From an uncultured Opitutia bacterium (GTDB taxonomy: Bacteria > Verrucomicrobiota > Verrucomicrobiia > Opitutales > Opitutaceae), in NCBI GenBank assembly GCA_903859715.1, contig CAIONS010000068.1, forward strand, positions 1 through 64,000: 64,000 nt of DNA, in the 5' to 3' direction. The translations under genes and the position numbers were made by a program. Of the stretch, positions 1 through 64,000 are shown piece by piece. The notes under the pieces are model-generated. The model was not told where the DNA came from. It made no database searches and was given only the letters and a program-made list of their open reading frames with translations. Positions within the stretch are counted from its first letter, which is position 1, and each line of letters begins with the position of its first letter.

Positions 1-56
1 AGCCGCGGCGCCCTCGCCGCAGTTCAGAGCCGTAACGCGGCGGGGGCGCCGCGGCT
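1..56. repeat. Long imperfect palindrome
   Basis: Bases 1-20 pair with 37-56 around a 16-nt loop, with one mismatch (T14 against G43). The outer 13 bases, beginning AGCCGCGGCGCCC, are perfectly complementary to 44-56. It lies beyond the stop codon of the leftward PhyH gene. It could form a hairpin, but no T-run follows on either strand, so a repeat element is likelier than a factor-independent terminator. Confidence 0.6.
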
Positions 57-87
57 CCAATAATCAATCGGGATCGGCAGATTCCGT

Positions 88-999
88 TTAAAACCGCGCC
101 GGCGTACCCGGCGGACGGATGTAATCCTGCGGATGGACAAGTTTGCGCGCGAAGGGATTCGTCCGCGCCATCAGCTCCGGCGAGGCATGGTAGCCCCAGC
201 GGGTGCGGTTCCAGGAGGAGCCGTAACGGTACACGCTGATCTTGCGTTCGCCGGGGTTGATCCGCTTGGCCGAGCCGTGGCAGGTGGCGTCGACAAATAC
301 GATCGAGTCGCCCGCCTTCATATGGACTTCCACCGCGCCGGGCACGCCGTCGACGGAGCCACCGCCGCCCTCGCCCCATTCGTTGGTCTGCTTCCGGAGG
401 AATTCCGGATGGATGATGTTGGACTTGTGCGAACCGGGAATGACCATCGTCGCCCCGTCGCCCGGACCGATGTCGGTGAAGGCCGTCAGGACGTTGATCT
501 GCGAACAGGCGAAGCGGCCGTTGTGATAGCGAAATTGCATGCGCTTGCAGCGGTCGTGGCCGCCGGCATGCAGCGGGATGGCCTCGCCCGGCCCCCGGAT
601 CGTGTAGAAGTTCTCGTCGATGAAGAGCGGCCCGTGATGGTAGTCGAACGTATCCTGGCCCCCGATGAAGCGCAGCACGTAGTTGATGTAATTGGGATGG
701 TCGATCATCCGCTCGAAGGTCCCGCCCAGCTCATACACCTGCTGGTAGCTGATGCCGCGGTGCTCGGGGTGATCCTCGCGCTGGACCCAGCCGTGCCAGC
801 CGTTCCGCGGCAGCGCCCGCGGGATCTGGTCGATGCGGGCGTTGGCATCCGCGACCTCCTCCTTCGAGAGCACGCCGCGCAGGACAACGAAGCCCTGCAG
901 ATCGAAGAGGTACTCCTCGAGCGTGCTGGGGATGCGGGCGTCCGGCAGTTCGATTTTCGGGGGGAGGGTATTGTGGCCGTGATAGCGGAGGGGTTCCAT
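88..999 (-). CDS. PhyH-family (phytanoyl-CoA dioxygenase-like) protein with HxG iron motif
   Basis: A 303-aa double-stranded beta-helix protein of the phytanoyl-CoA dioxygenase family, whose members use Fe(II) and 2-oxoglutarate to oxidise small molecules. Family landmarks are the block GATMVIPGSHKSN (residues 182-194), a distal iron histidine at His241 (CHGSAKR) and a likely 2-oxoglutarate arginine near Arg252. The first iron motif, expected as HxD, reads His144-Ala-Gly146, so the usual carboxylate ligand appears absent, as in 2-oxoglutarate halogenases. The ATG at 999 is preferred over an in-frame TTG at 1026, which would extend the protein into the shared promoter. The gene is divergent from an AraC regulator 112 bp away. 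The substrate is unknown. Confidence 0.85.
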   Translation of the reverse strand: MEPLRYHGHNTLPPKIELPDARIPSTLEEYLFDLQGFVVLRGVLSKEEVADANARIDQIPRALPRNGWHGWVQREDHPEHRGISYQQVYELGGTFERMIDHPNYINYVLRFIGGQDTFDYHHGPLFIDENFYTIRGPGEAIPLHAGGHDRCKRMQFRYHNGRFACSQINVLTAFTDIGPGDGATMVIPGSHKSNIIHPEFLRKQTNEWGEGGGGSVDGVPGAVEVHMKAGDSIVFVDATCHGSAKRINPGERKISVYRYGSSWNRTRWGYHASPELMARTNPFARKLVHPQDYIRPPGTPARF

Positions 1000-1071
1000 G
1001 GGCCCGACTGTAGGCGAACTATTCAAAAATATCTTTCCGTTTAAGCCGGATTATTTCTTTAATGGTAACCT

Positions 1072-1091
1072 CGGACCGTTCATATGGTCCG
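1072..1091. promoter_or_regulatory. Candidate operator between phyH and araC
   Basis: CGGACC (1072-1077) and GGTCCG (1086-1091) form a perfect 6-bp inverted repeat with an 8-base spacer. It lies 20 bp before the AraC-type start codon, in the only non-coding gap between the divergent genes. A second small dyad, TCCG-7-CGGA, sits at 1036-1050. Either could be a binding site for the adjacent regulator; this is inferred from position and symmetry only. Confidence 0.3.
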
Positions 1092-1111
1092 ACGCAGTCC
1101 GAAGATCTCCC

Positions 1112-1963
1112 ATGTCCCGTCCCACTCCTCTTCGCCCGCTGGACCGCCACGAGCAGGCGCTCGGTTTCCGCATCTGGCGGCAGGACCATACCGGGATGAT
1201 GGACGCACCGCACACCCATCCGGACATCGAGGTAAACTTCCTGTTCAGCGGCGAATTCTCCTATCTCCACGGCGGCACCGTCGCGCCGGTCGGGGCCGGA
1301 CGTTTCACCGTGCTGTGGGGCGGCGTGCCGCACCAAACGCTGGGCCCGGGGATTGTCAGCGATGGAATCTGGATCACACTGCCACTCGCGTGGTTTCTCC
1401 AATGGCGGCTGCCCAACGGGCTGCCCGACCGGCTGCTGGCCGGCGAAATCATTTCCGCGCTGCCCGATGACGCCGACCGTCCCACCCTCGAACGCTGGCT
1501 GGCGGACGCCGAGAGCGGAGATCCCGACCGGCGGCGCGTGCTGCAGCTGGAAATGGAGGCGCGGTTTCACCGGCTGGCCCTGGGCATGCCGCGCCGGCGC
1601 GGGCGCGGCGACGCGCGGACCGAGGGCACCGGCCAGATCACCCGCATCACGCGGTACATTGCCCAGCATTATCGCGAGCCGCTCAGCGTGGACGCCATCG
1701 CGGCCCATGCCGGCCTGCACCCCAAATATCTCATGCGCATGTTCAAGAAACTCTGCGGCGTGAGCGTCTGGGAATATCTCACCCGCCTGCGGGTCTCGCA
1801 TGCCCAGCGCCTGCTCATCACGAGCGACATGAAGGTGCTCGACGTGGCGATGGAGAGCGGGTTTTCGTCCGTGGCGCCTTTCTACGCCGCCTTCGCCGCC
1901 CATACCCGCGGCATCCGCCCGCTCAACTACCGCCGCCAGCATCAGCTCGCTGCTTCCACCTGA
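1112..1963 (+). CDS. AraC-family transcriptional regulator
   Basis: A 283-aa one-component regulator. The N-terminal half is a cupin-like sensing domain with a histidine-rich HTHPDIEVNFLFSGE segment. The C-terminal 100 residues carry the two helix-turn-helix motifs of the AraC/XylS family (SVDAIAAHAGLHPKYLMRMF, then VLDVAMESGFSSVAPFYAAF) and a closing GIRPLNYRR. The ATG at 1112 is chosen because upstream in-frame residues would come from the intergenic region and look unlike a protein. It is transcribed away from the PhyH gene and followed after 9 bp by an esterase, so it probably controls both directions, most likely in response to a sugar. Confidence 0.9.
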   Translation: MSRPTPLRPLDRHEQALGFRIWRQDHTGMMDAPHTHPDIEVNFLFSGEFSYLHGGTVAPVGAGRFTVLWGGVPHQTLGPGIVSDGIWITLPLAWFLQWRLPNGLPDRLLAGEIISALPDDADRPTLERWLADAESGDPDRRRVLQLEMEARFHRLALGMPRRRGRGDARTEGTGQITRITRYIAQHYREPLSVDAIAAHAGLHPKYLMRMFKKLCGVSVWEYLTRLRVSHAQRLLITSDMKVLDVAMESGFSSVAPFYAAFAAHTRGIRPLNYRRQHQLAAST

Positions 1964-1972
1964 TTTCTCCGC

Positions 1973-2869
1973 ATGTCCCGTCCCAAATCCACCTTGTTCG
2001 GCCGGATGTCGCGTCTCTTCCGGCAGGACGACGTCAGCGCCGGCCTCGGGGCCGGAATCGCCGTCGAGCGCACCGTGCAGGTGGCGGCCCCGCAACTCGG
2101 CGGCCAGCGGGCGCTGACCGTTTATCTTCCGCCCGATTACGAAGATACCCCGAAGCGCACGTGGCCGCTCCTCGTCGTGCACGACGGCCAGGACATGGAC
2201 GCCTGGAAGCTCACCGAGGCGCTCGCCCGGCATCATGCGGTGGGTGGCGACACGCCTGTTGTCGCAGCCATCATGGCGGGTCCCGACCGGCTGGATGATT
2301 ATGGCACCGCAGGCATCCCCAACGTCCAAGGTCAGGGCGCGCATGCGGCCCAGTTCCAGTCATTCGTGACCGACACCGTCTTGCCGCGCCTGCAACACCG
2401 CTACCGGTTGCGGCGCGGTCCGGCCAACACGGCGGTGATCGGCGCGTCGCTCGGCGGACTGTCCGCCTTCGACCTCGCTTGGCGCCGGCCGCATGTGTTC
2501 GGGATCATGGGGGCATTCTCAGGTTCATTCTGGTGGCGCACGGACGATGGCGGCGTGGCGGCGCAGCAAGCCTCCCGCATCCCGCACCGGCGTGTCCGCA
2601 CCACGGAAGCCACCCCGGCACTCCGGCTGTGGTTTGAGGCGGGCACGCGCGATGAAACTGCGGACCGCGACGGCAACGGCGTCATCGACGCCATCCAGGA
2701 CACCACGGAGCTGATCAACGAGCTCGTGGCGAAAGGACTGCGGCGGGATCGCGAAGTCGTCTACCTCGAGATTCCCGGCGGCGAACACCAGCCGGCCACG
2801 TGGGCGCGGGCCCTGCCGGAATTTCTGGCCTGGGCCTTCCCTCCAAAAATTTCCCATGAAAAAACCTGA
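1973..2869 (+). CDS. Putative alpha/beta-hydrolase esterase (enterochelin-esterase-like)
   Basis: A 298-aa hydrolase of the putative esterase family (Esterase D/Fes-like). The strand TWPLLVVHDGQDM is followed by the nucleophile elbow GASLGG with Ser159, and a likely catalytic His272 in GGEHQPATW. No signal peptide is evident, so it is probably cytoplasmic. An unusual insertion at residues 231-242 reads DRDGNGVIDAIQ, which matches a calcium-binding EF-hand or dockerin-type loop (D1, D3, N5, D9). It follows the AraC gene by 9 bp and overlaps the next gene by 14 bp, indicating co-transcription. It may deacylate carbohydrate esters; the substrate is not predictable. Confidence 0.8.
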   Translation: MSRPKSTLFGRMSRLFRQDDVSAGLGAGIAVERTVQVAAPQLGGQRALTVYLPPDYEDTPKRTWPLLVVHDGQDMDAWKLTEALARHHAVGGDTPVVAAIMAGPDRLDDYGTAGIPNVQGQGAHAAQFQSFVTDTVLPRLQHRYRLRRGPANTAVIGASLGGLSAFDLAWRRPHVFGIMGAFSGSFWWRTDDGGVAAQQASRIPHRRVRTTEATPALRLWFEAGTRDETADRDGNGVIDAIQDTTELINELVAKGLRRDREVVYLEIPGGEHQPATWARALPEFLAWAFPPKISHEKT

Positions 2870-4037
2870 TCTCCAGATTGGCATCATCGGCTCGGGCGGG
2901 CGGGGCGCACACCTCGGCGGGCTGGCTCATCGCCCGGGCCAGGGCGCGCGGGTCGTCGCCTGCTGCGACGTGAATCCGGCCACCCTCGCCAAGAATCACG
3001 CCGTCTATGGCCCGGGGATTTTCACCACTTCCGATTACCGCGCGCTGCTGGCGCGCGATCTGGATGCGGTGATCATCGCCACGCCGGATTTCCTGCACGA
3101 GGAACAGGCGGTCGCGACCCTGGAACGCGGCTTCGCCCTCTATCTGGAGAAACCGATGGCGCTGACCATCGCTGGCTGCGACCGCATCTTGCGCGCTGCC
3201 GCCCGGTCCCGCGCCCGGCTCTATGTCGGCCACAACATGCGGCACATGCCGTTTGTGCGGAAGATGAAGTCGCTCATCGACGACGGTGCGATTGGTGAGG
3301 TGAAGGCCTGCTGGGTCCGCCACTTCGTCGGCCACGGCGGGGATTTCTATTTCCGCGACTGGCACGCCGAGCGCCGGTACACGACCGGCCTGCTCCTGCA
3401 GAAGGCCGCGCACGACATCGACATCCTGCACTGGCTCTGCGGCGGCTACACCCGGCTCGTTAATGCGCTCGGCGGCCTCACGCTCTATGGCGACCTCCCG
3501 GGGCGCTTGCCGGCAATCAAAGGGCCACGGCCGATCAAGCCTGGAGACATGCAGCTCGATTTGTTTCCACCGACCCGCGCCCGCCACTTGAACCATCACA
3601 TCGATGTCGAGGATCTGAGCACGATGCAGATGCGGCTCGATAACGGGGTCTTCGCGACCTACGCGCAATGCCACTACACTCCGGATTACTGGCGCAATTA
3701 TACCGTCATTGGCACCGCGGGCCGACTCGAGAATTTCGGCAACGGCGAGCCCGGCACTTACCTGCGCCTCTGGAACCGGCGCGCCGGCTACAACCCGAAG
3801 GGCGACGTCACCTACAAAATCCCCGTCAGCCGCGGCACGCATGGCGGGGCAGATCCGATGATCATGGCGGAATTTCTGCGCTTCGCGCGGGAAGGCGGAA
3901 GAACCGAAACCTCGCCGCTCGCCGCCCGGGAAAGCGTGGCCGCCGGCTGTCAGGCCACGGCTTCACTGCGCCGGCACGGCGTGCCGCTGAAAGTGCCGCC
4001 GGTGACAGCGGCACTCAGGAAATATTTCACGACGTAG
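2856..4037 (+). CDS. Gfo/Idh/MocA-family oxidoreductase
   Basis: A 393-aa NAD(P)-dependent dehydrogenase of the glucose-fructose/inositol dehydrogenase family. The Rossmann fold begins at once with the nucleotide loop GSGGRG (residues 12-17); the family EKP signature is at 98-100, and a C-terminal substrate domain follows. There is no Tat signal, so it should be cytoplasmic, unlike many secreted planctomycete and verrucomicrobial relatives. Its ATG lies inside the end of the esterase gene, an overlap that suggests translational coupling. The family oxidises sugars, inositols or amino sugars; which one cannot be read from the sequence. The AraC-esterase-dehydrogenase order suggests a small sugar-catabolic operon. 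Confidence 0.88.
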   Translation: MKKPDLQIGIIGSGGRGAHLGGLAHRPGQGARVVACCDVNPATLAKNHAVYGPGIFTTSDYRALLARDLDAVIIATPDFLHEEQAVATLERGFALYLEKPMALTIAGCDRILRAAARSRARLYVGHNMRHMPFVRKMKSLIDDGAIGEVKACWVRHFVGHGGDFYFRDWHAERRYTTGLLLQKAAHDIDILHWLCGGYTRLVNALGGLTLYGDLPGRLPAIKGPRPIKPGDMQLDLFPPTRARHLNHHIDVEDLSTMQMRLDNGVFATYAQCHYTPDYWRNYTVIGTAGRLENFGNGEPGTYLRLWNRRAGYNPKGDVTYKIPVSRGTHGGADPMIMAEFLRFAREGGRTETSPLAARESVAAGCQATASLRRHGVPLKVPPVTAALRKYFTT

Positions 4038-4115
4038 GCCGCGTTCCGCAGCGGGACCGGGCGTTTTCCGAAAAGCCCGGCTCGCCAACCTGCAGGCTCC
4101 TCCTAGCGTGCCATC

Positions 4116-5201
4116 ATGTCCGCGGCCGAGTCCTCCATCCCACCGACCACGAAGAAGCCGCCTTTCCCGATCACCGCCGGCTTCCGCGGTTACCTTAGCC
4201 GCTACAAGCGCGAGCGTGAACTGCCGGTCACTTACGAGCGGCTGCGTGATTTCCAGGAAGCCATCCCGCTGACGGATGAGCGGGGCAAACCGACGCTCTG
4301 GGACAGTGTCATCTACCGGGCGGACGAGATGGGCGACCTCTACGAGGGCCTGAAGCGCATCTACGCGCTGCTGAAGGTCGACGGCGATTTTTCCGTCGTG
4401 GAGCATCTCTACGTGGACCGTGTGGATTTCTGCAGCTTCGGGAACTCGACCCCGTTCCGCATCCGGGTCGTCAACGCGTACAACGACAACCAGGATTATT
4501 TCTATCTCAAGAAGGCCGACGCCTCGCGGGCCTACGGCCTCGAGCTCGAGCACCTGCTCTCCCCCAACCGGCTGAATTTCATCACGCATGGCAGCACGCT
4601 CGTCGAGGAACACATCGCCGGCATTCCCGGCGACGCCTTCATCGAGCGCTGGCTGCATGACCGCGATCTCAGTCCCGTGCGCGTGGCGAAGGAGATGGTG
4701 AAGTTCAACGAGCGCTCCTTCGTGCGTCTGCTCGGCGACATGCGCTCCTACAATTACGTCGTGGTGGTCACGCCCGACTTCGAGGGCGCGCAGGTGCGGA
4801 TCCGCGCAATGGACTTCGACCAGCAGTCCTACAACGGCCGGAAAAACTTCTACCTGCCGCAGTTCTTTAAGGAAAACGCCGAGATGGTACTCTATTGCAT
4901 GAAGCACCTGCACTCGAAGACCGCGCTCCAGTACCAGCGCGAGGAGCAGACCCTGATGCTCCAGCGCGCCGAGCTCGCCAGCCAGCGGCTCGGCCTCCTG
5001 CTCGGGGAGATGGCGCGCGATCCCATCGCACCGCTGGAGAAAGTGCACGAGCTGCGCGCGAGCCTCGCCGAGCATTACCAGCGCGACGAATATCTGCGCT
5101 GCGAATCCATGGGCGAACTCGTCCGCGAAAATCTCGAGTCGATCCGCCGCGCGATCGGACATCCGGTGCGGCCCGCGACGATGGGTGAGTTTATTTTCTG
5201 A
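4116..5201 (+). CDS. Unrecognised protein with APH-like kinase motifs
   Basis: A 361-aa soluble protein that I do not recognise as a named family. Several motifs occur in the order expected for the aminoglycoside/choline kinase fold: a strand ending in paired lysines YFYLKKAD (128-135), a helix with acidic residues LELEHLLSP (142-150), a hinge-like VEEHIAGIPGDAF (163-175), a catalytic-loop-like GDMRSYN (207-213, matching GDxxxxN) and a metal-binding-like DFD (233-235). The C-terminal third is helical and probably coiled (275-345). The kinase assignment is inference by eye, and the target could be protein or small molecule. It stands alone, 78 bp after the dehydrogenase and 158 bp before a tiny lysine-rich peptide gene. 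Confidence 0.75.
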   Translation: MSAAESSIPPTTKKPPFPITAGFRGYLSRYKRERELPVTYERLRDFQEAIPLTDERGKPTLWDSVIYRADEMGDLYEGLKRIYALLKVDGDFSVVEHLYVDRVDFCSFGNSTPFRIRVVNAYNDNQDYFYLKKADASRAYGLELEHLLSPNRLNFITHGSTLVEEHIAGIPGDAFIERWLHDRDLSPVRVAKEMVKFNERSFVRLLGDMRSYNYVVVVTPDFEGAQVRIRAMDFDQQSYNGRKNFYLPQFFKENAEMVLYCMKHLHSKTALQYQREEQTLMLQRAELASQRLGLLLGEMARDPIAPLEKVHELRASLAEHYQRDEYLRCESMGELVRENLESIRRAIGHPVRPATMGEFIF

Positions 5202-5359
5202 TTCCGCGCGCGAATCACGGCCGTCGGAAATTTTTTTTCTCCGCTCATTTGTATTGCGCGACTGCGCTGCGGGCGTGAACTTCACACTAGCCCGTGCGCG
5301 CTTCACCGATCCTTGTGATGATTCGGCCGGGCATTAACCCACAAAAGGAAACCAAGATC

Positions 5360-5410
5360 ATGGCCAAAAAAGCTCCCAAGAAGAAAGTGGCGAAGAAAAA
5401 GAAGAAGTAA
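5360..5410 (+). CDS. Tiny lysine-rich peptide, 16 residues
   Basis: An ATG frame encoding MAKKAPKKKVAKKKKK, ten lysines in 16 residues, ends in TAA. A Shine-Dalgarno-like AAGGAA (5345-5350) is well placed upstream, and a strong factor-independent terminator starts 21 bases after the stop. That package argues for a real transcription unit rather than chance. The composition resembles the basic tail of histone H1-like or nucleoid proteins, so nucleic-acid or membrane binding is plausible but unproven. A 7-bp hairpin (5401-5407 with 5412-5418) places the stop codon in its loop. It is far too short for ordinary gene callers. A leader-peptide role or a lysine-sensing attenuator is also conceivable. 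Confidence 0.6.
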   Translation: MAKKAPKKKVAKKKKK

Positions 5411-5431
5411 GCTTCTTCTCGCCAAAAGCAT

Positions 5432-5462
5432 GAGCCGCTCCTTTTGGAGCGGCTCTTTTTTT
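5432..5462 (+). terminator. Strong factor-independent terminator
   Basis: A perfect 10-bp stem (GAGCCGCTCC at 5432-5441 with GGAGCGGCTC at 5446-5455), TTTT loop and seven T residues. It ends the transcript carrying the lysine-rich peptide. It lies between convergent genes, but the minus-strand side lacks a clean T-run, so it works mainly on the plus strand. Confidence 0.9.
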
Positions 5463-5478
5463 GCCCAGCCGGCCCGCC

Positions 5479-5949
5479 TTACTCGATCCGGCCCTCGTCG
5501 AAGTCGATGAGATCGGGCACGGTACGGATCTGCTCCACGCGGTCCGCACAACCCATGGCGGTGAGCGCTTCCTTCATGAACTCCTGCACGGCAGGCGTGA
5601 GCCCCTTCTGCGCCAGGTCGCGGTTCCATCTGGCCGCATGCACTTCCAGCGGGAGCAGCGCGCGCAGCCGCGACTCGACTTCCGCGTCATCCGCAGACTC
5701 GAACACGATCTTTTCCACGGCCGCGGGATCGATCCCCAGATGCAGGCAGAGAAACCGGTCGAGCCCGCGCTTGTAGTTTTTCGCATAGCTCGCCGGCAAC
5801 GCTCCGTGGGCCTTGACGTAGCGGCACTTCGCCAGAAACCGCGGCAGATAGAGCAATCCCGTCGCCGGATGTGGCATGTAGGGCGACGGCAGGCACGTCA
5901 GGACTTCACCCGTCGAACCGGGTATGGGCTTGGAAAGCATCGTCGCCAT
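5479..5949 (-). CDS. DUF5069-family protein
   Basis: A protein of about 156 aa matching the DUF5069 style. A conserved segment runs from YMPHPATGLLYLPRFLAKCR through NYKRGLDRFLCLHLGID, followed by an acidic C-terminus ending in PDLIDFDEGRIE. No catalytic signature is visible and the family function is unknown. The ATG at 5949 is preferred (5940 is also possible), because the upstream in-frame residues come from a GC-rich palindromic repeat at 6001-6072. It stands apart from methylglyoxal synthase by about 180 bp containing that repeat. Confidence 0.75.
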   Translation of the reverse strand: MATMLSKPIPGSTGEVLTCLPSPYMPHPATGLLYLPRFLAKCRYVKAHGALPASYAKNYKRGLDRFLCLHLGIDPAAVEKIVFESADDAEVESRLRALLPLEVHAARWNRDLAQKGLTPAVQEFMKEALTAMGCADRVEQIRTVPDLIDFDEGRIE

Positions 5950-6000
5950 GGAACGCACCGGGCGCGGCAAGGCAACTCCCGGACGCGAAGATTGCCGGCG

Positions 6001-6072
6001 GGTGGAATGTGCGCTCCGCGCGCGTTTTGCTTTGTTTAGTCGCTCCACGGCGCGCGGAGAGCGCCGTCCACC
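6001..6072. repeat. Imperfect inverted repeat, GCGC-rich
   Basis: GGTGGA plus GCGCTCCGCGCGCG (6001-6024) faces CGCGCGGAGAGCGC plus GTCCACC (6051-6072), with a 2-base slip between the arms and a T-rich centre. It fills most of the gap between the DUF5069 gene and mgsA and falsely extends the DUF5069 reading frame upstream. It resembles a REP-type palindromic unit. Confidence 0.55.
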
Positions 6073-6125
6073 TGTGAACCACCCGCGTTTACTTCAATAA
6101 GCGGTTAACTGGCCTGACCCTCGTG

Positions 6126-6644
6126 TTATGCCGCGGTCTTCTTGGTTTCAGGGAGATCCGGGACCTCCGGCATCGCCGGCTCGGCCGCCGGAATGACCCT
6201 TGCCCGGTACACATCGTAGTCCGGCACGAGGCGCTGGTAACGTTTGTCCATCAGCGGCGAGGAAATCATGAAATCGGCCGAGGCACGGTCGCAGGCGATC
6301 GGGATATTCCAGACCACAGCCATGCGCAGCAGCGCCTTGACGTCGGGATCATGCGGCTGCGGCTCGAGCGGATCCCAGAAGAAGATGAGGAAATCGATGT
6401 CGCCATCGACGATCTTTGCGCCGATCTGCTGGTCGCCCCCGAGCGGACCACTCTGGAGCTTGGTGATGGGGAAACCCAGTTCCTCCTCCAGCATCAGGCC
6501 GGTGGTGCCGGTGGCGTACACCTTGTGGTGGGCCAGCAGGTCGCGGTTGAACTTCGCCCACTCGATCAAATCCCGCTTCTTGTTGTCGTGCGCCACGAGC
6601 GCGATCTTCTTGTCCGGCTCCATCACTATTTTTTTGTAGTGCAT
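6126..6644 (-). CDS. mgsA: Methylglyoxal synthase
   Basis: A 172-aa enzyme converting dihydroxyacetone phosphate to methylglyoxal and phosphate, a bypass that relieves sugar-phosphate stress. The core is highly typical: [29 protein letters not shown] with the catalytic aspartate, [26 protein letters not shown] and [10 protein letters not shown]-like ADFMISSP. An extra C-terminal tail of about 20 residues, proline- and acid-rich, goes beyond the usual end. The start at 6644 gives [23 protein letters not shown] 6623 would remove seven residues. It appears monocistronic. Confidence 0.95.
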
Positions 6645-6778
6645 GCCCGGAGCATAGCAGATCGCGTTCCGGATAAGCGACAGGTTTACCGTGACAACCG
6701 CGTGCCGGACCAGCGCGCAGCCAACCCCATGTTGGTGAAGCACCTTCCAGTCCGTACTGAGCCCGTAGCAACCCGCTG

Positions 6779-7396
6779 TCACTCGCCGGTTTTCTCCAAC
6801 TGCCCAAGCGTGGCTCTCAGCCGTTTCTGCTCGGGCAAGAGCTTGCGGCGATATTGCAGCCAGAATAGCAGCCACAGCAATCCATAGACGGCAATGATCA
6901 TGCCGGCCCGCAGGCCGAAGGCATCCCAGCCCTCCCGCGTGACCGGCTGGTTGAGGTAAGCGGAGAACAGCGAAAGCGCCACCAATACAAGCGTGACCCA
7001 GCGGCCCAGGCGATAATCAGCCATCTCCGTCTCCACAACAGTCAGGGACAGGCTCACGACGTCCCGCACCGACTTAGCCCGCCCGTGCGCCAGCCGTCGG
7101 TGGCGGAGAAAGACGCGGACCAGTTCAAGTACGATGACGAGACTCACGCCTTGGTGCAGCATCAGTCGCACAAAAAACAGCCACTGGTCTTCCACGCGCG
7201 TGACACGCAGGTTGACGAAGAAGAGCACCTGTATGGCGATCAGACTGAACACCAGACTGGCTCCCGCGTAAATTAGCATGCGCAGGCGTCGGTTCAGCCG
7301 CGACTGGAGAGCACGGCGCAGCGCCGGCAGATCGGTGATGCCGGTCTTCGCGGGTTGCTGGAGCGCCCAGACGGATTCCAGTTCTTCAAATTTCAT
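6779..7396 (-). CDS. Membrane protein paired with sigma factor, possible anti-sigma
   Basis: A 205-aa protein with a short cytoplasmic N-terminus ([17 protein letters not shown]) and about four hydrophobic spans near residues 40-60, 75-95, 130-150 and 165-185, ending in a basic tail. The MKFEELxxxW opening resembles proteins I associate with genes next to ECF sigma factors in Bacteroidota and Verrucomicrobiota. It lacks the zinc-binding HxxxCxxC anti-sigma signature. Its ATG lies 11 bp inside the sigma gene, so the two are translationally coupled. The anti-sigma role is inferred from position and topology only. Confidence 0.75.
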
Positions 7397-7889
7397 GGGG
7401 GATTTCCTCCGAAAGCGCGGTGAGCTGTTGCTTGATGCGATGCAGGCGCACACCGATGTTGGTTTCAGACAGGCCGCTGATCTCAGCGATGTCCGCGTAG
7501 TTAATCTTGTCGAGGTAGAGCAGGATCAGTGTCCGGTCCACCGGCGGCAGCTGCTGGATGCGGGCATAAAGCCAAGCCACGCGCTCTCGTTCTTCGGGCG
7601 AGGAGGTCAGGTCGGGGATCTCCAGGGCGAAACGGTCGACCTTGCTCTGGTAGCGCTGGCGCGAGCGTTTCCAGTTCAGCGCGCAGCTGTGCGCAACCCG
7701 GTAAACATAGGTCGAGAGTTTTGCCTGCCCCTTGAATTGCGGAAGGGCCTTCCAGACCGAGAGCAGGATTTCCTGATACAAATCATCCCGGTCCGCCGCA
7801 TTCGTTGTGAACGCATGCGCCGTCTTGATGACCAAGCCGGCATGTTCCCGGTACACCTCGAGGAAGAGCTGATCGCCGGGGTCGGACAT
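7386..7889 (-). CDS. ECF-type RNA polymerase sigma factor
   Basis: A 167-aa sigma-70-family factor with only regions 2 and 4, as in ECF sigmas. Region 2 covers DRDDLYQEILLSVWKALPQF through STYVYRVAHSCALNWKR. Region 4 covers LPPVDRTLILLYLDKINYAD and the helix-turn-helix AEISGLSETNIGVRLHRIKQ. The ATG at 7889 opens MSDPGDQLFLEVYREHAG, a typical ECF beginning; longer in-frame extensions overlap the upstream protease. It sits 5 bp after a CPBP protease gene and overlaps the downstream membrane-protein gene, forming a tight operon. Its target promoters are unknown; autoregulation is likely by analogy. Confidence 0.93.
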   Translation of the reverse strand: MSDPGDQLFLEVYREHAGLVIKTAHAFTTNAADRDDLYQEILLSVWKALPQFKGQAKLSTYVYRVAHSCALNWKRSRQRYQSKVDRFALEIPDLTSSPEERERVAWLYARIQQLPPVDRTLILLYLDKINYADIAEISGLSETNIGVRLHRIKQQLTALSEEIPHEI

Positions 7890-7894
7890 GCGGC

Positions 7895-8536
7895 TCAAGC
7901 CCGCACCGGGACTAACCCAAAGTCGGTGCGGAAAGCGGGACCCGCGCGAAATTCCCGGCGCAGCACCCACAGGCCGGTCATGATCACTGCAGCCGACAGC
8001 ACCCAGGCCCAGATCGGAAAGGAAAAACCGGCCGGATTGATCCGGCCGGAGGCCGCCATCAGGGGGAAAACCACGTAGAGCCCGCTGAAATCCAGCGACC
8101 AATGCGCGATGATGGGCGCATAGATCGAGTTCGTCCGGATCATCAGCCAAGCGAAGTAATAACTCAGCACGAATGCGACCGCCATCGTAGAAGGGCCCTT
8201 GCTGAGATGGGTCAGGGTAAAGAGGCCGGCGGAAAGCAGCAGGGCAAGCCACAGCGGACAATACCGCCGCAGAAGCTGCAGCAGCACTCCCCGGAAGATA
8301 AGCTCCTCTACCACCCAAAAGCCCGGCCGGAAGAGCAGCGCCTTGAGGGTTAAACGCTGGGCGATCCAGTTGTGCCAGTTCGCTTGATCCAAGCTCTCAC
8401 GGGTTTCCAAGTTCTGGCCGAGATGAGCCGACAGGGAGGCCCAGACAATCATCGCGAGACTGATGAAGCAGAGCCAGTAGATCGTCCGGAAGCTGATCGG
8501 CTCATGCGGAAGAACCGGATGGGGCGTCTTTTTCAT
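7895..8536 (-). CDS. CPBP-family intramembrane metalloprotease (Rce1/Abi-like)
   Basis: A 213-aa polytopic membrane protein of the CAAX-protease and bacteriocin-processing family. All family motifs are visible: the EExxxR motif in VVEELIFRGVLL (about residues 76-87), FTLTHLSKG with the second-motif histidine, and PIIAHWSLDF with the third-motif histidine. Lys-rich MKKTPHPVLPHEPIS precedes the first span. Located 5 bp before the ECF sigma gene, it is a candidate for intramembrane proteolysis of the downstream membrane partner, by analogy with site-2-protease sigma systems. It shares an N-terminal sequence pattern with the 49-aa peptide encoded just upstream. Confidence 0.9.
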   Translation of the reverse strand: MKKTPHPVLPHEPISFRTIYWLCFISLAMIVWASLSAHLGQNLETRESLDQANWHNWIAQRLTLKALLFRPGFWVVEELIFRGVLLQLLRRYCPLWLALLLSAGLFTLTHLSKGPSTMAVAFVLSYYFAWLMIRTNSIYAPIIAHWSLDFSGLYVVFPLMAASGRINPAGFSFPIWAWVLSAAVIMTGLWVLRREFRAGPAFRTDFGLVPVRA

Positions 8537-8542
8537 GACGCG

Positions 8543-8692
8543 TCAGCTCACTTTCTCCGCCAGTGCTGCGGGGTGCGAACACACCGACAGGTAGATCCAG
8601 GCGGCAGCGAAGGGACAAAGGAACAGGAGCCAGGTGTAAGTCCGGCGGCTGATCGGCTGACTGAACAGGACGTGCGACGCGGTTGTTTTCAT
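8543..8692 (-). CDS. Small membrane peptide, partial duplicate of protease N-terminus
   Basis: A 49-aa peptide with one hydrophobic span (TYTWLLFLCPFAAAWIYLSV). Its beginning, MKTTASHVLFSQPISRRTYTW, parallels that of the adjacent CPBP protease (MKKTPHPVLPHEPISFRTIYW); the shared pattern continues through the first span to W..LS. This points to a tandem duplication followed by truncation. It ends 6 bp before the protease start and is first in the sigma operon. It could be a decaying remnant or a functional small subunit or regulator of the protease. Confidence 0.55.
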   Translation of the reverse strand: MKTTASHVLFSQPISRRTYTWLLFLCPFAAAWIYLSVCSHPAALAEKVS

Positions 8693-8786
8693 GGTGGGAC
8701 TTTTCCTAATTAGGCACCGACGTCCCCGAAAACTTACATTGCGAACGCCGTGGCCGGGGAAAATCCGCTGCGATCGCAAAAACCAC

Positions 8787-8807
8787 TTGTCACCCAATAG
8801 GTGACAA
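8787..8807. promoter_or_regulatory. Perfect 8-bp-arm palindrome upstream of sigma operon
   Basis: TTGTCACC (8787-8794) and GGTGACAA (8800-8807) are perfect inverted arms around CAATA. It lies about 95 bp upstream of the first ATG of the sigma/protease operon and 109 bp beyond the gltD stop codon. Size and symmetry suit a dimeric repressor operator, but no regulator family is assigned. A further 10-bp palindrome, CCTAATTAGG, lies at about 8706-8715. Confidence 0.4.
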
Positions 8808-8840
8808 ACTTCAGAATGGCCTGGCGGATGAGGCCAATAA

Positions 8841-8871
8841 AAAGGCGCTCCCCGGTTGGAGGAGCGCCTGG
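8841..8871 (-). terminator. Terminator after gltD
   Basis: AGGCGCTCC (8843-8851) pairs with GGAGCGCCT (8861-8869) across a 9-nt loop. Read on the minus strand the hairpin is followed by TTTTTATT. It lies 48 bp after the gltD stop codon and should end the glutamate-synthase transcript. Confidence 0.8.
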
Positions 8872-8916
8872 AATTTTTCCGCGGGCCGAGGGTTGCGCAC
8901 CCGATCTGGTGGAGGC

Positions 8917-10398
8917 TTACGGCAGATCAGTTGAGCCCATCAGGTAGCGATCGCACTCGCGGGCGGCAGCGCGGCCTTCGTTGATCGCCCAGACCACGAG
9001 ACTCTGGCCGCGGCGGCAGTCGCCGGCGGCAAACACGCCCGGGAGACTCGTGCCGAACTTGCCGTAGTCCGCCTTGATGTTGCTGCGCGGGTCGGTCTCG
9101 ACGCCGATCTCCTTCAGCAACGCCTGTTCAGGCCCGAGGAAGCCCATCGCGAGGAGCACGAGCTGCGCGGGCCGCGTCTTTTCCGTGCCCGGCAGTTCCT
9201 GCGGCACGAACTGCCCCTTCTCATTTTTCCCCCACTTGATCTCGACGGTCACGAGTTCCTTCACGTGGCCGTGCTCATCCCCGATGAACTTCTTCACCGT
9301 CGTGACGTAAATACGCGGATCGGCGCCGAACTTTGCGGCGGCCTCTTCCTGACCGTAGTCCATCTTGTAGACCTTCGGCCATTCGGGCCAGGGGTTGTCC
9401 GCCGTGCGCTCCATCGGCGGCTTCGGCAGAATCTCGATCTGCAGCAGACTCTTGCAACCGTGGCGCATCGATGTGCCAACACAGTCCGTGCCAGTGTCGC
9501 CGCCACCGATGACGACGACATCCTTGCCGCCGCCGTGGATCGGGCTCGCGCCGTTGTTGCCGAGGACCGCCTTCGTGTTCGCGGTGAGAAACTCCATTGC
9601 GAAGTGCACGCCCTTCAATGCGCGGCCCTCGATCGGCAGGTCGCGCGGTTGCGTGGCGCCGGTGCAAATGACGGTGGCGTCGTATTCCTTCAGGAAGATC
9701 TGCGGCTCGACGTTGTCGCCGACGTTGGCGTTGCAGATGAACTTGATGCCCTCCTGCTCCATGAGCTTGATGCGGCGGAGGACGACCTCCTGCTTGTCGA
9801 GCTTCATGTTCGGGATGCCGTACATCAGCAGGCCGCCCGGACGGTCAGCGCGCTCGAAGACAGTGACGGTATGGCCGGCGAGATTGAGCTGGGCCGCCGC
9901 GGACAGGCCGGCGGGGCCGGAACCGATGACGGCGACCTTCTTGCCCGTGCGGACCTTGGGCGCGGCAGGCAGGACCCAGCCTTCATCCCAGCCGCGGTCG
10001 GTGATGGCCGCCTCGATATTCTTGATCGTGACCGGCGGGTTGTTGATCCCGAGGACGCACGAGCCCTCGCACGGCGCGGGACAGACGCGGCCGGTGAACT
10101 CGGGGAAATTGTTCGTCTTGTGCAGGCGGGCGAGCGCTTCCTTCCACAGGCCGCGGTAAACGAGATCGTTCCACTCGGGGATGAGGTTGTTGATGGGGCA
10201 ACCCGACGCCATGCCACCGATCAGCTTGCCCGTGTGGCAGAACGGCACGCCGCAATCCATGCAGCGGGCTCCCTGGTTGCGGAGCTTCTTCGTCTCCATG
10301 TGGTGGTGGAATTCCTTCCAGTCACGCACGCGCTCCGCCGGCGGGCGGTCGACGGGAAGCTCGCGGAGATATTCAATGAAGCCGGTAGGTTTGCCCAT
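8917..10398 (-). CDS. gltD: Glutamate synthase (NADPH) small subunit
   Basis: A 493-aa flavoprotein that passes electrons from NAD(P)H to the large subunit for glutamate formation from glutamine and 2-oxoglutarate. The N-terminus opens [14 protein letters not shown] and carries two iron-sulfur cysteine clusters ([12 protein letters not shown] near residue 46, and [12 protein letters not shown] near 107). Two dinucleotide folds follow, [18 protein letters not shown] for FAD and [13 protein letters not shown] for NAD(P)H, with a final [20 protein letters not shown]. It lies 100 bp downstream of gltB on the same strand; the gap contains a palindromic repeat. Confidence 0.96.
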
Positions 10399-10413
10399 TT
10401 CAGGAGGGGTTAG

Positions 10414-10497
10414 GTCTTACGTGTTAGGGGTTACGAGCAAACGAATGCAGCGGTGGTGGTGTGGCTAAAACGTAATGCATAAAACTTAACACGCCGC
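10414..10497. repeat. Inverted repeat between gltB and gltD
   Basis: The spacer holds short facing arms: ACGTGTTA against TAACACG at the outer edge, and TTACG against CGTAA inside, within an AT-richer patch. It resembles the other palindromic intergenic units here but has its own sequence. Being inside the gltBD operon it would be transcribed and could affect mRNA stability. Confidence 0.4.
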
Positions 10498-10498
10498 A

Positions 10499-13400
10499 TC
10501 AATTCCCGCCCACGCGCGAAAGGTCGCGGGCGTTGTCTTCGAAGGCGGCCATGATGGCTTCGTCGCCGGTCAGGCCCTGCGCCTGCGCGCGGTCGATGGA
10601 CGCAAGCATGCGCTTATAGTCCTTGGGCATGACCTTGACGAATTTCGGCACGTATTGGGCCCAGGCCGCGAGGATCTGCTGGGCGCGGGTGCTCTTGGTG
10701 TAGTCAAAGTGGCGCTCGATGAGATCGTGGACGGCGGCGATTTCCGCCGTGGACTCAAGTTTCTCGATGCCGACCATCTGGAGGTTGACGCGTTGGGCGA
10801 AGTCGCCGGTCTCATCCAGCACGTAGCCAATGCCACCCGACATGCCGGCGCCAAAGTTGCGGCCCGCCGTGCCAAGAATAACGACGCGGCCGCCGGTCAT
10901 GTATTCGCAGCCGTTGTCACCGATGCCCTCGACGACCGCGCTGACGCCGGAGTTGCGGACGGCAAATCGTTCGCCGGCCATGCCGCGGATGTAGACTTCG
11001 CCGGCGGTCGCGCCGTAGAGCGCGACGTTGCCGATGATCATGTTTTCCTCGGCCTTGAACGTGGCAGAGGAGGACGGGTAGATGATGATCTTGCCGCCTG
11101 AGAGGCCCTTGCCGACGTAGTCGTTGGCGTCGCCCTCGATGGAGAACGTCATGCCCTTCGTCATGAAGGCGCCGAAACTCTGGCCGGCGGATCCCTTGAA
11201 GCGGATTCGGATGGTGTCATCCGGCAGGCCCTTGGCGCCGTGTTTCTTGGTGATCTCGTGGCTGGTGATCGTGCCGACGACGCGGTTGACGTTGCGGATC
11301 GGCAGCTCGGCGACGACTTTCTCGCCGCGCTCGATCGCCGGCTCGCACAAACCAAGGAGCGTCGTGAGGTCGAGCGACTTGTCGAGGCCGTGATCCTGCT
11401 TGGTCGAGCAGAAGCGGCCGACCTCGGGCCCAACCTCGGGCGAATAGAGGATGTTGGAGAAATCCAGCCCCTTGGCCTTCCAATGGTCGACGGCCTGCTT
11501 CGGCTCGAGGTAGCCGACCTGGCCGACCATTTCCTCGATCGTGCGGAAACCGAGCTGCGCCATGATCTCGCGCACTTCCTCCGCGATGAACTTCATGAAG
11601 TTCACCACGTGCTCGGGCTTGCCGGCAAACTTGGCGCGGAGCTTCGGGTCCTGCGTGGCCACGCCGGCAGGACACGTGTTGAGATGGCAGACGCGCATCA
11701 TGATGCAGCCCGTCGCGACGAGCGGCGCGGTGGCAAAACCGAATTCCTCGGCGCCCAGCAGCGCGGCGATGACGACATCGCGGCCAGTCTTGAGCTGGCC
11801 ATCGGTCTCGACGGCAATGCGGCTGCGAAGATTGTTGAGCACCAGCGTCTGGTGGGTCTCGGCCAGGCCGAGCTCCCAAGGCAGGCCGGCGTGCTGCAGC
11901 GAGGTCAGCGGCGACGAACCGGTGCCGCCGTCGTAACCCGAGATCAGCACAACGTCGGCGTGCGCCTTGGCAACGCCCGCGGCGATGGTGCCGACGCCGA
12001 CCTCGGACACGAGCTTCACACTCACGCGCGCGTGGCGGTTGCTGTTCTTCAGGTCGTGAATGAGCTCCGCGAGATCCTCGATGGAATAGATGTCGTGGTG
12101 CGGCGGCGGAGAGATGAGGCCGACGCCAGGCGTGGTGCCGCGGGTCTTGGCGATCCACGGATAGACCTTGGTGCCGGGCAGCTGGCCGCCCTCGCCGGGC
12201 TTGGCGCCCTGCGCCATCTTGATCTGAAGTTCCTTCGCGCTCGCAAGGTACTCGCTCGTCACGCCGAACCGGCCGGCCGCAACCTGCTTGATCGCGGAGT
12301 TCTTCGAATCGCCGTTGGCCATCACCGTGAAGCGGTCGGAATCCTCGCCGCCCTCGCCGGTGTTGGACTTGCCGCCGATGCGGTTCATCGCGATGGCGAG
12401 CGTCTCGTGCGCCTCCTTCGAGATGGAGCCGTAGGACATCGCGCCGGTCTTGAACCGCTTCATGATAGTTTCCACCGACTCGACCTCCTCGATCGGGATC
12501 GCGGTAGAGGCCTTGAATTCGAGCAGGCTGCGGAGCGTGCAGAGCGTGCGGCCCTGCTCGTTGATAAGCTTGGTGAAATTCTTGAACGACGCGTAGCTGC
12601 CGGTGCGCGTCGCCCGCTGCAGGTGATGGATCGACTCGGGCGTAAACAGGTGCGCCTCACCCTCGGCGCGCCACTGGTAAATGCCGCCGACGGGCAGCAC
12701 GTGCCCGTCGACCTGACGGTCGGCGTAGGCGGCATGGTGCCGCGCGAGCACTTCCTGAGCGATGACGTCGAGACCGATGCCGCCGACGCGCGATGCGGTC
12801 CAGGTGAAATAGTGGTCGATGACATCCTGCCGCAAACCGAGCGCCTCGAACACCTGTGCGCCGCGGTAACTCTGGATCGCGGAGATGCCCATCTTCGACA
12901 TGACCTTGATGACGCCCTTCGAGGCGGCCTTGACCATGTTTTTGCAGGCGGTCTTATGGTCGATGCCCGTGAGCGAGCCCTCGCGGATCATGTCGTCGAT
13001 TGTCTCGAACGCCACGTAGGGATTGATCGCGCTCACGCCGTAACCGATGAGCAGCGCGAAATGGTGCACCTCGCGGGCCTCGCCCGTCTCGATGATCAGG
13101 CTGGCGCGCGTGCGCAGGCCTTCGCGGATGAGATAGTGGTGCAGGCCGGCCACCGCGAGCAGCGCAGGAATGGGCGCGAATTCCTTGCTGACGCCGCGGT
13201 CGCTGAGGATGAGGACGTTGATTTCCTCCTCTTCGATCATGCGCCGGGCCATCATGCAGATTTCCTCCATCGACTTCGCGAGGCCCTTCTCGCCGCGCGC
13301 GACGCGGAACAGCGACGGCAGCACGCCCATCTTCAGGCCGGGCAAGTCGGTGCGCCGGATCTTGGCGAATTCCTCGTTGGTGAGGACGGGCCACTTCAAC

Positions 13401-15136
13401 TCAACGCGACGGCAGGCGGTCGGTTGCGGATCGAGGAGGTTGCCCTCGGAACCGAGGCGGGTTTCGGCGGAGATGACGATTTCCTCGCGAATCGAGTCGA
13501 TCGGCGGGTTGGTGACCTGCGCGAAGAGCTGCTTGAAATAATCGTAGAGCAGGCGCGGCTTGTTCGAGAGCACGGCGAGGGCGCCGTCGTTGCCCATCGA
13601 GCCGAGGGCCTCGACGCCGTCGCGCGCCATCGGCGCGAGAATGGCGCGCTCGTCCTCGTAAGTGTACCCAAACGCAATCTGCCGCTGGAGCAGCGTTTCG
13701 TGGTCAGGCACCGGCACGGAGGGCGCGGCGGGCAAGTCTTCCAAGTGCACCAGATGTTCGTTGAGCCACTGGCGATAGGGCCGCTGGCTGGCGAACTGCT
13801 GCTTGATTTCCTCGTCCTCGATGATGCGACCCTGCTCGGTGTCCACGAGGAACATGCGGCCGGGCTGGAGCCGGCCCTTGCGAAGGACGTTTTCCGGTGG
13901 GATATCGAGCACCCCGGTTTCCGACGCCATGATCACAAGACCGTCCTTGGTCACGCAGTAGCGCGAAGGCCGCAGGCCGTTGCGGTCCAGGATCGCCCCG
14001 ATCTGCTTGCCATCAGTAAACGCGATGGCGGCAGGGCCGTCCCACGGCTCCATGAGGCAGGCGTGATACTGATAGAAGGCGCGGCGCGCGTCGTCCATAT
14101 GCTGATCGCCCGACCACGGCTCGGGAATCATCATCATGATCGCATGCGCGAGCGGCCGGCCGGCAAGGACGAGGAGCTCGAGCGTGTTGTCGAACATCGC
14201 CGAGTCGCTGCCGTTCGGGTTGACGATCGGGAGGGCCTTCTTGATGTCGTCGCCAAACAGTTCCGACTCGAAGCGCGCCTCGCGGGCGTGCATCCAGTTG
14301 ATGTTGCCGCGGAGCGTGTTGATTTCGCCGTTGTGCGCGACGTAGCGGTAGGGATGCGCCCGGTCCCAGCTGGGAAAGGTGTTCGTCGAGAAACGCGAGT
14401 GCACAAGGCCGATCGCCGTCTCCATCGCGGGGTTCTGCAGGTCGGGGAAATATTTCCCGAGCTGGTCGGTCAGCAGCATGCCCTTGTAGACGATCGTCTG
14501 ACAGGAAAGACTGGCAACATACCAGGATTCGGCGCCGCCCAGCGTGGACGTGCGGATCTCGCTGTAGCCGCGCTTGCGGATAATGTAGAGCTTGCGCTCG
14601 AACGCCATGTCGTCGGCCAGCGCCGGATTGCGCCCGATGAACGCCTGGCGCATGAACGGTTCGCAGGACTTGGCGGTCTCGCCCAGCGTGGAGTTGTCGG
14701 TCGGCACCGTGCGCCAGCCGAGGAAGGTCTGGCCCTCGGACTGCACGATCCGCTCGAAGGTCTGCTCGATCTTGCGGCGGATCGTCGGGTTGCGCGGGAG
14801 AAAAATGAGTCCGGCACCGTACTGGCCGGGACCGGGCAGCGTGATGCGCGCCTTCTTGGCCGCCTCCTGGAAAAACTTGTGCGGGAGTTGCAGCAGGACG
14901 CCGGCGCCGTCGCCGGTGTTGGGCTCGCTGCCGGCGGCGCCGCGGTGATCGAGATTCGTCAGCACCTGCAGCGCATCCTTGAGAATCTGGTGGGACTTGC
15001 GCCCGTGCATGTCGGCGACGAAACCGACGCCGCAGGCATCATGCTCAAACCACGGATCGTAGAGGCCCTGCTTGGCCGGACGGCCGGGCAGAGCGGCCGG
15101 GTGGGACAGGGAATCAGGCTGAGGTGCGTTCGGCAT
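10499..15136 (-). CDS. gltB: Glutamate synthase large subunit
   Basis: A 1545-aa enzyme that hydrolyses glutamine, channels ammonia and forms glutamate from 2-oxoglutarate. The N-terminal class II amidotransferase domain is preceded by a short propeptide; the nucleophile is expected to be the cysteine in EHDACGVGF. Central and FMN-binding domains follow, with the 3Fe-4S ligand stretch [19 protein letters not shown] and the typical [11 protein letters not shown] and [10 protein letters not shown] blocks. The C-terminal beta-helix GXXGXXXG domain contains [23 protein letters not shown] 15136 (MPNAPQ) is preferred; a GTG at 15175 would add 13 residues. It is upstream of gltD. Confidence 0.96.
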
Positions 15137-15225
15137 CGAGGGGGAAACTGATTTCAGGAGCTGGACTTGTGCCACCGCGCAGGCGGAGGCGGGGCGATTT
15201 TTGCAGGGGGTGCTGGCGTGGGGAC

Positions 15226-15260
15226 AAAAAAAAGGCCGGTCGCATTTGCGAGAGCCGGCC
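15226..15260 (-). terminator. Terminator after glutaredoxin gene
   Basis: GGCCGG (15234-15239) pairs with CCGGCC (15255-15260), with an inner CGC/GCG stem. On the minus strand it is followed by eight T residues (the A-run at 15226-15233). It lies 32 bp beyond the glutaredoxin stop codon and separates it from gltB. Confidence 0.8.
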
Positions 15261-15292
15261 CGGAGCGTGGTTAGTGCGGAGAGCTCTCAGCG

Positions 15293-15628
15293 TTAGAAGA
15301 AACGGATCGTTTTAGTGGCCATTTTGGCGTGTTCCTCGTCCGAGCAGCCCGCATTGGTCGGGACCTCGGACGCCAGGTCGGTGGATTTCACCAGATCGTT
15401 GCTGAGCAGGTAATTTTCCACTTCTTCCCCGGACACGTCGGCCAGCATCACGCCATCGATCTCGACGCAGGGCGAGAGGGGCTGGCCGGACTTCTGCACC
15501 ATCTCCGCATAATTCGCGCGATTGTTGATGATATCGATATCCTCAAAAGCGAGGTGATGCTTGCGCATGATCGCACGGACGCCATTGGACCAGCCGCAGG
15601 AGGGCTTGAGATAGGCTTTGATGTTCAT
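15293..15628 (-). CDS. Glutaredoxin-family protein (CGWS)
   Basis: A 111-aa thioredoxin-fold protein. The active-site motif is CGWS (KPSCGWSNGVRAIM), a monothiol variant close to the CGFS class. The expected cis-proline region reads SGQPLSPCVEIDGVML, with an extra cysteine after the proline. A C-terminal extension of about 30 residues contains one more cysteine and ends TKTIRFF. Monothiol glutaredoxins handle glutathione mixed disulfides or [2Fe-2S] clusters, so a role with the Fe-S glutamate synthase encoded next door is possible but unproven. ATG 15628 is used; the in-frame upstream stretch lacks family residues. Confidence 0.85.
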   Translation of the reverse strand: MNIKAYLKPSCGWSNGVRAIMRKHHLAFEDIDIINNRANYAEMVQKSGQPLSPCVEIDGVMLADVSGEEVENYLLSNDLVKSTDLASEVPTNAGCSDEEHAKMATKTIRFF

Positions 15629-15712
15629 GCGATAGGATGGATGAGACGCTAAGTGGCGCAAGGTATAGGGCGCGTTTTCCGGCGGGCAAGCGGAAGTTTT
15701 GCGAAACTTCCG

Positions 15713-16540
15713 TCATATGCGCCGCAGGCCGCGCCGGAACTCCGTCGGCGTCTGCCCGGTTTTCTGCCGGAACTGCCGCGAGAAAAAAAAGATGTCCCGA
15801 AACCCGAGCGCCTCCGCGATCATGCCGATGGTGAGGTCGGATTCGGAGAGCAGCTGGCGCGCCCGCTCGATCCGGGCGTTGATGATGTAGTCCTGCGGAC
15901 GCGCGCCGGTGACCTTGAGGAAAACCCGCGAAAAATGATCGACGCTGTAGCCGGCCTTGCGCGCGAGCGCGGCGATGGGCGCCACGCGCCCGGGACTTTC
16001 CCTGATCTGCGCGGCCGCCTGCAGGATGACATCACGGTGGTGCTGGTCGAGGCCGGGCGCGTCCATGCCCGCTGTCGCCGTGTGCTCGCGCGCCAGCTCC
16101 ATCAGCAGTGCTCCCATCAGCCCGGCCGCCACGTCCGCCGCCGCCGGCTCCGCGCGCAGCTCGATCACCCGCCGCATCATGACGTCCACCAGTTCGAGCT
16201 GACGGGTGCGCAGGATCTCGAACGGCGGCTTGAAAGCGGATAAAGGCAAATTTCGCCCGGAGGACTGCAGCGTGAAGTGGATATAATTCACCCCGAGGGG
16301 TGCCGTCAGCTCCTGCTCCGCCTCATAAGCGTGCCCGGGCCGCATCCACACGCAGGTGCCCGGCACAAGCACCAGCCCGGTCTTGCCCACCTTCATCCGG
16401 CCGCGCCCCGCCCAGACAAACCACAGGTCATAGTCGTGCAGACCGCGCACCCAGTCCGGCCCCAGATGCCAGCCGGGCTCGCAACGCACGCGGCCCGCCT
16501 GGCCCAGTTTCACGGAGCACGATTGACCGGAGAGTTTCAT
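15713..16540 (-). CDS. AraC-family transcriptional regulator
   Basis: A 275-aa regulator with an N-terminal cupin-like domain (the LHDYDLWFVWAGRGRMKV and PGTCVWMRPGHAYEAEQ strands). The C-terminal double helix-turn-helix domain includes PIAALARKAGYSVDHFSRVF, then SDLTIGMIAEALGFRDIFFF and the closing GQTPTEFRRGL. It is divergent from a PhyH oxygenase gene 83 bp away. In that gap TACAAAG (16554-16560) faces CTTTGTG (16594-16600), a possible pair of operator half-sites. This repeats the AraC/PhyH arrangement at 0.1-2.0 kb, although the two regulators are not close copies. Confidence 0.9.
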   Translation of the reverse strand: MKLSGQSCSVKLGQAGRVRCEPGWHLGPDWVRGLHDYDLWFVWAGRGRMKVGKTGLVLVPGTCVWMRPGHAYEAEQELTAPLGVNYIHFTLQSSGRNLPLSAFKPPFEILRTRQLELVDVMMRRVIELRAEPAAADVAAGLMGALLMELAREHTATAGMDAPGLDQHHRDVILQAAAQIRESPGRVAPIAALARKAGYSVDHFSRVFLKVTGARPQDYIINARIERARQLLSESDLTIGMIAEALGFRDIFFFSRQFRQKTGQTPTEFRRGLRRI

Positions 16541-16623
16541 GAGAGCGGATAACTACAAAGAAATAGCGGGGCGATGCATGGCCAGCCAAATCACTTTGTG
16601 GCAGGGTATCCTATCCCCAACCC

Positions 16624-17487
16624 ATGAGCGCCACCCCTACCCTCCCGCAGTTTGATCCCGGTGCAGAAATGCACGCTCCCGAACTTTACCAGCCCACGGG
16701 CATCGGCCACAGCGTGGAGACCTTCGATGATATTACCGCGGACGACATCCGTTTTTATCACGAGCAGGGCTATCTCATGGTGCGCCAGGCTTTCACGCCG
16801 GCCGAAGTCGCGGATTCGATTGCCGGGCTCACCGCCCTGATCATGGGCAGCCGGCCGGATTTCACCGGCATCTGGTTTGAGGCCCAGATCCGCGAAAAGG
16901 TCGAAACCCTCACGGTCGAGCAGCGCCTCGACGCCGTGCGCAAGCTGGCCACCTTCGGTGATTACGAGCCCCGCCTGCGTGCCATCGCCCTCCACCAGAA
17001 GATGCTCGCACAGATCAGCCGCCTGATGGGCGGCCTGCAGCCGGAACTCTTTCAGGAAATGGCCTTGATCAAGCCGCCCCGGCTCGGCCGCGAGAAACCC
17101 TGGCATCAGGATCAGGCCTATTTTGAATATCCCCTCGGCACGCCCGTGGTCGGCGTGTGGATCGCGCTCGACGAGGCGACGATCGCCAACGGCTGCATGC
17201 AATTCCTCCCCGGCGCCCACCGGAACGGCCCGCTCATCCATTTTCAGCGCCGCGACTGGCAGATCTGCGACAACCAGATGATGGGATCCCGCTCCGTCGC
17301 GGCCCCGCTGAAACCGGGCGGGCTGCTGTTATTCGACGGTCTGCTGCCGCACGGCACGCCGCACAACTCCTCCCCGAGCCGCCGGCGCGCCCTGCAGTTT
17401 CACTACGCCCCGGTCGGCACGAAAAAAGACGCCCCCGAGGTGCGCCTGCAGCATTTCGGCGCCGAGGGGAAGAATGTGACGTGCTGA
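16624..17487 (+). CDS. PhyH-family Fe(II)/2-oxoglutarate dioxygenase
   Basis: A 287-aa phytanoyl-CoA dioxygenase family protein with a complete facial triad: His161-Gln-Asp163 in KPWHQDQAYFEYP and a distal histidine at 243 or 247 (LLPHGTPHNSS). A likely 2-oxoglutarate arginine follows at 254-255. The family block CMQFLPGAHRNGPL lies between them. Unlike the PhyH protein at the window start, the Asp ligand is intact, so this one should be a hydroxylase. The substrate is unknown. It is presumably controlled by the divergent AraC gene, and its stop codon is followed within 3 bp by a mobile-looking repeat. Confidence 0.88.
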   Translation: MSATPTLPQFDPGAEMHAPELYQPTGIGHSVETFDDITADDIRFYHEQGYLMVRQAFTPAEVADSIAGLTALIMGSRPDFTGIWFEAQIREKVETLTVEQRLDAVRKLATFGDYEPRLRAIALHQKMLAQISRLMGGLQPELFQEMALIKPPRLGREKPWHQDQAYFEYPLGTPVVGVWIALDEATIANGCMQFLPGAHRNGPLIHFQRRDWQICDNQMMGSRSVAAPLKPGGLLLFDGLLPHGTPHNSSPSRRRALQFHYAPVGTKKDAPEVRLQHFGAEGKNVTC

Positions 17488-17490
17488 CCA

Positions 17491-17595
17491 TGTAGGGCGG
17501 GGTCGCTGACCCCGCCTGCCTTGGTTGCGGGTAGGGCGAATCCTCCGGATGAGCCGGCCGCGAATGCTTGGCGGGGTCAGCGACCCCGCCCTACA
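17491..17595. repeat. 105-bp element with perfect 26-bp terminal inverted repeats
   Basis: The arm at 17491-17516, starting TGTAGGGCGGGGTCGC, is an exact reverse complement of 17570-17595. Each arm holds its own palindrome (GGCGGGGTC/GACCCCGCC). The 53-bp centre contains a CGGCTCATCCGGAGGATTCG stretch (minus strand) shared with the element at 35465-35562. The organisation fits a REP/MITE-type non-autonomous element; no transposase is in the window. Confidence 0.8.
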
Positions 17596-17637
17596 ATTTC
17601 CTAGCCGCGCCGCGCGCGCTCGCCTATCACGCACGGG

Positions 17638-18615
17638 ATGAAAGTCCTCGTGACCGGCGCAGCCGGCTTTATCGGCTACCACGTTGCCCGCCGGCTCGCG
17701 GAAACGAAACGCTGCGAGGTCCTCGGTCTCGACAACCTGAACGACTACTATTCGGTCGACCTGAAGCGCGCGCGCCTGGCCGAGCTCGCGACGCTCGAGG
17801 ATTTTCGTTTCGTGCAGGCGGATTTCGCGGACGCGACGGCCTTTCAGGGGATTTACGGGCATTTCAAGCCCGACTACGTGATCCACCTCGGGGCGCAGGC
17901 CGGCGTGCGCTATAGCATGGAAAACCCCGCGGCCTACGTGCACAGCAACCTGACCGGGTTTCTCAATGTCCTCGAGGCCTGCCGCCGGCTGCCGCCGAAG
18001 CATCTCGTGTTCGCCTCCTCGAGCAGTGTCTACGGCGCGGGCGCAAAGGTGCCGTTCCACGAGGACGCCAACACCGACCAGCCCATCTCGTTCTACGGCG
18101 CGACGAAGAAAAGCAACGAGCTGATGGCGCACAGCTACGCGCATCTGCACGGGTTGATGATCACCGGTCTGCGGTTTTTCACCGTCTACGGCCCGTGGAG
18201 CCGGCCGGACATGGCCCCGACGATTTTCTCGAAGGCCATCTGCGAGGGCACGCCGATCCGGCTCTTCAACCATGGCAAGTGCCGGCGCGACTTCACTTAC
18301 GTGGACGACATCGTGGACGGCGTGGTGAAAGTCCTCCTCTATCCGCCCGCCTCGCCGCCCACCCCGCCCTTCCGGATTTTCAACATCGGGCACAACCGCC
18401 CCGTCGAGGTGCTGCTCTTCGTGCGCATGCTGGAGCAGCTGCTCGGCCGCACGGCGCAGGTTGAACTGCTGCCCGCGCAGCCCGGCGACATGCTGGAAAC
18501 CTGCGCCAGCATCGAACGCCTCCATGCCGCCATTGGGTTCACGCCGCGCGTGTCCCTCGAGGACGGCCTGCGGCACTTCGTTGATTGGTTCAAGCGCTAC
18601 CACCGGCACGAGTAA
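17638..18615 (+). CDS. NAD-dependent nucleotide-sugar epimerase (UDP-glucuronate 4-epimerase-like)
   Basis: A 325-aa extended short-chain dehydrogenase. The N-terminal NAD loop is VTGAAGFIGYHVA, followed by LDNLNDYYSVDLKRARL, HLGAQAGVRYSMENPAAYV, a catalytic serine cluster FASSSSVYG and the active-site YGATKKSNE (YxxxK). RFFTVYGPWSRPDMA and DFTYVDDIVDGV are characteristic of the UDP-glucuronate 4-epimerase/CapI subgroup, so the likely reaction is UDP-glucuronate to UDP-galacturonate for surface polysaccharide. No glycosyltransferase is adjacent. It begins 42 bp after the palindromic element. Confidence 0.9.
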   Translation: MKVLVTGAAGFIGYHVARRLAETKRCEVLGLDNLNDYYSVDLKRARLAELATLEDFRFVQADFADATAFQGIYGHFKPDYVIHLGAQAGVRYSMENPAAYVHSNLTGFLNVLEACRRLPPKHLVFASSSSVYGAGAKVPFHEDANTDQPISFYGATKKSNELMAHSYAHLHGLMITGLRFFTVYGPWSRPDMAPTIFSKAICEGTPIRLFNHGKCRRDFTYVDDIVDGVVKVLLYPPASPPTPPFRIFNIGHNRPVEVLLFVRMLEQLLGRTAQVELLPAQPGDMLETCASIERLHAAIGFTPRVSLEDGLRHFVDWFKRYHRHE

Positions 18616-18804
18616 CTGAAGCCCGGGCGATTGGAGGGGAAATCACTCTCCTTCGTCCTGATCGCTTGGTCCGCCACGGCGTGCAAACCCGCCAGCGCAC
18701 CTGCTTCGCATTAAGATTTCCGCTCCGCGCTTGCCTCGGCCCGCGCGCGCGGCTCACCCTGACTTTCACTTTTTCAAAACCAACCCTCAGCCCACCTATC
18801 CTCC

Positions 18805-19872
18805 ATGTCCAAAGCCGCCCCCGCTAAAGCCGCCCCTGCCGTTTCCTCCACCCCTGGTCGCGAGAAAAATATCGAGCTCGCCCTCTCCTCCATCAGCAAA
18901 CAGTTCGGCGAAGGCTCGATCATGCGTCTCGGCAGCAACGCCAAGATGAAGGTTGAGACGCTCTCGACCGGTTCACTCGCCATCGACCTCGCCCTCGGCG
19001 TCGGCGGCCTGCCCAAGGGCCGCATCATTGAGATCTACGGCCCGGAATCCTCCGGCAAGACCACCTTCTGTCTCAGCGTCATCGCCGAGGCGCAGAAAAA
19101 GGGCGGCCTCGCCGCCTTCATCGACGTCGAGCACGCGCTCGACCCGAAATACGCCCGCGTCGTGGGCGTGAACCTCGATGATCTTCTCGTTTCCCAGCCT
19201 GACTCCGGCGAGGACGCGCTCAACATCATGGAGACGCTCATCCGCTCCAACAGCATCGATGTCATCGTGCTCGATTCCGTCGCCGCCCTCATCACCAAGG
19301 CGGAACTCGACGGCCAGATGGGCGACATGACCATGGGCAGCCAGGCCCGCCTGATGTCGCAGGCCATGCGCCGGCTCACCGCCGTCGTCAGCAAGACCAA
19401 CTGCGTCTGCATTTTCACCAACCAGATCCGCGAAAAGATCGGCGTCATGTTCGGCAGCCCCGAGACCACGTCGGGCGGTCGCGCGCTGAAGTTCTTCTCC
19501 TCCGTCCGCATCGACATCCGCCGCAAGGACCAGATCAAGACGCCCGAGGGCAAGGTCATCGGCAACCGCACGAAGATCAAGGTCGTGAAGAACAAGGTCG
19601 CCCCGCCGTTCACCGAGGTGGAGTTCGACATCATGTACGACGAGGGTATCTCGAAGATCGGCTCGCTCCTCGACCTCGGCCTCGAGCACAAGATTCTGGA
19701 AAAGAAGGGCGCGTGGATCGCTTACGAAGGCGCGCTTGTCGGTCAGGGCCGTGATGCCGCCAAGGCCGCGCTCAAGGAAAAGCCCGAGCTCGCCGAGAAA
19801 ATCGGCAAGGCCATCCTCGAGAAGGTCACCGTGACCGGCGGTGCGGTCATCACCGGCGGCGCCGCGGAATAA
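18805..19872 (+). CDS. recA: Recombinase RecA
   Basis: A 355-aa DNA strand-exchange ATPase for homologous repair and SOS co-protease activity. Walker A is [10 protein letters not shown], Walker B lies in [12 protein letters not shown], and loop L2 follows the [27 protein letters not shown] block. The N-terminus is extended by about 25 Ala/Pro/Lys-rich residues, and the C-terminus ends in [12 protein letters not shown] instead of the acidic tail of enterobacterial RecA. No clear SOS box was recognised in the 189-bp upstream gap. A GH43-like gene follows by 39 bp. Confidence 0.97.
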
Positions 19873-19911
19873 CCGTTCGCTGCCGGTCCGTCCGGCGGCG
19901 GCGCCCGGCCC

Positions 19912-20832
19912 ATGGGTTTCCTGCGCGCCAGCGAGATCAAGATTCGCGACCCGTTCGTGCTGCCGGTGGCGGCCGAACGGGTTTACTATTTGTATGGCAC
20001 GACCGACCGGCAGCCGTGGGGCGGACAACCCGGCGAGGGTTTCGACACCTACCGCAGTCGTGATCTGATTCTGTGGGAAGGTCCGTTCCCCGCGTTTCGT
20101 CCTGAACCGGGCTTTTGGGGCCGGGACTGTTTTTGGGCACCCGAGGTGCATTTCTGGCGCGGACGCTACTACATGTTCGCCACGTTCCGGTCCGAGCCGG
20201 AGGCGCAAGGCACCCAGATCCTCGTCGCCGACCACCCGCTGGGGCCCTTTCGCCCTCATAGCGCCGGCCCGGTCACACCCGCTGGGTGCGATTGCCTCGA
20301 CGGCACGCTTTATACCGACCCGGCAGGCAAGCCGTGGATGATTTTCAGCCGAGACTGGCCGAAAATTGCCGTGGGCCGTTATTCCGCACTGCTCCTGCGC
20401 GAGGATTTGAGCGCCGCCGCCGGTCCCGCCTTCGATCTTTTCGCCGTCAATGCCGCGCCTTGGGTGCGCACTCCACCCTGGCAAAAAGAGCGCGATCAAA
20501 AGGGCTTTCCACCCTGCTATGTCGCCGACGGTGCGTGGCCCTACCACATGAAGAGCGGCGAACTCTGCCTGCTTTTCTCCAGCTGGAACGAGTCGGGTTA
20601 TTCCACCGGTCTGGCCCGCTCGACCACCGGTGAGCTGGCCGGTCCGTGGCAGTGCGATCCCACGCCATTCTTCGCCGAGAACGGCGGCCATGCCATGATC
20701 TTTGCCGGTTTCGATGGCGCTTCTTACCTGACCCTGCATCAACCCAATGATCCGCCCCCGGAGCATCCGCGATTTTTCGCGATTGAAGAGAGCGCCGGCC
20801 GGCTCCGGTTGAAATCTCAACTGGGTCAGTAA
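19912..20832 (+). CDS. Glycoside hydrolase family 43-like protein
   Basis: A 306-aa five-bladed beta-propeller glycosidase, without a signal peptide and therefore probably cytoplasmic. GH43 landmarks are the early catalytic-base region KIRDPFVLPV, the WAPEVHFWRGRYYMF strand and the DCLDGTLYTDPAGKPWMIF blade; the likely general acid is in WAPEV or a later blade. Family members act on arabinoxylan or arabinan oligosaccharides (xylosidase or arabinofuranosidase). It begins 39 bp after recA and could be read through from it, but no functional link is expected. Confidence 0.85.
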   Translation: MGFLRASEIKIRDPFVLPVAAERVYYLYGTTDRQPWGGQPGEGFDTYRSRDLILWEGPFPAFRPEPGFWGRDCFWAPEVHFWRGRYYMFATFRSEPEAQGTQILVADHPLGPFRPHSAGPVTPAGCDCLDGTLYTDPAGKPWMIFSRDWPKIAVGRYSALLLREDLSAAAGPAFDLFAVNAAPWVRTPPWQKERDQKGFPPCYVADGAWPYHMKSGELCLLFSSWNESGYSTGLARSTTGELAGPWQCDPTPFFAENGGHAMIFAGFDGASYLTLHQPNDPPPEHPRFFAIEESAGRLRLKSQLGQ

Positions 20833-20927
20833 ATCAGGAAGAGCGCTCCTGATTCCATCGTCGCGGCCTCAACGCCGGCCCGGCTTTTGTCTTGGCGTCG
20901 ATGGACGCGGAGCGTTGCTTCACGGTC

Positions 20928-22283
20928 ATGCCGCGTTTCACCGACACCATTGCCGCGCTGGCGACGCCGGCCGGCACCTCGGCCATCGCACTCGTGCGCG
21001 TGAGCGGCCCTGATGCGGGGCGCATTGCGCGCGAAATTCTCGGCGAGATCCCCGCGCCCCGTCTGGCACGCCATGGGGATTACAAGGATCGCGCAGGGTC
21101 ACTGGTCGATGACGCGCTGTTCACTTTTTTTCCGGCGACAGGTTCCTACACCGGCGAGGACGCGCTGGAGATTTCGTGTCACGGCAATCCTTTCATCGCG
21201 CAAAAAATCCTCGAGGATCTGCTGGCCCGCGGTGCACGTTCCGCGGAGCCGGGCGAGTTTACCCAGCGCGCGTTTCTCAATGGCCGGATGGATCTGAGTC
21301 AGGCCGAGGCGGTGATGGATTTGATCCACGCCCGCAGTGAGCGCGCCCTGGCCGCCGCCAACCAGCAACTGCGCGGCGCGCTCGGACGGCGGATGAATGA
21401 ACTGACCGAGCGATTGCTCGGCGCGCTCGCCCATGTCGAGGCATATATTGATTTTCCAGAGGAGGATTTGCCGGCCGAGGACTCTGACGGCATTCGGCGG
21501 ACACTCGAATCGCTCGCGACCGACACGGCCCGGCTGCTGGCTACAAGTCATTACGGCGAATTGCTGCGCGACGGAATCAAGACTGTGATCGTGGGTGCAC
21601 CGAACGCCGGCAAGAGCAGCCTGCTCAACCGGCTGGTGGGCCATGAACGGGCGATTGTGAGCCCGGAGCCAGGCACCACGCGCGATTTTATCGAGGAGCG
21701 CATCATTGTCGGGCCGCATTGCCTGCGGCTGATCGATACCGCGGGGTTAAACCCGGATCCAGGAGCCATTGAAAAACTGGGGATGGCGAAATCGCTGGAG
21801 CGTGTAGCCGAAGCGGATCTGATCCTGCTTGTGCTTGAAGCGGGACGCCCCCTGCCCGCCTTGCCCAAAGCCGTCACCGACCGGCTTTCTGTCGGCTTGG
21901 CTTTGATTGTAATAAATAAAATCGATCTCACGCCATCGCCGATGACGCCGTCTCTCCCGAACGCCGTGCCGGTGGTGAGGATTTCTGCACTGACTGGCAC
22001 TGGGATTGAAGGCTTGGTGGCAACATTAGTTCAATTGGCAGATTCTATTCAACCTATTGATAAAGATAATTTTATAGTAATTAATGCCCGACATTCCGAT
22101 GCTTTGACCAAGGCAAAACTTGGCCTGGAGGACGCTCTCGCAAAACTTGCCTCGGCCGGACCGATTGAACTGATCGCCAGCGATCTACGTGGAACACTCG
22201 CAAGCTATGGCGAAATCGTCGGTAAAATCGATAACGAGCGGATGCTCAATCAACTTTTCGCCACCTTCTGCATCGGCAAATAG
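20928..22283 (+). CDS. mnmE: tRNA modification GTPase MnmE
   Basis: A 451-aa GTPase that acts with MnmG to form 5-carboxymethylaminomethyl- or aminomethyl-uridine at the tRNA wobble position. The formyl-THF-binding domain opens MPRFTDTIAALATPAGTSA; the helical domain surrounds a G domain with the P-loop GAPNAGKSSLLNRL, GTTRDFIEE (G2), DTAG (G3) and NKID (G4). The C-terminus ends FATFCIGK, the conserved CxGK motif. ATG 20928 is used because it matches the family start. The final 400 bp use markedly more A/T-ending codons than the front of the gene, and this continues into mnmG. Confidence 0.96.
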   Translation: MPRFTDTIAALATPAGTSAIALVRVSGPDAGRIAREILGEIPAPRLARHGDYKDRAGSLVDDALFTFFPATGSYTGEDALEISCHGNPFIAQKILEDLLARGARSAEPGEFTQRAFLNGRMDLSQAEAVMDLIHARSERALAAANQQLRGALGRRMNELTERLLGALAHVEAYIDFPEEDLPAEDSDGIRRTLESLATDTARLLATSHYGELLRDGIKTVIVGAPNAGKSSLLNRLVGHERAIVSPEPGTTRDFIEERIIVGPHCLRLIDTAGLNPDPGAIEKLGMAKSLERVAEADLILLVLEAGRPLPALPKAVTDRLSVGLALIVINKIDLTPSPMTPSLPNAVPVVRISALTGTGIEGLVATLVQLADSIQPIDKDNFIVINARHSDALTKAKLGLEDALAKLASAGPIELIASDLRGTLASYGEIVGKIDNERMLNQLFATFCIGK

Positions 22284-22337
22284 CGCGCTTGCGAACCGGT
22301 AGCGACCCGGCCATTTTGATGATAATAGTATTGCTTA

Positions 22338-24212
22338 GTGATGATTTATAACAAGATACCGTTTGATGTGGTTGTTTGTGGCGCTGGCCATGCCGGAGTC
22401 GAAGCCGCCTTGGCCGCCTCACGGATGGGAGCCTCTACCCTGCTCCTTACCGGCAACATCGATACGATCGCCCAGATGAGCTGCAACCCTGCTATCGGCG
22501 GCCAGGCCAAGGGCCAAATGGTCCGGGAGATCGATGCTTTGGGCGGCGAGATGGGAATTACCGCTGATGTGACGGGAATTCAGTTTCGGCTGCTCAATGA
22601 ATCCAAAGGTGCCGCGGTTCAGTCACCGCGAGCTCAGTGTGACAAGAAGGCGTATCAGTTTCGGCTAAAGCATACACTCGAGCTTCAGCCGAATCTGCAA
22701 ATTTTCCAAGCGACCGTTACGGGCCTGATTTTCAAGGACACTAAAGTTGTCGGCTGCCATACCAATCTGGACATTGATTTTTTGGGTCAGACCGTCGTCG
22801 TGACAACCGGGACCTTTTTACGCGGGCTGATGCACATCGGCCAGAACAAGAACGAAGGCGGCCGGCTCGGTGATTTTTCTGCGAAGAGCCTGTCAGCCAG
22901 TTTTCTTGAAGCCGGGATTACACTGGAGCGCCTGAAGACCGGAACGCCGCCAAGATTGCTGGGCCGAAGTATCGATTTTGGCAAAATGGAGGAGCAAAAA
23001 GGAGACGCTCATCCGACGTTTTTCGCCTTTCACGATACCCGTGACTCGGACGCTATGTTCCATGTGGAACATAGCGGCGAACGTAGGCTGGGGTGGGTTC
23101 CAGGCTCGGAACAGGTCTCGTGCTGGATGACTCACACAACCGCTCAGACCGCCGAAATCGTCCGCACCAATCTGCACAAGTCGGCCATGTACAGTGGCGA
23201 GATTGAAGGGGTAGGGCCGCGCTATTGCCCAAGCATTGAAGATAAATTTGTCCGCTTTGCCGACAAGCCACGCCATCTGCTTTTTCTCGAACCCGAGGGT
23301 CGCTCGACCAACGAGTATTACATCAACGGTCTGTCAACAAGTCTGCCTTTCGACGTCCAGCTCGACATGGTTCATAGCATCCCTGGACTAGAGCAGGCTG
23401 TGCTCCTTAGGCCTGCCTATGCCGTGGAGTATGACTTCGCTCATCCCACTCAACTCTTTCCCACACTGGAGTCTAAGAAAGTTGAAAATCTCTTTTTCGC
23501 CGGACAGATAAACGGAACCTCCGGCTACGAAGAGGCTGCCGCTCAGGGATTAGTCGCCGGCGTAAACGCTGTGAATAAGATGCGAGGAACTCCACCTCTG
23601 CTCATTCAACGGCAGGAGGGATATATCGGCGTGCTGATCGACGACCTCGTCACCAAGGGGACCAACGAACCCTATCGCATGTTCACCAGCCGAGCAGAGC
23701 ATCGGCTGCTTTTTAATCACGGTAGCGCTGAGTTTCGGATGCTCGAGCACGCAAAATCCTATAAACTTTTATCATCAAGCAGAATAGCCAATATCGAAGC
23801 CAAAAAAGGCCGGACTGCATACTGGATCGACTATCTGGAAAGAAATCGGGCTCAAGACGGAACCTGGGCTGACGGTATTCGCCGTGATCGAGTGGGGGCT
23901 GCACTGCCGGATGAGCTGATAAAGGAGTCACCCGCCGTCCGTGATGAAGTGCTTTATCGCGTCAGCTATCAGGGTTATCTCGCCCGTGAAGAGCGTCAGA
24001 TCGCCAAACTTTCCCATATCGAAAAAATCCGTCTGCCAGCGTCGATCGATTACCTCTCCATTCGTGGATTGCGTCGGGAAAGCGCTCTCAAGCTCGCCGA
24101 GTTCAAGCCCATGACCCTCGGACAAGCCAGCCGTATCAGCGGAGTTAACCCAGCAGATATCAGCATCTTGATGGTTATAATTGAATCGGGCAGGGGATCC
24201 GGCGCCTCCTAG
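22338..24212 (+). CDS. mnmG: tRNA uridine-5-carboxymethylaminomethyl synthase MnmG (GidA)
   Basis: A 624-aa FAD-dependent partner of MnmE. The FAD loop is [21 protein letters not shown], followed by [30 protein letters not shown], and [13 protein letters not shown] near the tRNA-binding region, with the helical domain ending [11 protein letters not shown] short loop insertion after FHDTRDSD reads MFHVEHSGE; it encodes a near-perfect parS-like palindrome at 23051-23076 and appears extra relative to Escherichia coli MnmG. It lies 54 bp after mnmE and its stop is 15 bp before the trmB ATG. In many bacteria mnmG is near parAB and the origin. Confidence 0.97.
23051..23076. promoter_or_regulatory. 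parS-like centromere palindrome inside mnmG
   Basis: Twelve-base arms, CGCTATGTTCCA and TGGAACATAGCG, flank a TG centre. The core TGTTCCATGTGGAACA differs at one base from the Pseudomonas-type parS core TGTTCCACGTGGAACA. It encodes MFHVEH in a loop of MnmG that looks inserted. This strongly suggests a ParB-binding site, with parAB elsewhere on the chromosome; no second copy was seen in the window. Confidence 0.7.
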
Positions 24213-24227
24213 GTGCCCACCAGCATC

Positions 24228-24833
24228 ATGGAAAATCCCACCCGGACGGCCGATTATATTGCGCGCATCACTCAGCGCCGCAATAGTTTGGGCGATCAGA
24301 TCGCTCATTCGATCCCATCTGAAACCCCGTTCGTCTGGGAAATCGGCTGCGGACATGGCCATTTTCTCGCTGCTTACGCCGCCGCTCATCCCTCCAAAAT
24401 CTGCGTGGGCGTTGATATCAGCAAAGATCGGATTGATCGCGGCTTGCGTAAGCGTAATCGCGCCAAGCTGGATAACCTCCACTTTATCCAAGCCGATGCC
24501 CGTGATTTTCTCGATGCGCTCCCAGCCGAGGCCACTTTCTCGGCAATCTACATCCTCTTTCCCGACCCCTGGCCTAAACGCCGCCATCACAAAAATCGCA
24601 TCATGCAGTCCGAGTTCCTGACCGCCGCAGCCCAGCGGGCAGGGCAGGGCACCCGGCTTCACTTTCGCACGGATTATGAGCCGTATTTCCGCGATTCCGA
24701 GCAGCTCATCAGTCAACACGCCGCTTGGCAAATTGTGGCTGAGCCTTGGCCCTTTGAGCAACTGACGGTCTTTCAAAGCCGCGCGGCCAGTCATCACTCG
24801 CTCATCGCTCAGCGCCGATCAGAATACACATAA
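24228..24833 (+). CDS. trmB: tRNA (guanine-N7-)-methyltransferase TrmB
   Basis: A 201-aa SAM-dependent enzyme that methylates G46 of tRNA. The SAM loop is WEIGCGHGHFLAAYA, followed by VGVDISKDRIDRGLRK and the family signature IYILFPDPWPKRRHHKNR with its catalytic/binding DPWPKxxHxKxR, then LHFRTDYEPYF. ATG 24228 is preferred to a GTG immediately after the mnmG stop. With mnmE and mnmG it forms a compact tRNA-modification operon. The DNA is less GC-biased at third positions than the atp genes downstream. Confidence 0.95.
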   Translation: MENPTRTADYIARITQRRNSLGDQIAHSIPSETPFVWEIGCGHGHFLAAYAAAHPSKICVGVDISKDRIDRGLRKRNRAKLDNLHFIQADARDFLDALPAEATFSAIYILFPDPWPKRRHHKNRIMQSEFLTAAAQRAGQGTRLHFRTDYEPYFRDSEQLISQHAAWQIVAEPWPFEQLTVFQSRAASHHSLIAQRRSEYT

Positions 24834-24901
24834 GCCTGCTGCCGCGGCGACACTCACCCGCTAATTTTCCGCACCAACCTAAGCTCAAACCATTTCGAGG
24901 G

Positions 24902-24931
24902 TTGACGGAGCGATGAGCCTTTGCCTACTCA
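24902..24931 (+). promoter_or_regulatory. Candidate sigma-70 promoter of the atp operon
   Basis: TTGACG (24902-24907) and TACTCA (24926-24931), separated by 18 bp, lie 37 bp upstream of the atpB ATG. The -35 box is near consensus and the -10 box weak. It sits in the only substantial gap (134 bp) between trmB and atpB. Confidence 0.35.
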
Positions 24932-24967
24932 TCCCCTTTCCAACCCTTCTCGCCGTCCAGCGCGCCC

Positions 24968-25858
24968 ATGCTTCGAGTCAAAAACCTCGCTCTGTTTCTG
25001 TTTTCACTCACGTCAGGCCTGACCGCCTTCGCCAGTGAATCGCATGGCGTGACCGCGTCCGCTGAGACACTCTTTCATGTCGGGCCGTTGCCCGTGACCA
25101 ATAGCATGGTGACCAGCTGGGTCGTGGCGGCGGTTCTCATCATCGCCATCCGCCTCGCGATCCGGAAGCCCAAGCTCATCCCTTCCCGCGGGCAGGCCAT
25201 GGTCGAGACCCTTGTTGAAGGTATCCTTGAGTTAACTTCCCCGATCGTCGGCAAAAAAGTCGCCAAGCATACGTTTCCGCTGCTCGTGGCGTTGTTCACT
25301 TTCATTCTGATTCAAAACTGGAGCGGGCTTTTTCCCGGGGTCGGCACGATCTTCATGGTCGATCACGAGACGGGCGGATGGATGGAATTTGTCCGTCCCG
25401 GTAACGCCGACCTGAACGGCACCGTCGCCCTCGCCATCGTTTCCTTCATCGGCTGGCTGTATTTCATCCTGCGTTACGCCGGCCCGAAACTGGTGCTGAA
25501 GGACATCTTCGGCAACAAGGCGGATAAGAATGAAGTTCCCGCCGTCATCTACTATCCGCTCTTCCTGGTTTTCTTCGCCGTCGGCCTGATCGAAATCGTT
25601 TCGATCCTCTTCCGCCCCATTTCCCTCTCGTTCCGTCTTTTCGGCAACGTCTTCGGCGGCGAGAACCTGCTGCACTCGATGTCGGCGATCACCCCGTGGG
25701 TTCTCCCGGTGCCGTTCTACTTTCTGGAGCTGCTGATCGGCTTTGTGCAGGCGCTCGTCTTCACGCTGCTCGTGAGCGTTTACATCGGCCTTATCTGCAA
25801 CCACGGCGACGATCACGAAGAAGCCGGCCACGGCGGCCATCATCCGGCCGCCCACTAA
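24968..25858 (+). CDS. atpB: ATP synthase Fo subunit a
   Basis: A 296-aa membrane subunit forming the two half-channels for protons against the c-ring. A signal-like hydrophobic N-terminus (LALFLFSLTSGLTAFASE) precedes the main spans. The essential arginine lies in PISLSFRLFGNVFGGENLLHS; the last helices include LLIGFVQALVFTLLVSVYIG. The C-terminus is histidine-rich (DDHEEAGHGGHHPAAH), which is unusual and could bind metal. It is the first recognised gene of an eight-gene operon; no atpI or atpZ lies directly upstream. Confidence 0.96.
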   Translation: MLRVKNLALFLFSLTSGLTAFASESHGVTASAETLFHVGPLPVTNSMVTSWVVAAVLIIAIRLAIRKPKLIPSRGQAMVETLVEGILELTSPIVGKKVAKHTFPLLVALFTFILIQNWSGLFPGVGTIFMVDHETGGWMEFVRPGNADLNGTVALAIVSFIGWLYFILRYAGPKLVLKDIFGNKADKNEVPAVIYYPLFLVFFAVGLIEIVSILFRPISLSFRLFGNVFGGENLLHSMSAITPWVLPVPFYFLELLIGFVQALVFTLLVSVYIGLICNHGDDHEEAGHGGHHPAAH

Positions 25859-25924
25859 ACCCTTTCCCGTCGGGAGCGTGCCTTGTGCGCACGGCGGAAA
25901 TCCAACCAAACAAAAAAATCCACC

Positions 25925-26134
25925 ATGATCCAAGTAATCGCAGAAATGACCGGTAGCATTCAGGGCGCGTTCGGCTGTCTCGCCGCCGCCATCGGCGTCG
26001 GCCTCGTCGGCGCCAAGGCCGTCGAGGGCGTCGGCCGCAACCCCGGTGCTTCCGGCAAGATCCTCGTCCAGTCCATCATCGGCATGGCGCTGGCCGAAGC
26101 CGTCGCGTTCTACGCGCTGTTCCTCGGCAAGTAA
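25925..26134 (+). CDS. atpE: ATP synthase Fo subunit c
   Basis: A 69-aa two-helix proteolipid of the rotor ring. Helix 1 holds GCLAAAIGVGLVGAKAVEG, the polar loop is GRNPGASGK, and helix 2 contains the ion-binding glutamate near residue 58 (MALAEAVAFYALFLGK). The sodium-type signature (Q in helix 1 and ES/ET after the glutamate) is absent, so proton coupling is inferred. The ATG at 25925 is preferred; upstream in-frame codons lie in the spacer. It is 66 bp after atpB. Confidence 0.96.
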   Translation: MIQVIAEMTGSIQGAFGCLAAAIGVGLVGAKAVEGVGRNPGASGKILVQSIIGMALAEAVAFYALFLGK

Positions 26135-26200
26135 TCCTTCCGAACTCCGCACCGGCGCTCACCCGCCGGCGCGGCCCTTTTACCGTCTCCCGCTTTTATC

Positions 26201-26767
26201 ATGCTCTCTCCTCTGCTCGTCCTCGCTGAAGCCACCGGCCATGTCGCCGAGGCCCCCAGCGCCATCACGAAGATCACGCAGGATTTTGGCGTCAGCGTCC
26301 CGCTCATCCTCGCCCAGATCCTGAGCTTTTCGATTGTCGCCTTCGTCCTCTGGAAATTCGCCTTCAAGCCCGTCCTCGCGACCCTCGATGAGCGCCAGCA
26401 GAAGATTGAGTCCGGCCTGAACTACGCCGAGGAGATGCAGGCCAAGCTCGCCGCCGCCCAGCAGGAGAGCGCCGGCATCATCAAGCAGTCCCAGACTGAG
26501 GCCACGCGCATCATCGATGACGCCCGCAAATCCGCCAAGGACTTCCTCGACAAGCAGACCCAGGAGGCTTCCGCCAAGGCCAGCGACATGCTCGTGAAGG
26601 CCCAGCAATCCATCGAGCTCGAGCACAAGAAAATGCTCGCCGATGCCCGCACCGAGATCGCCCGCCTCGTCGTCATCACGACCGAGCGCGTCCTCGCCAA
26701 GAAGCTCACCGATGCCGACCGCAGCGCGTACAACGACGCCGCGTCCCGCGAACTCACGAGCGTCTAA
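26201..26767 (+). CDS. atpF: ATP synthase Fo subunit b
   Basis: A 188-aa peripheral-stalk subunit. One membrane span ([20 protein letters not shown], about residues 30-50) is followed by [18 protein letters not shown] and a long charged coiled coil rich in Ala, Lys and Glu. The N-terminal 25 residues ([19 protein letters not shown]) add a second hydrophobic segment, as seen in some bacterial b subunits with an extended N-terminus. It lies between atpE (66 bp) and atpH (42 bp), and one b gene only is present. Confidence 0.94.
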
Positions 26768-26809
26768 GTCCGTCCTTCGCTCCTTCTCTTTAACTCCCCG
26801 CGCTTCGCG

Positions 26810-27205
26810 ATGGCCTCCGGCAAAAAACAAATCCAGCTCCTCGCCCGCCAGTTTTTCAAACTGAGCCTCGTTGACGGCGTGCTGTCCGCCGAGCGCGTCG
26901 GCGGCATCCTGGAGTACATCGCCAAGCACCGCCCGGCCAACACGCTCGCCGTGCTCAAGGCCTACCAGCGTCTCGTCACCGCCGAGTTCGCCCGCGGCCA
27001 GGCCGTTGTTGAACACGCCGGCGCCGTCAATGACGCGATGCTCGCCGCCATCGCCGCCGCGATGACCAAAAAATACGGCCGCAAGGTTGCCGCTGTCGCC
27101 AAGCCCAACTCCGCCCTCCTCGCCGGCCTTCGCGTCCGCGTCGGCGATGACACCTACGAATCCTCCGTCGCCAGCCAGCTCTCCACGCTCGCCGCGGCCG
27201 TCTGA
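26810..27205 (+). CDS. atpH: ATP synthase F1 subunit delta, short form
   Basis: A 131-aa subunit joining the peripheral stalk to the top of F1. Its position between atpF and atpA supports the call, as do the helical start ARQFFKLSLVDGVLSAERV and the C-terminal motif LLAGLRVRVGDDTYESSVASQL, which matches the delta-subunit end (GGxxxRxGDxxxDxSxxxxL). Typical delta subunits have 175-185 residues, so about 45 are missing from the N-terminal helical domain. No frameshift is obvious and the frame is open and well used, so this looks like a natural short version. Confidence 0.85.
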   Translation: MASGKKQIQLLARQFFKLSLVDGVLSAERVGGILEYIAKHRPANTLAVLKAYQRLVTAEFARGQAVVEHAGAVNDAMLAAIAAAMTKKYGRKVAAVAKPNSALLAGLRVRVGDDTYESSVASQLSTLAAAV

Positions 27206-27244
27206 AATTTTCCAACCCGTCCGACCCCAACCTTACGTTTTCCG

Positions 27245-28771
27245 ATGAGCACCGTCCTTGACCAAATCGAACAGCAGATCGCCAAGCTCTCCAGCAAGGC
27301 CGTCAAAAAGAACACCGGCAACATCCGCACCGTCGCCGACGGCGTCGCCAAAATCGACGGCCTCTCCGACGTGATGTACAATGAGATGGTGCAGTTCCCC
27401 GGCGGCGCCATCGGCATCGCGCTCAACCTTGAGGAGGACGAGGTCGGCTGCGTCGTCCTCGGCGACGTCTCCCAGCTCAAGGAGGGCGACGAGGTCCAGA
27501 CCACCGGCAAACTCCTCTCTGTCCCCGTCGGCCGCGCCCTCCTCGGCCGCGCCGTCGATGCCCTCGGCAATCCCGTCGATGGCAAAGGCCCCATCGCTGC
27601 CACCGAAACCTATCCGGTCGAGAAAATCGCCCCCGGCATCATCGTCCGCAAATCCGTTTCGCAGCCGCTCTTCACCGGCATCATGGCGATCGATTCCATG
27701 ATCCCGATCGGCCGCGGCCAGCGCGAACTCATCATCGGCGACCGCGGCACCGGCAAGACCACCATCGCGATCGACACGATCATCAACCAGGCGAAGATCA
27801 ACAAGGTCGGCCTCGCGAGCAAGGATCCGAAGTTCCGTCCGGTCTACTCCATCTACGTCGCGGTCGGTCAGAAGAATTCCAACATCGTCCGCACGATGTC
27901 GGCCCTCGAGGCCGCCGGCGCGCTCGAGTTCACCATCATCGTCGCCGCGCCCGCCGCCGACAACCCTGCCAACCAGTACCTCGCCCCGTTTTCCGGCGCC
28001 GCGATGGGCGAGTGGTTCATGGAAAACGGCCAGGACGCGCTGATCGTGTTCGACGATCTCTCGAAGCACGCCGTCGCCTACCGCCAGATTTCCCTCATCC
28101 TGAAGCGTCCCTCGGGCCGCGAGGCGTATCCCGGCGACGTGTTCTATCTGCACTCCCGCCTCCTCGAGCGCGCCGCGCGCCTCGACGGCAAGGGCTCGCT
28201 CACCGCGCTCCCGATCATCGAGACCCAGGCGGGTGACGTCTCGGCCTACATCCCGACGAACGTGATCTCGATCACCGACGGCCAGATCTTCCTTGAGACC
28301 GATCTCTTCAATCAAGGCATCCGCCCCGCAGTGTCCGTCGGTCTCTCTGTCTCGCGCGTCGGTTCCGCCGCGCAGATCAAGGCCACCAAGCAGGTCGGCG
28401 GCAAACTCAAGGGCGAGCTTGCCCAGTTCCGCGAACTCGCGGCCTTCGCGCAGTTCGGCTCCGACCTCGATGCCAAGACCAAGGCCCAGCTCGAGCGCGG
28501 CGCCCGCATCGTCGAACTCTTCAAGCAGCCCGCCTTCAGCCCGGTGCCGATCGAGCTCCAGGTCGCGATCCTCTTCGCGATGCAGAAGAATTTCTTCGAC
28601 GCGATCGACACCAAGAAGGTGGTCGCCGCCGCGGCGTCGATGAAGGAATTTTTCACCACCCGGAAGGACCCGCTCCTCACCGAAATCCGCACCAAGGCCG
28701 CCCTCGACAAGGACCTCGAGGCCAAACTCCAGGCCGCGTGCGACGAGTGGAAACCGACCTTCACTGCCTAA
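27245..28771 (+). CDS. atpA: ATP synthase F1 subunit alpha
   Basis: A 508-aa non-catalytic nucleotide-binding subunit. Walker A is [34 protein letters not shown] and the signature [17 protein letters not shown]-like [17 protein letters not shown] follow. The N-terminus ([20 protein letters not shown]) forms the helix that contacts delta. Length and domain order are normal. It is preceded by atpH (39 bp) and followed by a 92-bp gap holding an inverted repeat before atpG. Confidence 0.97.
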
Positions 28772-28774
28772 ACT

Positions 28775-28857
28775 AATTTTGGATCTTCGATTATTGATTT
28801 CGGCTTGCGGCAAGTCCGCCGGGCAAAATCGAAAATCGGGAATAAAAAACCAAAAAT
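28775..28857. repeat. AT-rich inverted repeat between atpA and atpG
   Basis: The 92-bp gap carries ATTTTGGATCTTCGATTATT on the left and AAAATCGAAAATCGGG followed by an A-rich run on the right, partly complementary, around a CTTGCGGCAAG palindrome. The AATCGAAAATC unit recurs at 40413-40444 (in oleC) and 43684-43717 (in an RNA methyltransferase gene). It lies within the atp transcript. Confidence 0.5.
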
Positions 28858-28863
28858 AACCCG

Positions 28864-31202
<2,339 letters not shown>

Positions 31203-31221
31203 GGCCACGCCCACGAATAAT

Positions 31222-31262
31222 TTCATCTGCCATTCGCGTTCATTCGCGTAATTCGCGGGAAA
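31222..31262. repeat. Short ATTCGCG direct repeats between atpD and atpC
   Basis: The spacer has three near-copies of ATTCGCG at 7-11-bp spacing (CATTCGCGTTCATTCGCGTA, then ATTCGCGGG). It resembles the short-unit repeats in other gaps of this window. No pairing arm is visible, so it is a direct-repeat remnant. Confidence 0.4.
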
Positions 31263-31267
31263 TAATC

Positions 31268-31675
31268 ATGCCCCTCATTCTCGAAATCGTCACACCCGAG
31301 GCCCGGGTTTATTCCGACACCATCGACACGGTCGTCATCCCGACGACGTCCGGTGAGGTCGGCATCCTGCCCGGCCACATTCCGTTGCTCACGCAGATCG
31401 AGCACGGCGAACTGCGCGTGACGAAAAACGGCCAGACCGTGTGGCTCGCCGTCAGCGGCGGATTCGCCGAGGTCGAAGGGGACAAGGTTCACGTGCTCGC
31501 CGAACACGCCATCACTGAGGAAAAGATCGACGAGCATGCCGTCGAGGCCGCGCTCAAGCGCGCCGAGCAGGAGCTGAAGGACGCCAAGGACATCGACCCG
31601 CAGCAGTACGAGCACCTCCAAAGTCTCGTGCGCTACTCGGGCATCCAGCTCGCCGTTAAACGCCGTCGTCGCTGA
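31268..31675 (+). CDS. atpC: ATP synthase F1 subunit epsilon
   Basis: A 135-aa rotor subunit that couples gamma to the c-ring and restrains hydrolysis. The N-terminal beta-sandwich opens PLILEIVTPEARVYSDTIDT, with GEVGILPGHIPLLTQIEHGE, and the C-terminal helical hairpin holds AEHAITEEKIDEHAVEAALK. It ends the operon and is followed by a strong terminator. All eight core genes (a, c, b, delta, alpha, gamma, beta, epsilon) are therefore present in the standard order. Confidence 0.96.
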   Translation: MPLILEIVTPEARVYSDTIDTVVIPTTSGEVGILPGHIPLLTQIEHGELRVTKNGQTVWLAVSGGFAEVEGDKVHVLAEHAITEEKIDEHAVEAALKRAEQELKDAKDIDPQQYEHLQSLVRYSGIQLAVKRRRR

Positions 31676-31684
31676 TCCTTATCC

Positions 31685-31714
31685 GGCCCGGGCATTCCAT
31701 GCTTGGGCCTTTTT
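31685..31714 (+). terminator. Terminator of the atp operon
   Basis: GGCCCGGGCA (31685-31694) pairs with TGCTTGGGCC (31700-31709), including two G-T wobble pairs, around a 5-base loop, followed by TTTTTCTT. It starts 10 bp after the atpC stop codon and separates the atp and feo transcripts. Confidence 0.88.
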
Positions 31715-31759
31715 CTTGCACCTCTACTGAAACTGAGTCTCGTTCGGCAAACCCAGCCA

Positions 31760-32023
31760 ATGAACCCAACGCGCGAACCGTTTCGCCCGCAACGCATGCG
31801 GTTGACGGAGCTGCCTAACGGCGCCACCGGCCGCGTGTGTGAACTCGCCGGCCAAGCCGAAGTTTGCCAGCGGCTGCGCGAAATGGGCGTCGGCGAATCC
31901 ATCATCATTGAACGCGTGTCAGGGCAGGGGACTTTGCTCTGCCACGTCAGCAACACCCGCATCGCACTCAGCGAGGGCGCGGCGCAACACATCGTGGTCG
32001 AGCTCATCCGCTCGGCCCGCTGA
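31760..32023 (+). CDS. feoA: FeoA-domain protein, first copy
   Basis: An 87-aa SH3-like FeoA protein of the ferrous-iron uptake system. The core reads LTELPNGATGRVCELAGQAE, then CQRLREMGVGESIIIERV and a C-terminal GAAQHIVVELI; two cysteines (CQRLREM and LLCHVSNTR) are present. FeoA is a small cytoplasmic protein that aids the FeoB GTPase. ATG 31760 is used; the upstream extension would lie in the post-terminator gap. Only 8 bp separate it from a second feoA, which belongs to the same operon. No Fur box was recognised. Confidence 0.88.
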   Translation: MNPTREPFRPQRMRLTELPNGATGRVCELAGQAEVCQRLREMGVGESIIIERVSGQGTLLCHVSNTRIALSEGAAQHIVVELIRSAR

Positions 32024-32031
32024 TCCCCGCC

Positions 32032-32274
32032 ATGGCCGCCGCCCTGATCAAGCTTTCCGATCTCACCGTGGGTGCAAGCGCGACGGTCCGCAAGTTTCCC
32101 GCCCAGGGAGCAGCGTTCATCCGGCTGCGCGAAATGGGCCTGCTCACCGGCACCCAAGTCACACTGGTCCGCACCGCACCCCTGGGCGATCCGCTCGAAA
32201 TCAAGGTCCGCGGTTATCACCTCACGCTGCGCAAGGTCGACGCCGCCCACGTGCTCGTTGAGCCCGCCCTCTGA
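32032..32274 (+). CDS. feoA: FeoA-domain protein, second copy
   Basis: An 80-aa FeoA protein with the typical pattern LSDLTVGASATVRKFPAQGA, FIRLREMGLLTGTQVTLVRT, and PLGDPLEIKVRGYHLTLRK, closest to the standard FeoA end. It is clearly distinct from the first copy, and both share the RLREMG motif. It follows by 8 bp and its stop is 1 bp before the feoB ATG, so the three are coupled. Double FeoA plus FeoB occurs in several phyla and may let one copy dimerise or gate the channel. Confidence 0.9.
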   Translation: MAAALIKLSDLTVGASATVRKFPAQGAAFIRLREMGLLTGTQVTLVRTAPLGDPLEIKVRGYHLTLRKVDAAHVLVEPAL

Positions 32275-32275
32275 C

Positions 32276-34399
32276 ATGGCACTGCCTTCCCACATCGCCG
32301 CCGCGCCTGCATCCACTGGATCGCGCACCCCGATCTACGCCCTCGTCGGTAATCCGAACTGCGGTAAGAGCACGCTGTTCAACGCGCTCACCGGCCTGAA
32401 ACAGAAGGTCGGCAACTATCCGGGTGTCACCGTCGAGAAGAAGGTCGGCACCACTTACTCACAGCACGGCCAGCCCATCACCGTCATCGACCTGCCCGGT
32501 ACTTATTCCCTCGCCGCTCGCTCGCCCGACGAGGCCGTCACGCGCGACGTGCTCCTCGGCCGCCGCAGCGACACCGCCCAGCCCGACCGCATCCTTTGCA
32601 TCGTCGACGCGACCAACCTCGAGCGAAACCTCTATCTCGTTCACCAGATCCTCGATCTCGGCCGGCCCGTCATCCTTGTGATGAACATGATGGACCTCGC
32701 CGCGCAGGCCGGGCTCAACGTCCGCGTCGCCCGCCTCGAAAAAGAACTCGGCATTCCCGTGATCGCGTGCGAGGCCGTCAACGGCAAGGGCCTCGTCGAG
32801 CTGCGCGTGGCCATGAGCCGCTCCGATCTGCCGCTCGCGCGCCACGCGTGGGATGTGCCCGCCCCGATCGCCCCCGCGGTCTCCGAACTCGCCGCCTCCT
32901 TGGTGGAGCATGACCGCAAGCAGCCGCTGATCGCCCGCGCCGAGGCGCTCCTCCTTCTCACCGACCAGGATTCCGTCCGCGTCGCCGGCTCCACGCCGCT
33001 CAGCCCGCGCACCACGGAAATCCTGCATCACTGGCAGAAACGCTGGGCCGCCGAGGGCACCGACTGGGCCGGCACGCTCGTGAACTCACGCTACGAGGCC
33101 ATCGGCCAGCTCGCCTCGGACGTGGTGCTGCGCGCCGGCACCGTCGGGCCCACCAGCTCGGACAAGATCGATGCCGTGGTCACTCATCCGGTCTGGGGCT
33201 GGCTGGTGCTCGGCTGCGTGATGACCCTGCTGTTCGTCAGCATCTTCACACTCGCACAGGCCCCGATGGACTGGATCGGCACCCACACCGCCCTGCTCGC
33301 CGACTGGGTGAAGTCCCATATGATGGCTGGTGATCTGCGAGACTTACTCACAGACGGCGTTATCGGCGGCGTCGGCAGTGTCGTGACGTTTCTGCCGCAA
33401 ATCTTGATTTTATTTTTCTTCATCGGGCTGCTGGAAAGTACCGGTTATATGGCTCGCGCTGCGTTCATCATGGACCGGCTCATGGGTCGGGTCGGTCTGA
33501 ACGGCAAAAGCTTCATCCCTCTGTTGAGCTCTTATGCGTGCGCGATTCCCGGCATAATGGCGACACGCACGATTGAGGATCCCAAGGACCGGCTCGTCAC
33601 GATTCTTGTCGCGCCGCTGATGAGCTGCTCGGCCCGGCTGCCCGTTTACCTGCTCATGATCGCCGCGCTGCTGCCGAACGACCGGGTCTCCCTCGGGGCG
33701 AAAGTCGGCATCATGCTGCTCATGTATACGCTGGGCACCGTGGGCGCGTTTGGTTTTGCGTGGCTGTTCAAGCGCACGCTCCTGAAGGGTGCACCGCCGC
33801 TGATGATCATGGAGCTGCCGCCTTACCGCCTGCCGGGCCTGAAGGACGTGGCACTGCAGATGCTCGAGCGCGCCGGAATCTTCCTCCGCCGGGCCGGCAC
33901 CGTCATTCTCGGCATCAGCATCATCCTGTGGTTCCTCGCCGCCTATCCCAAGGCCCCCGCGGGCGCCACGCCCACCCAGCAGCTCGCGCAAAGCTTCGCC
34001 GGCCGCGCGGGCCACGCCCTCGAGCCCGTGATCAAGCCGCTCGGCTTCGACTGGCAGATTGGCATCGGCCTCATCAGCTCTTTCGCCGCCCGCGAAGTGT
34101 TTGTCTCGACGATGGGCGTCGTATTCAACGCCGAGTCCTCCGAGGAAAACACCGCTCCGCTGCGCGACGCACTTAAGGCCGCCCGCTGGCCCGACGGCCG
34201 CGTGCTCTTCACTCCGCTCGTCTGCCTCTCGCTGATGGTCTTCTATGTCTTCGCCATGCAGTGCATGAGCACCATCGCCGTCGTGAAGCGCGAGACCAAC
34301 GGTTGGAAATGGCCCGTATTCCAAACGCTCTACATGACTGGCACTGCGTGGGTTTTGTCGTTCATTGTGTACCAGACCGGCCACGCGCTCGGTTTCTGA
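32276..34399 (+). CDS. feoB: Ferrous iron transporter FeoB
   Basis: A 707-aa inner-membrane Fe(II) permease with an N-terminal GTPase domain. P-loop GNPNCGKSTLFNALTG, switch I NYPGVTVEKKVG, DLPGTYSL (G3) and NMMD (G4) are all present. The membrane region holds the two Gate motifs (FIPLLSSYACAIPGIMATRT, and the paired late half near SSFAAREVFVSTMGVVF). ATG 32276 follows the feoA stop; the longer in-frame extension is the shadow of feoA. Iron import fits the Fe-S enzymes encoded in the window. Confidence 0.96.
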   Translation: MALPSHIAAAPASTGSRTPIYALVGNPNCGKSTLFNALTGLKQKVGNYPGVTVEKKVGTTYSQHGQPITVIDLPGTYSLAARSPDEAVTRDVLLGRRSDTAQPDRILCIVDATNLERNLYLVHQILDLGRPVILVMNMMDLAAQAGLNVRVARLEKELGIPVIACEAVNGKGLVELRVAMSRSDLPLARHAWDVPAPIAPAVSELAASLVEHDRKQPLIARAEALLLLTDQDSVRVAGSTPLSPRTTEILHHWQKRWAAEGTDWAGTLVNSRYEAIGQLASDVVLRAGTVGPTSSDKIDAVVTHPVWGWLVLGCVMTLLFVSIFTLAQAPMDWIGTHTALLADWVKSHMMAGDLRDLLTDGVIGGVGSVVTFLPQILILFFFIGLLESTGYMARAAFIMDRLMGRVGLNGKSFIPLLSSYACAIPGIMATRTIEDPKDRLVTILVAPLMSCSARLPVYLLMIAALLPNDRVSLGAKVGIMLLMYTLGTVGAFGFAWLFKRTLLKGAPPLMIMELPPYRLPGLKDVALQMLERAGIFLRRAGTVILGISIILWFLAAYPKAPAGATPTQQLAQSFAGRAGHALEPVIKPLGFDWQIGIGLISSFAAREVFVSTMGVVFNAESSEENTAPLRDALKAARWPDGRVLFTPLVCLSLMVFYVFAMQCMSTIAVVKRETNGWKWPVFQTLYMTGTAWVLSFIVYQTGHALGF

Positions 34400-34400
34400 C

Positions 34401-34568
34401 ATGAGCCCCCAATTCCAAACCCTCGCCGCCCTCGTACTTGTCGCCCTCGCAACGGCTTGGCTCGTGCGGCGCTCGCTCGCGAAGAGGAAAAACCCGGGTT
34501 GCGGCGGGGACTGCGGCTGCGCGTCGTCGGAAGTGAAAGCCGCGGCCGCCAAGATCGCGCGGCCCTAG
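34401..34568 (+). CDS. FeoB-associated Cys-rich membrane protein
   Basis: A 55-aa protein with one N-terminal membrane span (TLAALVLVALATAWLV) and a soluble cysteine-rich tail, GCGGDCGCASS, as in the FeoB-associated Cys-rich family. It begins 1 bp after the feoB stop, so it is co-translated. It may deliver or sense Fe(II) beside the pore and replaces the FeoC of enterobacteria. The size is normal for this small family. Confidence 0.82.
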   Translation: MSPQFQTLAALVLVALATAWLVRRSLAKRKNPGCGGDCGCASSEVKAAAAKIARP

Positions 34569-34673
34569 GCTGCGGCGTTTTCCCGGTTGCGCGGGCCCGG
34601 GCGCCGGCTACCGTCGCCCGTCCTGCTGCCCCGGCCTCTCGCCCTCCCGCGTGGCCGGCAGGTTTAATTCCCC

Positions 34674-35459
34674 ATGGAAGTCATCATTCGAAAAGACGCC
34701 GAAACCGGCTGCCTCCTCGGTGCCCGGATCATCGCGCGGCTCGTGCGCGACAAACCCAACGCCGTGCTCGGCCTCGCCACGGGCCGCACGCCCCTCCGGC
34801 TCTATCAGGAGCTGATCCGGATGCACCGTGACGAGGGATTGGATTTCAGCCGGGTCACCACCTTCAACCTCGACGAATACGTCGGGCTGCCCGCGACCCA
34901 CGACCAGTCCTACCGGTATTTCATGCGGGAAAATTTCTTCCGCCACATCAACATCGATCAGCTCCGCACCCATGTGCCCGACGGCACCGTGCCGGACCTG
35001 CACGCCGAATGCCGCGCCTACGAGGAGCGCATCACCGCGGCGGGCGGCATCGATCTCCAGCTGCTCGGCCTCGGCCGCAACGGCCACATCGGGTTCAACG
35101 AGCCGTCCGGCTCGCTCCGCTCCCGCACCTGGATCAAGATTCTCTCCGAGCAGACCCTGCAGGATAACAGCGATGTCTTTGGCTCCCGCTCCGCGATGCC
35201 GCGCCACGCAATCACGATGGGCATCGGCACCATCCTCGATGCGCGCCGCTGCCTGCTGCTGGCCTTCGGTCCACCCAAGACCCGGGCCGTCGAGCGTATG
35301 ATCGAGGGCCCTCTCGCCGCCATTTGTCCCGCGTCCGCGCTGCAGCTGCATCCGCGCGCCACCGTCGTCGTCGACGAGTCATCCGCGTCTGCGCTGCAAT
35401 TCGCCGACCACTACCGCTGGATCGACGCCAACAAGCTCCCCTGGCAGCGCTACGACTAA
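34674..35459 (+). CDS. nagB: Glucosamine-6-phosphate deaminase
   Basis: A 261-aa enzyme that converts glucosamine-6-phosphate to fructose-6-phosphate and ammonia, in amino-sugar catabolism. Markers: LGLATGRTPLRLYQELI, TFNLDEYVGL with the catalytic aspartate, LLGLGRNGHIGFNEPSG with the catalytic His/Asn loop, and HAITMGIGTILDARRCLLLA. The length is close to the usual 260-266. No nagA or transporter is nearby, so its partners lie elsewhere. A palindromic element begins 5 bp after the stop codon. Confidence 0.94.
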   Translation: MEVIIRKDAETGCLLGARIIARLVRDKPNAVLGLATGRTPLRLYQELIRMHRDEGLDFSRVTTFNLDEYVGLPATHDQSYRYFMRENFFRHINIDQLRTHVPDGTVPDLHAECRAYEERITAAGGIDLQLLGLGRNGHIGFNEPSGSLRSRTWIKILSEQTLQDNSDVFGSRSAMPRHAITMGIGTILDARRCLLLAFGPPKTRAVERMIEGPLAAICPASALQLHPRATVVVDESSASALQFADHYRWIDANKLPWQRYD

Positions 35460-35464
35460 AAAAA

Positions 35465-35562
35465 TGTAGGGTGGGGTCGCTGACCCCGCCTGTCCTGCGA
35501 ACGGCTCATCCGCAGGATTCGCTACGCGTCCAAACTGGCGGGATCAGCGATCGCGCCCTACA
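35465..35562. repeat. 98-bp element with 26-bp terminal inverted repeats, second copy
   Basis: The arm at 35465-35490 differs from the element at 17491-17516 at a single base. The right arm, 35537-35562, carries three mismatches to its partner. The centre contains CGGCTCATCCGCAGGATTCG, as in the first element but in the opposite orientation. The right arm supplies the TAG stop of the leftward exoD-like gene, so the element partly defines that protein's end. Confidence 0.75.
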
Positions 35563-36208
35563 GTGCGCCCAGCCAGTGCACGAAGCGCTGCAGCAGCTCG
35601 ATCGTCACGGTCGCGAACACGCTGAAATAAGCCAGCGTGACCAGGAGCAGACCGTAGGCCACCGCAATAGCCGCACCGTCCCGCTCCATCATGCCGAGTA
35701 TCCCGACGACGATCACGAGGGCCGGCAGAGTATTGGTGAAAGGAATCCCGGCCAGCGGGAGCAGCAGCAGGAATCCACTGAAACCCACCAATCCGGCATG
35801 CAGCCGCATCCGCCCGCACGTCTCCGTCCACCACGGCCAGCGCGGTCGCAGCCGGCGCTCTATCCAGCTCACCAGCCGGCTTGCCCCCTCGATCATGCCG
35901 TGAAAAAACCGCGGCGGCAATTGGACCGCCAGCAGGCGCGCCGGCAGCCACGGTGGCAGGCCGAGCATGAACCGGGCGGCGATGAAAAGAATCACGAGGC
36001 CGAACGGGATCGATAACCCGGGAATGGCGATCGGAGCGCAAAAGGGCAGGGCCAGGATGATGATCAGCAAGCCCGAGGCCCGCGCCCCCAGCGCCTTCAT
36101 CACTTCCCGCAGGGTCACCCGTTGGTCGGCGAACCGCCCGGCCAGCTGGTGCAGTTGCTCGGAAAGCTTCTGATGCGGAACCTGGCCGCCGGAGGTGGGA
36201 TGAAACAC
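35558..36208 (-). CDS. ExoD-family membrane protein
   Basis: A 216-aa protein of the ExoD (exopolysaccharide synthesis) family. About four to five membrane spans cover LLIIILALPFCAPIAIPGLS, GLVILFIAARFMLGL, GFSGFLLLLPLAGIPF, LPALVIVVGILGMM and VAYGLLLVTLAYFSVF. The PFCAPIAIPGLSIPFG segment is the best family marker. ExoD affects exopolysaccharide and alkaline growth in rhizobia; its biochemical role is unclear. The stop codon lies inside the palindromic element. No polysaccharide operon adjoins it. Confidence 0.85.
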   Translation of the reverse strand: MFHPTSGGQVPHQKLSEQLHQLAGRFADQRVTLREVMKALGARASGLLIIILALPFCAPIAIPGLSIPFGLVILFIAARFMLGLPPWLPARLLAVQLPPRFFHGMIEGASRLVSWIERRLRPRWPWWTETCGRMRLHAGLVGFSGFLLLLPLAGIPFTNTLPALVIVVGILGMMERDGAAIAVAYGLLLVTLAYFSVFATVTIELLQRFVHWLGAL

Positions 36209-36224
36209 AGCGGTCCGTGGACCC

Positions 36225-36917
36225 TCAGGTGCCGCGTTGGTTGCCGTAAAGCTCCAGATGCAGCCGGTGCGCGTAGCGGTAGCCCCGCGCCTTGCACAAT
36301 TCGCCCAGCCAGCCGGCCCGTTCGCGGATTTTCTCCAAAGTCACGCCCTCGGGCATGAGCAGCACGCGGTGCCGCGGGATTTCCGGCTTAAGCGACGCCA
36401 GCATGCCCTCGATCTCGTCCACGTCGCCGGGCTGCGCCACGACAAACTTGAGCTGATAATCGTAGCGCTCGATCCACGCCCGCACCACCTCGGGTTGCCA
36501 GCGCAGTGACTCGTGCTTTTTCCGCCACGTCTGGCTCAGCCGCGCATCGGGTGCCGAGTTGAGCAACTTCGGCGACAGCGACGCCAGATCGCACGCGATG
36601 CCCTCGGGCGCGACCGTGCCCGCAGTCTCAATCGTGAGATGATGACCCAGGCCCTTGATCGCCGCCGCCAGCACACGAACTTCCTTCGCGATCATGGGTT
36701 CGCCCCCCGTCAGCACGACATGCCTGGCCGGATGACGTTCGATCTCGGCCACGATCTGCGCAACGGTCTTCGCCTCGCCCTCGGGATTCCACGAGGCATA
36801 TGGCGTGTCACACCAGTTGCAGCGCAGATTGCACCCGCTCGTGCGCACGAAAACTGACGGCGTCCCAGTCAGGGTACCCTCGCCTTGGATCGAATAGAAT
36901 ATTTCGGAGATCAGCAT
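36225..36917 (-). CDS. queE: 7-carboxy-7-deazaguanine synthase QueE
   Basis: A 230-aa radical-SAM enzyme forming 7-carboxy-7-deazaguanine, an early step of queuosine biosynthesis. The Fe-S motif is GCNLRCNWCDTPYASW (CxxxCxxC), preceded by SEIFYSIQGEGTLTG, and VVLTGGEPMI is the SAM glycine-rich motif. It is shorter than many homologues but complete in its core. It is upstream of queC on the same strand, separated by a palindromic repeat. QueD is not in the window. Confidence 0.94.
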   Translation of the reverse strand: MLISEIFYSIQGEGTLTGTPSVFVRTSGCNLRCNWCDTPYASWNPEGEAKTVAQIVAEIERHPARHVVLTGGEPMIAKEVRVLAAAIKGLGHHLTIETAGTVAPEGIACDLASLSPKLLNSAPDARLSQTWRKKHESLRWQPEVVRAWIERYDYQLKFVVAQPGDVDEIEGMLASLKPEIPRHRVLLMPEGVTLEKIRERAGWLGELCKARGYRYAHRLHLELYGNQRGT

Positions 36918-36926
36918 GGAACGACG

Positions 36927-37018
36927 ATAACGAGAGCGATTACGAGAAGGAGAACGATCCGAGATTCATCGTGCTCGTTCTTCATTCTCCTAATCATTCT
37001 CCTAATCATTCTCCTTTT
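36927..37018. repeat. GAGAACGAT-type repeat between queC and queE
   Basis: Short-period repeats, GATAACGAGAGCGATTACGA on the left and CATTCTCCTAATCATTCTCC on the right, face each other across the gap. On the minus strand the right part encodes the last residues of QueC, so the repeat reaches into the coding frame. A very similar element lies at 37728-37827, on the other side of queC. Confidence 0.6.
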
Positions 37019-37697
37019 TTGGCTTGGGCGGCAGCGGATCCATCGAAGCGTACACGGTCGGATCCGTCACGCCGGCCTGCGCGAAGGCCTCACGCCGTTC
37101 CACGCACGTGCCGCACTTCCCGCAGTGAATGGCGCCGCCCTTGTAGCACGACCAAGTCCGCGCAAAATCCACGCCCAGCCGCGCGCCCTCGGCGACGATC
37201 TGGCCCTTGGTCAGCACAATGAACGGCCGCAGCAGCCGCACGTTCGCATACGTGCCGAGCCGCATTGCGTCGCCCATCGCCTGCATGAATTCCTCCCGGC
37301 AATCCGGATAAATCGCGTGGTCTCCCCCGTGGGCCGCAATCACCAGGCCTTCCGCGCCCACGCTCTCCGCCAGCCCGCAGGCGATCGACAGCATGATCGC
37401 ATTCCGGAAGGGCACCACGGTCTGCTTCATGTTTTCCGCCTCATAATGGCCTTCGGGCACCTCCCCGCCGCTCTTGAGCAGGTCCGAGGCGAACAGCCGG
37501 TTGACGAAATCCAGTGCAATCGCCTCATGGCGCACCCCGAACTTCGCGGCGTGCTCCGCCGCGAAGGGCAGTTCGCGGTGGTTGTGCTTGGCCCCGTAGT
37601 CGAAGCTCGTGACCGCCGCGACGTCATGCTCCCGCCGCGCCCAATAGAGCGCCGTCACCGAATCCATGCCACCCGAGCAAAGCACCACGACTTTCAT
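37002..37697 (-). CDS. queC: 7-cyano-7-deazaguanine synthase QueC
   Basis: A 231-aa ATP-dependent enzyme that turns 7-carboxy-7-deazaguanine into preQ0. The PP-loop is VVLCSGGMDSVTALYWARR, and the C-terminal zinc site is CYKGGAIHCGKCGTCVERREA (four cysteines). Its last residues, KPKKEND, are encoded in the adjacent repeat, suggesting that the natural C-terminus has been overwritten. ATG 37697 is used; the 45-residue extension above it would be translation of a repeat. It is flanked on both sides by GAGAACG-type repeats. Confidence 0.94.
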   Translation of the reverse strand: MKVVVLCSGGMDSVTALYWARREHDVAAVTSFDYGAKHNHRELPFAAEHAAKFGVRHEAIALDFVNRLFASDLLKSGGEVPEGHYEAENMKQTVVPFRNAIMLSIACGLAESVGAEGLVIAAHGGDHAIYPDCREEFMQAMGDAMRLGTYANVRLLRPFIVLTKGQIVAEGARLGVDFARTWSCYKGGAIHCGKCGTCVERREAFAQAGVTDPTVYASMDPLPPKPKKEND

Positions 37698-37727
37698 GGC
37701 CGCAGTCTGATGAACGCTGCGCCCGAT

Positions 37728-37827
37728 GCAAAATCGTTCTCGTTCTCTTAATCGTTCTCGTTCTCTTTTCTCCACCACTAAAAGAACGATCACGAGAATC
37801 ACGAGAACGAGGAACGAGAACGATTTT
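37728..37827. repeat. CGTTCTC/GAGAACG inverted repeat between queC and HDAC genes
   Basis: A left block of ATCGTTCTCGTTCTCTTA, repeated twice, faces AGAACGATCACGAGAATCAC and further GAGAACG units on the right. It fills the gap between divergent queC and the deacetylase gene. The direct-repeat unit inside large inverted arms matches the element at 36927-37018. Both reading directions give open but repetitive frames, which falsely lengthen both neighbouring genes. Confidence 0.65.
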
Positions 37828-37830
37828 ATC

Positions 37831-38703
37831 ATGCTGATCCTTCACGATCCGTCTTGCGCCAACTACGGCTCTTCGCTGCGGCCAGAGCAGCCCGCCCGCG
37901 TCATCCGCAGCGCCGTCCATCTCCGCACTGCCCACCCGGATTGGACATGGCGGATCCCGTCCGCCGCGGTTTCCGACGAGACCCTGCTCCTCGCCCATAC
38001 GCCCGCCCACCTGAAGCGTCTCGTCCAGCCGCGCGACTTTGACGCCGACACTCCGTATCTGCCGAACATCGGCGACCATGCCCGCTGTGCAGTCAGCGCC
38101 GCCCTCGAGGCCGTCGACCTCGCCCTTGCCGGCCAGCCGGTCTTCACGCTCATGCGTCCGCCCGGCCACCATGCGACCTCCTCGCAAGCCATGGGATTTT
38201 GCTACCTCAACCAGATCGCCATGGCGGCGTTGTCCGCCCGGGCCCGCGGCACCGCGCGGGTCGCCATCTGGGATTTTGACGCCCACCATGGCAACGGCAC
38301 CGAAGCCATCCTGCATCGGCGCGAGGGCCTGCTTTTCAGCTCGGTCCACCAGTACCCCGGTTATCCTGGCACGGGCACCACGTCCTTCGACAACTGCCAC
38401 AACTGGCCCGTCGCCCCGCACTCCCCGCGAACCCGGCATATGGCCGCCCTCCGCGCCTCCCTCGACACCGTCATCGCCTTCCAACCCGGCCTGGTGCTCG
38501 TCTCCGCCGGATTCGACGCCTATGCCCGCGACCCCATCACCGCGATGACCCTTGAAACCGAGGATTTCGCCACCCTTGGCCGCTGGCTGCGGGAAAGCGG
38601 ACTCCCCGCTGCTGCCATCCTGGAGGGTGGTTATAGCGACGATCTTCCTTTGTTGATTGATGCCTTTCTCACCGCATGGGATAAGACCGCGCCCGCCGCA
38701 TGA
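37831..38703 (+). CDS. Histone-deacetylase-family hydrolase
   Basis: A 290-aa arginase-fold Zn hydrolase, related to acetoin-utilisation AcuC and acetylpolyamine amidohydrolases. The active-site motifs are clear: RPPGHHA (proton-relay histidines), WDFDAHHGNGT (zinc-binding Asp and His) and SAGFDAYARDP (second zinc Asp). The tyrosine near EGGYS completes the site. The substrate may be acetylated protein lysine or a small molecule. The 35-residue in-frame extension upstream comes from the palindromic repeat and was rejected. Its stop overlaps the next start (ATGA). Confidence 0.9.
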   Translation: MLILHDPSCANYGSSLRPEQPARVIRSAVHLRTAHPDWTWRIPSAAVSDETLLLAHTPAHLKRLVQPRDFDADTPYLPNIGDHARCAVSAALEAVDLALAGQPVFTLMRPPGHHATSSQAMGFCYLNQIAMAALSARARGTARVAIWDFDAHHGNGTEAILHRREGLLFSSVHQYPGYPGTGTTSFDNCHNWPVAPHSPRTRHMAALRASLDTVIAFQPGLVLVSAGFDAYARDPITAMTLETEDFATLGRWLRESGLPAAAILEGGYSDDLPLLIDAFLTAWDKTAPAA

Positions 38704-39878
38704 TTTCCCGCTTCCTTCCGCTTCCCGTTCGCCGTTTGCTCGGCGTGAAAGTGATCAACCGTCCACCTGCTTATTTGCTTCTCGACCAACCCGGCTCCCT
38801 CGCGCCGCTGCTCGCCGCCCTTGATCGCGTCGACAAGGTGTCCCTCGATACCGAGGCCGACAACATGTATCACTACAAGACGCGGGTCTGCCTCATGCAG
38901 TTCCTCGTCGGGCGGGAAGTCTTCCTCGTCGATGTGCTCGCCCCCGGCCTGCAGCTCGAGCCGCTCCTGACCCGTCTCGCTACCAAGCACTTGTTGATGC
39001 ACGGCAGTGATTTCGACCTGCGCCTGTTGCACGACCTCTGCGGGTTTCGTCCGAAGAGCATCTTCGACACGATGCTCGCCGCGCAGCTCCTCGGCCGGGA
39101 ACGTATCGGGCTCGCCTCGCTGCTCGAATATCATTTCGGCGTCGCCGTCGACAAGTCCGGCCAGAAAGCCAACTGGTCCGCGCGCCCCATCACGCCGAAG
39201 CTCCTCAACTACGCCGCGCTCGACGTCTGGCACCTTCCCGCGCTCCGCGACATCCTCACGCGCGAGCTCACCAAGCTCGGCCGCCTCGGCTGGCTCGACC
39301 AGCAATGCCGCGCCCAGATCGAGTCCGGCTCCACCGGCTTCGCCCCCGCGACAGAAAACGACTGGCGCATTGGTCGCAGCGAGCGCCTCCGCGGTCCCGG
39401 TCTGAGCGTTCTCCACGCCATCTGGCATTGGCGCGAACAGCAGGCCCAGCGTCTCGACACGCCGCCCTTTAAGGTCTGCGGCAACACTCTTTTGCTCCAG
39501 ATCGCCGAGGCCGCCGAAGCCGGCGACTCCGAGGAATCCATTCTCACCCGCGTCAATCTCGGCCGGCGCCATGACCGTATTTTTGCCTCGCTCGCCACCG
39601 CGGTGAAGGCCGGCCTCGCCCGCGATCCCAAGACGCTCCCGCGTCGCCCTGGCCGCGATCCGAATCATGTCTCGCTGACCCAGGCCGAGATCGAGCTGCA
39701 GGACCGCATCAAGGCCGACCGCGATCGGGTCGCCCAGAAACTCGGCATGGAGGCCACGCTCATCGCCAACCGTTCCCAGCTCGCCCAGATCGCCCGCGAT
39801 CCCCACCAGCTCGATAAAATCCTGCTGAAGTGGCAGGCTGATCTGCTGCGCGGCGAACCTTCGCTCGCCCAAGGGTAG
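38700..39878 (+). CDS. rnd: Ribonuclease D-like 3'-5' exonuclease
   Basis: A 392-aa exoribonuclease for tRNA 3' maturation. The DEDDy active-site motifs are Exo I SLDTEADN, Exo II HGSDFDLRLLHDL and Exo III NYAALDVWHLPAL, followed by a possible HRDC domain (RGPGLSVLHAIWHWREQQAQ). The N-terminal 40 residues before the exonuclease domain are atypical and include a proline-rich stretch. ATG 38700 is in a 4-base overlap with the deacetylase stop. The first codons may not all be translated, but no better ATG lies close. Confidence 0.9.
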   Translation: MISRFLPLPVRRLLGVKVINRPPAYLLLDQPGSLAPLLAALDRVDKVSLDTEADNMYHYKTRVCLMQFLVGREVFLVDVLAPGLQLEPLLTRLATKHLLMHGSDFDLRLLHDLCGFRPKSIFDTMLAAQLLGRERIGLASLLEYHFGVAVDKSGQKANWSARPITPKLLNYAALDVWHLPALRDILTRELTKLGRLGWLDQQCRAQIESGSTGFAPATENDWRIGRSERLRGPGLSVLHAIWHWREQQAQRLDTPPFKVCGNTLLLQIAEAAEAGDSEESILTRVNLGRRHDRIFASLATAVKAGLARDPKTLPRRPGRDPNHVSLTQAEIELQDRIKADRDRVAQKLGMEATLIANRSQLAQIARDPHQLDKILLKWQADLLRGEPSLAQG

Positions 39879-39924
39879 GGCGGCTGCCACGGCGCGCCGG
39901 GTTTTTCTTTGCGCCCCGTCCGCT

Positions 39925-41664
39925 TTGCCCGAGCCTGTCGTCACCGCCGTGTCCACGCCCGACCGCAACGCCAACATCGCGCGCCATCTCGCGCTGATGG
40001 CCGCCGCCCAGCCGGACCTGGCGGCGCTCAAGGTTCCCCGCGGCCGCACTGCCGACGGCAAAATCGACTACCTCACGCTGTCGTTCGCCGAACTCGACGT
40101 CGAGGTTTCCGCCTGGTGCCGCCGCTTGACCGACGCGGGTGTACAGCCCGGTGACCGCACCCTCGTCATGGTGAAACAGGGCCTCCCGCTCATCGCCGCC
40201 GTCTTCGCCCTTTTCCGCCTCGGTGCTGTTCCCGTCGTCATCGATCCCGGCATGGGGTTGAAAAACTTCCTCGCCTGCGTCTCCCGTTCCCGCCCACGGG
40301 TGCTGCTGGGCATTCCGATGGCGCAAATCGTGAGCCACGTCTTTCGCTCCGCCTTTTCGTCAGTGAAAATCCGCGTCAGAGCCAGCGGTTCCGCCACCGC
40401 ACGCCTGCCCCAATCGAAAATCGAGGATCCAAATTCGAAAATCGTCATCAGCTCCCCCACCGACTTGGCCGCCATCTTGTTTACTTCCGGCTCCACCGGC
40501 GCGCCCAAGGGAGTTTGCTATGAACACGGCATGTTTGAGGCGCAGGTGCAGCTCATCCGCGAGACCTACGACATCACCCCGGGAGAAATCGACCTGCCGA
40601 TGCTGCCGATCTTCGCGCTCTTCAATCCCGCACTGGGCATGACCACAATTGTGCCGGAGATCGATCCCGGGCGACCTGCTGATGTCGACCCCGCCAAGAT
40701 CGTCCAGGCCATCCTGCAGGAGAACGTCACCAACTCCTTTGGCTCGCCGACGCTCTGGCTCAAAGTCAGCGAATACTGCCGCCGGCCCGGCATCCAACTG
40801 CCCAGCCTCCTCCGGGTGCTCAGCGCCGGTGCTCCCGTATCCGCTGCGCTGTGGGAAAACTCCCGGACCCTCCTGCCCAACGGCCGCCTGCACAGTCCCT
40901 ACGGCGCCACCGAGGCGCTGCCCGTCGCGAGCGTCTCCAGCAGCGAAATCGACTTGGCCTCCGTCCGCGGAGCCTGCGTCGGCCGGCCGCTGCCCGGCAT
41001 CCAGGTCAAAATCATCCGGATCACCGACACTCCCATCGCAACCCTTGACGAAATCCAGGAACTCCGGACCGGCGAAACCGGCGAGATCATCGTGCAGGGC
41101 CCGGTCGTCACCCGAACCTATGATGATCTGCCAGAGGCAACCGCCTTGGCAAAAATTCAAGCCCCACGTAAGAAATCCGAAAGTGATTCCAGCGATCCTC
41201 GGATTTCGGATTTTGCCCTTCGTGCTTCCCCGCCATCCGGCGGGGCATGGCACCGCATGGGCGATTGCGGTTATCTGGATTTCTCCGGCCGGCTCTGGTT
41301 CGTGGGTCGCAAGGCCGAGCGTGTGGAAACGCCCACCGGCCTGCTCTTCACCGAACCGTGCGAGCAGGTTTTCCGGAAACATCCCCGCGTGACCCGCTGC
41401 GCCCTAATCGGTCTCGGCCCTCGCGGACAACAGCGTCCGGCCCTCGTGATCGAGACTCCGGTGCCGCGTGCCGGGGATGCGCGCACCTTCGCTGTTGAAC
41501 TCCGCGCCCTCGCGCTGCAACACCCGCATACGTCCGCCATCTCCCGTTTCTTTTTCCATCCCAAGTTTCCCGTGGATGTCCGGCATAACGCCAAGATCCA
41601 CCGCCTCACGCTCGCCAATTGGGCAGCCACGGCCCAAGGCGTGGAAACCGCGGCCGTCGCATGA
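39925..41664 (+). CDS. oleC: OleC-like fatty acyl-AMP ligase-family enzyme with repeat-derived insertions
   Basis: A 579-aa member of the acyl-CoA/acyl-AMP synthetase superfamily, closest to OleC, the beta-lactone synthetase of long-chain olefin synthesis. The adenylation motif is ILFTSGSTGAPKGVCYEHG; SPYGATEALPVASV and MGDCGYLDFSGRLWFVGRK are the later core motifs. TTG 39925 is the likely start; GTG 39949 is possible. Two linkers are lengthened by sequence resembling the intergenic repeats: SKIEDPNSKI (40413-40444) and RKKSESDSSDPRISDF (from 41161), with AAATCCGAAA and TTTCGGATTT as inverted arms. Both insertions fall in loops. It is followed by oleD in a 4-base overlap. Confidence 0.85.
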   Translation: MPEPVVTAVSTPDRNANIARHLALMAAAQPDLAALKVPRGRTADGKIDYLTLSFAELDVEVSAWCRRLTDAGVQPGDRTLVMVKQGLPLIAAVFALFRLGAVPVVIDPGMGLKNFLACVSRSRPRVLLGIPMAQIVSHVFRSAFSSVKIRVRASGSATARLPQSKIEDPNSKIVISSPTDLAAILFTSGSTGAPKGVCYEHGMFEAQVQLIRETYDITPGEIDLPMLPIFALFNPALGMTTIVPEIDPGRPADVDPAKIVQAILQENVTNSFGSPTLWLKVSEYCRRPGIQLPSLLRVLSAGAPVSAALWENSRTLLPNGRLHSPYGATEALPVASVSSSEIDLASVRGACVGRPLPGIQVKIIRITDTPIATLDEIQELRTGETGEIIVQGPVVTRTYDDLPEATALAKIQAPRKKSESDSSDPRISDFALRASPPSGGAWHRMGDCGYLDFSGRLWFVGRKAERVETPTGLLFTEPCEQVFRKHPRVTRCALIGLGPRGQQRPALVIETPVPRAGDARTFAVELRALALQHPHTSAISRFFFHPKFPVDVRHNAKIHRLTLANWAATAQGVETAAVA

Positions 41665-42683
41665 GTACGCTGGTCACAGGCGGGACAGGTTTCCTCGGCC
41701 GCCGCTTGGTTGAGCGCCTCCTTGCCGCGAACCGGCCCGTGACCGTGCTCGGACGCACTCCTGCGCCTGACCTAGAGTCGCGCGGCGTCCGCTTCATCCG
41801 CGCCTCGCTCGATGACGCCGACGCCGTCCGCGCCGCGTGCACCGGCATCGAGACCGTTTTCCATACCGCCGCCAAAGTCGGCGTCTGGGGCCGTTACGAT
41901 GATTTTTACCGTACCAACGTCCTCGGCACCCACGCCCTGCTCGAAGGCGCACGCACGCACGGCGTAAGCTATTTCATCCACACCAGCACGCCGAGCGTGG
42001 TCTACAATAGCCGTGATCTCGCCAACGTAGATGAGTCGCTCCCACTCACCACCGCGTGCCCGAGTCCGTATCCGCTGACCAAGGCCCTCGCCGAGCATGA
42101 GGTCCTAACCGCCAACTCCGCCACGCTCCGCACTATCGCCCTCCGCCCGCACCTGATCTGGGGCATCGGCGACCCGCATCTGGTCCCCCGCGTGCTGGCG
42201 CGCGCGCGCGCCGGCCGTCTCCGCATCATCGGCTCCGGCCAAAACCGCGTGGACCTCGTCCATGTCGAAAACGCCGTCGACGCCCACCTCCTCGCGGAAT
42301 CCGCCCTGCGGCAACGTCACCTATTAAGTGACATTGGTGCCGCCCGATACCCGTCGGGACGCGCATACTTCATCACCAACGGCGAGCCGGTCTTGCTCTG
42401 GGATTGGATCAACGGGCTGCTCGCCGCCCTCGGGAAATCGCCGGTCACCAAGAAAATTTCCCTCCGCAGCGCCACAACCCTCGGGGCGGTCTGCGAGGCT
42501 GCTTGGCGCGTGCTGCCGCTGCGCGGCGAACCCCCAATGACCCGATTCATCGCCGCCGAATTGGCCAAGGATCACTGGTTCGACATTTCCGCAGCTCGCC
42601 GAGACCTCGGCTACACTCCGCGCATTAGTATGGCCGCCGGAACCGCCGAACTCTTCGCCCACCTGGAACAGCTTAAGGCTTAG
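41661..42683 (+). CDS. oleD: OleD-like NAD(P)-dependent reductase
   Basis: A 340-aa short-chain dehydrogenase of the 3-beta-HSD type. The NAD loop is LVTGGTGFLGRRLVERLL, the catalytic tyrosine motif YPLTKALAEHEVL, and HLIWGIGDPHLVPRVLARAR and NRVDLVHVENAVDAHLLA are typical of OleD, which reduces a 2-alkyl-3-ketoacid to the beta-hydroxy acid that OleC cyclises. The ATG overlaps the oleC stop (ATGA), so they are coupled. OleA and OleB are not in the window. Its 3' end overlaps the convergent RNA methyltransferase gene by 11 bp. Confidence 0.87.
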   Translation: MSTLVTGGTGFLGRRLVERLLAANRPVTVLGRTPAPDLESRGVRFIRASLDDADAVRAACTGIETVFHTAAKVGVWGRYDDFYRTNVLGTHALLEGARTHGVSYFIHTSTPSVVYNSRDLANVDESLPLTTACPSPYPLTKALAEHEVLTANSATLRTIALRPHLIWGIGDPHLVPRVLARARAGRLRIIGSGQNRVDLVHVENAVDAHLLAESALRQRHLLSDIGAARYPSGRAYFITNGEPVLLWDWINGLLAALGKSPVTKKISLRSATTLGAVCEAAWRVLPLRGEPPMTRFIAAELAKDHWFDISAARRDLGYTPRISMAAGTAELFAHLEQLKA

Positions 42684-43482
42684 GGCTTCTTTGCCGCACC
42701 GCCTCGAACAGCGTGATGATGGTGGCCATGGCGACATTCAGCGAGTCCGCCTGGCCTGCCATCGGGATGCGCACGGGCAGGTCGGTGTTTTTCAGCCAGA
42801 ACTCGCTCAACCCGTACTGCTCACTACCCATGATCACTGCCAGCGGCCCGCGCAAATCGGCCGCGGTGTAAAGCTCCTCGGCCGCTGGGGTCGTTGCGAT
42901 GGCGCGGATTTTCTTCGTCTTGAGCCAGGCGTGAACCTGCGCGCTTTCCGTCACCACGAGCGGCACCGAAAACAACACACCGGTCGAGGCGCGCACCACG
43001 TTGGGATTGAAGATGTCCGTCACCGGATCGCACACGATCACCGCATCGCAGCCGGCGGCATCCGCACTGCGCAGGATTGTGCCGAGGTTACCTGGCTTCT
43101 CGATCGCCTCGACCACCAGCAGGAACGGATCCGCCGGCAGCACCAGCTCCTCCAGCGTGCGGCGCCATTGCGGCGCCACGGCAAGCAGGCCGTCGGGACG
43201 CTCGCGGTAGGCGACCTTGGCAAACGTGTCCTTGGTCAGCTCGAACACCTGCGCCCCGGCCGCCCGGGCCTGCTCGATGAGCGCCGGCTCGTTTTCGCCA
43301 AGGAACCACTCCGGTGAAAAGTAAATCTCGGTCAGCGGGACCGCCTTCTCCAGCGCCCGCCGGATTTCCCGGTAGCCTTCCACTAGGAAGACTCCCGCCT
43401 CGTCGCGCGGACGACGGTCGCGCAGCTTCACGAGCTGTTTTACCCGGGGGTTCTGCAGACTGGAGATTTTCTCAGGGGCCAC
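42673..43482 (-). CDS. SpoU/TrmH-family RNA 2'-O-methyltransferase
   Basis: A 269-aa SPOUT-fold RNA ribose methyltransferase. The substrate-binding domain is followed by motif 1 VVEAIEKPGNLGTILRSADA (knot), then IMGSEQYGLSEFWL and IPMAGQADSLNVAMATIITL (motifs 2 and 3). The substrate rRNA or tRNA position is unknown. A GTG at 43482 is used because the nearby ATG at 43487 is out of frame. It converges with oleD over 11 bp, and a repeat lies just upstream of the start. Confidence 0.92.
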   Translation of the reverse strand: MAPEKISSLQNPRVKQLVKLRDRRPRDEAGVFLVEGYREIRRALEKAVPLTEIYFSPEWFLGENEPALIEQARAAGAQVFELTKDTFAKVAYRERPDGLLAVAPQWRRTLEELVLPADPFLLVVEAIEKPGNLGTILRSADAAGCDAVIVCDPVTDIFNPNVVRASTGVLFSVPLVVTESAQVHAWLKTKKIRAIATTPAAEELYTAADLRGPLAVIMGSEQYGLSEFWLKNTDLPVRIPMAGQADSLNVAMATIITLFEAVRQRSPKP

Positions 43483-43494
43483 GGCATGAGGTCA

Positions 43495-43573
43495 CCACGA
43501 AACACACGAAACACACGAAATAAAAAATACCTCTTCGTTTCCGTCCCTTTCGTGTATTTCGTGTGTTTTGTGG
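43495..43573. repeat. CACGAAA-type inverted repeat
   Basis: The 26-base arms at 43495-43520 and 43548-43573 are complementary with two mismatches. Each arm has three tandem ACACGAAA-like units. The element fills the gap between divergent RNA methyltransferase genes and its right arm runs into the start region of the rightward gene, where it creates a false N-terminal extension. Confidence 0.75.
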
Positions 43574-44856
43574 TTAAGAAAAAGAAATTCAACGACCAGC
43601 CCTTCGCGTACCACGCCGAGCTCGAGCTGGAGATCGCCACGCTCACCAACCTCGGCTCCGGTCTCGGCCGCGTCGCACTGCCCGGAATCCAAAAGCAGGA
43701 ATCCAAAATCGAAAATGCCTCCGGCTGGGTGATCATGGTGCCGTTCGCCCTGCCCGGAGAACGCGTGCGCGTGCGCGTCTTCCGCAACCACAAGAATTTT
43801 TCCGAAGCCGACCTCGTCTCCGTCCTCACGCCCTCACCGGCCCGCGTGGCGGCGACCTGCCCGCTCTTCGGCCGCTGTGGCGGCTGCCAATACCAGCACC
43901 TGGCCTACCCGGACCAGCTCGCTTGGAAGCAGCGCCAGGTCACCGAACTCCTGCAGCACATGGCCGGCGTCACGTTCCCGGTCGCCCCGGTCATCGCGTC
44001 GCCCCGCGAACTCGGCTACCGCTCCAAGATCACGCCGCATTTCAATCCCCCGCGTGAGGACCAGCCGATGCCCATCGGGTTTCTCCGCCAAGGGACGCGC
44101 TTCGATATCCTCGATGTGCCGCAGTGCCCCATCGCCACACCGGCGATCAACGGCCAGCTCACCCCGGTCCGTGCCGACGTACTGGCCCGCCGCGCCACCT
44201 ACACCCGGGGCGCCACGCTGCTCCTGCGGGAAGCCAGTGGCGAGGTCACGACCGACTACGACGCCATCATCACCGAGACCGTCGGCGACCTGAAGTTGCG
44301 CTTCCTCGCCCGCGATTTTTTCCAGAACAACCCGTTTATCCTGCCCGCCTTCACCGGCTATGTGCGGACGCAGGCTGCCGCCAGCGGCGCCCGGTTTCTC
44401 GTCGACGCCTACTGCGGCAGCGGCCTGTTCGCCCTCACCGCCGCGCCGGCCTTTGAACGCGTGGCCGGCATTGAGCTCAGCGTGAGCAGCATCACGTTCG
44501 CGCGGGAAAACGCCGCAGCCAACGGGATCACCAACACCACTTTCCAGGCCGGCGACGCCTCGGCGATTTTTCACGGCCTCACGTTTCCGGCCGCCGACAC
44601 CGCTGTCATCATCGACCCGCCGCGCAAGGGCTGCGACGAAGTCTTCCTCACGCAGCTCTTCGCCTTCGGCCCGCGCGCCGTGGTCTACGTGTCATGCGAC
44701 CCCGCCACCCAGATGCGCGACCTGAAGTTGTTTCTGGCCGCCGGCTACGCCCTGAACGCCGTCCAACCCTTCGACCTCTTCCCCCAGACCCGTCATCTGG
44801 AATGCGTGCTCACCCTCGTGCGGTCGGTCGGTCCTCATTTGTTGCCGAGCGAGTAA
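43570..44856 (+). CDS. RlmD/TrmA-like RNA (uracil-5-)-methyltransferase
   Basis: A protein of about 428 aa that methylates C5 of a uracil in rRNA or tRNA. An N-terminal TRAM-like domain (LTNLGSGLGRV to GERVRVRVF) is followed by Fe-S cysteines CPLFGRCGGCQYQHLAYPDQ, SAM loop DAYCGSGLFALT and nucleophile motif IDPPRKGCDEV with SCDPATQ. The first 28 residues of the open frame come from the repeat at 43495-43573; GTG 43570 is the most plausible start. Residues PGIQKQESKIENASG in the TRAM domain match the AATCGAAAAT/GGAATCCAAAA repeat and seem inserted. It may be RlmD or a close paralogue. Confidence 0.88.
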   Translation: MVKKKKFNDQPFAYHAELELEIATLTNLGSGLGRVALPGIQKQESKIENASGWVIMVPFALPGERVRVRVFRNHKNFSEADLVSVLTPSPARVAATCPLFGRCGGCQYQHLAYPDQLAWKQRQVTELLQHMAGVTFPVAPVIASPRELGYRSKITPHFNPPREDQPMPIGFLRQGTRFDILDVPQCPIATPAINGQLTPVRADVLARRATYTRGATLLLREASGEVTTDYDAIITETVGDLKLRFLARDFFQNNPFILPAFTGYVRTQAAASGARFLVDAYCGSGLFALTAAPAFERVAGIELSVSSITFARENAAANGITNTTFQAGDASAIFHGLTFPAADTAVIIDPPRKGCDEVFLTQLFAFGPRAVVYVSCDPATQMRDLKLFLAAGYALNAVQPFDLFPQTRHLECVLTLVRSVGPHLLPSE

Positions 44857-44909
44857 GGCTGACCGGTCGCGGGATTGCCAAACCCGCCTGTTCTGCTAGC
44901 GCCTTGGAG

Positions 44910-47102
44910 GTGAGCCTAAATCCTCCCCTTCTTCCTGCCACCGCCGCCCGTCATCCGTGGAAATTCTTCCGCACCGGCGGACTCGACCAGGTCTCCCTTA
45001 CCACCGCCGCGGATTTGCTCGCCCTCGGCCAGCTCGATCAAAAACTCTGGGTCGCGCTTTCCTGCCCGGTCAAGGGGCTCGAACTGGATGAAAAGACCCT
45101 CGCCCTGATCGATGCCGATGGCGACGGCCGCATCCGTGTTCCGGAGCTCATCGCCGCCGTCAACTGGACCGCCGCCCGCCTGAAGGATCCCGCGGCCATG
45201 CTGCGCGGCGCCGATTCCCTCCCGCTGGCCGCCATCAACGCCTCCACGCCCGACGGCCAGATCATCCTCGCCGGTGCCAAGCAGATCCTCGCCAGCCTCG
45301 GCCGGCCCGACGACACCACCATCCCGGTCGCGGCGACCGACGATGTCTCGAAAATCTTCGCCGCCAGCGCCCTGAATGGCGACGGCGTCATCCCGCCCGA
45401 GGCCACTTCCGATCCCGATGCGCAGGCCCTCATCAAGGACATTCTCGCGTGCCTCGGCGGCGCCGCTGATCGCACCGGCTCCATCGGCATCACCGCGGAA
45501 AAGACGGAGACTTTTTTCACCGAGCTCGCCGCTTATGTGGCCTGGGTGGAGAAAAGCTCCGCCAAGGACATCGCCGTGCTCGGCGACGCCACCGAGGCCG
45601 CCTGCACCGCACTCAAGGCGGTCCGCGCCAAGGTCGACGACTACTTCGCCCGCTGCCGGCTCGCCGCCTTCGACGCCCGCGCCATCGCCGCCCTCAACCG
45701 CCAGGAAAGCGAATACCTCGCCATCGCGGCGAAGGATTTGAAGATCACCGCGGAGGAAGTCGCCGGTTTCCCGCTCGCGCGCATCGAGGCCGGCCGGCCG
45801 CTGCCGCTGTTCCAAGGCGTGAATCCCGCCTGGTCCGCTGCGCTGGCCACACTCCATTCCGTAGTCGTCACGTCCATCCTCGGCGCCGGCCAGACCACGC
45901 TCACCGAGGCGGAGTGGTCTGCGCTCAACACCAGGTTCGCCGCCTACGAAACCTGGCTGGGCGGCAAGGCCGGCTCCACCGTGGAAAAAATCGGCCTCGA
46001 CCGCGCCCGCGAGCTGCTGGCCGGCAAGGGTCGCGATACCCTCGCGGGCCTGATCGCCCAAGACAAGGCGCTCGAGCCCGAGTTCAACGCCATCACCGCC
46101 GTGGACCGCCTCGTGCGCTACCACCGCGATCTCCGGGCGCTCCTCCATAATTTCGTCAACTTCGCCGATTTTTATTCGCCCACCCGGCTCGCCGTCTTCC
46201 AGGCCGGCACGCTCTTCATCGACAGCCGCTCGTGTGAACTCTGCATCCGCGTGGAGGATCCCGCCGCGCACGCCGTCCTCGCCAGCACCAGCAAGGCCTA
46301 CATCGCCTATATCGACTGCCGCCGGCCCGGCGGCGAAATCATGAAGGTGGCCGCCTGCGTCACCCAGGGTGACAGCGACTATCTCGTCATCGGGCGCAAT
46401 GGCGTGTTCTACGATCGCAAGGGTCGCGACTGGGACGCGACCATCACCAAGATTGTCGATAATCCGATCAGCCTGCGGCAGGCCTTCTGGTCGCCGTATA
46501 AGAAGCTGGTCCGTATGATCGAGGAGCAGGTCGCCAAACGCGCGGCCGCGGCGGACGCCGAGGCCAACGCCAAGCTCGCGGCCACGGCCGAGACCGCCGC
46601 CAATGCTGATAAGTCCAAGTCTCCCGCTCCCAAGAAAATCGACATCGGCACCGTGGCGGCCCTCGGTGTCGCCGTCGGTGCGATCGGCGGGGCGCTCGCC
46701 GCCCTGGCCACCGGCCTCGCCCGGCTCTCGCCGTGGGAACTGCCGCTGGTCTTGCTCGCACTGATCCTCCTGATTTCGCTGCCCGCTGTCGTCATCGCGT
46801 GGCTGAAACTCCGCCAGCGGACCATCGGCCCGATCCTCGACGCCAACGGCTGGGCCATCAACGGCCGCGTGAAGATCAACATCCCGTTCGGCACCGCGCT
46901 CACCGAGCGCGCCGTGCTGCCTCTCGGCGCCCAGCGTTCGCTCAAGGATCCCTATGCCGAGAAAAAGCACGGCCGCACCCTCGTCATCATCGTGGTGGTG
47001 CTCCTGTTTCTCGCCTTGGCGGCCGGAAAGATTTTCGGCTTCTGGCCGTTTGCCTCCGCGCCGGGACCGGAGGAAGCCCCTGCTGCCGAGTCGATGGGTT
47101 GA
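44910..47102 (+). CDS. Unrecognised large membrane protein with EF-hand loop
   Basis: A protein of about 730 aa without a recognised family. Near residue 68 is a canonical calcium-binding EF-hand loop, DADGDGRIRVPE, and a weaker one near 149, SALNGDGVIPPE. The large middle is Ala-rich and helical, with SRSCELCIRVEDPAAHAVLA near its end. Three C-terminal hydrophobic spans follow a Lys/Pro/Ala linker (VAALGVAVGAIGGALAALAT, ELPLVLLALILLISLPAVVI and IIVVVLLFLALAAGKIFGF). No signal peptide is obvious. GTG 44910 is used; TTG 44904 is also possible. Calcium-linked membrane function is an inference from the EF loop only. The polytopic protein gene follows by 37 bp. Confidence 0.7.
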   Translation: MSLNPPLLPATAARHPWKFFRTGGLDQVSLTTAADLLALGQLDQKLWVALSCPVKGLELDEKTLALIDADGDGRIRVPELIAAVNWTAARLKDPAAMLRGADSLPLAAINASTPDGQIILAGAKQILASLGRPDDTTIPVAATDDVSKIFAASALNGDGVIPPEATSDPDAQALIKDILACLGGAADRTGSIGITAEKTETFFTELAAYVAWVEKSSAKDIAVLGDATEAACTALKAVRAKVDDYFARCRLAAFDARAIAALNRQESEYLAIAAKDLKITAEEVAGFPLARIEAGRPLPLFQGVNPAWSAALATLHSVVVTSILGAGQTTLTEAEWSALNTRFAAYETWLGGKAGSTVEKIGLDRARELLAGKGRDTLAGLIAQDKALEPEFNAITAVDRLVRYHRDLRALLHNFVNFADFYSPTRLAVFQAGTLFIDSRSCELCIRVEDPAAHAVLASTSKAYIAYIDCRRPGGEIMKVAACVTQGDSDYLVIGRNGVFYDRKGRDWDATITKIVDNPISLRQAFWSPYKKLVRMIEEQVAKRAAAADAEANAKLAATAETAANADKSKSPAPKKIDIGTVAALGVAVGAIGGALAALATGLARLSPWELPLVLLALILLISLPAVVIAWLKLRQRTIGPILDANGWAINGRVKINIPFGTALTERAVLPLGAQRSLKDPYAEKKHGRTLVIIVVVLLFLALAAGKIFGFWPFASAPGPEEAPAAESMG

Positions 47103-47139
47103 GGCGGAAACTCCCTTCGCTCCTCCAGCTGGTCTTCCC

Positions 47140-48708
47140 ATGCTCCGCCGGCTTCCCCGTTTTCTTTGGCCGGTCTGCTGCGCGGTTTTGATTGCGGGCT
47201 TTGTCGCGCAGGTGGCGCGGTTTTATCACCCGGTCTACGGCTTCACGTCGCTGCTGCAGTTCGATTCGACCAATGAAAGCACCATGCTGCCCGAGGCGCG
47301 CAACCGGCCGGTTTTCATCAACCATCGGAAGGGCGGCTATGACGGGTTGTATTATGCGCAGCTGGCCTGCCGCCCGCTGCTGCGTGATCCGGCCTTGGTC
47401 CCGGCGATGGACGGCAATCTAGTCTATCGCGCCCGCCGCATGCTGGTGAGCTGGACGGCCTGGGTACTGGCCTTGGGTGATCCAATCCGGGCGATCGATG
47501 TTTATACCCTGATCAATCCGTTGTGCTGGCTCGGGCTGGCGGGCCTGCTCTTCACCCTGTTTCCTCCGCGCTCCGCGCACGATGTCCTGGCGTGGGGCGG
47601 CCTGCTTTTTTCCGCCGGTGTGCTCGCCAGCGTCCGGCTGGCCCTGACTGATTTGCCGGCGCTGCTGCTGATCACCGGCGCGGTGGTTGCCGTGCACCGC
47701 GGTCGTTTGCGCGGTGCGCTCGGCCTGCTGGCGGCGGCCAGCCTCACGCGTGAAACCTCACTGCTCGCCGCGCCCGTGCTGGCCGGCGGCGGCACCTGGC
47801 GCGCGAATCTCCGCCGGGTCGCAATCCTCGTCGCGCCGCTGGCGCTCTGGATGCTCTACATCCGGATCGTGGTCGGCTCCGGTAACCAGGGGTGGGGCGC
47901 CTTGGACTGGCCCGGCGCCATGTTCGTGGAAAAATGGCGCGTTTCCCTCGCCCATCTCCGCCAGACGGATTTCGCGCTGCTCAACTGGACCACCTTCCTC
48001 GCCTTGCTGGGCCTCAGCGTGCAGGCCGCCTGGCTGCTCGCCCGGCCGCAAGGGTCCAACCTGTGGTGGCGACTCGGCGTCGGCTACGCCGGACTGCTCC
48101 TGCTGCTTGGCTGGGGCGTGTGGGAAGGCAATCCGGGCGCCGCCGCCCGCGTGCTGCTGCCGCTCAATCTCGCGTTCAACCTGCTCGTTCCGCGGACCCG
48201 CGCCGGGTTGGCCCTGCTCATCCTCGGCAATCTCACCGTGCCCGCCGGGCTGCTACAGTTCACCACCCTGCCGAATGACGGCGTGGAACTGGCCGCCGCG
48301 CGGGCCGGTTCCACCACGGTCCTTGTGCAAACGCTCTCTGGCTGGGCGGAGGTCGAGCGCGACGCGCATAATTTCTGGGCCTGGAGTTCGGGCGACGCCG
48401 TGCTGGCGGTGCGAACGAGGCCAGCCGGGGCCAGCCTCACCCTGAACTTCCATCTCCGCAGTCTGGTCCCATGCGCCGTGTTCATCCGCCAGGGCGGGCA
48501 CGAACTGTTGCACGGAACACTGGGTCCGGCCTGGCGGACCGTTTCGCTGGCCTGCACCGACGGTGAACTCCAGTTCCATACGGACACACCGCCCGTGATG
48601 GAAGGTCCGCAGGCTGGCGCCCGGTCACTCGCTTTTTGCATCGAGCGTGTGACGCTCAGCGGGCTTCAATCCACTCCGGGGACGAATACTGCTCCGTCAG
48701 CCCGCTGA
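47140..48708 (+). CDS. Polytopic membrane protein, possible GT-C-type glycosyltransferase
   Basis: A 522-aa protein with about eight to ten predicted membrane spans, starting LRRLPRFLWPVCCAVLIAGF. The first periplasmic loop holds acidic and aromatic residues (FINHRKGGYDGLYYAQLAC), reminiscent of GT-C lipid-linked sugar transferases, which have an early Asp/Glu-containing loop. A C-terminal non-membrane domain of about 130 residues is beta-rich. The assignment is uncertain. It lies 37 bp after the EF-hand protein gene and its 3' end overlaps the convergent ligase gene by 53 bp. Confidence 0.7.
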   Translation: MLRRLPRFLWPVCCAVLIAGFVAQVARFYHPVYGFTSLLQFDSTNESTMLPEARNRPVFINHRKGGYDGLYYAQLACRPLLRDPALVPAMDGNLVYRARRMLVSWTAWVLALGDPIRAIDVYTLINPLCWLGLAGLLFTLFPPRSAHDVLAWGGLLFSAGVLASVRLALTDLPALLLITGAVVAVHRGRLRGALGLLAAASLTRETSLLAAPVLAGGGTWRANLRRVAILVAPLALWMLYIRIVVGSGNQGWGALDWPGAMFVEKWRVSLAHLRQTDFALLNWTTFLALLGLSVQAAWLLARPQGSNLWWRLGVGYAGLLLLLGWGVWEGNPGAAARVLLPLNLAFNLLVPRTRAGLALLILGNLTVPAGLLQFTTLPNDGVELAAARAGSTTVLVQTLSGWAEVERDAHNFWAWSSGDAVLAVRTRPAGASLTLNFHLRSLVPCAVFIRQGGHELLHGTLGPAWRTVSLACTDGELQFHTDTPPVMEGPQAGARSLAFCIERVTLSGLQSTPGTNTAPSAR

Positions 48709-49375
48709 CCTCGTCTTCATTCAGGTCCGGCCAAGGCGTGACTTCCGCCGTGACCTGCAAGGCCGCCGCGAGCTGCGCGGCGAAATCGTCGTGAAACTTT
48801 TCCCAATCGATGGTCGTGCCCACCGCCGGCCGCCAGAGCGAGCCTTGGAAGAGCAACCCGTGCTTGTTCCGCTTCTGCGCGCCGCCGGCGATTTTTTCGC
48901 CGCTGCGTTCGTGCACTACGTCGTAAAGTTCGGCCCGTTGAAAACACACGCCGCTCGCGCCGCACGTGGCGCCTTCGGCCGGCGGTTCGCACGATTGCTG
49001 GATCACCGCGGGCACCTCTTGGCGGCGCAGTGCGGCCGCCAGACACTCGTGGACCTCACGATAACTCTGCGTTGCGCGCAGATCCTCCAGCGGATGGCCG
49101 CGGGGAATCACCAGTGAATAAGTCCAATCGTCCCGGTGGTCCACCAGTCCGCCGCCCGTGGGTCGTCGACAAAGATCCGACCGGTCCCCCGGCGGCAGCA
49201 GGCTGCGCACGAACGCGATTTTTTGCGCGTAACCAAACGTGAACGCCGGCCCATGCCAGCCGTAGTGCCGGAAGCGCGGCACTTGCGGGCGCCGATGGCG
49301 CTGCAGCAGGAGAAAATCGAGCGCCATGTTCTCCGCGGCTCCGCCACGGCGCACCGGCAACAGCTCCAGGACCAT
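48656..49375 (-). CDS. Biotin/lipoate A/B ligase-family protein
   Basis: A 239-aa lipoate-protein-ligase-like enzyme. RRPTGGGLVDHRDDWTYSLV is the substrate-binding glycine-rich motif, and GEKIAGGAQKRNKHGLLFQG carries the catalytic lysine. ATG 49375 gives MVLELLPVRRGGAAENMALD, a normal family start; further upstream codons overlap the sensor kinase. Its 3' end overlaps the convergent membrane-protein gene by 53 bp, an unusual amount. It could attach octanoate or lipoate to a carrier protein. Confidence 0.88.
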   Translation of the reverse strand: MVLELLPVRRGGAAENMALDFLLLQRHRRPQVPRFRHYGWHGPAFTFGYAQKIAFVRSLLPPGDRSDLCRRPTGGGLVDHRDDWTYSLVIPRGHPLEDLRATQSYREVHECLAAALRRQEVPAVIQQSCEPPAEGATCGASGVCFQRAELYDVVHERSGEKIAGGAQKRNKHGLLFQGSLWRPAVGTTIDWEKFHDDFAAQLAAALQVTAEVTPWPDLNEDEVSGLTEQYSSPEWIEAR

Positions 49376-49398
49376 GGCTCGCACCGGGGCTTCCGGCC

Positions 49399-50949
49399 TC
49401 ACGCGTCCAGCAGGGAGCGCGTGGCCTTCAGCAGTTCGCTGAGCGCATAGGGTTTCGGCAAGTGCGCCCACCGGCTGCGCTTGAGCCAGGTCAGGGCCGG
49501 CGGATTTTCGCGGGCCGTGGTGCAGAGCACCCGCAGGCCCGGCTCGGCGGCGTGCAACGTGCGGGCGAACCGGTCGTTTTCCCCGGAAAAACTGGCGATG
49601 AGCAACTGGGCGGGCTGGTGCAGGTGCCGCGCCTCGCGCAGCGCCATCGCAGGCGTCGCGACTGCGGCGACATGATAACCATCCGCGGTCAGGATGCCGG
49701 TGACCATCTTCCGCACCACCTCGTCTTCCTCCACCAAGAGCACGGTTTCATGGCCGCGGGTGGAGGGCAGCGGCTCGATCGCGGCGTTACGCTCGGTCGC
49801 ATTCTCCCGCAGATTGGTTTCCGGCAGCAGGATCTCGAACGTCGAGCCTTGCGACAGTTCGCTCTTCACGTTGATGAAACCGCCGCTCTGCTGGACCACG
49901 CCGTGGACCAGCGAGAGCCCGAGCCCGGTGCCCTTGCCCTCGGGCTTCGTGGTGAAGAACGGTTCGAAAAGCTGCTTCTGGGTCTCCTGGCTCATGCCCG
50001 TGCCATTGTCGCTGACGGTGAGACAAATATACGCGCCGGGCGGGGCGTCGGTGAACCGGCGGTTGAGGCCGGACTTGACCCGGCGCCGGGCGGTGCCGAT
50101 GACGACGCGGCCGTTCTTCCGCAAAGCGTCACGCGCATTCAGCGTGAGGTTGAGCAACACCTGCTGGATCTGCGCCGGATCGACGCGGACCTGCCCGATG
50201 TTGGGATCGAGATCGAGTTCCAGGCGGCCGGTCTCGTCCAGGAGGCGGCCCAGGATGTCGGCGTTGTTGGTGACAAACCGGTTGAGGTTGATCACGCGCA
50301 CCTTCAACGGCTGACGCCGGCCGAACGCGAGCAGCTGCCGCGTAAGTGTAGCGGCCTTCTGGCCCGCCTGGTGGATTTCCTCGATCTCCTTCAGGACGCG
50401 CGGCTGGTCCGTAACCTGGCCGGCGAGGATCTGACAGTAGCCGTTGATGACCGAAAGCAGGTTGTTGAAATCGTGCGCGACGCCGCCGGCGAGCCGGCCC
50501 ACGGCATCCAGCCGCTGCGCGTGCACCAGCGCCTCCTGCAGCCGGCGCTTCTCCGTCGTGTCGCGGTAGGTCGCGACAATATGCGTGGCCCGGCTCCGAG
50601 CGGTCGGAATCACGCTGAGATTCCATGCGGCATGAATGGTCGTGCCGTCCTTGCGCAGCAAATAACCTTCGCCCGCCAGGGGTCGGCCCGCGCGGGCACC
50701 CCGGCACCAGCGGGCGATCTTTTTTCCGTCGGCCTTGTCGGCGTGCAGGAACGTGGGATTGCGCCCGGTCAGCCCGGCCGTCGTGTACCCGGTCATCGCG
50801 CAAAAATTCTCGTTGGCGAAAATAATTTCCAGCTCATCCGCCGCCGCGCCCCGCCGCGCAATGAACACGCCCTCATCCTGCGCACGCAGCGCAGCGCCCA
50901 GCAGGGCCTCGGGCACGACCGCAGTAGCTGGACGCCAGTTCTTCTTCAC
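49399..50949 (-). CDS. Hybrid sensor histidine kinase with degenerate receiver
   Basis: A 516-aa soluble sensor kinase. A PAS domain (about 20-130) leads into the HisKA helix with phosphoacceptor His159 in GRLAGGVAHDFNNLLSVING and a HATPase domain (LNLTLNARDAL; DNGTGMSQ; FFTTKPEGKGTGLGLSLV). The C-terminal receiver-like domain, from about residue 390, has ETVLLVEEDEVVRKMV but reads LLIASFSGEND where the phosphoacceptor Asp is expected, so it is probably a pseudo-receiver. A GTG at 50949 lies in a 4-base overlap (GTGA) with the pdxH stop, giving translational coupling to vitamin B6 synthesis. No membrane span is present. Confidence 0.9.
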   Translation of the reverse strand: MKKNWRPATAVVPEALLGAALRAQDEGVFIARRGAAADELEIIFANENFCAMTGYTTAGLTGRNPTFLHADKADGKKIARWCRGARAGRPLAGEGYLLRKDGTTIHAAWNLSVIPTARSRATHIVATYRDTTEKRRLQEALVHAQRLDAVGRLAGGVAHDFNNLLSVINGYCQILAGQVTDQPRVLKEIEEIHQAGQKAATLTRQLLAFGRRQPLKVRVINLNRFVTNNADILGRLLDETGRLELDLDPNIGQVRVDPAQIQQVLLNLTLNARDALRKNGRVVIGTARRRVKSGLNRRFTDAPPGAYICLTVSDNGTGMSQETQKQLFEPFFTTKPEGKGTGLGLSLVHGVVQQSGGFINVKSELSQGSTFEILLPETNLRENATERNAAIEPLPSTRGHETVLLVEEDEVVRKMVTGILTADGYHVAAVATPAMALREARHLHQPAQLLIASFSGENDRFARTLHAAEPGLRVLCTTARENPPALTWLKRSRWAHLPKPYALSELLKATRSLLDA

Positions 50950-51584
50950 GGGGAAAGACGCTCGATGGTCCAGCTACCGTCCGCGGCGCGGCGGTATCGC
51001 AGCCGGTCATGGAGCCGGCTGCGCCGGCCCTGCCAGAACTCCACGGTCTCGGGATTGACGCGGAATCCGCCCCATTGCGGCGGCAGCGGCACCGGCTGAC
51101 CGGCATATTTTTTCTCCAGCTCCTTCATCGCCTCCTCCAGCGCCTTGCGGCCGGTGATGATGCTGCTTTGTGCCGAAGCCCAGGCGGCCAGCTGGCTCGG
51201 CAGCGGCCGGCTGTGAAAATAAGCCTCCGCCTCCTCGCGCGAAACCTTGGCCACGGCTCCCTCGATGATCACCTGCCGTTCAAAGGGAAACCATGGGAAC
51301 ACCAGCGAGGCGCGCGGATTGCCGTCGAGTTCGCGGCCCTTGCGGCTCTCATAGTTGGTGTAGAACACAAAGCCGCGTCCATCCACGCCCTTGAGCAACA
51401 CGGTGCGCGCCGAAGGCCGGCCCTCACGGTTGGCGGTGGCGAGCACCATGGCGTTTGGCTCCACCAGCTTCGACGCCTCGGCTTCCTGGAACCATTTCTC
51501 AAACTGCCGGAACGGATCGCGCGCGAGATCCTTCTCGGTAAGTCCGGCAAGGGTGTAGTCTTTTCTGAGATCGGCCAAGGACAT
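50946..51584 (-). CDS. pdxH: Pyridoxamine 5'-phosphate oxidase
   Basis: A 212-aa FMN enzyme making pyridoxal 5'-phosphate from pyridoxine or pyridoxamine phosphate. Markers: DPFRQFEKWFQEA, AMVLATANREGRPSARTVLL, GFVFYTNYESRKGRELDGNP and PVPLPPQWGGFRVNPETVEF with EFWQGRRSRLHDR near the end. ATG 51584 is used; the 23 upstream codons lack family sequence. It is translationally coupled to the histidine kinase gene downstream, an uncommon partner, and follows the DUF985 gene by 44 bp. Confidence 0.95.
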   Translation of the reverse strand: MSLADLRKDYTLAGLTEKDLARDPFRQFEKWFQEAEASKLVEPNAMVLATANREGRPSARTVLLKGVDGRGFVFYTNYESRKGRELDGNPRASLVFPWFPFERQVIIEGAVAKVSREEAEAYFHSRPLPSQLAAWASAQSSIITGRKALEEAMKELEKKYAGQPVPLPPQWGGFRVNPETVEFWQGRRSRLHDRLRYRRAADGSWTIERLSP

Positions 51585-51628
51585 GAGGGTGGGGCGACCT
51601 TGGGTGCGCACAGGCGCCCTGTCAAAAA

Positions 51629-52120
51629 TCATCTCGTCAGCGCCACGATCCATTCCGCGGCGGCGGAAAATTCCCGCAGCAGCAAATCCCGCGCACCCAG
51701 CTCAAACTCCCGTTCATCCCACGCCGGCGTCACCGTGCAACCCAGCAGGGCCCAGCCGTGCGGACGCGCACCGGCCATCAGCCGCGCGCCCTGCCACCTG
51801 CCGCCCGACACCACAAGCTGCGGGATTTGCCCCGCCGCCAGCTCCGGACCGAGCACATTCACCCGCGCCGCGCCACTGCCGGCGTCCAGCTGTACATGCT
51901 CCACCGGGTCGCCGGCATAAAAATGCCACAGTTCCTCCGCCGGCATCCGGTGGAGCGCGGAAAAATCATCCACCGTGAGCAGAAATAATATCGCTGAGCC
52001 CGCCGCGCGCCCGTCGGCCAGCCGGGCCTCGCTCACCCAGGTCTGCCGGAAAAATCCTCCCTCCTGCGGCAAGGGCGCCAGCCCGAGCCGCGCGATGATT
52101 TTTTCCGCCGCGGTATTCAC
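51629..52120 (-). CDS. DUF985-family cupin protein
   Basis: A protein of about 163 aa from the DUF985 cupin family. The characteristic order is ARLGLAPLPQEGGFFRQTWV, SAILFLLTVDDFSALHRM, ELWHFYAGDPVEH and GWALLGCTVTPAWDEREFEL. GTG 52120 gives VNTAAEKIIARLGL, the usual family start; an ATG at 52171 adds 17 residues coded by repeat-like sequence and was not chosen. The histidine near LWHFY could bind metal. The function is unknown. It lies in the same strand block as pdxH. Confidence 0.82.
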   Translation of the reverse strand: MNTAAEKIIARLGLAPLPQEGGFFRQTWVSEARLADGRAAGSAILFLLTVDDFSALHRMPAEELWHFYAGDPVEHVQLDAGSGAARVNVLGPELAAGQIPQLVVSGGRWQGARLMAGARPHGWALLGCTVTPAWDEREFELGARDLLLREFSAAAEWIVALTR

Positions 52121-52173
52121 GCCGCCAACCAACCACGGAAGCCCGGCGGAGCGAAGCCCGGAAATCCCCATCT

Positions 52174-52261
52174 GTCATTCTGAGCGGAGCGAAGAATCCA
52201 ATTGGGCGCATCAGAACACCTAGCGGAATCTCACTGGATTCTTCGCTGCGCTCAGAATGAC
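52174..52261. repeat. GTCATTCTGAGC-type inverted repeat
   Basis: The 27-base arms at 52174-52200 and 52235-52261 are complementary with one mismatch (GTCATTCTGAGCGGAGCGAA on the left). Similar CATTCTGAGCGxAGCGAAGAATC palindromes are common in several bacterial phyla. It occupies the gap between the divergent DUF985 and TSUP permease genes. Confidence 0.8.
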
Positions 52262-52357
52262 CATCGGGTTCGCTCTATGCCGGAGAGCGCAACGCGCGCG
52301 GGCCCACCGCTGGGTTTCCGCGCTTCCGTTCCCGGGCCTTTCCGTGATTCTCACCGG

Positions 52358-53119
52358 ATGGAATTCGGCTTCTGGATCTACCCGCTGCTGTTCGCCACCG
52401 GCCTCGTCGCCGGGCTGGCGGATTCCATCGCGGGCGGCGGCGGGCTGATTGCGCTGCCCATGCTGCTCACTCTCGGGCTGCCCGTGCCTGCCGCGCTCGG
52501 GACCAATAAATTCCAGTCCATGTGCGGGACGTTTTCAGCCTCGCGGCATTATGTCCGCCGCGGGCTCATCGATTTCCGCGCGTGCCGGGTCGGCCTCGTC
52601 GCCACCTTCATCGGCGCACTCACGGGCGTACTGACGGTGCAGCGCATCGACTCACAGGTGCTGGCCCGGCTCATTCCCTGGCTGCTCGCGCTGATCTTCG
52701 TGTACACCGTTTTTCGGCCGAAGGTCGGTGAACAAGATCATCCGCCGCGGATGCGGAACGACGCGTTTTATACGATCTTCGGGTTCGGTCTGGGCTTCTA
52801 TGACGGATTCTTCGGCCCCGGGGCCGGCTTGTTCTGGACGATCCTGCTGATCGTCGTACAGGGCCAGAATTTCGCCAAGGCCACGGGCTACACCAAAGTA
52901 ATGAACTTTGTGAGCAACCTGGTCTCGGTCGCGGTCTTCGCCTACGCCGGGGTCATCCATTATGGCGCGGGCATTGCCATGGGTTTGGGCCAGGTCATTG
53001 GCGCCCGACTCGGTTCCGGGCTGGTCCTCAAGAAAGGAGCAGGTTTTGTGCGGCCTGTTTTTCTAGTCGTTGTAGGATTGATGCTTATCCGATTATTGTG
53101 GGTAAATTACCATCGCTGA
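52358..53119 (+). CDS. TSUP (TauE/SafE) family membrane transporter
   Basis: A 253-aa membrane protein with about eight spans, of the sulfite/sulfonate exporter family. Two related halves each begin with a signature: GLVAGLADSIAGGGGLIALP with LGTNKFQSMCG in the first, and GFYDGFFGPGAGLFWTILLI with ATGYTKVMNFVSNL in the second. ATG 52358 is chosen because upstream in-frame residues derive from the palindromic repeat. The substrate could be sulfite, sulfoacetate or another organic anion; the context does not tell. Confidence 0.9.
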   Translation: MEFGFWIYPLLFATGLVAGLADSIAGGGGLIALPMLLTLGLPVPAALGTNKFQSMCGTFSASRHYVRRGLIDFRACRVGLVATFIGALTGVLTVQRIDSQVLARLIPWLLALIFVYTVFRPKVGEQDHPPRMRNDAFYTIFGFGLGFYDGFFGPGAGLFWTILLIVVQGQNFAKATGYTKVMNFVSNLVSVAVFAYAGVIHYGAGIAMGLGQVIGARLGSGLVLKKGAGFVRPVFLVVVGLMLIRLLWVNYHR

Positions 53120-53170
53120 GCCTTTAGGCTTCGGCCCGGGAAGCTCCGTGTGTAGGCTGGTCGCATCATC

Positions 53171-54412
53171 ATGTCTCCCGCCGCCTATCTCGACCGCCAC
53201 GCCGACGACCTCATCGGCCTGCTGCGCCGGCTGGTCAACGTCCCCACCGTCAACCCGCCGGGCGTCGACTACGACGCCGTCACCGCGCTGCTCACCCGTG
53301 AGCTGCGCGCCCTCGGCCTGATCACGCGGCGCTTCACGATTCCCACGGCCCAGCTACGCCGCCATCTGCCGGCGGAACAGCACGCCTTCCCCCGTTACAA
53401 CGTCCTCGGCCAGCTCGCGGTACACGGCGCGAAGAAGACCGTCCATTTCAACGCCCATTACGATGTCGTCCCGGTTTCCGGAAAATGGAAGCACGGCAGC
53501 CCGTTCAGCGGACGCGTGGATGGCGGTTGGATTTATGGCCGCGGCACTGCCGACATGAAGGGCTCCCACGCGAGCCTCCTGCTGGCGCTGCGCGCCCTGC
53601 GCGCGACCGGCACGACGCCGAAGATGAACGTCGAGGTCTCGTTCACCGCCGACGAGGAAACAGATTCGGCCCTCGGCACCGGCTGGCTCGTTGAGCACGC
53701 TCCGATCCGCCCCGATTATGCGATTGTGATGGAGGGCGGCGAGGGCGGCCACGTTTGCTGCGGCCATAACGGCGTTGTCTGGCTCGAGGTCACCGTCCAC
53801 GGCCGCGCCGCCCACGGCTCGATGCCGCGGCTCGGGATCAACGCCCTGGAAAAAATGTCCGCGCTCGTGCTCCGGCTCGGCGATTACCAGCGCTCGCTCG
53901 CCAAGCGCACGTTCACCACACCCGAGGGCAAGGTCATGTGCCCCACGATCAACGTCGGCGGCGTGTTCAGCGCTGGCGAGGGCGGCAAGATCAACACCGT
54001 GCCGGCGCTCGCGAAATTCTCCATCGACCGCCGCGTCATCGCGATCGAGTCCGTCGCGTCCGCCGAGCGCGAGACGCGCGCCTTCCTCGCCGCCGCCGCC
54101 CGCCGGATTCCGGACTGCCGCATCACGGTAGCCAAGGTCTCCGACAACCATCCGTGCTACCATGCGCCGAAGCATCCGTTCTTCGCGGCGATGGCCAAAA
54201 GCGTGACCAGCGTTCGCCGCTCGCCGACAACCTTCAACGTCTCGACCGGATTCAACGACATGCACTTTTTCTCGCACCACCTGAAAATCCCGACCCTCGG
54301 CTACGGCCCCGGCGGCCGGAATGAGCATGCCATCGACGAGGCCGCGAAAATCAAGGACCTCGTCGCCACCGCTAAGATCTACACCGATCTGTTGACGACG
54401 TTTGCCGGCTGA
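53171..54412 (+). CDS. M20-family metallopeptidase (ArgE/DapE-like)
   Basis: A 413-aa zinc-dependent deacetylase or carboxypeptidase. Metal ligands: FNAHYDVVPVSG (His), YGRGTADMKGS (bridging Asp), SFTADEETDSALGT (catalytic Glu pair), MEGGEGGHV (Glu) and a C-terminal His in RNEHAIDEAAKI. The lid domain begins near residue 205 (TVHGRAAHGSMPRLGINAL). It is similar in size to ArgE/DapE, but the substrate (N-acetylornithine, succinyl-diaminopimelate or a dipeptide) cannot be fixed. It is followed by a repeat region. Confidence 0.9.
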   Translation: MSPAAYLDRHADDLIGLLRRLVNVPTVNPPGVDYDAVTALLTRELRALGLITRRFTIPTAQLRRHLPAEQHAFPRYNVLGQLAVHGAKKTVHFNAHYDVVPVSGKWKHGSPFSGRVDGGWIYGRGTADMKGSHASLLLALRALRATGTTPKMNVEVSFTADEETDSALGTGWLVEHAPIRPDYAIVMEGGEGGHVCCGHNGVVWLEVTVHGRAAHGSMPRLGINALEKMSALVLRLGDYQRSLAKRTFTTPEGKVMCPTINVGGVFSAGEGGKINTVPALAKFSIDRRVIAIESVASAERETRAFLAAAARRIPDCRITVAKVSDNHPCYHAPKHPFFAAMAKSVTSVRRSPTTFNVSTGFNDMHFFSHHLKIPTLGYGPGGRNEHAIDEAAKIKDLVATAKIYTDLLTTFAG

Positions 54413-54453
54413 TCCCGGGACCGCTGATCAGCGGGAATCCTCTTCAAACCGGA

Positions 54454-54513
54454 TCGCGGAAGCGCGGAAAGGCGGAAGCGCTGAATTAGAGCGGGTTTTC
54501 CGTGTTTCCGCGA
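54454..54513. repeat. CGCGGAA-type inverted repeat
   Basis: TCGCGGAAGCGCGGAAA (54454-54470) faces TTTCCGTGTTTCCGCGA (54497-54513), with two mismatches. It sits between the M20 peptidase and convergent MarC genes. The short tandem GCGGAAA units inside larger arms match the style of other repeats in the window. Confidence 0.7.
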
Positions 54514-54525
54514 CCCCAATTTCAC

Positions 54526-55107
54526 TCACCCCGCCAAGCCGTGGCGGATCATGTTCACCGCGATCGCAGCGAGCAGCAGGGCGATGATCTTCGAGATCGC
54601 CCGGAGACCCGTCGTGCCGATCTTGCGGCCGAGCCAGTCACTGTAGGCAAAGGCCAGCACAACCAGCACGAGGTTTGCCGCGAGCGCGATCAACGTCACC
54701 CGCCACCCGAGCGTCTGGGCCAGCAGGATCAGCGTGGTGATCGACGCCGGCCCGGCAATGAGCGGCATGCCCAGCGGCACCACGCCGAAATCATCCGCCA
54801 GTTTCGCCGGTTCCTCGGCCGCCGAATGGATCAGATCACGCGCAGCCAGGATGAAGAGGATCAGCCCGCCCGCGATTTGGAAATCACTCACCGTGATGCC
54901 GAGCGCGGCAAAGATCGTCTGGCCCAGAAAGAGAAACAGCAACGCCACCAATCCGCCGGTCCACGCCGCCTGGTTGGCGATCTTCTTCCGCCGCTCGACC
55001 GGCACGCCCGCACCCATCGCAAGGAAAATCGCAGCCAGCCCGATCGGGTCGATCGCCACGAAGAGCGGGATGAAGGCCTTCAGGAAATTATCCAGGGGCG
55101 CGGACAT
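54526..55107 (-). CDS. MarC-family membrane protein
   Basis: A 193-aa protein with about six spans of the MarC/UPF0056 family. Its start, FLKAFIPLFVAIDPIGLAAI, and the conserved LPLGMPLIAGPASITTLILL-like segment (VPLGMPLIAGPASITTLILL) are typical. Despite its name, MarC is not an antibiotic-resistance gene; its function is unclear. ATG 55107 gives the usual MSAPLDNFLKAF. It is alone on its strand. Confidence 0.9.
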   Translation of the reverse strand: MSAPLDNFLKAFIPLFVAIDPIGLAAIFLAMGAGVPVERRKKIANQAAWTGGLVALLFLFLGQTIFAALGITVSDFQIAGGLILFILAARDLIHSAAEEPAKLADDFGVVPLGMPLIAGPASITTLILLAQTLGWRVTLIALAANLVLVVLAFAYSDWLGRKIGTTGLRAISKIIALLLAAIAVNMIRHGLAG

Positions 55108-55155
55108 GCTGCCAATCTCCGCTCCCCGCGCCTGCGGCGCAAGACCGCAGGAGAT

Positions 55156-55274
55156 GAAGCTCGAAGATTGAAACCCGAAATCCGAAGGAAGCTCCAGGAA
55201 CCGTTCATCTCAGACCATTCAGGCTCAGGGCTTGGGGTTTCATTTCGGATTTCGAACTTCAACCTTCGAGCTTC
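55156..55274. repeat. Palindromic repeat upstream of GH88 gene
   Basis: GAAGCTCGAAGATTGAAACC (55156 on) with CCGAAATCCGAA faces TTTCATTTCGGATTTCGAAC (55238 on) and CTTCGAGCTTC. The GAAATCCGAA/TTCGGATTTC core is the same as that inside oleC (41172-41213). It lies between the divergent MarC and GH88 genes. Confidence 0.65.
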
Positions 55275-55344
55275 CGCTTTCGGGCTTTTGCTTTTCTCCC
55301 TTGTTACACCTCCCGGGAAGCCACAACGTCAGCGCGTTTATTCC

Positions 55345-56715
55345 ATGAAAATCGACGCCACGCTCACCCCCGCCAAGCTCCAGAAAAAGGTTTCCCGCGT
55401 GTTTGAACTAGCGGGCCAGAAGATCCGCGCCATCGACGCGTCCTGGGATTCCGCCAAGGGCACACCGGTCTTCACCGTCAAGGGCAAGTACACCTCGCGC
55501 GGCTGGACCGAGTGGACCCAGGGGTTCCAGTTCGGCCTGGCGTTCCTGCACTTCGACGCCACCGGCGAGCAGACATCGCTGCAGCTGGCCCGGGCCAAGA
55601 CCCTGAAGTACATGGCGTCGCATGTCTCGCACATCGGCGTGCATGACCACGGCTTCAACAACATCTCCACCTACGGCAATCTCCGCCGCCTGATGCTCGA
55701 GGGGAAAATCCCCTTCAACCAGGACGAGCTGAACTACGCCGAGCTCGCGCTCAAGGTTTCCGGCGCCGTGCAGGCCGCCCGCTGGTCCACCACCGCCTAC
55801 GGCACCGGTTACGTCTATTCCTTCAACGGCCCGCACTCGCTCTTCTCCGACACCATCCGCTCGATGCGTTCGCTGGTCGTGGCCGACCAGCTCGGCCATG
55901 TGCTGATGGGCGAGGGTGACAAGCCCACCAACCTGCTCCTCCGCGCCATCGAGCACGCGAAAACCACCGCGCGCTTCAACGTCTACTTCGGCGAGGGCCG
56001 CGACTTCTACGATGTCAGCGGTCGCGTCGTCCATGAGTCGATCTTCAACCGCAACGACGGCAACTACCGCTGCCCGTCGAGCCAGCAGGGCTTCTCGCCG
56101 TTCACCACGTGGACGCGCGGCGCCGCCTGGATCATCGCCGGCTATGCCGAGCAGCTGGAGTTCCTCGACACCGTGAAGGGCTCCGCGCTGGACGCCGCCG
56201 GCGGACGCCGTGCGGTCACCGATCTTTTCCTCAAGACCGCCCGCGCCACCAGTGATTATTACATCGATGGCTACACCGCGAAGGACGGCATTCCCTACTG
56301 GGATACCGGCGCGCTGAACACCCACGCGCTGGGCGACTATCAGAAGCGCGCCGCCGATCCGTTCAACGCCTTCGAACCCGTCGACAGCTCCGCCGCTGCC
56401 ATCGCCGCGCAGGGCCTGATCCGCCTCGGCAACTACCTCGCCGCCCACGGCGAGAAAGCCGCGGGCAAAAAATACCTGCAGGCCGGACTCACCGTCGCGA
56501 ACACGCTCTTCGCCGAGCCGTATCTTTCGACCGACAAAAAACATCAGGGCCTGATCCTGCACAGTGTTTATCACCGCCCAAATGGCTGGGATTACATCCC
56601 GAAGGGCCAGAAGGTGCCGTGCGGTGAATCCTCGATGTGGGGCGACTACCACGCGATGGAACTCGCGCTGCTCATCTCGCGGATGGCCGCGGGGAAGTAC
56701 TACACGTTCTTCTGA
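55345..56715 (+). CDS. Glycoside hydrolase family 88 (unsaturated glucuronyl hydrolase-like)
   Basis: A 456-aa alpha/alpha-barrel enzyme that releases unsaturated uronic acid from polysaccharide-lyase oligosaccharides. Family features include DHGFNNISTYGNLRRLML, MRSLVVADQLGHVLMGEGD (acidic residues of the first catalytic region), CPSSQQGFSPFTTWTRGAAW and GIPYWDTGALNTHALGDYQK. There is no signal peptide, so the enzyme is probably cytoplasmic, acting after uptake of disaccharides. ATG 55345 is chosen; the long upstream open frame crosses the MarC gene antisense and the repeat. It has no carbohydrate neighbours, and rlmN follows. Confidence 0.88.
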   Translation: MKIDATLTPAKLQKKVSRVFELAGQKIRAIDASWDSAKGTPVFTVKGKYTSRGWTEWTQGFQFGLAFLHFDATGEQTSLQLARAKTLKYMASHVSHIGVHDHGFNNISTYGNLRRLMLEGKIPFNQDELNYAELALKVSGAVQAARWSTTAYGTGYVYSFNGPHSLFSDTIRSMRSLVVADQLGHVLMGEGDKPTNLLLRAIEHAKTTARFNVYFGEGRDFYDVSGRVVHESIFNRNDGNYRCPSSQQGFSPFTTWTRGAAWIIAGYAEQLEFLDTVKGSALDAAGGRRAVTDLFLKTARATSDYYIDGYTAKDGIPYWDTGALNTHALGDYQKRAADPFNAFEPVDSSAAAIAAQGLIRLGNYLAAHGEKAAGKKYLQAGLTVANTLFAEPYLSTDKKHQGLILHSVYHRPNGWDYIPKGQKVPCGESSMWGDYHAMELALLISRMAAGKYYTFF

Positions 56716-56756
56716 GTTCCTATACTCGCCAGTAGCAGCCGACGTAAGGAGGCTGG

Positions 56757-56855
56757 GGATTAAACGCCAAGGGCCAAGGTCTGAGCCAAGACCAGAGGGA
56801 GGTTTTACTTCAGATCGAACTTTGCGCCTTCGCGTCTTTGCGCTTAACAAAACCC
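56757..56855. repeat. Degenerate CGCCAAGG/CTTTGCG inverted repeat
   Basis: TTAAACGCCAAGGGCCAAGG on the left and CCTTCGCGTCTTTGCGCTTA on the right are imperfectly complementary across the gap between the GH88 gene and rlmN. Similar GCGAAG/CTTTGCG units appear at 57920-58085 and 61381-61487. Confidence 0.45.
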
Positions 56856-56860
56856 ACGGA

Positions 56861-57913
56861 ATGTCCGCCACGCCGATCAACCTGTACGATCTCACCCGCG
56901 AGGAACTGCGTGTGCAGCTCGTGCGCTGGGGGTTCAACCCGTTTCACACCGCGCGGCTGTGGAATTATCTCTACATCGAGCTGGCCGCCTCGTTCGACGC
57001 CATGCCGGAACTGCCGGCCAAGGTGCGCTCACGGCTCACCGCGGACGCGCAGTTGGGGGTGCTGGCCACGGCGCTCGAAACCGACTCACGCGATGGCTTC
57101 ACGCGCAAATATCTGCTGTCCCTCGCTGATCACGAGCGCATCGAGACCGTGCTCATGCGCTACACCGGCCGCGTGACCGCCTGCATCTCGAGCCAGGTCG
57201 GCTGCGCGATGGGCTGTGTCTTCTGTGCGACCGGCCAGATGGGCTACACCCGTCATCTCACGCCCGGCGAAATCGTCGCGCAGGCCGTCCACGTCGCCCG
57301 CGCCCTGCGCACCGCTGAGGAACCGCACCGTCTCCGCAACATCGTGCTGATGGGCATGGGTGAACCGCTGCACAACTACGACGCCGTCATGCAGGCCATT
57401 GAAATCATGCGTGACGATCGCGGCCTCGCGCTCGGCGCGGAACGGATCACGCTCAGCACCGTCGGCGTGGTGCCCGGCATCCTCCGCCTCGCGAAGGAAA
57501 AGCGCCCTCTGCACCTCGCCGTCTCGCTGCACGCCGCCACGCAGGCCGGGCGCGCCGCCCTCGTGCCAGCGGCCAAAAAATGGCCGCTGGACGAACTCAT
57601 GGCCGCTTGCCGCACCTACAGCGAAACCACCGGCCGCCGGATTTTCTACGAGTGGACGCTGATCGAAGGGCAGAACGATTCCGCCGAAGACGCCCGCGCT
57701 GTCGGCCGCCTGCTGCACGGTCTGCCCGCGCAGGTAAACCTCATCCCGCTCAATCCGACCGCCGGTTACGCGGGAATTCCCACGCGCACCGATGCCGCCC
57801 GGAATTTTCAGCACATCCTCAAGGAAGAATTTAAACTCCCCAGCACTGTCCGCCAGCGCCGCGGCATCGACATCGCCGCCGGCTGCGGCCAACTCGCCGT
57901 CGCAGAGAAATAA
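56861..57913 (+). CDS. rlmN: 23S rRNA (adenine2503-C2)-methyltransferase RlmN
   Basis: A 350-aa radical-SAM enzyme methylating A2503 of 23S rRNA and A37 of some tRNAs. The Fe-S motif is CAMGCVFCATGQMGYTRHL (CxxxCxxC), preceded by RYTGRVTACISSQVGC; VLMGMGEPLHNYDAV is the GEP motif, and the C-terminal cysteine used as methyl carrier sits in RGIDIAAGCGQLAV. ATG 56861 gives the common MSATPINLYDLTREEL start. It is transcribed away from the GH88 gene end and appears monocistronic. Confidence 0.96.
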   Translation: MSATPINLYDLTREELRVQLVRWGFNPFHTARLWNYLYIELAASFDAMPELPAKVRSRLTADAQLGVLATALETDSRDGFTRKYLLSLADHERIETVLMRYTGRVTACISSQVGCAMGCVFCATGQMGYTRHLTPGEIVAQAVHVARALRTAEEPHRLRNIVLMGMGEPLHNYDAVMQAIEIMRDDRGLALGAERITLSTVGVVPGILRLAKEKRPLHLAVSLHAATQAGRAALVPAAKKWPLDELMAACRTYSETTGRRIFYEWTLIEGQNDSAEDARAVGRLLHGLPAQVNLIPLNPTAGYAGIPTRTDAARNFQHILKEEFKLPSTVRQRRGIDIAAGCGQLAVAEK

Positions 57914-57919
57914 TTTTCA

Positions 57920-58085
57920 CCACGAAGGTCACGAAGTCCGATCCATCCGATCTTACCGCAAAGACCGCGAAGTGCGCGAAGATCCAGTTTGAACCAGCAG
58001 ACCTTTGCTCCGGCTTCGCGCTCTTGGCGGCCTTTGCGGTGAAAATCAGTCGGTATGATCTTCGTGTGCTTCGTGCCCTTCGTGG
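57920..58085. repeat. Nested double inverted repeat
   Basis: The outer arms CCACGAAGGTCACGAAG and CTTCGTGCCCTTCGTGG enclose an inner pair, ACCGCAAAGACCGCGAAGTG and CTTCGCGCTCTTGGCGGCC. One palindromic unit thus lies within another of a different family, suggesting an insertion of one repeat into another. It occupies the gap between convergent rlmN and the DAHP synthase gene. Confidence 0.75.
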
Positions 58086-59144
58086 TTAAATTTTCCGGCG
58101 CCGCGCCTGCACTGCGGCGGCCAACTGCGCGAAAAGCGGGGGCGTCTTTTCCCAGGCAAGGCAGCCGTCGGTGATGCTCCGGCCATAGACCAGCGGCTTC
58201 GCCTGATAGTCCTGCGCGCCGCCGAGGAGATTGCTCTCGATCATCACGGCCGCGATGGCGGTTTCGCCTCCGGCGATCTGCCCCGCAAGGTCCGCCACGA
58301 CAGCGGTCTGTCTCTCCGGGTCCTTGCCGCTGTTCGCGTGGCTGCAGTCCACCATGAGGTAGGGCGGCAGCTGGTTTTTCTTCAGCAGCGCCGTGGCGCC
58401 CTGAACCTGCGGCGCAGAAAAGTTTGGTCCCTGGCTGCCGCCGCGCAGGACCAGATGGCCGTGCTCGTTGCCCGACGTGCCCATCACGGCCGGTGCTCCC
58501 TCGCGGGTGAGCGAGGGAAACCAGTGTGGATGACGCGCCGAGCGGATGGCGTCGACCGCCACCTGGATGTCGCCATCGGTGCGATTCTTGAACCCGACCG
58601 GCATCGAAAGTCCCGACGCCAGTTCGCGGTGCACTTGGCTCTCGACCGTGCGCGCCCCGATCGCACCCCACGAGACGAGGTCCGCGTAATACTGGCCCAG
58701 TGTGGTATCGAGGAACTCGGTGGCCACCGGCGCGCCGAGCCCGGTGACATCGATCATCAGCTTCCGCGCAATGCGCAGGCCGGCGTTGATCTGGAAACTG
58801 CCGTCGAGGAACGGGTCGTTGATCAGGCCTTTCCAGCCCAGTACGGTCCGCGGTTTTTCAAAGTACACACGCATGACCAGCAGAAGGTCCCGGGCATAGA
58901 TCGGCGCCACTTCCCGCAAGCGCTGGGCATACTCCACTGCGGCCGCCGGATCGTGAATCGAACACGGGCCGACCACCACCAGCAGCCGGGTATCCGTCCC
59001 GGTGACAATCGCCTCCACCTCGCGGCGGCTGCGCGCCACGAGGGTCGCGCGGGCATCGTCCAGCGGTAGGTCATCCTCCAGCACCGCCGGGGCGATGAGC
59101 GGCTTGGTGGCACGGATGCGCAGGTCGGAAGTGGACGGATGCAT
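58086..59144 (-). CDS. 3-deoxy-7-phosphoheptulonate synthase, class I (AroF/G/H type)
   Basis: A 352-aa enzyme that condenses erythrose-4-phosphate and PEP to DAHP, first step of aromatic biosynthesis. It matches AroG/F/H: VVVGPCSIHDPAAAVEYAQ, YFEKPRTVLGWKGLINDPFL, PVATEFLDTTLGQYYADLVS, GFKNRTDGDIQVAVDAI, DCSHANSGKDPERQ and QDYQAKPLVYGRSITDGCL. Feedback type (Phe, Tyr or Trp) cannot be read. The ATG 59144 start MHPSTSDLRIRATKPLIAP is natural. No other aromatic gene is nearby. Confidence 0.95.
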   Translation of the reverse strand: MHPSTSDLRIRATKPLIAPAVLEDDLPLDDARATLVARSRREVEAIVTGTDTRLLVVVGPCSIHDPAAAVEYAQRLREVAPIYARDLLLVMRVYFEKPRTVLGWKGLINDPFLDGSFQINAGLRIARKLMIDVTGLGAPVATEFLDTTLGQYYADLVSWGAIGARTVESQVHRELASGLSMPVGFKNRTDGDIQVAVDAIRSARHPHWFPSLTREGAPAVMGTSGNEHGHLVLRGGSQGPNFSAPQVQGATALLKKNQLPPYLMVDCSHANSGKDPERQTAVVADLAGQIAGGETAIAAVMIESNLLGGAQDYQAKPLVYGRSITDGCLAWEKTPPLFAQLAAAVQARRRKI

Positions 59145-59246
59145 GGAAGGCAGAGCCTACGGCCCGGCCGGCCGGCTGCCATCTTTTCCGCGCGCCCTGG
59201 CACTGCTGCACCGCACGATCATGGCGGCTCTCAGCATTCCGGAAGT

Positions 59247-59359
59247 TGGCCACAAAGAGGCACAAAAATTTCCAAGGCTTCGGTTGATCCTTCCCGCGCG
59301 CCTATGGGCGCAATGGAGGCTCTTTCGCAGCCTTGGTTCACTTGTGCCTTTTTGTGGCA
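59247..59359. repeat. CACAAAGAGGCACAAA inverted repeat
   Basis: GGCCACAAAGAGGCACAAA (from 59249) faces CTTGTGCCTTTTTGTGGC (59341-59358), with CCAAGG/CCTTGG subsidiary arms inside. It fills most of the gap between the DAHP synthase gene and the downstream unknown gene, both on the minus strand. Confidence 0.7.
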
Positions 59360-59366
59360 AAAAATC

Positions 59367-60701
59367 CTATCCGAGCAGCTGCTGCGCCTGCTTCACCACT
59401 GCAGTGGGCCGGACCTGCACCTCGGCCAAGTTTCCCACCAAGCCATGGCGCCGGCCGGCATGGATCAGCGTCAGCCAGCCGAGTGATGCCGCTTCCGTGG
59501 TCGAGGCCTGCTCGGCCGCGGCGTCAATCACCGCCGCCGGCAGCACCAGCTGTTCCTTCGGCAGCAGTCCCTTGTCGGCCAGAAAAAACGACAGTGAAGA
59601 CCCGAGCAATCCGAGCCACGCCGTCGGCCGGGTGGCCGGTGCATAGCTGATCCCGGTTTTCTCAGGCGACCATTCCATGAACGCCCGCACCTGTTCGTGC
59701 AGCTGGGTGAGCTCGGACTCTGCGGTGGCGGAGTTCCAGCGCACGAGGAAGACCTTGCGCTCGCGCAGTTTTTTGACCTCCCACACCCGCAGCACGAGTT
59801 CGTAATCCCCCGCGGTGTGGCGGAGCGCGCCGGTAAAAACATAATCCAGGCCGCCTTCGGTGGAATCGATGAGCTGCCGGAGATTTTCCGTCGTCCACTC
59901 GTTTCCGAGCAGGGCATAGTGCCGGTTGCTGAATACCCCGATGGCGGCGATCGGCGAGTAATGGGGTGAAAAATAAAAGGTTTCCGCCAGCCAGAGCGGC
60001 AGCGCCCGGGTCAGCCGGCCCAGTTCGGTCTCGGGTTTCTGCGTCACTTCCGCGAGATCGCTCACGCCCAGCAGCGCCAGCTGGGTAAAGGCCACGCGCC
60101 GCAACCGCTCGCCCTTCGCCGGCAAAATCTGCCCGGCCAGCGGCTCCAGGCCATAAAACCACATCGGTTTGCTGATGGACACGAGGTTGACCTTCGGCGC
60201 CTCGGCGGGCGCCGCACCCGGCGGCCCGGCCGCAGATTCGAGGGGAGGCACATCCGCATTGATCAGCTCGGCAATCGCGTTCGAAAAGCCATGAAGCCTT
60301 TCCTCCAGCTCGGGGCGTTGCAGGGAGAAAAGAATATCAAGGACATGCTGCGCGGCCTCGGCCTGCTGTAGCGCCAGGTAAGCCTGAAGCAGGTTCAACC
60401 CGGTCGCCGGACCATGGCGGTCGGCGTCGTAGCGCGGCGCCACCAGTTCGACGATTTCCCGGACATGTCCGTTGATACCGAGATCCGCCGAGATGGTCAC
60501 CAACACATCCGCACGGTCACCCGCCGCGGCCAACACCTGTTCGTAGAGGGCGAGGGCGCCCGGCAGATCCTTGGCCTCGAGCCGTTCGCGGGCCGTGACC
60601 AGCTGGGGCAGCACCCCGCCGGCGGCGGCTGTGGCGATCTCGGCCGGAGTCGGCGCCGCCGGATCCGGCTTCTGGCCTGAAAGTCGGTCGAAAAATCCCA
60701 T
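59367..60701 (-). CDS. Unrecognised TPR-like protein
   Basis: A 444-aa soluble protein. Residues 35-140 look like a tetratricopeptide-type helical array (ARERLEAKDLPGALALYEQV; GLNLLQAYLALQQAEAAQHV). A Pro/Ala/Glu linker follows, then a mixed alpha/beta region containing KPMWFYGLEPLAGQILPAKG, ALLGNEWTTENLRQL and YVFTGALRHTAGDYELVLRV. It lacks a signal peptide and a known catalytic motif. ATG 60701 (MGFFDRLSGQKP) is preferred to upstream in-frame starts, which overlap the rhomboid gene. It lies 38 bp after the rhombosortase-like gene on the same strand. Confidence 0.7.
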   Translation of the reverse strand: MGFFDRLSGQKPDPAAPTPAEIATAAAGGVLPQLVTARERLEAKDLPGALALYEQVLAAAGDRADVLVTISADLGINGHVREIVELVAPRYDADRHGPATGLNLLQAYLALQQAEAAQHVLDILFSLQRPELEERLHGFSNAIAELINADVPPLESAAGPPGAAPAEAPKVNLVSISKPMWFYGLEPLAGQILPAKGERLRRVAFTQLALLGVSDLAEVTQKPETELGRLTRALPLWLAETFYFSPHYSPIAAIGVFSNRHYALLGNEWTTENLRQLIDSTEGGLDYVFTGALRHTAGDYELVLRVWEVKKLRERKVFLVRWNSATAESELTQLHEQVRAFMEWSPEKTGISYAPATRPTAWLGLLGSSLSFFLADKGLLPKEQLVLPAAVIDAAAEQASTTEAASLGWLTLIHAGRRHGLVGNLAEVQVRPTAVVKQAQQLLG

Positions 60702-60739
60702 GGCCCCCGACAAAAGCAGCGCGCGCGCAACTGGCGACG

Positions 60740-61330
60740 CTAAATCCGGCGGCGCCAGAGATAGGCGCCGCGCGCGCTGACCACGCCGGCGACCGCGGCC
60801 AAGGGCACCGGGCGCAAACCGGGATCGGCCACTGGCGCAAACAGCGACCGGCCGGAATAGAGTTCGATGAGGATCTTCAAGACCAGCAGGCCGAGCATCG
60901 CCCACCAGAGCCATGCGTCACCTCCACGCCGGGACGTCTGCTCGAAGACGAGCAACGTCAGCACTCCCGCCGTCAGGCCGGATAATCCGCCGAAATGCAG
61001 GAGCGTGGGTTCCAACATCAGCAGCAGCGCCCCGATCAAGCCCGGAGCCAGCGCCAGCATCCAGCGGGTGCGGCCGGGCGCGATTCGCTCAACCCAGATT
61101 CCCGCCGGCACCAGCACAGCCAAGTTACCCCACAGGCTGAGTGCGCCGAAATGAACAAAATTCCCGGTCCACAACCGCCACCACTCACCATGCAAAATCG
61201 CCGGGCGGTCAAAGATCCACGCCTGCTCCCAAGCCCGGCTGACCGTTAGGATCAGCGCCAGCACGGCGACCAAGACCGTCGCCCAAGGTGTGATCGGACG
61301 CGGAGCTTCGGAACGGGGAGGTGACATCAT
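60740..61330 (-). CDS. Rhombosortase-like rhomboid membrane protein
   Basis: A 196-aa polytopic rhomboid-fold protein resembling rhombosortase: LHGEWWRLWTGNFVHFGALS in the first half and the active-site-type GGLSGLTAGVLTLLVF with its serine. In catalytic rhomboids a partner histidine follows two helices later (usually HxxG); here the equivalent segment reads VPLAAVAGVVSARG, without histidine, so proteolysis is doubtful. Two ATG codons begin the gene (MMSPPRSEAP). It is immediately upstream of an unrecognised soluble gene. No GlyGly-CTERM substrate is visible in the window. Confidence 0.8.
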   Translation of the reverse strand: MMSPPRSEAPRPITPWATVLVAVLALILTVSRAWEQAWIFDRPAILHGEWWRLWTGNFVHFGALSLWGNLAVLVPAGIWVERIAPGRTRWMLALAPGLIGALLLMLEPTLLHFGGLSGLTAGVLTLLVFEQTSRRGGDAWLWWAMLGLLVLKILIELYSGRSLFAPVADPGLRPVPLAAVAGVVSARGAYLWRRRI

Positions 61331-61380
61331 TCTCTAACGTTGAGGCAGCAAGCTGGGTTTCAACGGGAAACAGGTTTGGC

Positions 61381-61487
61381 CCCCAAGGACGCGAAGAGCG
61401 CGAAGAAAGAACCAAGCCAAGATGGCGGTTTTGGCGGCATCCGACCTCTCTTCCGTCCGGACTTCGCGCTCTTTGCTTCCTTGGCGG
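61381..61487. repeat. GACGCGAAGAGCGCGAAG inverted repeat
   Basis: CCCCAAGGACGCGAAGAGCG (61381 on) with CGAAG faces CTTCGCGCTCTTTGCTTCC (61462 on) and TTGGCGG. It lies between two minus-strand genes, the lytic transglycosylase and the rhombosortase-like gene. The GCGAAGxGCGCGAAG arms match those inside the nested repeat at 57920-58085. Confidence 0.7.
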
Positions 61488-61496
61488 TTAAAACAA

Positions 61497-62444
61497 TCAG
61501 GCCCCGGGCGCCGGAATATCCCCCGGCGCCACACCCGCGCGCACGGCGATGGTGGCGCAGACTTTCGGGACATACATCCGCGTCTCAGTCGACAGCGCAT
61601 CCGCAACTTCGGCAAAGCTGTGCGCATTGCGTGACGCCAGCAGGCGCCGCACCCGGCCTTCGCCGGCATTGTAGGCGGCGAGGGCCAGCAGCCAGTCGCC
61701 GAATTTCTCGCGCAGTATCCGCAGATAGTGCGCCGCGGCCCGCGCCGATTTTTCCACATTGGCCCGTTCATCCGGCAGGAAGGTGCTGAGGCCCAGCGCC
61801 CGCGCCGTGTCCGGCATAAGTTGAAAAAGTCCCTTCGCCCCCGCCGGGCTGCGCGCCCCGGGATCGAGCGTCGATTCCGCCTCGGCCAGCCAGGCCAGCT
61901 CAGGCGGCACACCTTCCGCCGCAAACGCCGCACCGAGAACCGGCATCAGTTCGTCCGCCCGGGCTGGACGCGGGCGGGCGCGAATGCGGGTGAGCCAGAG
62001 ATCATAATAGGGAAGGTTGATCGGGGCGTGGCCGGGCGTGATGACCGGCGGATGCAGCCCGGGCTGTCGGACCGCTTCCTTCGCCGCCTCGATGTAATCG
62101 AGCCGCACTGCCAGCCAGTCGGCATAGTCCTCGTAACCGGGCAGCACGCGCAGTGCGGCCAGGGCCGCCTTCGCCTCGGGTTCATACGCGGCCAGGGCCG
62201 CGAGATCATTGTTGTCCAGCGCCTGCTGCAGCCGCGCGGCAAAGGCATCCCAACGTTCGCGCGAGGGGAACTCGTACTGCGCCTTGATCTCCGGCGGCGC
62301 GTACTCGTCGAACAGCGACTTGCCGGCCTCGTAGAGTTCATCGGCTGACGGCTGGTCGGGCGACTTCGCCGGTTGTGGCGGCGGTTCCGCGGCGGCCAGA
62401 ACGGTGGCCGTGGCAAGGAGGGAGAAAATCACACGGGAACGCAT
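61497..62444 (-). CDS. Soluble lytic murein transglycosylase-like protein (SLT domain)
   Basis: A 315-aa periplasmic enzyme cleaving peptidoglycan glycan strands. The signal peptide is MRSRVIFSLLATATVLAAAE, probably followed by cleavage near AAA-E. The SLT catalytic region contains the Glu in ELAWLAEAESTLDPGARS, then PAGAKGLFQLMPDTARALGL and LLALAAYNAGEGRVRRLLA. The 150 residues before the catalytic domain are helical and family-variable. ATG 62444 is chosen because it gives a normal signal peptide. It is transcribed divergently from miaB. Confidence 0.92.
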   Translation of the reverse strand: MRSRVIFSLLATATVLAAAEPPPQPAKSPDQPSADELYEAGKSLFDEYAPPEIKAQYEFPSRERWDAFAARLQQALDNNDLAALAAYEPEAKAALAALRVLPGYEDYADWLAVRLDYIEAAKEAVRQPGLHPPVITPGHAPINLPYYDLWLTRIRARPRPARADELMPVLGAAFAAEGVPPELAWLAEAESTLDPGARSPAGAKGLFQLMPDTARALGLSTFLPDERANVEKSARAAAHYLRILREKFGDWLLALAAYNAGEGRVRRLLASRNAHSFAEVADALSTETRMYVPKVCATIAVRAGVAPGDIPAPGA

Positions 62445-62551
62445 GGCGAGGCAGACCGCCTCCAGCCCAGCAGGTTGCACGCGCTGAAGCCAGCCCGGGA
62501 GTTTACCGTTTGACCCTTCCGGTGCGGCCTTTAGTCAGGACCGCTCCTGCC

Positions 62552-63919
62552 GTGAACCGCGTCCACATCAAGACCTACGGGTGCCAGATGAATGAGCGCG
62601 ACAGTGAAGCTGTCGCGGCCATGTTGCGCGCCCGCGGCTACCGCATCGTCAGCCAGGAGGACGACTGCGACATCCTGCTGCTCAATACCTGCTCCGTGCG
62701 GGACGCCGCCGAGCAGAAGGCGATCGGCAAGGCCGGCAATGTGCTCGCGCGCAAAAAGAAAAACCCGGACTTCGTCCTCGGGATTCTCGGCTGCATGGCG
62801 CAAAACCGCGGAGCCACGCTGCTCGACCAGCTGCCGGACGTCGACCTGATCATCGGCACCCAGAAATTCCACCAGGTCCCGGACTACCTCGACAACCTTC
62901 GCGCGGCACGCGACGCTGGCGTGCCGCTCGGTGAGACGATTGTCGACCTGGCCGAGGAAGCCGGTTCGCAAAACACGATCCGCGACCACGAACTCGCCGA
63001 GCACCAGGTCAGCGCCTTCGTCTCGATTCAGCAGGGCTGCAACATGGACTGCGCCTTCTGCATCGTTCCGAAAACCCGCGGCGACGAACGCTCGCGTCCG
63101 ATGGATGACATCGTGGCCGAATGCCGGACCCTCGCCGCCCGCGGGGTGAAGGAAGTCACGCTGCTCGGCCAGATCGTCACCAGCTACGGGCGGCGCGACT
63201 ATGTCCACACGGGCGGCGTGACGCCGTTCGTTCAGCTCCTCGAGAAGGTGCACGCCCTCGAAGGCATCGAACGCATCCGCTTCACATCGCCCCATCCACG
63301 CGGATTCAAGCAGGACTTGGTTGAGGCCTACGGCCGGTTGCCGAAACTCTGCGGCTATGTCCATCTGCCGATGCAGTCCGGCAGCGACCGCATCCTCCGG
63401 GCGATGAACCGGCCCTACACGCGCGAGCGCTACCGCGAGATCGTCGACGCCCTGCGGGCCGTGCGTCCCGACATGTATTTTTCGACCGATGTGATCGTCG
63501 GCTTCCCCGGCGAGACCGAAGAGGATTTCGCCCAGACGCGGGAGCTGTTCGAGGCCTGCAACTACGACATGGCCTACGTCTTCAAATACTCGATCCGCAC
63601 GGGCACGCCGGCGGCGACGATGGAAGGCCAGGTGTCCGAGGAGCAAAAAGAGGAGCGCAACCAGACCTTGCTGGCAGTGCTCGCCCGGAATTCGGAGCGG
63701 CGCAACGCCACGCTGGTGGGCTCGGTCGAGGAAGTCCTCGTCGAGGGTCCCGACAAGACCGGCCGGCGCTTCACCGGTCGCACGCGCGGAAACCGCGTGT
63801 GCATTTTCGAGGCGGAGGCGCGGCTGATCGGCTCGCTGGTGCCGCTGAAGATCACCCGCGCCAGTGTGAGCACGCTGTACGGCGAGCTGGTGCTCTCCGG
63901 TGTGACGAGTGACCTGTGA
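62552..63919 (+). CDS. miaB: tRNA-2-methylthio-N6-dimethylallyladenosine synthase MiaB
   Basis: A 455-aa radical-SAM methylthiotransferase of tRNA A37. The N-terminal UPF0004 domain holds cysteines in KTYGCQMNERDSEAVA, NTCSVRDAAEQKAIG and GCMAQNRGATLLDQLP. The SAM cluster is GCNMDCAFCIVPKTRGDERS, and a C-terminal TRAM domain follows. A GTG at 62552 gives VNRVHIKTYGCQMNERDSE, the natural family start; the 59-residue extension overlaps the divergent gene. The final residues lie inside the TGACGAG repeat at the window end. Confidence 0.95.
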   Translation: MNRVHIKTYGCQMNERDSEAVAAMLRARGYRIVSQEDDCDILLLNTCSVRDAAEQKAIGKAGNVLARKKKNPDFVLGILGCMAQNRGATLLDQLPDVDLIIGTQKFHQVPDYLDNLRAARDAGVPLGETIVDLAEEAGSQNTIRDHELAEHQVSAFVSIQQGCNMDCAFCIVPKTRGDERSRPMDDIVAECRTLAARGVKEVTLLGQIVTSYGRRDYVHTGGVTPFVQLLEKVHALEGIERIRFTSPHPRGFKQDLVEAYGRLPKLCGYVHLPMQSGSDRILRAMNRPYTRERYREIVDALRAVRPDMYFSTDVIVGFPGETEEDFAQTRELFEACNYDMAYVFKYSIRTGTPAATMEGQVSEEQKEERNQTLLAVLARNSERRNATLVGSVEEVLVEGPDKTGRRFTGRTRGNRVCIFEAEARLIGSLVPLKITRASVSTLYGELVLSGVTSDL

Positions 63920-63993
63920 CAGGTGACGAGTTCAAACCCCGGTCGGCTCTCAGAATTTACTCGTCACCATCCTCACACCACTCGTCACTCGTC
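63902..63993. repeat. TGACGAG-type palindromic repeat at window end
   Basis: Left units GTGACGAGTGACC and GGTGACGAG face right units CTCGTCACC and CTCGTCACTCGTC. The left part overlaps the last codons and stop of miaB. An ATG at 63996, just beyond, might start the next gene, but only five bases remain in the window. Confidence 0.55.
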
Positions 63994-64000
63994 CCATGTC

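Follow-up and report, generated by a model that had tools for sequence, protein, structure and literature searches.

A conserved 16-residue lysine-rich peptide gene in an Opitutaceae bacterium, a candidate minimal histone-H1-like polycation

The peptide gene, its signals and its neighbours

Within the window, by which we mean the whole 64,000-nucleotide stretch of DNA that was analysed, positions 5360-5410 of the plus strand encode the 16-residue peptide MAKKAPKKKVAKKKKK, which contains ten lysines and not a single acidic residue. Direct reading places the ATG at 5360 and the TAA stop codon at 5408-5410, in agreement with the original prediction of a lysine-rich frame at this position. The frame is preceded on the same strand by a gene for a 361-aa protein (4116-5201), which has no Pfam or NCBIfam match, and is followed by a gene for a DUF5069 protein (PF16798 by Pfam match; 5479-6048, minus strand), which converges on it and served as the synteny marker in all comparisons described below. 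DUF5069 is in turn adjoined, in most of the loci read from the genus and in some further genera, by a gene for a protein with an MGS-like domain (PF02142; 6126-6641, minus strand), which we take to be probably methylglyoxal synthase.

The signals expected of an independent expression unit surround the frame. A Shine-Dalgarno-like AAGGAA (5345-5350, plus strand) lies 9 nt before the ATG; AAAGGA is kept at this site in eight of the nine genus members that carry the gene, and the ninth has GGAGG. Downstream, an intrinsic terminator (5432-5462, plus strand) is formed by a perfect 10-bp stem, GAGCCGCTCC (5432-5441) pairing with GGAGCGGCTC (5446-5455) around a TTTT loop, and by seven T residues (5456-5462), with 16 nt separating the T run from the DUF5069 stop codon. 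A terminator scan of positions 5150-5550 returned four terminator-like sites, against 0.7 expected, and this terminator was among them. Both the ribosome site and the stem with its T run are present as originally described. A sigma-70 scan of the same 5150-5550 region found no promoters, with 0.1 expected. Terminator-like hairpins are also seen on the minus strand (5399-5455), where they may help in ending the convergent DUF5069 transcript.

Two in-frame start codons further upstream, GTG at 5294 and ATG at 5318, could extend the peptide at its N-terminus; because these extensions are missing from two genus members (G003 and G007), the comparison indicates that 5360 is likely the start codon. 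The 64-kb window contains a single ATG frame that is 12-60 codons long and at least 50% lysine, and none appeared in 60 first-order Markov simulations of the window.

With its ten lysine codons and the hairpins and terminator behind them, the unit calls to mind a leader peptide that senses lysine or lysyl-tRNA, with the hairpins acting as an attenuator, and such a leader had been among the functions proposed for the peptide. The gene order argues against it, as no same-strand gene lies past the terminator and the next gene, DUF5069, converges. Moreover, the same two neighbours, the 361-aa protein (72-96% identity across four genera) and DUF5069, flank the peptide gene in 17 genomes of the genera g1 (the genus of the window), g59, g65 and g21, where it reaches up to 89 codons. 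A lysine-sensing leader was therefore rejected on gene order, and we assign it practically no probability. One of the hairpins, a 7-bp hairpin of GAAGAAG (5401-5407) and CTTCTTC (5412-5418) on the plus strand with the stop codon in its loop, does exist in the window, but it does not appear to be conserved as part of the unit. The region around the stop codon folds in most genus members, but with different pairing, and there is no fold in G008 and several other genera. Given that the pairing varies or is absent in relatives and that the spacer between stop codon and terminator is only 49% identical within the genus, the hairpin is probably incidental.

Conservation in the genus and upstream elements

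A DNA search covering 57 genomes, the window's own and 56 relatives of which G005 is the closest, recovered the unit, with E values no higher than 5e-28, in seven of the 11 relatives from the same genus. In an eighth relative, G008, the peptide is 20 residues long (E 9e-5). Counting the genome of the window itself, nine of 12 genus genomes carry the unit, encoding peptides of 15, 16 or 20 aa, and so the gene, its lysine pattern and its terminator were indeed found in relatives, as the original prediction had suggested checking. In G009 and G010 (loci L258 and L257) the unit is cleanly absent, with the neighbours' stop codons 2 and 16 nt apart, and the gene accordingly looks dispensable in this comparison. 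G006, where the upstream gene was found in part only, was counted neither as present nor as absent.

When the nine genus genes were aligned, conservation was unevenly spread over the unit and its flanks. Mean pairwise identity was 0.82 for the frame, 0.85 for the terminator, and 0.86 and 0.81 for two upstream blocks; the outer flanks reached 0.40 and 0.36, the remaining leader 0.58-0.63 and the stop-to-terminator spacer 0.49. The start of G008 is out of register in this alignment, which lowers the values of the ribosome site and the frame (0.75 and 0.87, respectively, without G008).

The pattern of substitutions is that of a protein-coding frame. All length differences within the genus (15, 16 and 20 aa) are multiples of 3 nt and keep the frame. 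Codons 2, 3, 4, 7 and 8 encode A, K, K, K and K in all 19 short-class genes of four genera, a count that left out the 89-aa gene of G105 and the MAKA-type genes, and at these codons the genes differ in third positions only, whereas residues beyond this Lys/Ala skeleton drift. Pairwise codon differences among the nine genus genes, counted without gaps over the first nine and last five codons, with G008 and the 15-mers imperfectly matched, comprised 80 synonymous and 71 non-synonymous changes. Searching the contig collection for the exact motif MAKKAPKKK behind AGGA gave three stretches, one belonging to the genus and two located in other frames (119 and 38 aa). Considering the conserved frame, the synonymous change at constrained residues and the frame-keeping length changes together, we conclude from sequence comparison that these 51 nt are a genuine gene, equipped with upstream elements and a terminator of its own, and the expectation of a real gene that is easily missed is borne out. 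Conserved genes of 15-16 codons thus exist below the 20-residue minimum of the profile scans used here, and the 16-mer falls below that length.

The first of the two upstream blocks is the box ATTTGTRTTGCGC (5247-5259, plus strand), a candidate promoter or operator. The box lies 110-117 nt before the ATG and is exact in 14 of 20 genes from g1, g59, g65 and g21, where it precedes peptides from 15 to at least 101 aa; it is mismatched in G001, G003 and G008, reduced to a TTGCGC core in G105 and G158, and missing from G094. The fetched loci, 273 in number and 1.43 Mb in total, with overlaps where they come from one genome, contain 29 exact occurrences of the box in 14 genomes, and every one of these has a lysine-rich gene of this kind starting no more than 130 nt downstream. 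The second block, GTGAACTTCACACTAGCCCG (5275-5294, plus strand; 81% pairwise identity in the genus), is a possible -10 region and has a single site in the window when up to 3 mismatches are allowed. In place of ATTTGTRTTGCGC, 12 of 13 genes of g20, g61, g55 and g12 carry the palindrome GCGCANNNTGCGC 70-90 nt upstream (loci L173, L185, L178, L188, L087, L088, L060, L048, L053, L061, L067 and L094). It is possibly an operator distinct from the ATTTGTRTTGCGC box. As these four genera carry GCGCANNNTGCGC and not ATTTGTRTTGCGC, the presumed orthology of their forms is judged from location and sequence style.

A compact unit with a strong terminator could also produce a small RNA that ends at the terminator and contains the reading frame by chance, and two observations point in this direction: the region 5318-5464 folds better than its shuffles (z -4.09), and Rfam models gave eight matches in 5150-5550 at E values up to 1, several of them to sRNA models. 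None of these matches reaches its gathering score, however, and the best, L20_leader (E 2.5e-4), attains 31 bits where 58.7 are needed. A functional RNA also sits poorly with skeleton codons that change only synonymously, with a frame that is kept through length changes and extended by AKKAP units in relatives, and with a poorly conserved spacer between stop codon and terminator. We consider the small-RNA explanation very unlikely and take the peptide to be the probable product.

A series of lengths beside DUF5069

When a 31-aa member was used as the query against 150 genomes, matches came from its own genus only (3 of 150), presumably owing to low complexity, and DNA patterns together with synteny were used in its place. 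Two DNA patterns were found in 14 and 12 of the 150 genomes, and the reversed control gave 2 and 0 hits. In one of the 14 genomes, G173 (g58), the matching frame, of 19 aa, does not lie at the DUF5069 place; it is perhaps unrelated and was set aside. The frames of G034 (16 aa) and G028 (30 aa) are located elsewhere and were left out of the same-place count.

DUF5069 was found in 136 of the 150 family genomes. Its 3' flank was read in 113 of these and in three more genus members, giving 116 genomes, several of them cut by contig ends. A convergent, stand-alone lysine-rich gene of 15-89 aa stands beside DUF5069 in 30 of the 116, with its start no more than 1.1 kb from the DUF5069 end in 25 genomes and 3.9-6.1 kb away in five genomes of g20. 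The lengths at this place form a series from g1 (15-20 aa), g59 (17-21 aa) and g21 (21 aa) to g65 (26-89 aa), g61 (31-34 aa), g64 (38 aa), g6 and g55 (56 aa each) and g20 (67-84 aa). In g65 we found lengths of 26, 32, 89 and at least 101 aa, the last in G127, where the gene runs to a contig end behind the same upstream gene and the same ATTTGTRTTGCGC box as the 16-mer. The longer same-place forms are made up of almost nothing but AKKAP-type units; of such repeats the 16-mer retains hardly any, and the variation in repeat length is displayed by the family.

No same-place gene was in view in the remaining 86 of the 116 genomes, some of whose flanks end at contig ends, and in five genomes without the gene (G009, G132, G068, G110 and G077) the aligned neighbour ends are 9-46 nt apart. 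These absences suggest that the gene is patchily kept. On a DUF5069 tree of 43 rows, length classes cluster (14 changes, compared with 22.0 in shuffles), absences do not (203 of 500 shuffles were as low), and the tree does not tell an ancestral from a reduced short form. One genome of g61, G125, carries the gene twice, as a 31-aa and a 36-aa form on separate contigs (L053 and L094) behind the same palindrome GCGCANNNTGCGC.

Likeness to histone-H1-like proteins and a proposed function

The longer same-place members resemble known histone-H1-like proteins. The 84-, 56- and 89-aa members match the Pfam family HC2 (PF07382) at E 9e-7, 6e-6 and 3e-4, with scores of 29.6, 27.0 and 21.3 bits that lie below the curated cut-off of 40 bits. 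A six-frame HC2 search of 57 genomes, in which stop codons were read through, gave matches in 11, four of them above the cut-off, including the same-place loci of G030 (50.1 bits) and G016 (45.2 bits); one of 14 controls matched, below the cut-off, and none of the 12 genus genomes did. Matches to hist_H1_lk_Burk (NF038053) had E values of 4e-6 to 4e-5 and scores of 27.1, 24.0 and 24.0 bits, and its curated cut-off of 80 bits was not reached by the longer members. In the same scan the best match of these low-complexity sequences was to an unrelated model, the Rv3852 family (E 1.6e-7), and longer members also matched the likewise unrelated models valine--tRNA ligase and, in the Pfam scan, Extensin_1. 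Such matches imply that profile hits of these sequences are unspecific, so that the likeness to HC2 is described here as a resemblance; composition may explain the HC2, H1-like, Rv3852, ligase and Extensin_1 matches alike. The 31-, 22- and 20-aa members and an 84-aa gene of another family gave no match in the profile scans.

The resemblance extends to the way in which such proteins vary. According to passages of PMC2848022, Hc2 (hctB; PF07382) is a Lys/Ala-rich repeat protein whose length differs between close relatives through gain and loss of lysine-rich repeats; it measures 165-237 aa in C. trachomatis, compared with 16 aa here and 15 to about 101 aa in the relatives. The same passages describe BpH1-type proteins of Bordetella and Burkholderia (NF038053) as built of lysine-rich pentamers and variable in length (182-206 aa in B. 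pertussis, against 16 aa here) and reported not to be essential in Bordetella. The AlgP tail of Pseudomonas aeruginosa consists of KPAA repeats, Lys/Pro/Ala-rich, predicted to be disordered and similar to an H1 tail, with a repeat number that is altered in clinical isolates (PMC9239181); it follows a 124-aa N-terminal domain, whereas the peptides of the present family are repeat-like throughout and have no other domain. In PMC2848022 and PMC9239181, the bacterial histone-H1-like sequences described are either long repeat proteins or the tails of larger ones. The literature matches listed included no paper on peptides of this type from Verrucomicrobiota, subscription literature lying mostly outside the scope of the search.

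Among the three functions put forward for the peptide, a nucleoid-binding micro-histone fits best, because the longer genes at the same place encode histone-H1-like AKKAP-repeat proteins; DNA binding itself is predicted. We thus favour, as the probable reading, a minimal histone-H1-like polycation that would most likely bind DNA, and perhaps further polyanions. We infer that the frame is translated, under a presumed condition of use, into a disordered polycation. All 38 collected peptides are free of acidic residues, and there are 9-10 positive side chains on the 15-16-mers. As known H1-like proteins act on DNA, the expected target is DNA, to which the peptide would bind electrostatically without sequence specificity, helping to neutralise and compact the nucleoid in the manner of lysine-rich proteins such as Hc2. 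Relatives differ chiefly in the number of AKKAP-type units, so what evolves appears to be length, and charge and affinity along with it; the genus of the window stands at the short end of the series. Oligolysine complexes with DNA are less stable for K8 than for K16, as stated in PMC4991294, and by this measure a 16-mer with ten lysines may bind DNA weakly and reversibly; it would perhaps serve as an abundant, loose neutraliser. The two HU-type proteins encoded in the genome were counted against the DNA-binding reading; with these and a polyphosphate kinase in the genome, both DNA organisation and polyphosphate are conceivable contexts for the peptide.

Polycations of this kind could have other partners. 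Lysine-rich proteins can bind RNA, and Hc2 is reported in portions of PMC2848022 to bind RNA more strongly than Hc1 does and to repress translation, so that the peptide might act on RNA or ribosomes, for example as a basic peptide that binds rRNA or dampens translation. A fixed ribosomal component is hard to reconcile with the clean absence from G009 and G010 and with a spread from 15 to about 100 aa, and the 84-aa form has no match by sequence among PDB chains, a weak test for a low-complexity sequence; we hold an RNA target to be rather unlikely. A similarly low probability is given to a peptide that serves a different polyanion, binding polyphosphate or the surface of storage granules or acting as a counter-ion in starved cells. 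In support of this, PMC9239181 places AlgP, with its Lys/Pro/Ala-rich tail, at the polyphosphate granules of Pseudomonas and reports condensates of polyP with polycationic peptides, and a polyphosphate kinase (PF02503, 205.5 bits) is encoded in the genome. This enzyme is common, however, being present in seven of 14 control genomes, and the neighbours of the peptide gene (the 361-aa protein, DUF5069 and the MGS-domain protein) suggest no link to granules.

Returning to the DNA-binding reading, we tentatively extend it, with somewhat less than even confidence, to a family of stand-alone H1-like peptides without other domains in Verrucomicrobiota. Their charge would be set, as by a dial, by a lysine-repeat number that is free to evolve, and the family would range from about 100 residues to functional peptides of only 15-16. 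If true, the upstream element shared by short and long forms in four genera would mean that promoters of one kind supply the nucleoid with widely differing amounts of charge. The natural same-place series from 15 to about 100 residues, with its common upstream element and neighbours and its absences inside a single genus, would make it possible to ask how many lysines a chromatin-like peptide needs in order to work in a cell.

Comparable genes occur beyond the family. A phylum-wide pattern was found in 105 of 387 genomes, and in 27 of 387 when reversed as a control; among its matches, true small genes stand beside the N-terminal ends of large proteins and short frames of the type MAKKREKKA. 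We read 50 of these loci in two sets (30 and 20; G297, G344, G358 and G416 are in both) and found stand-alone lysine-rich small genes of 19-84 aa in nine genomes of three other families (f27, f44 and f49). They are likened to the peptide gene by style, being small, stand-alone and lysine-rich with a MAKKAAKK or MAKKVVKK start, and neither neighbour gene was found in the nine loci compared (stretches of 1.7-3 kb). Forms of 19-23 aa are found in other families too (G416, G243 and G368), which indicates that very short versions are not limited to the genus of the window. Several larger proteins of the phylum have lysine-rich MAKK..KK prefixes in the same style (L205, L204, L250, L242, L245 and L210), and these prefixes may be nucleic-acid-binding tags or may reflect a compositional habit.
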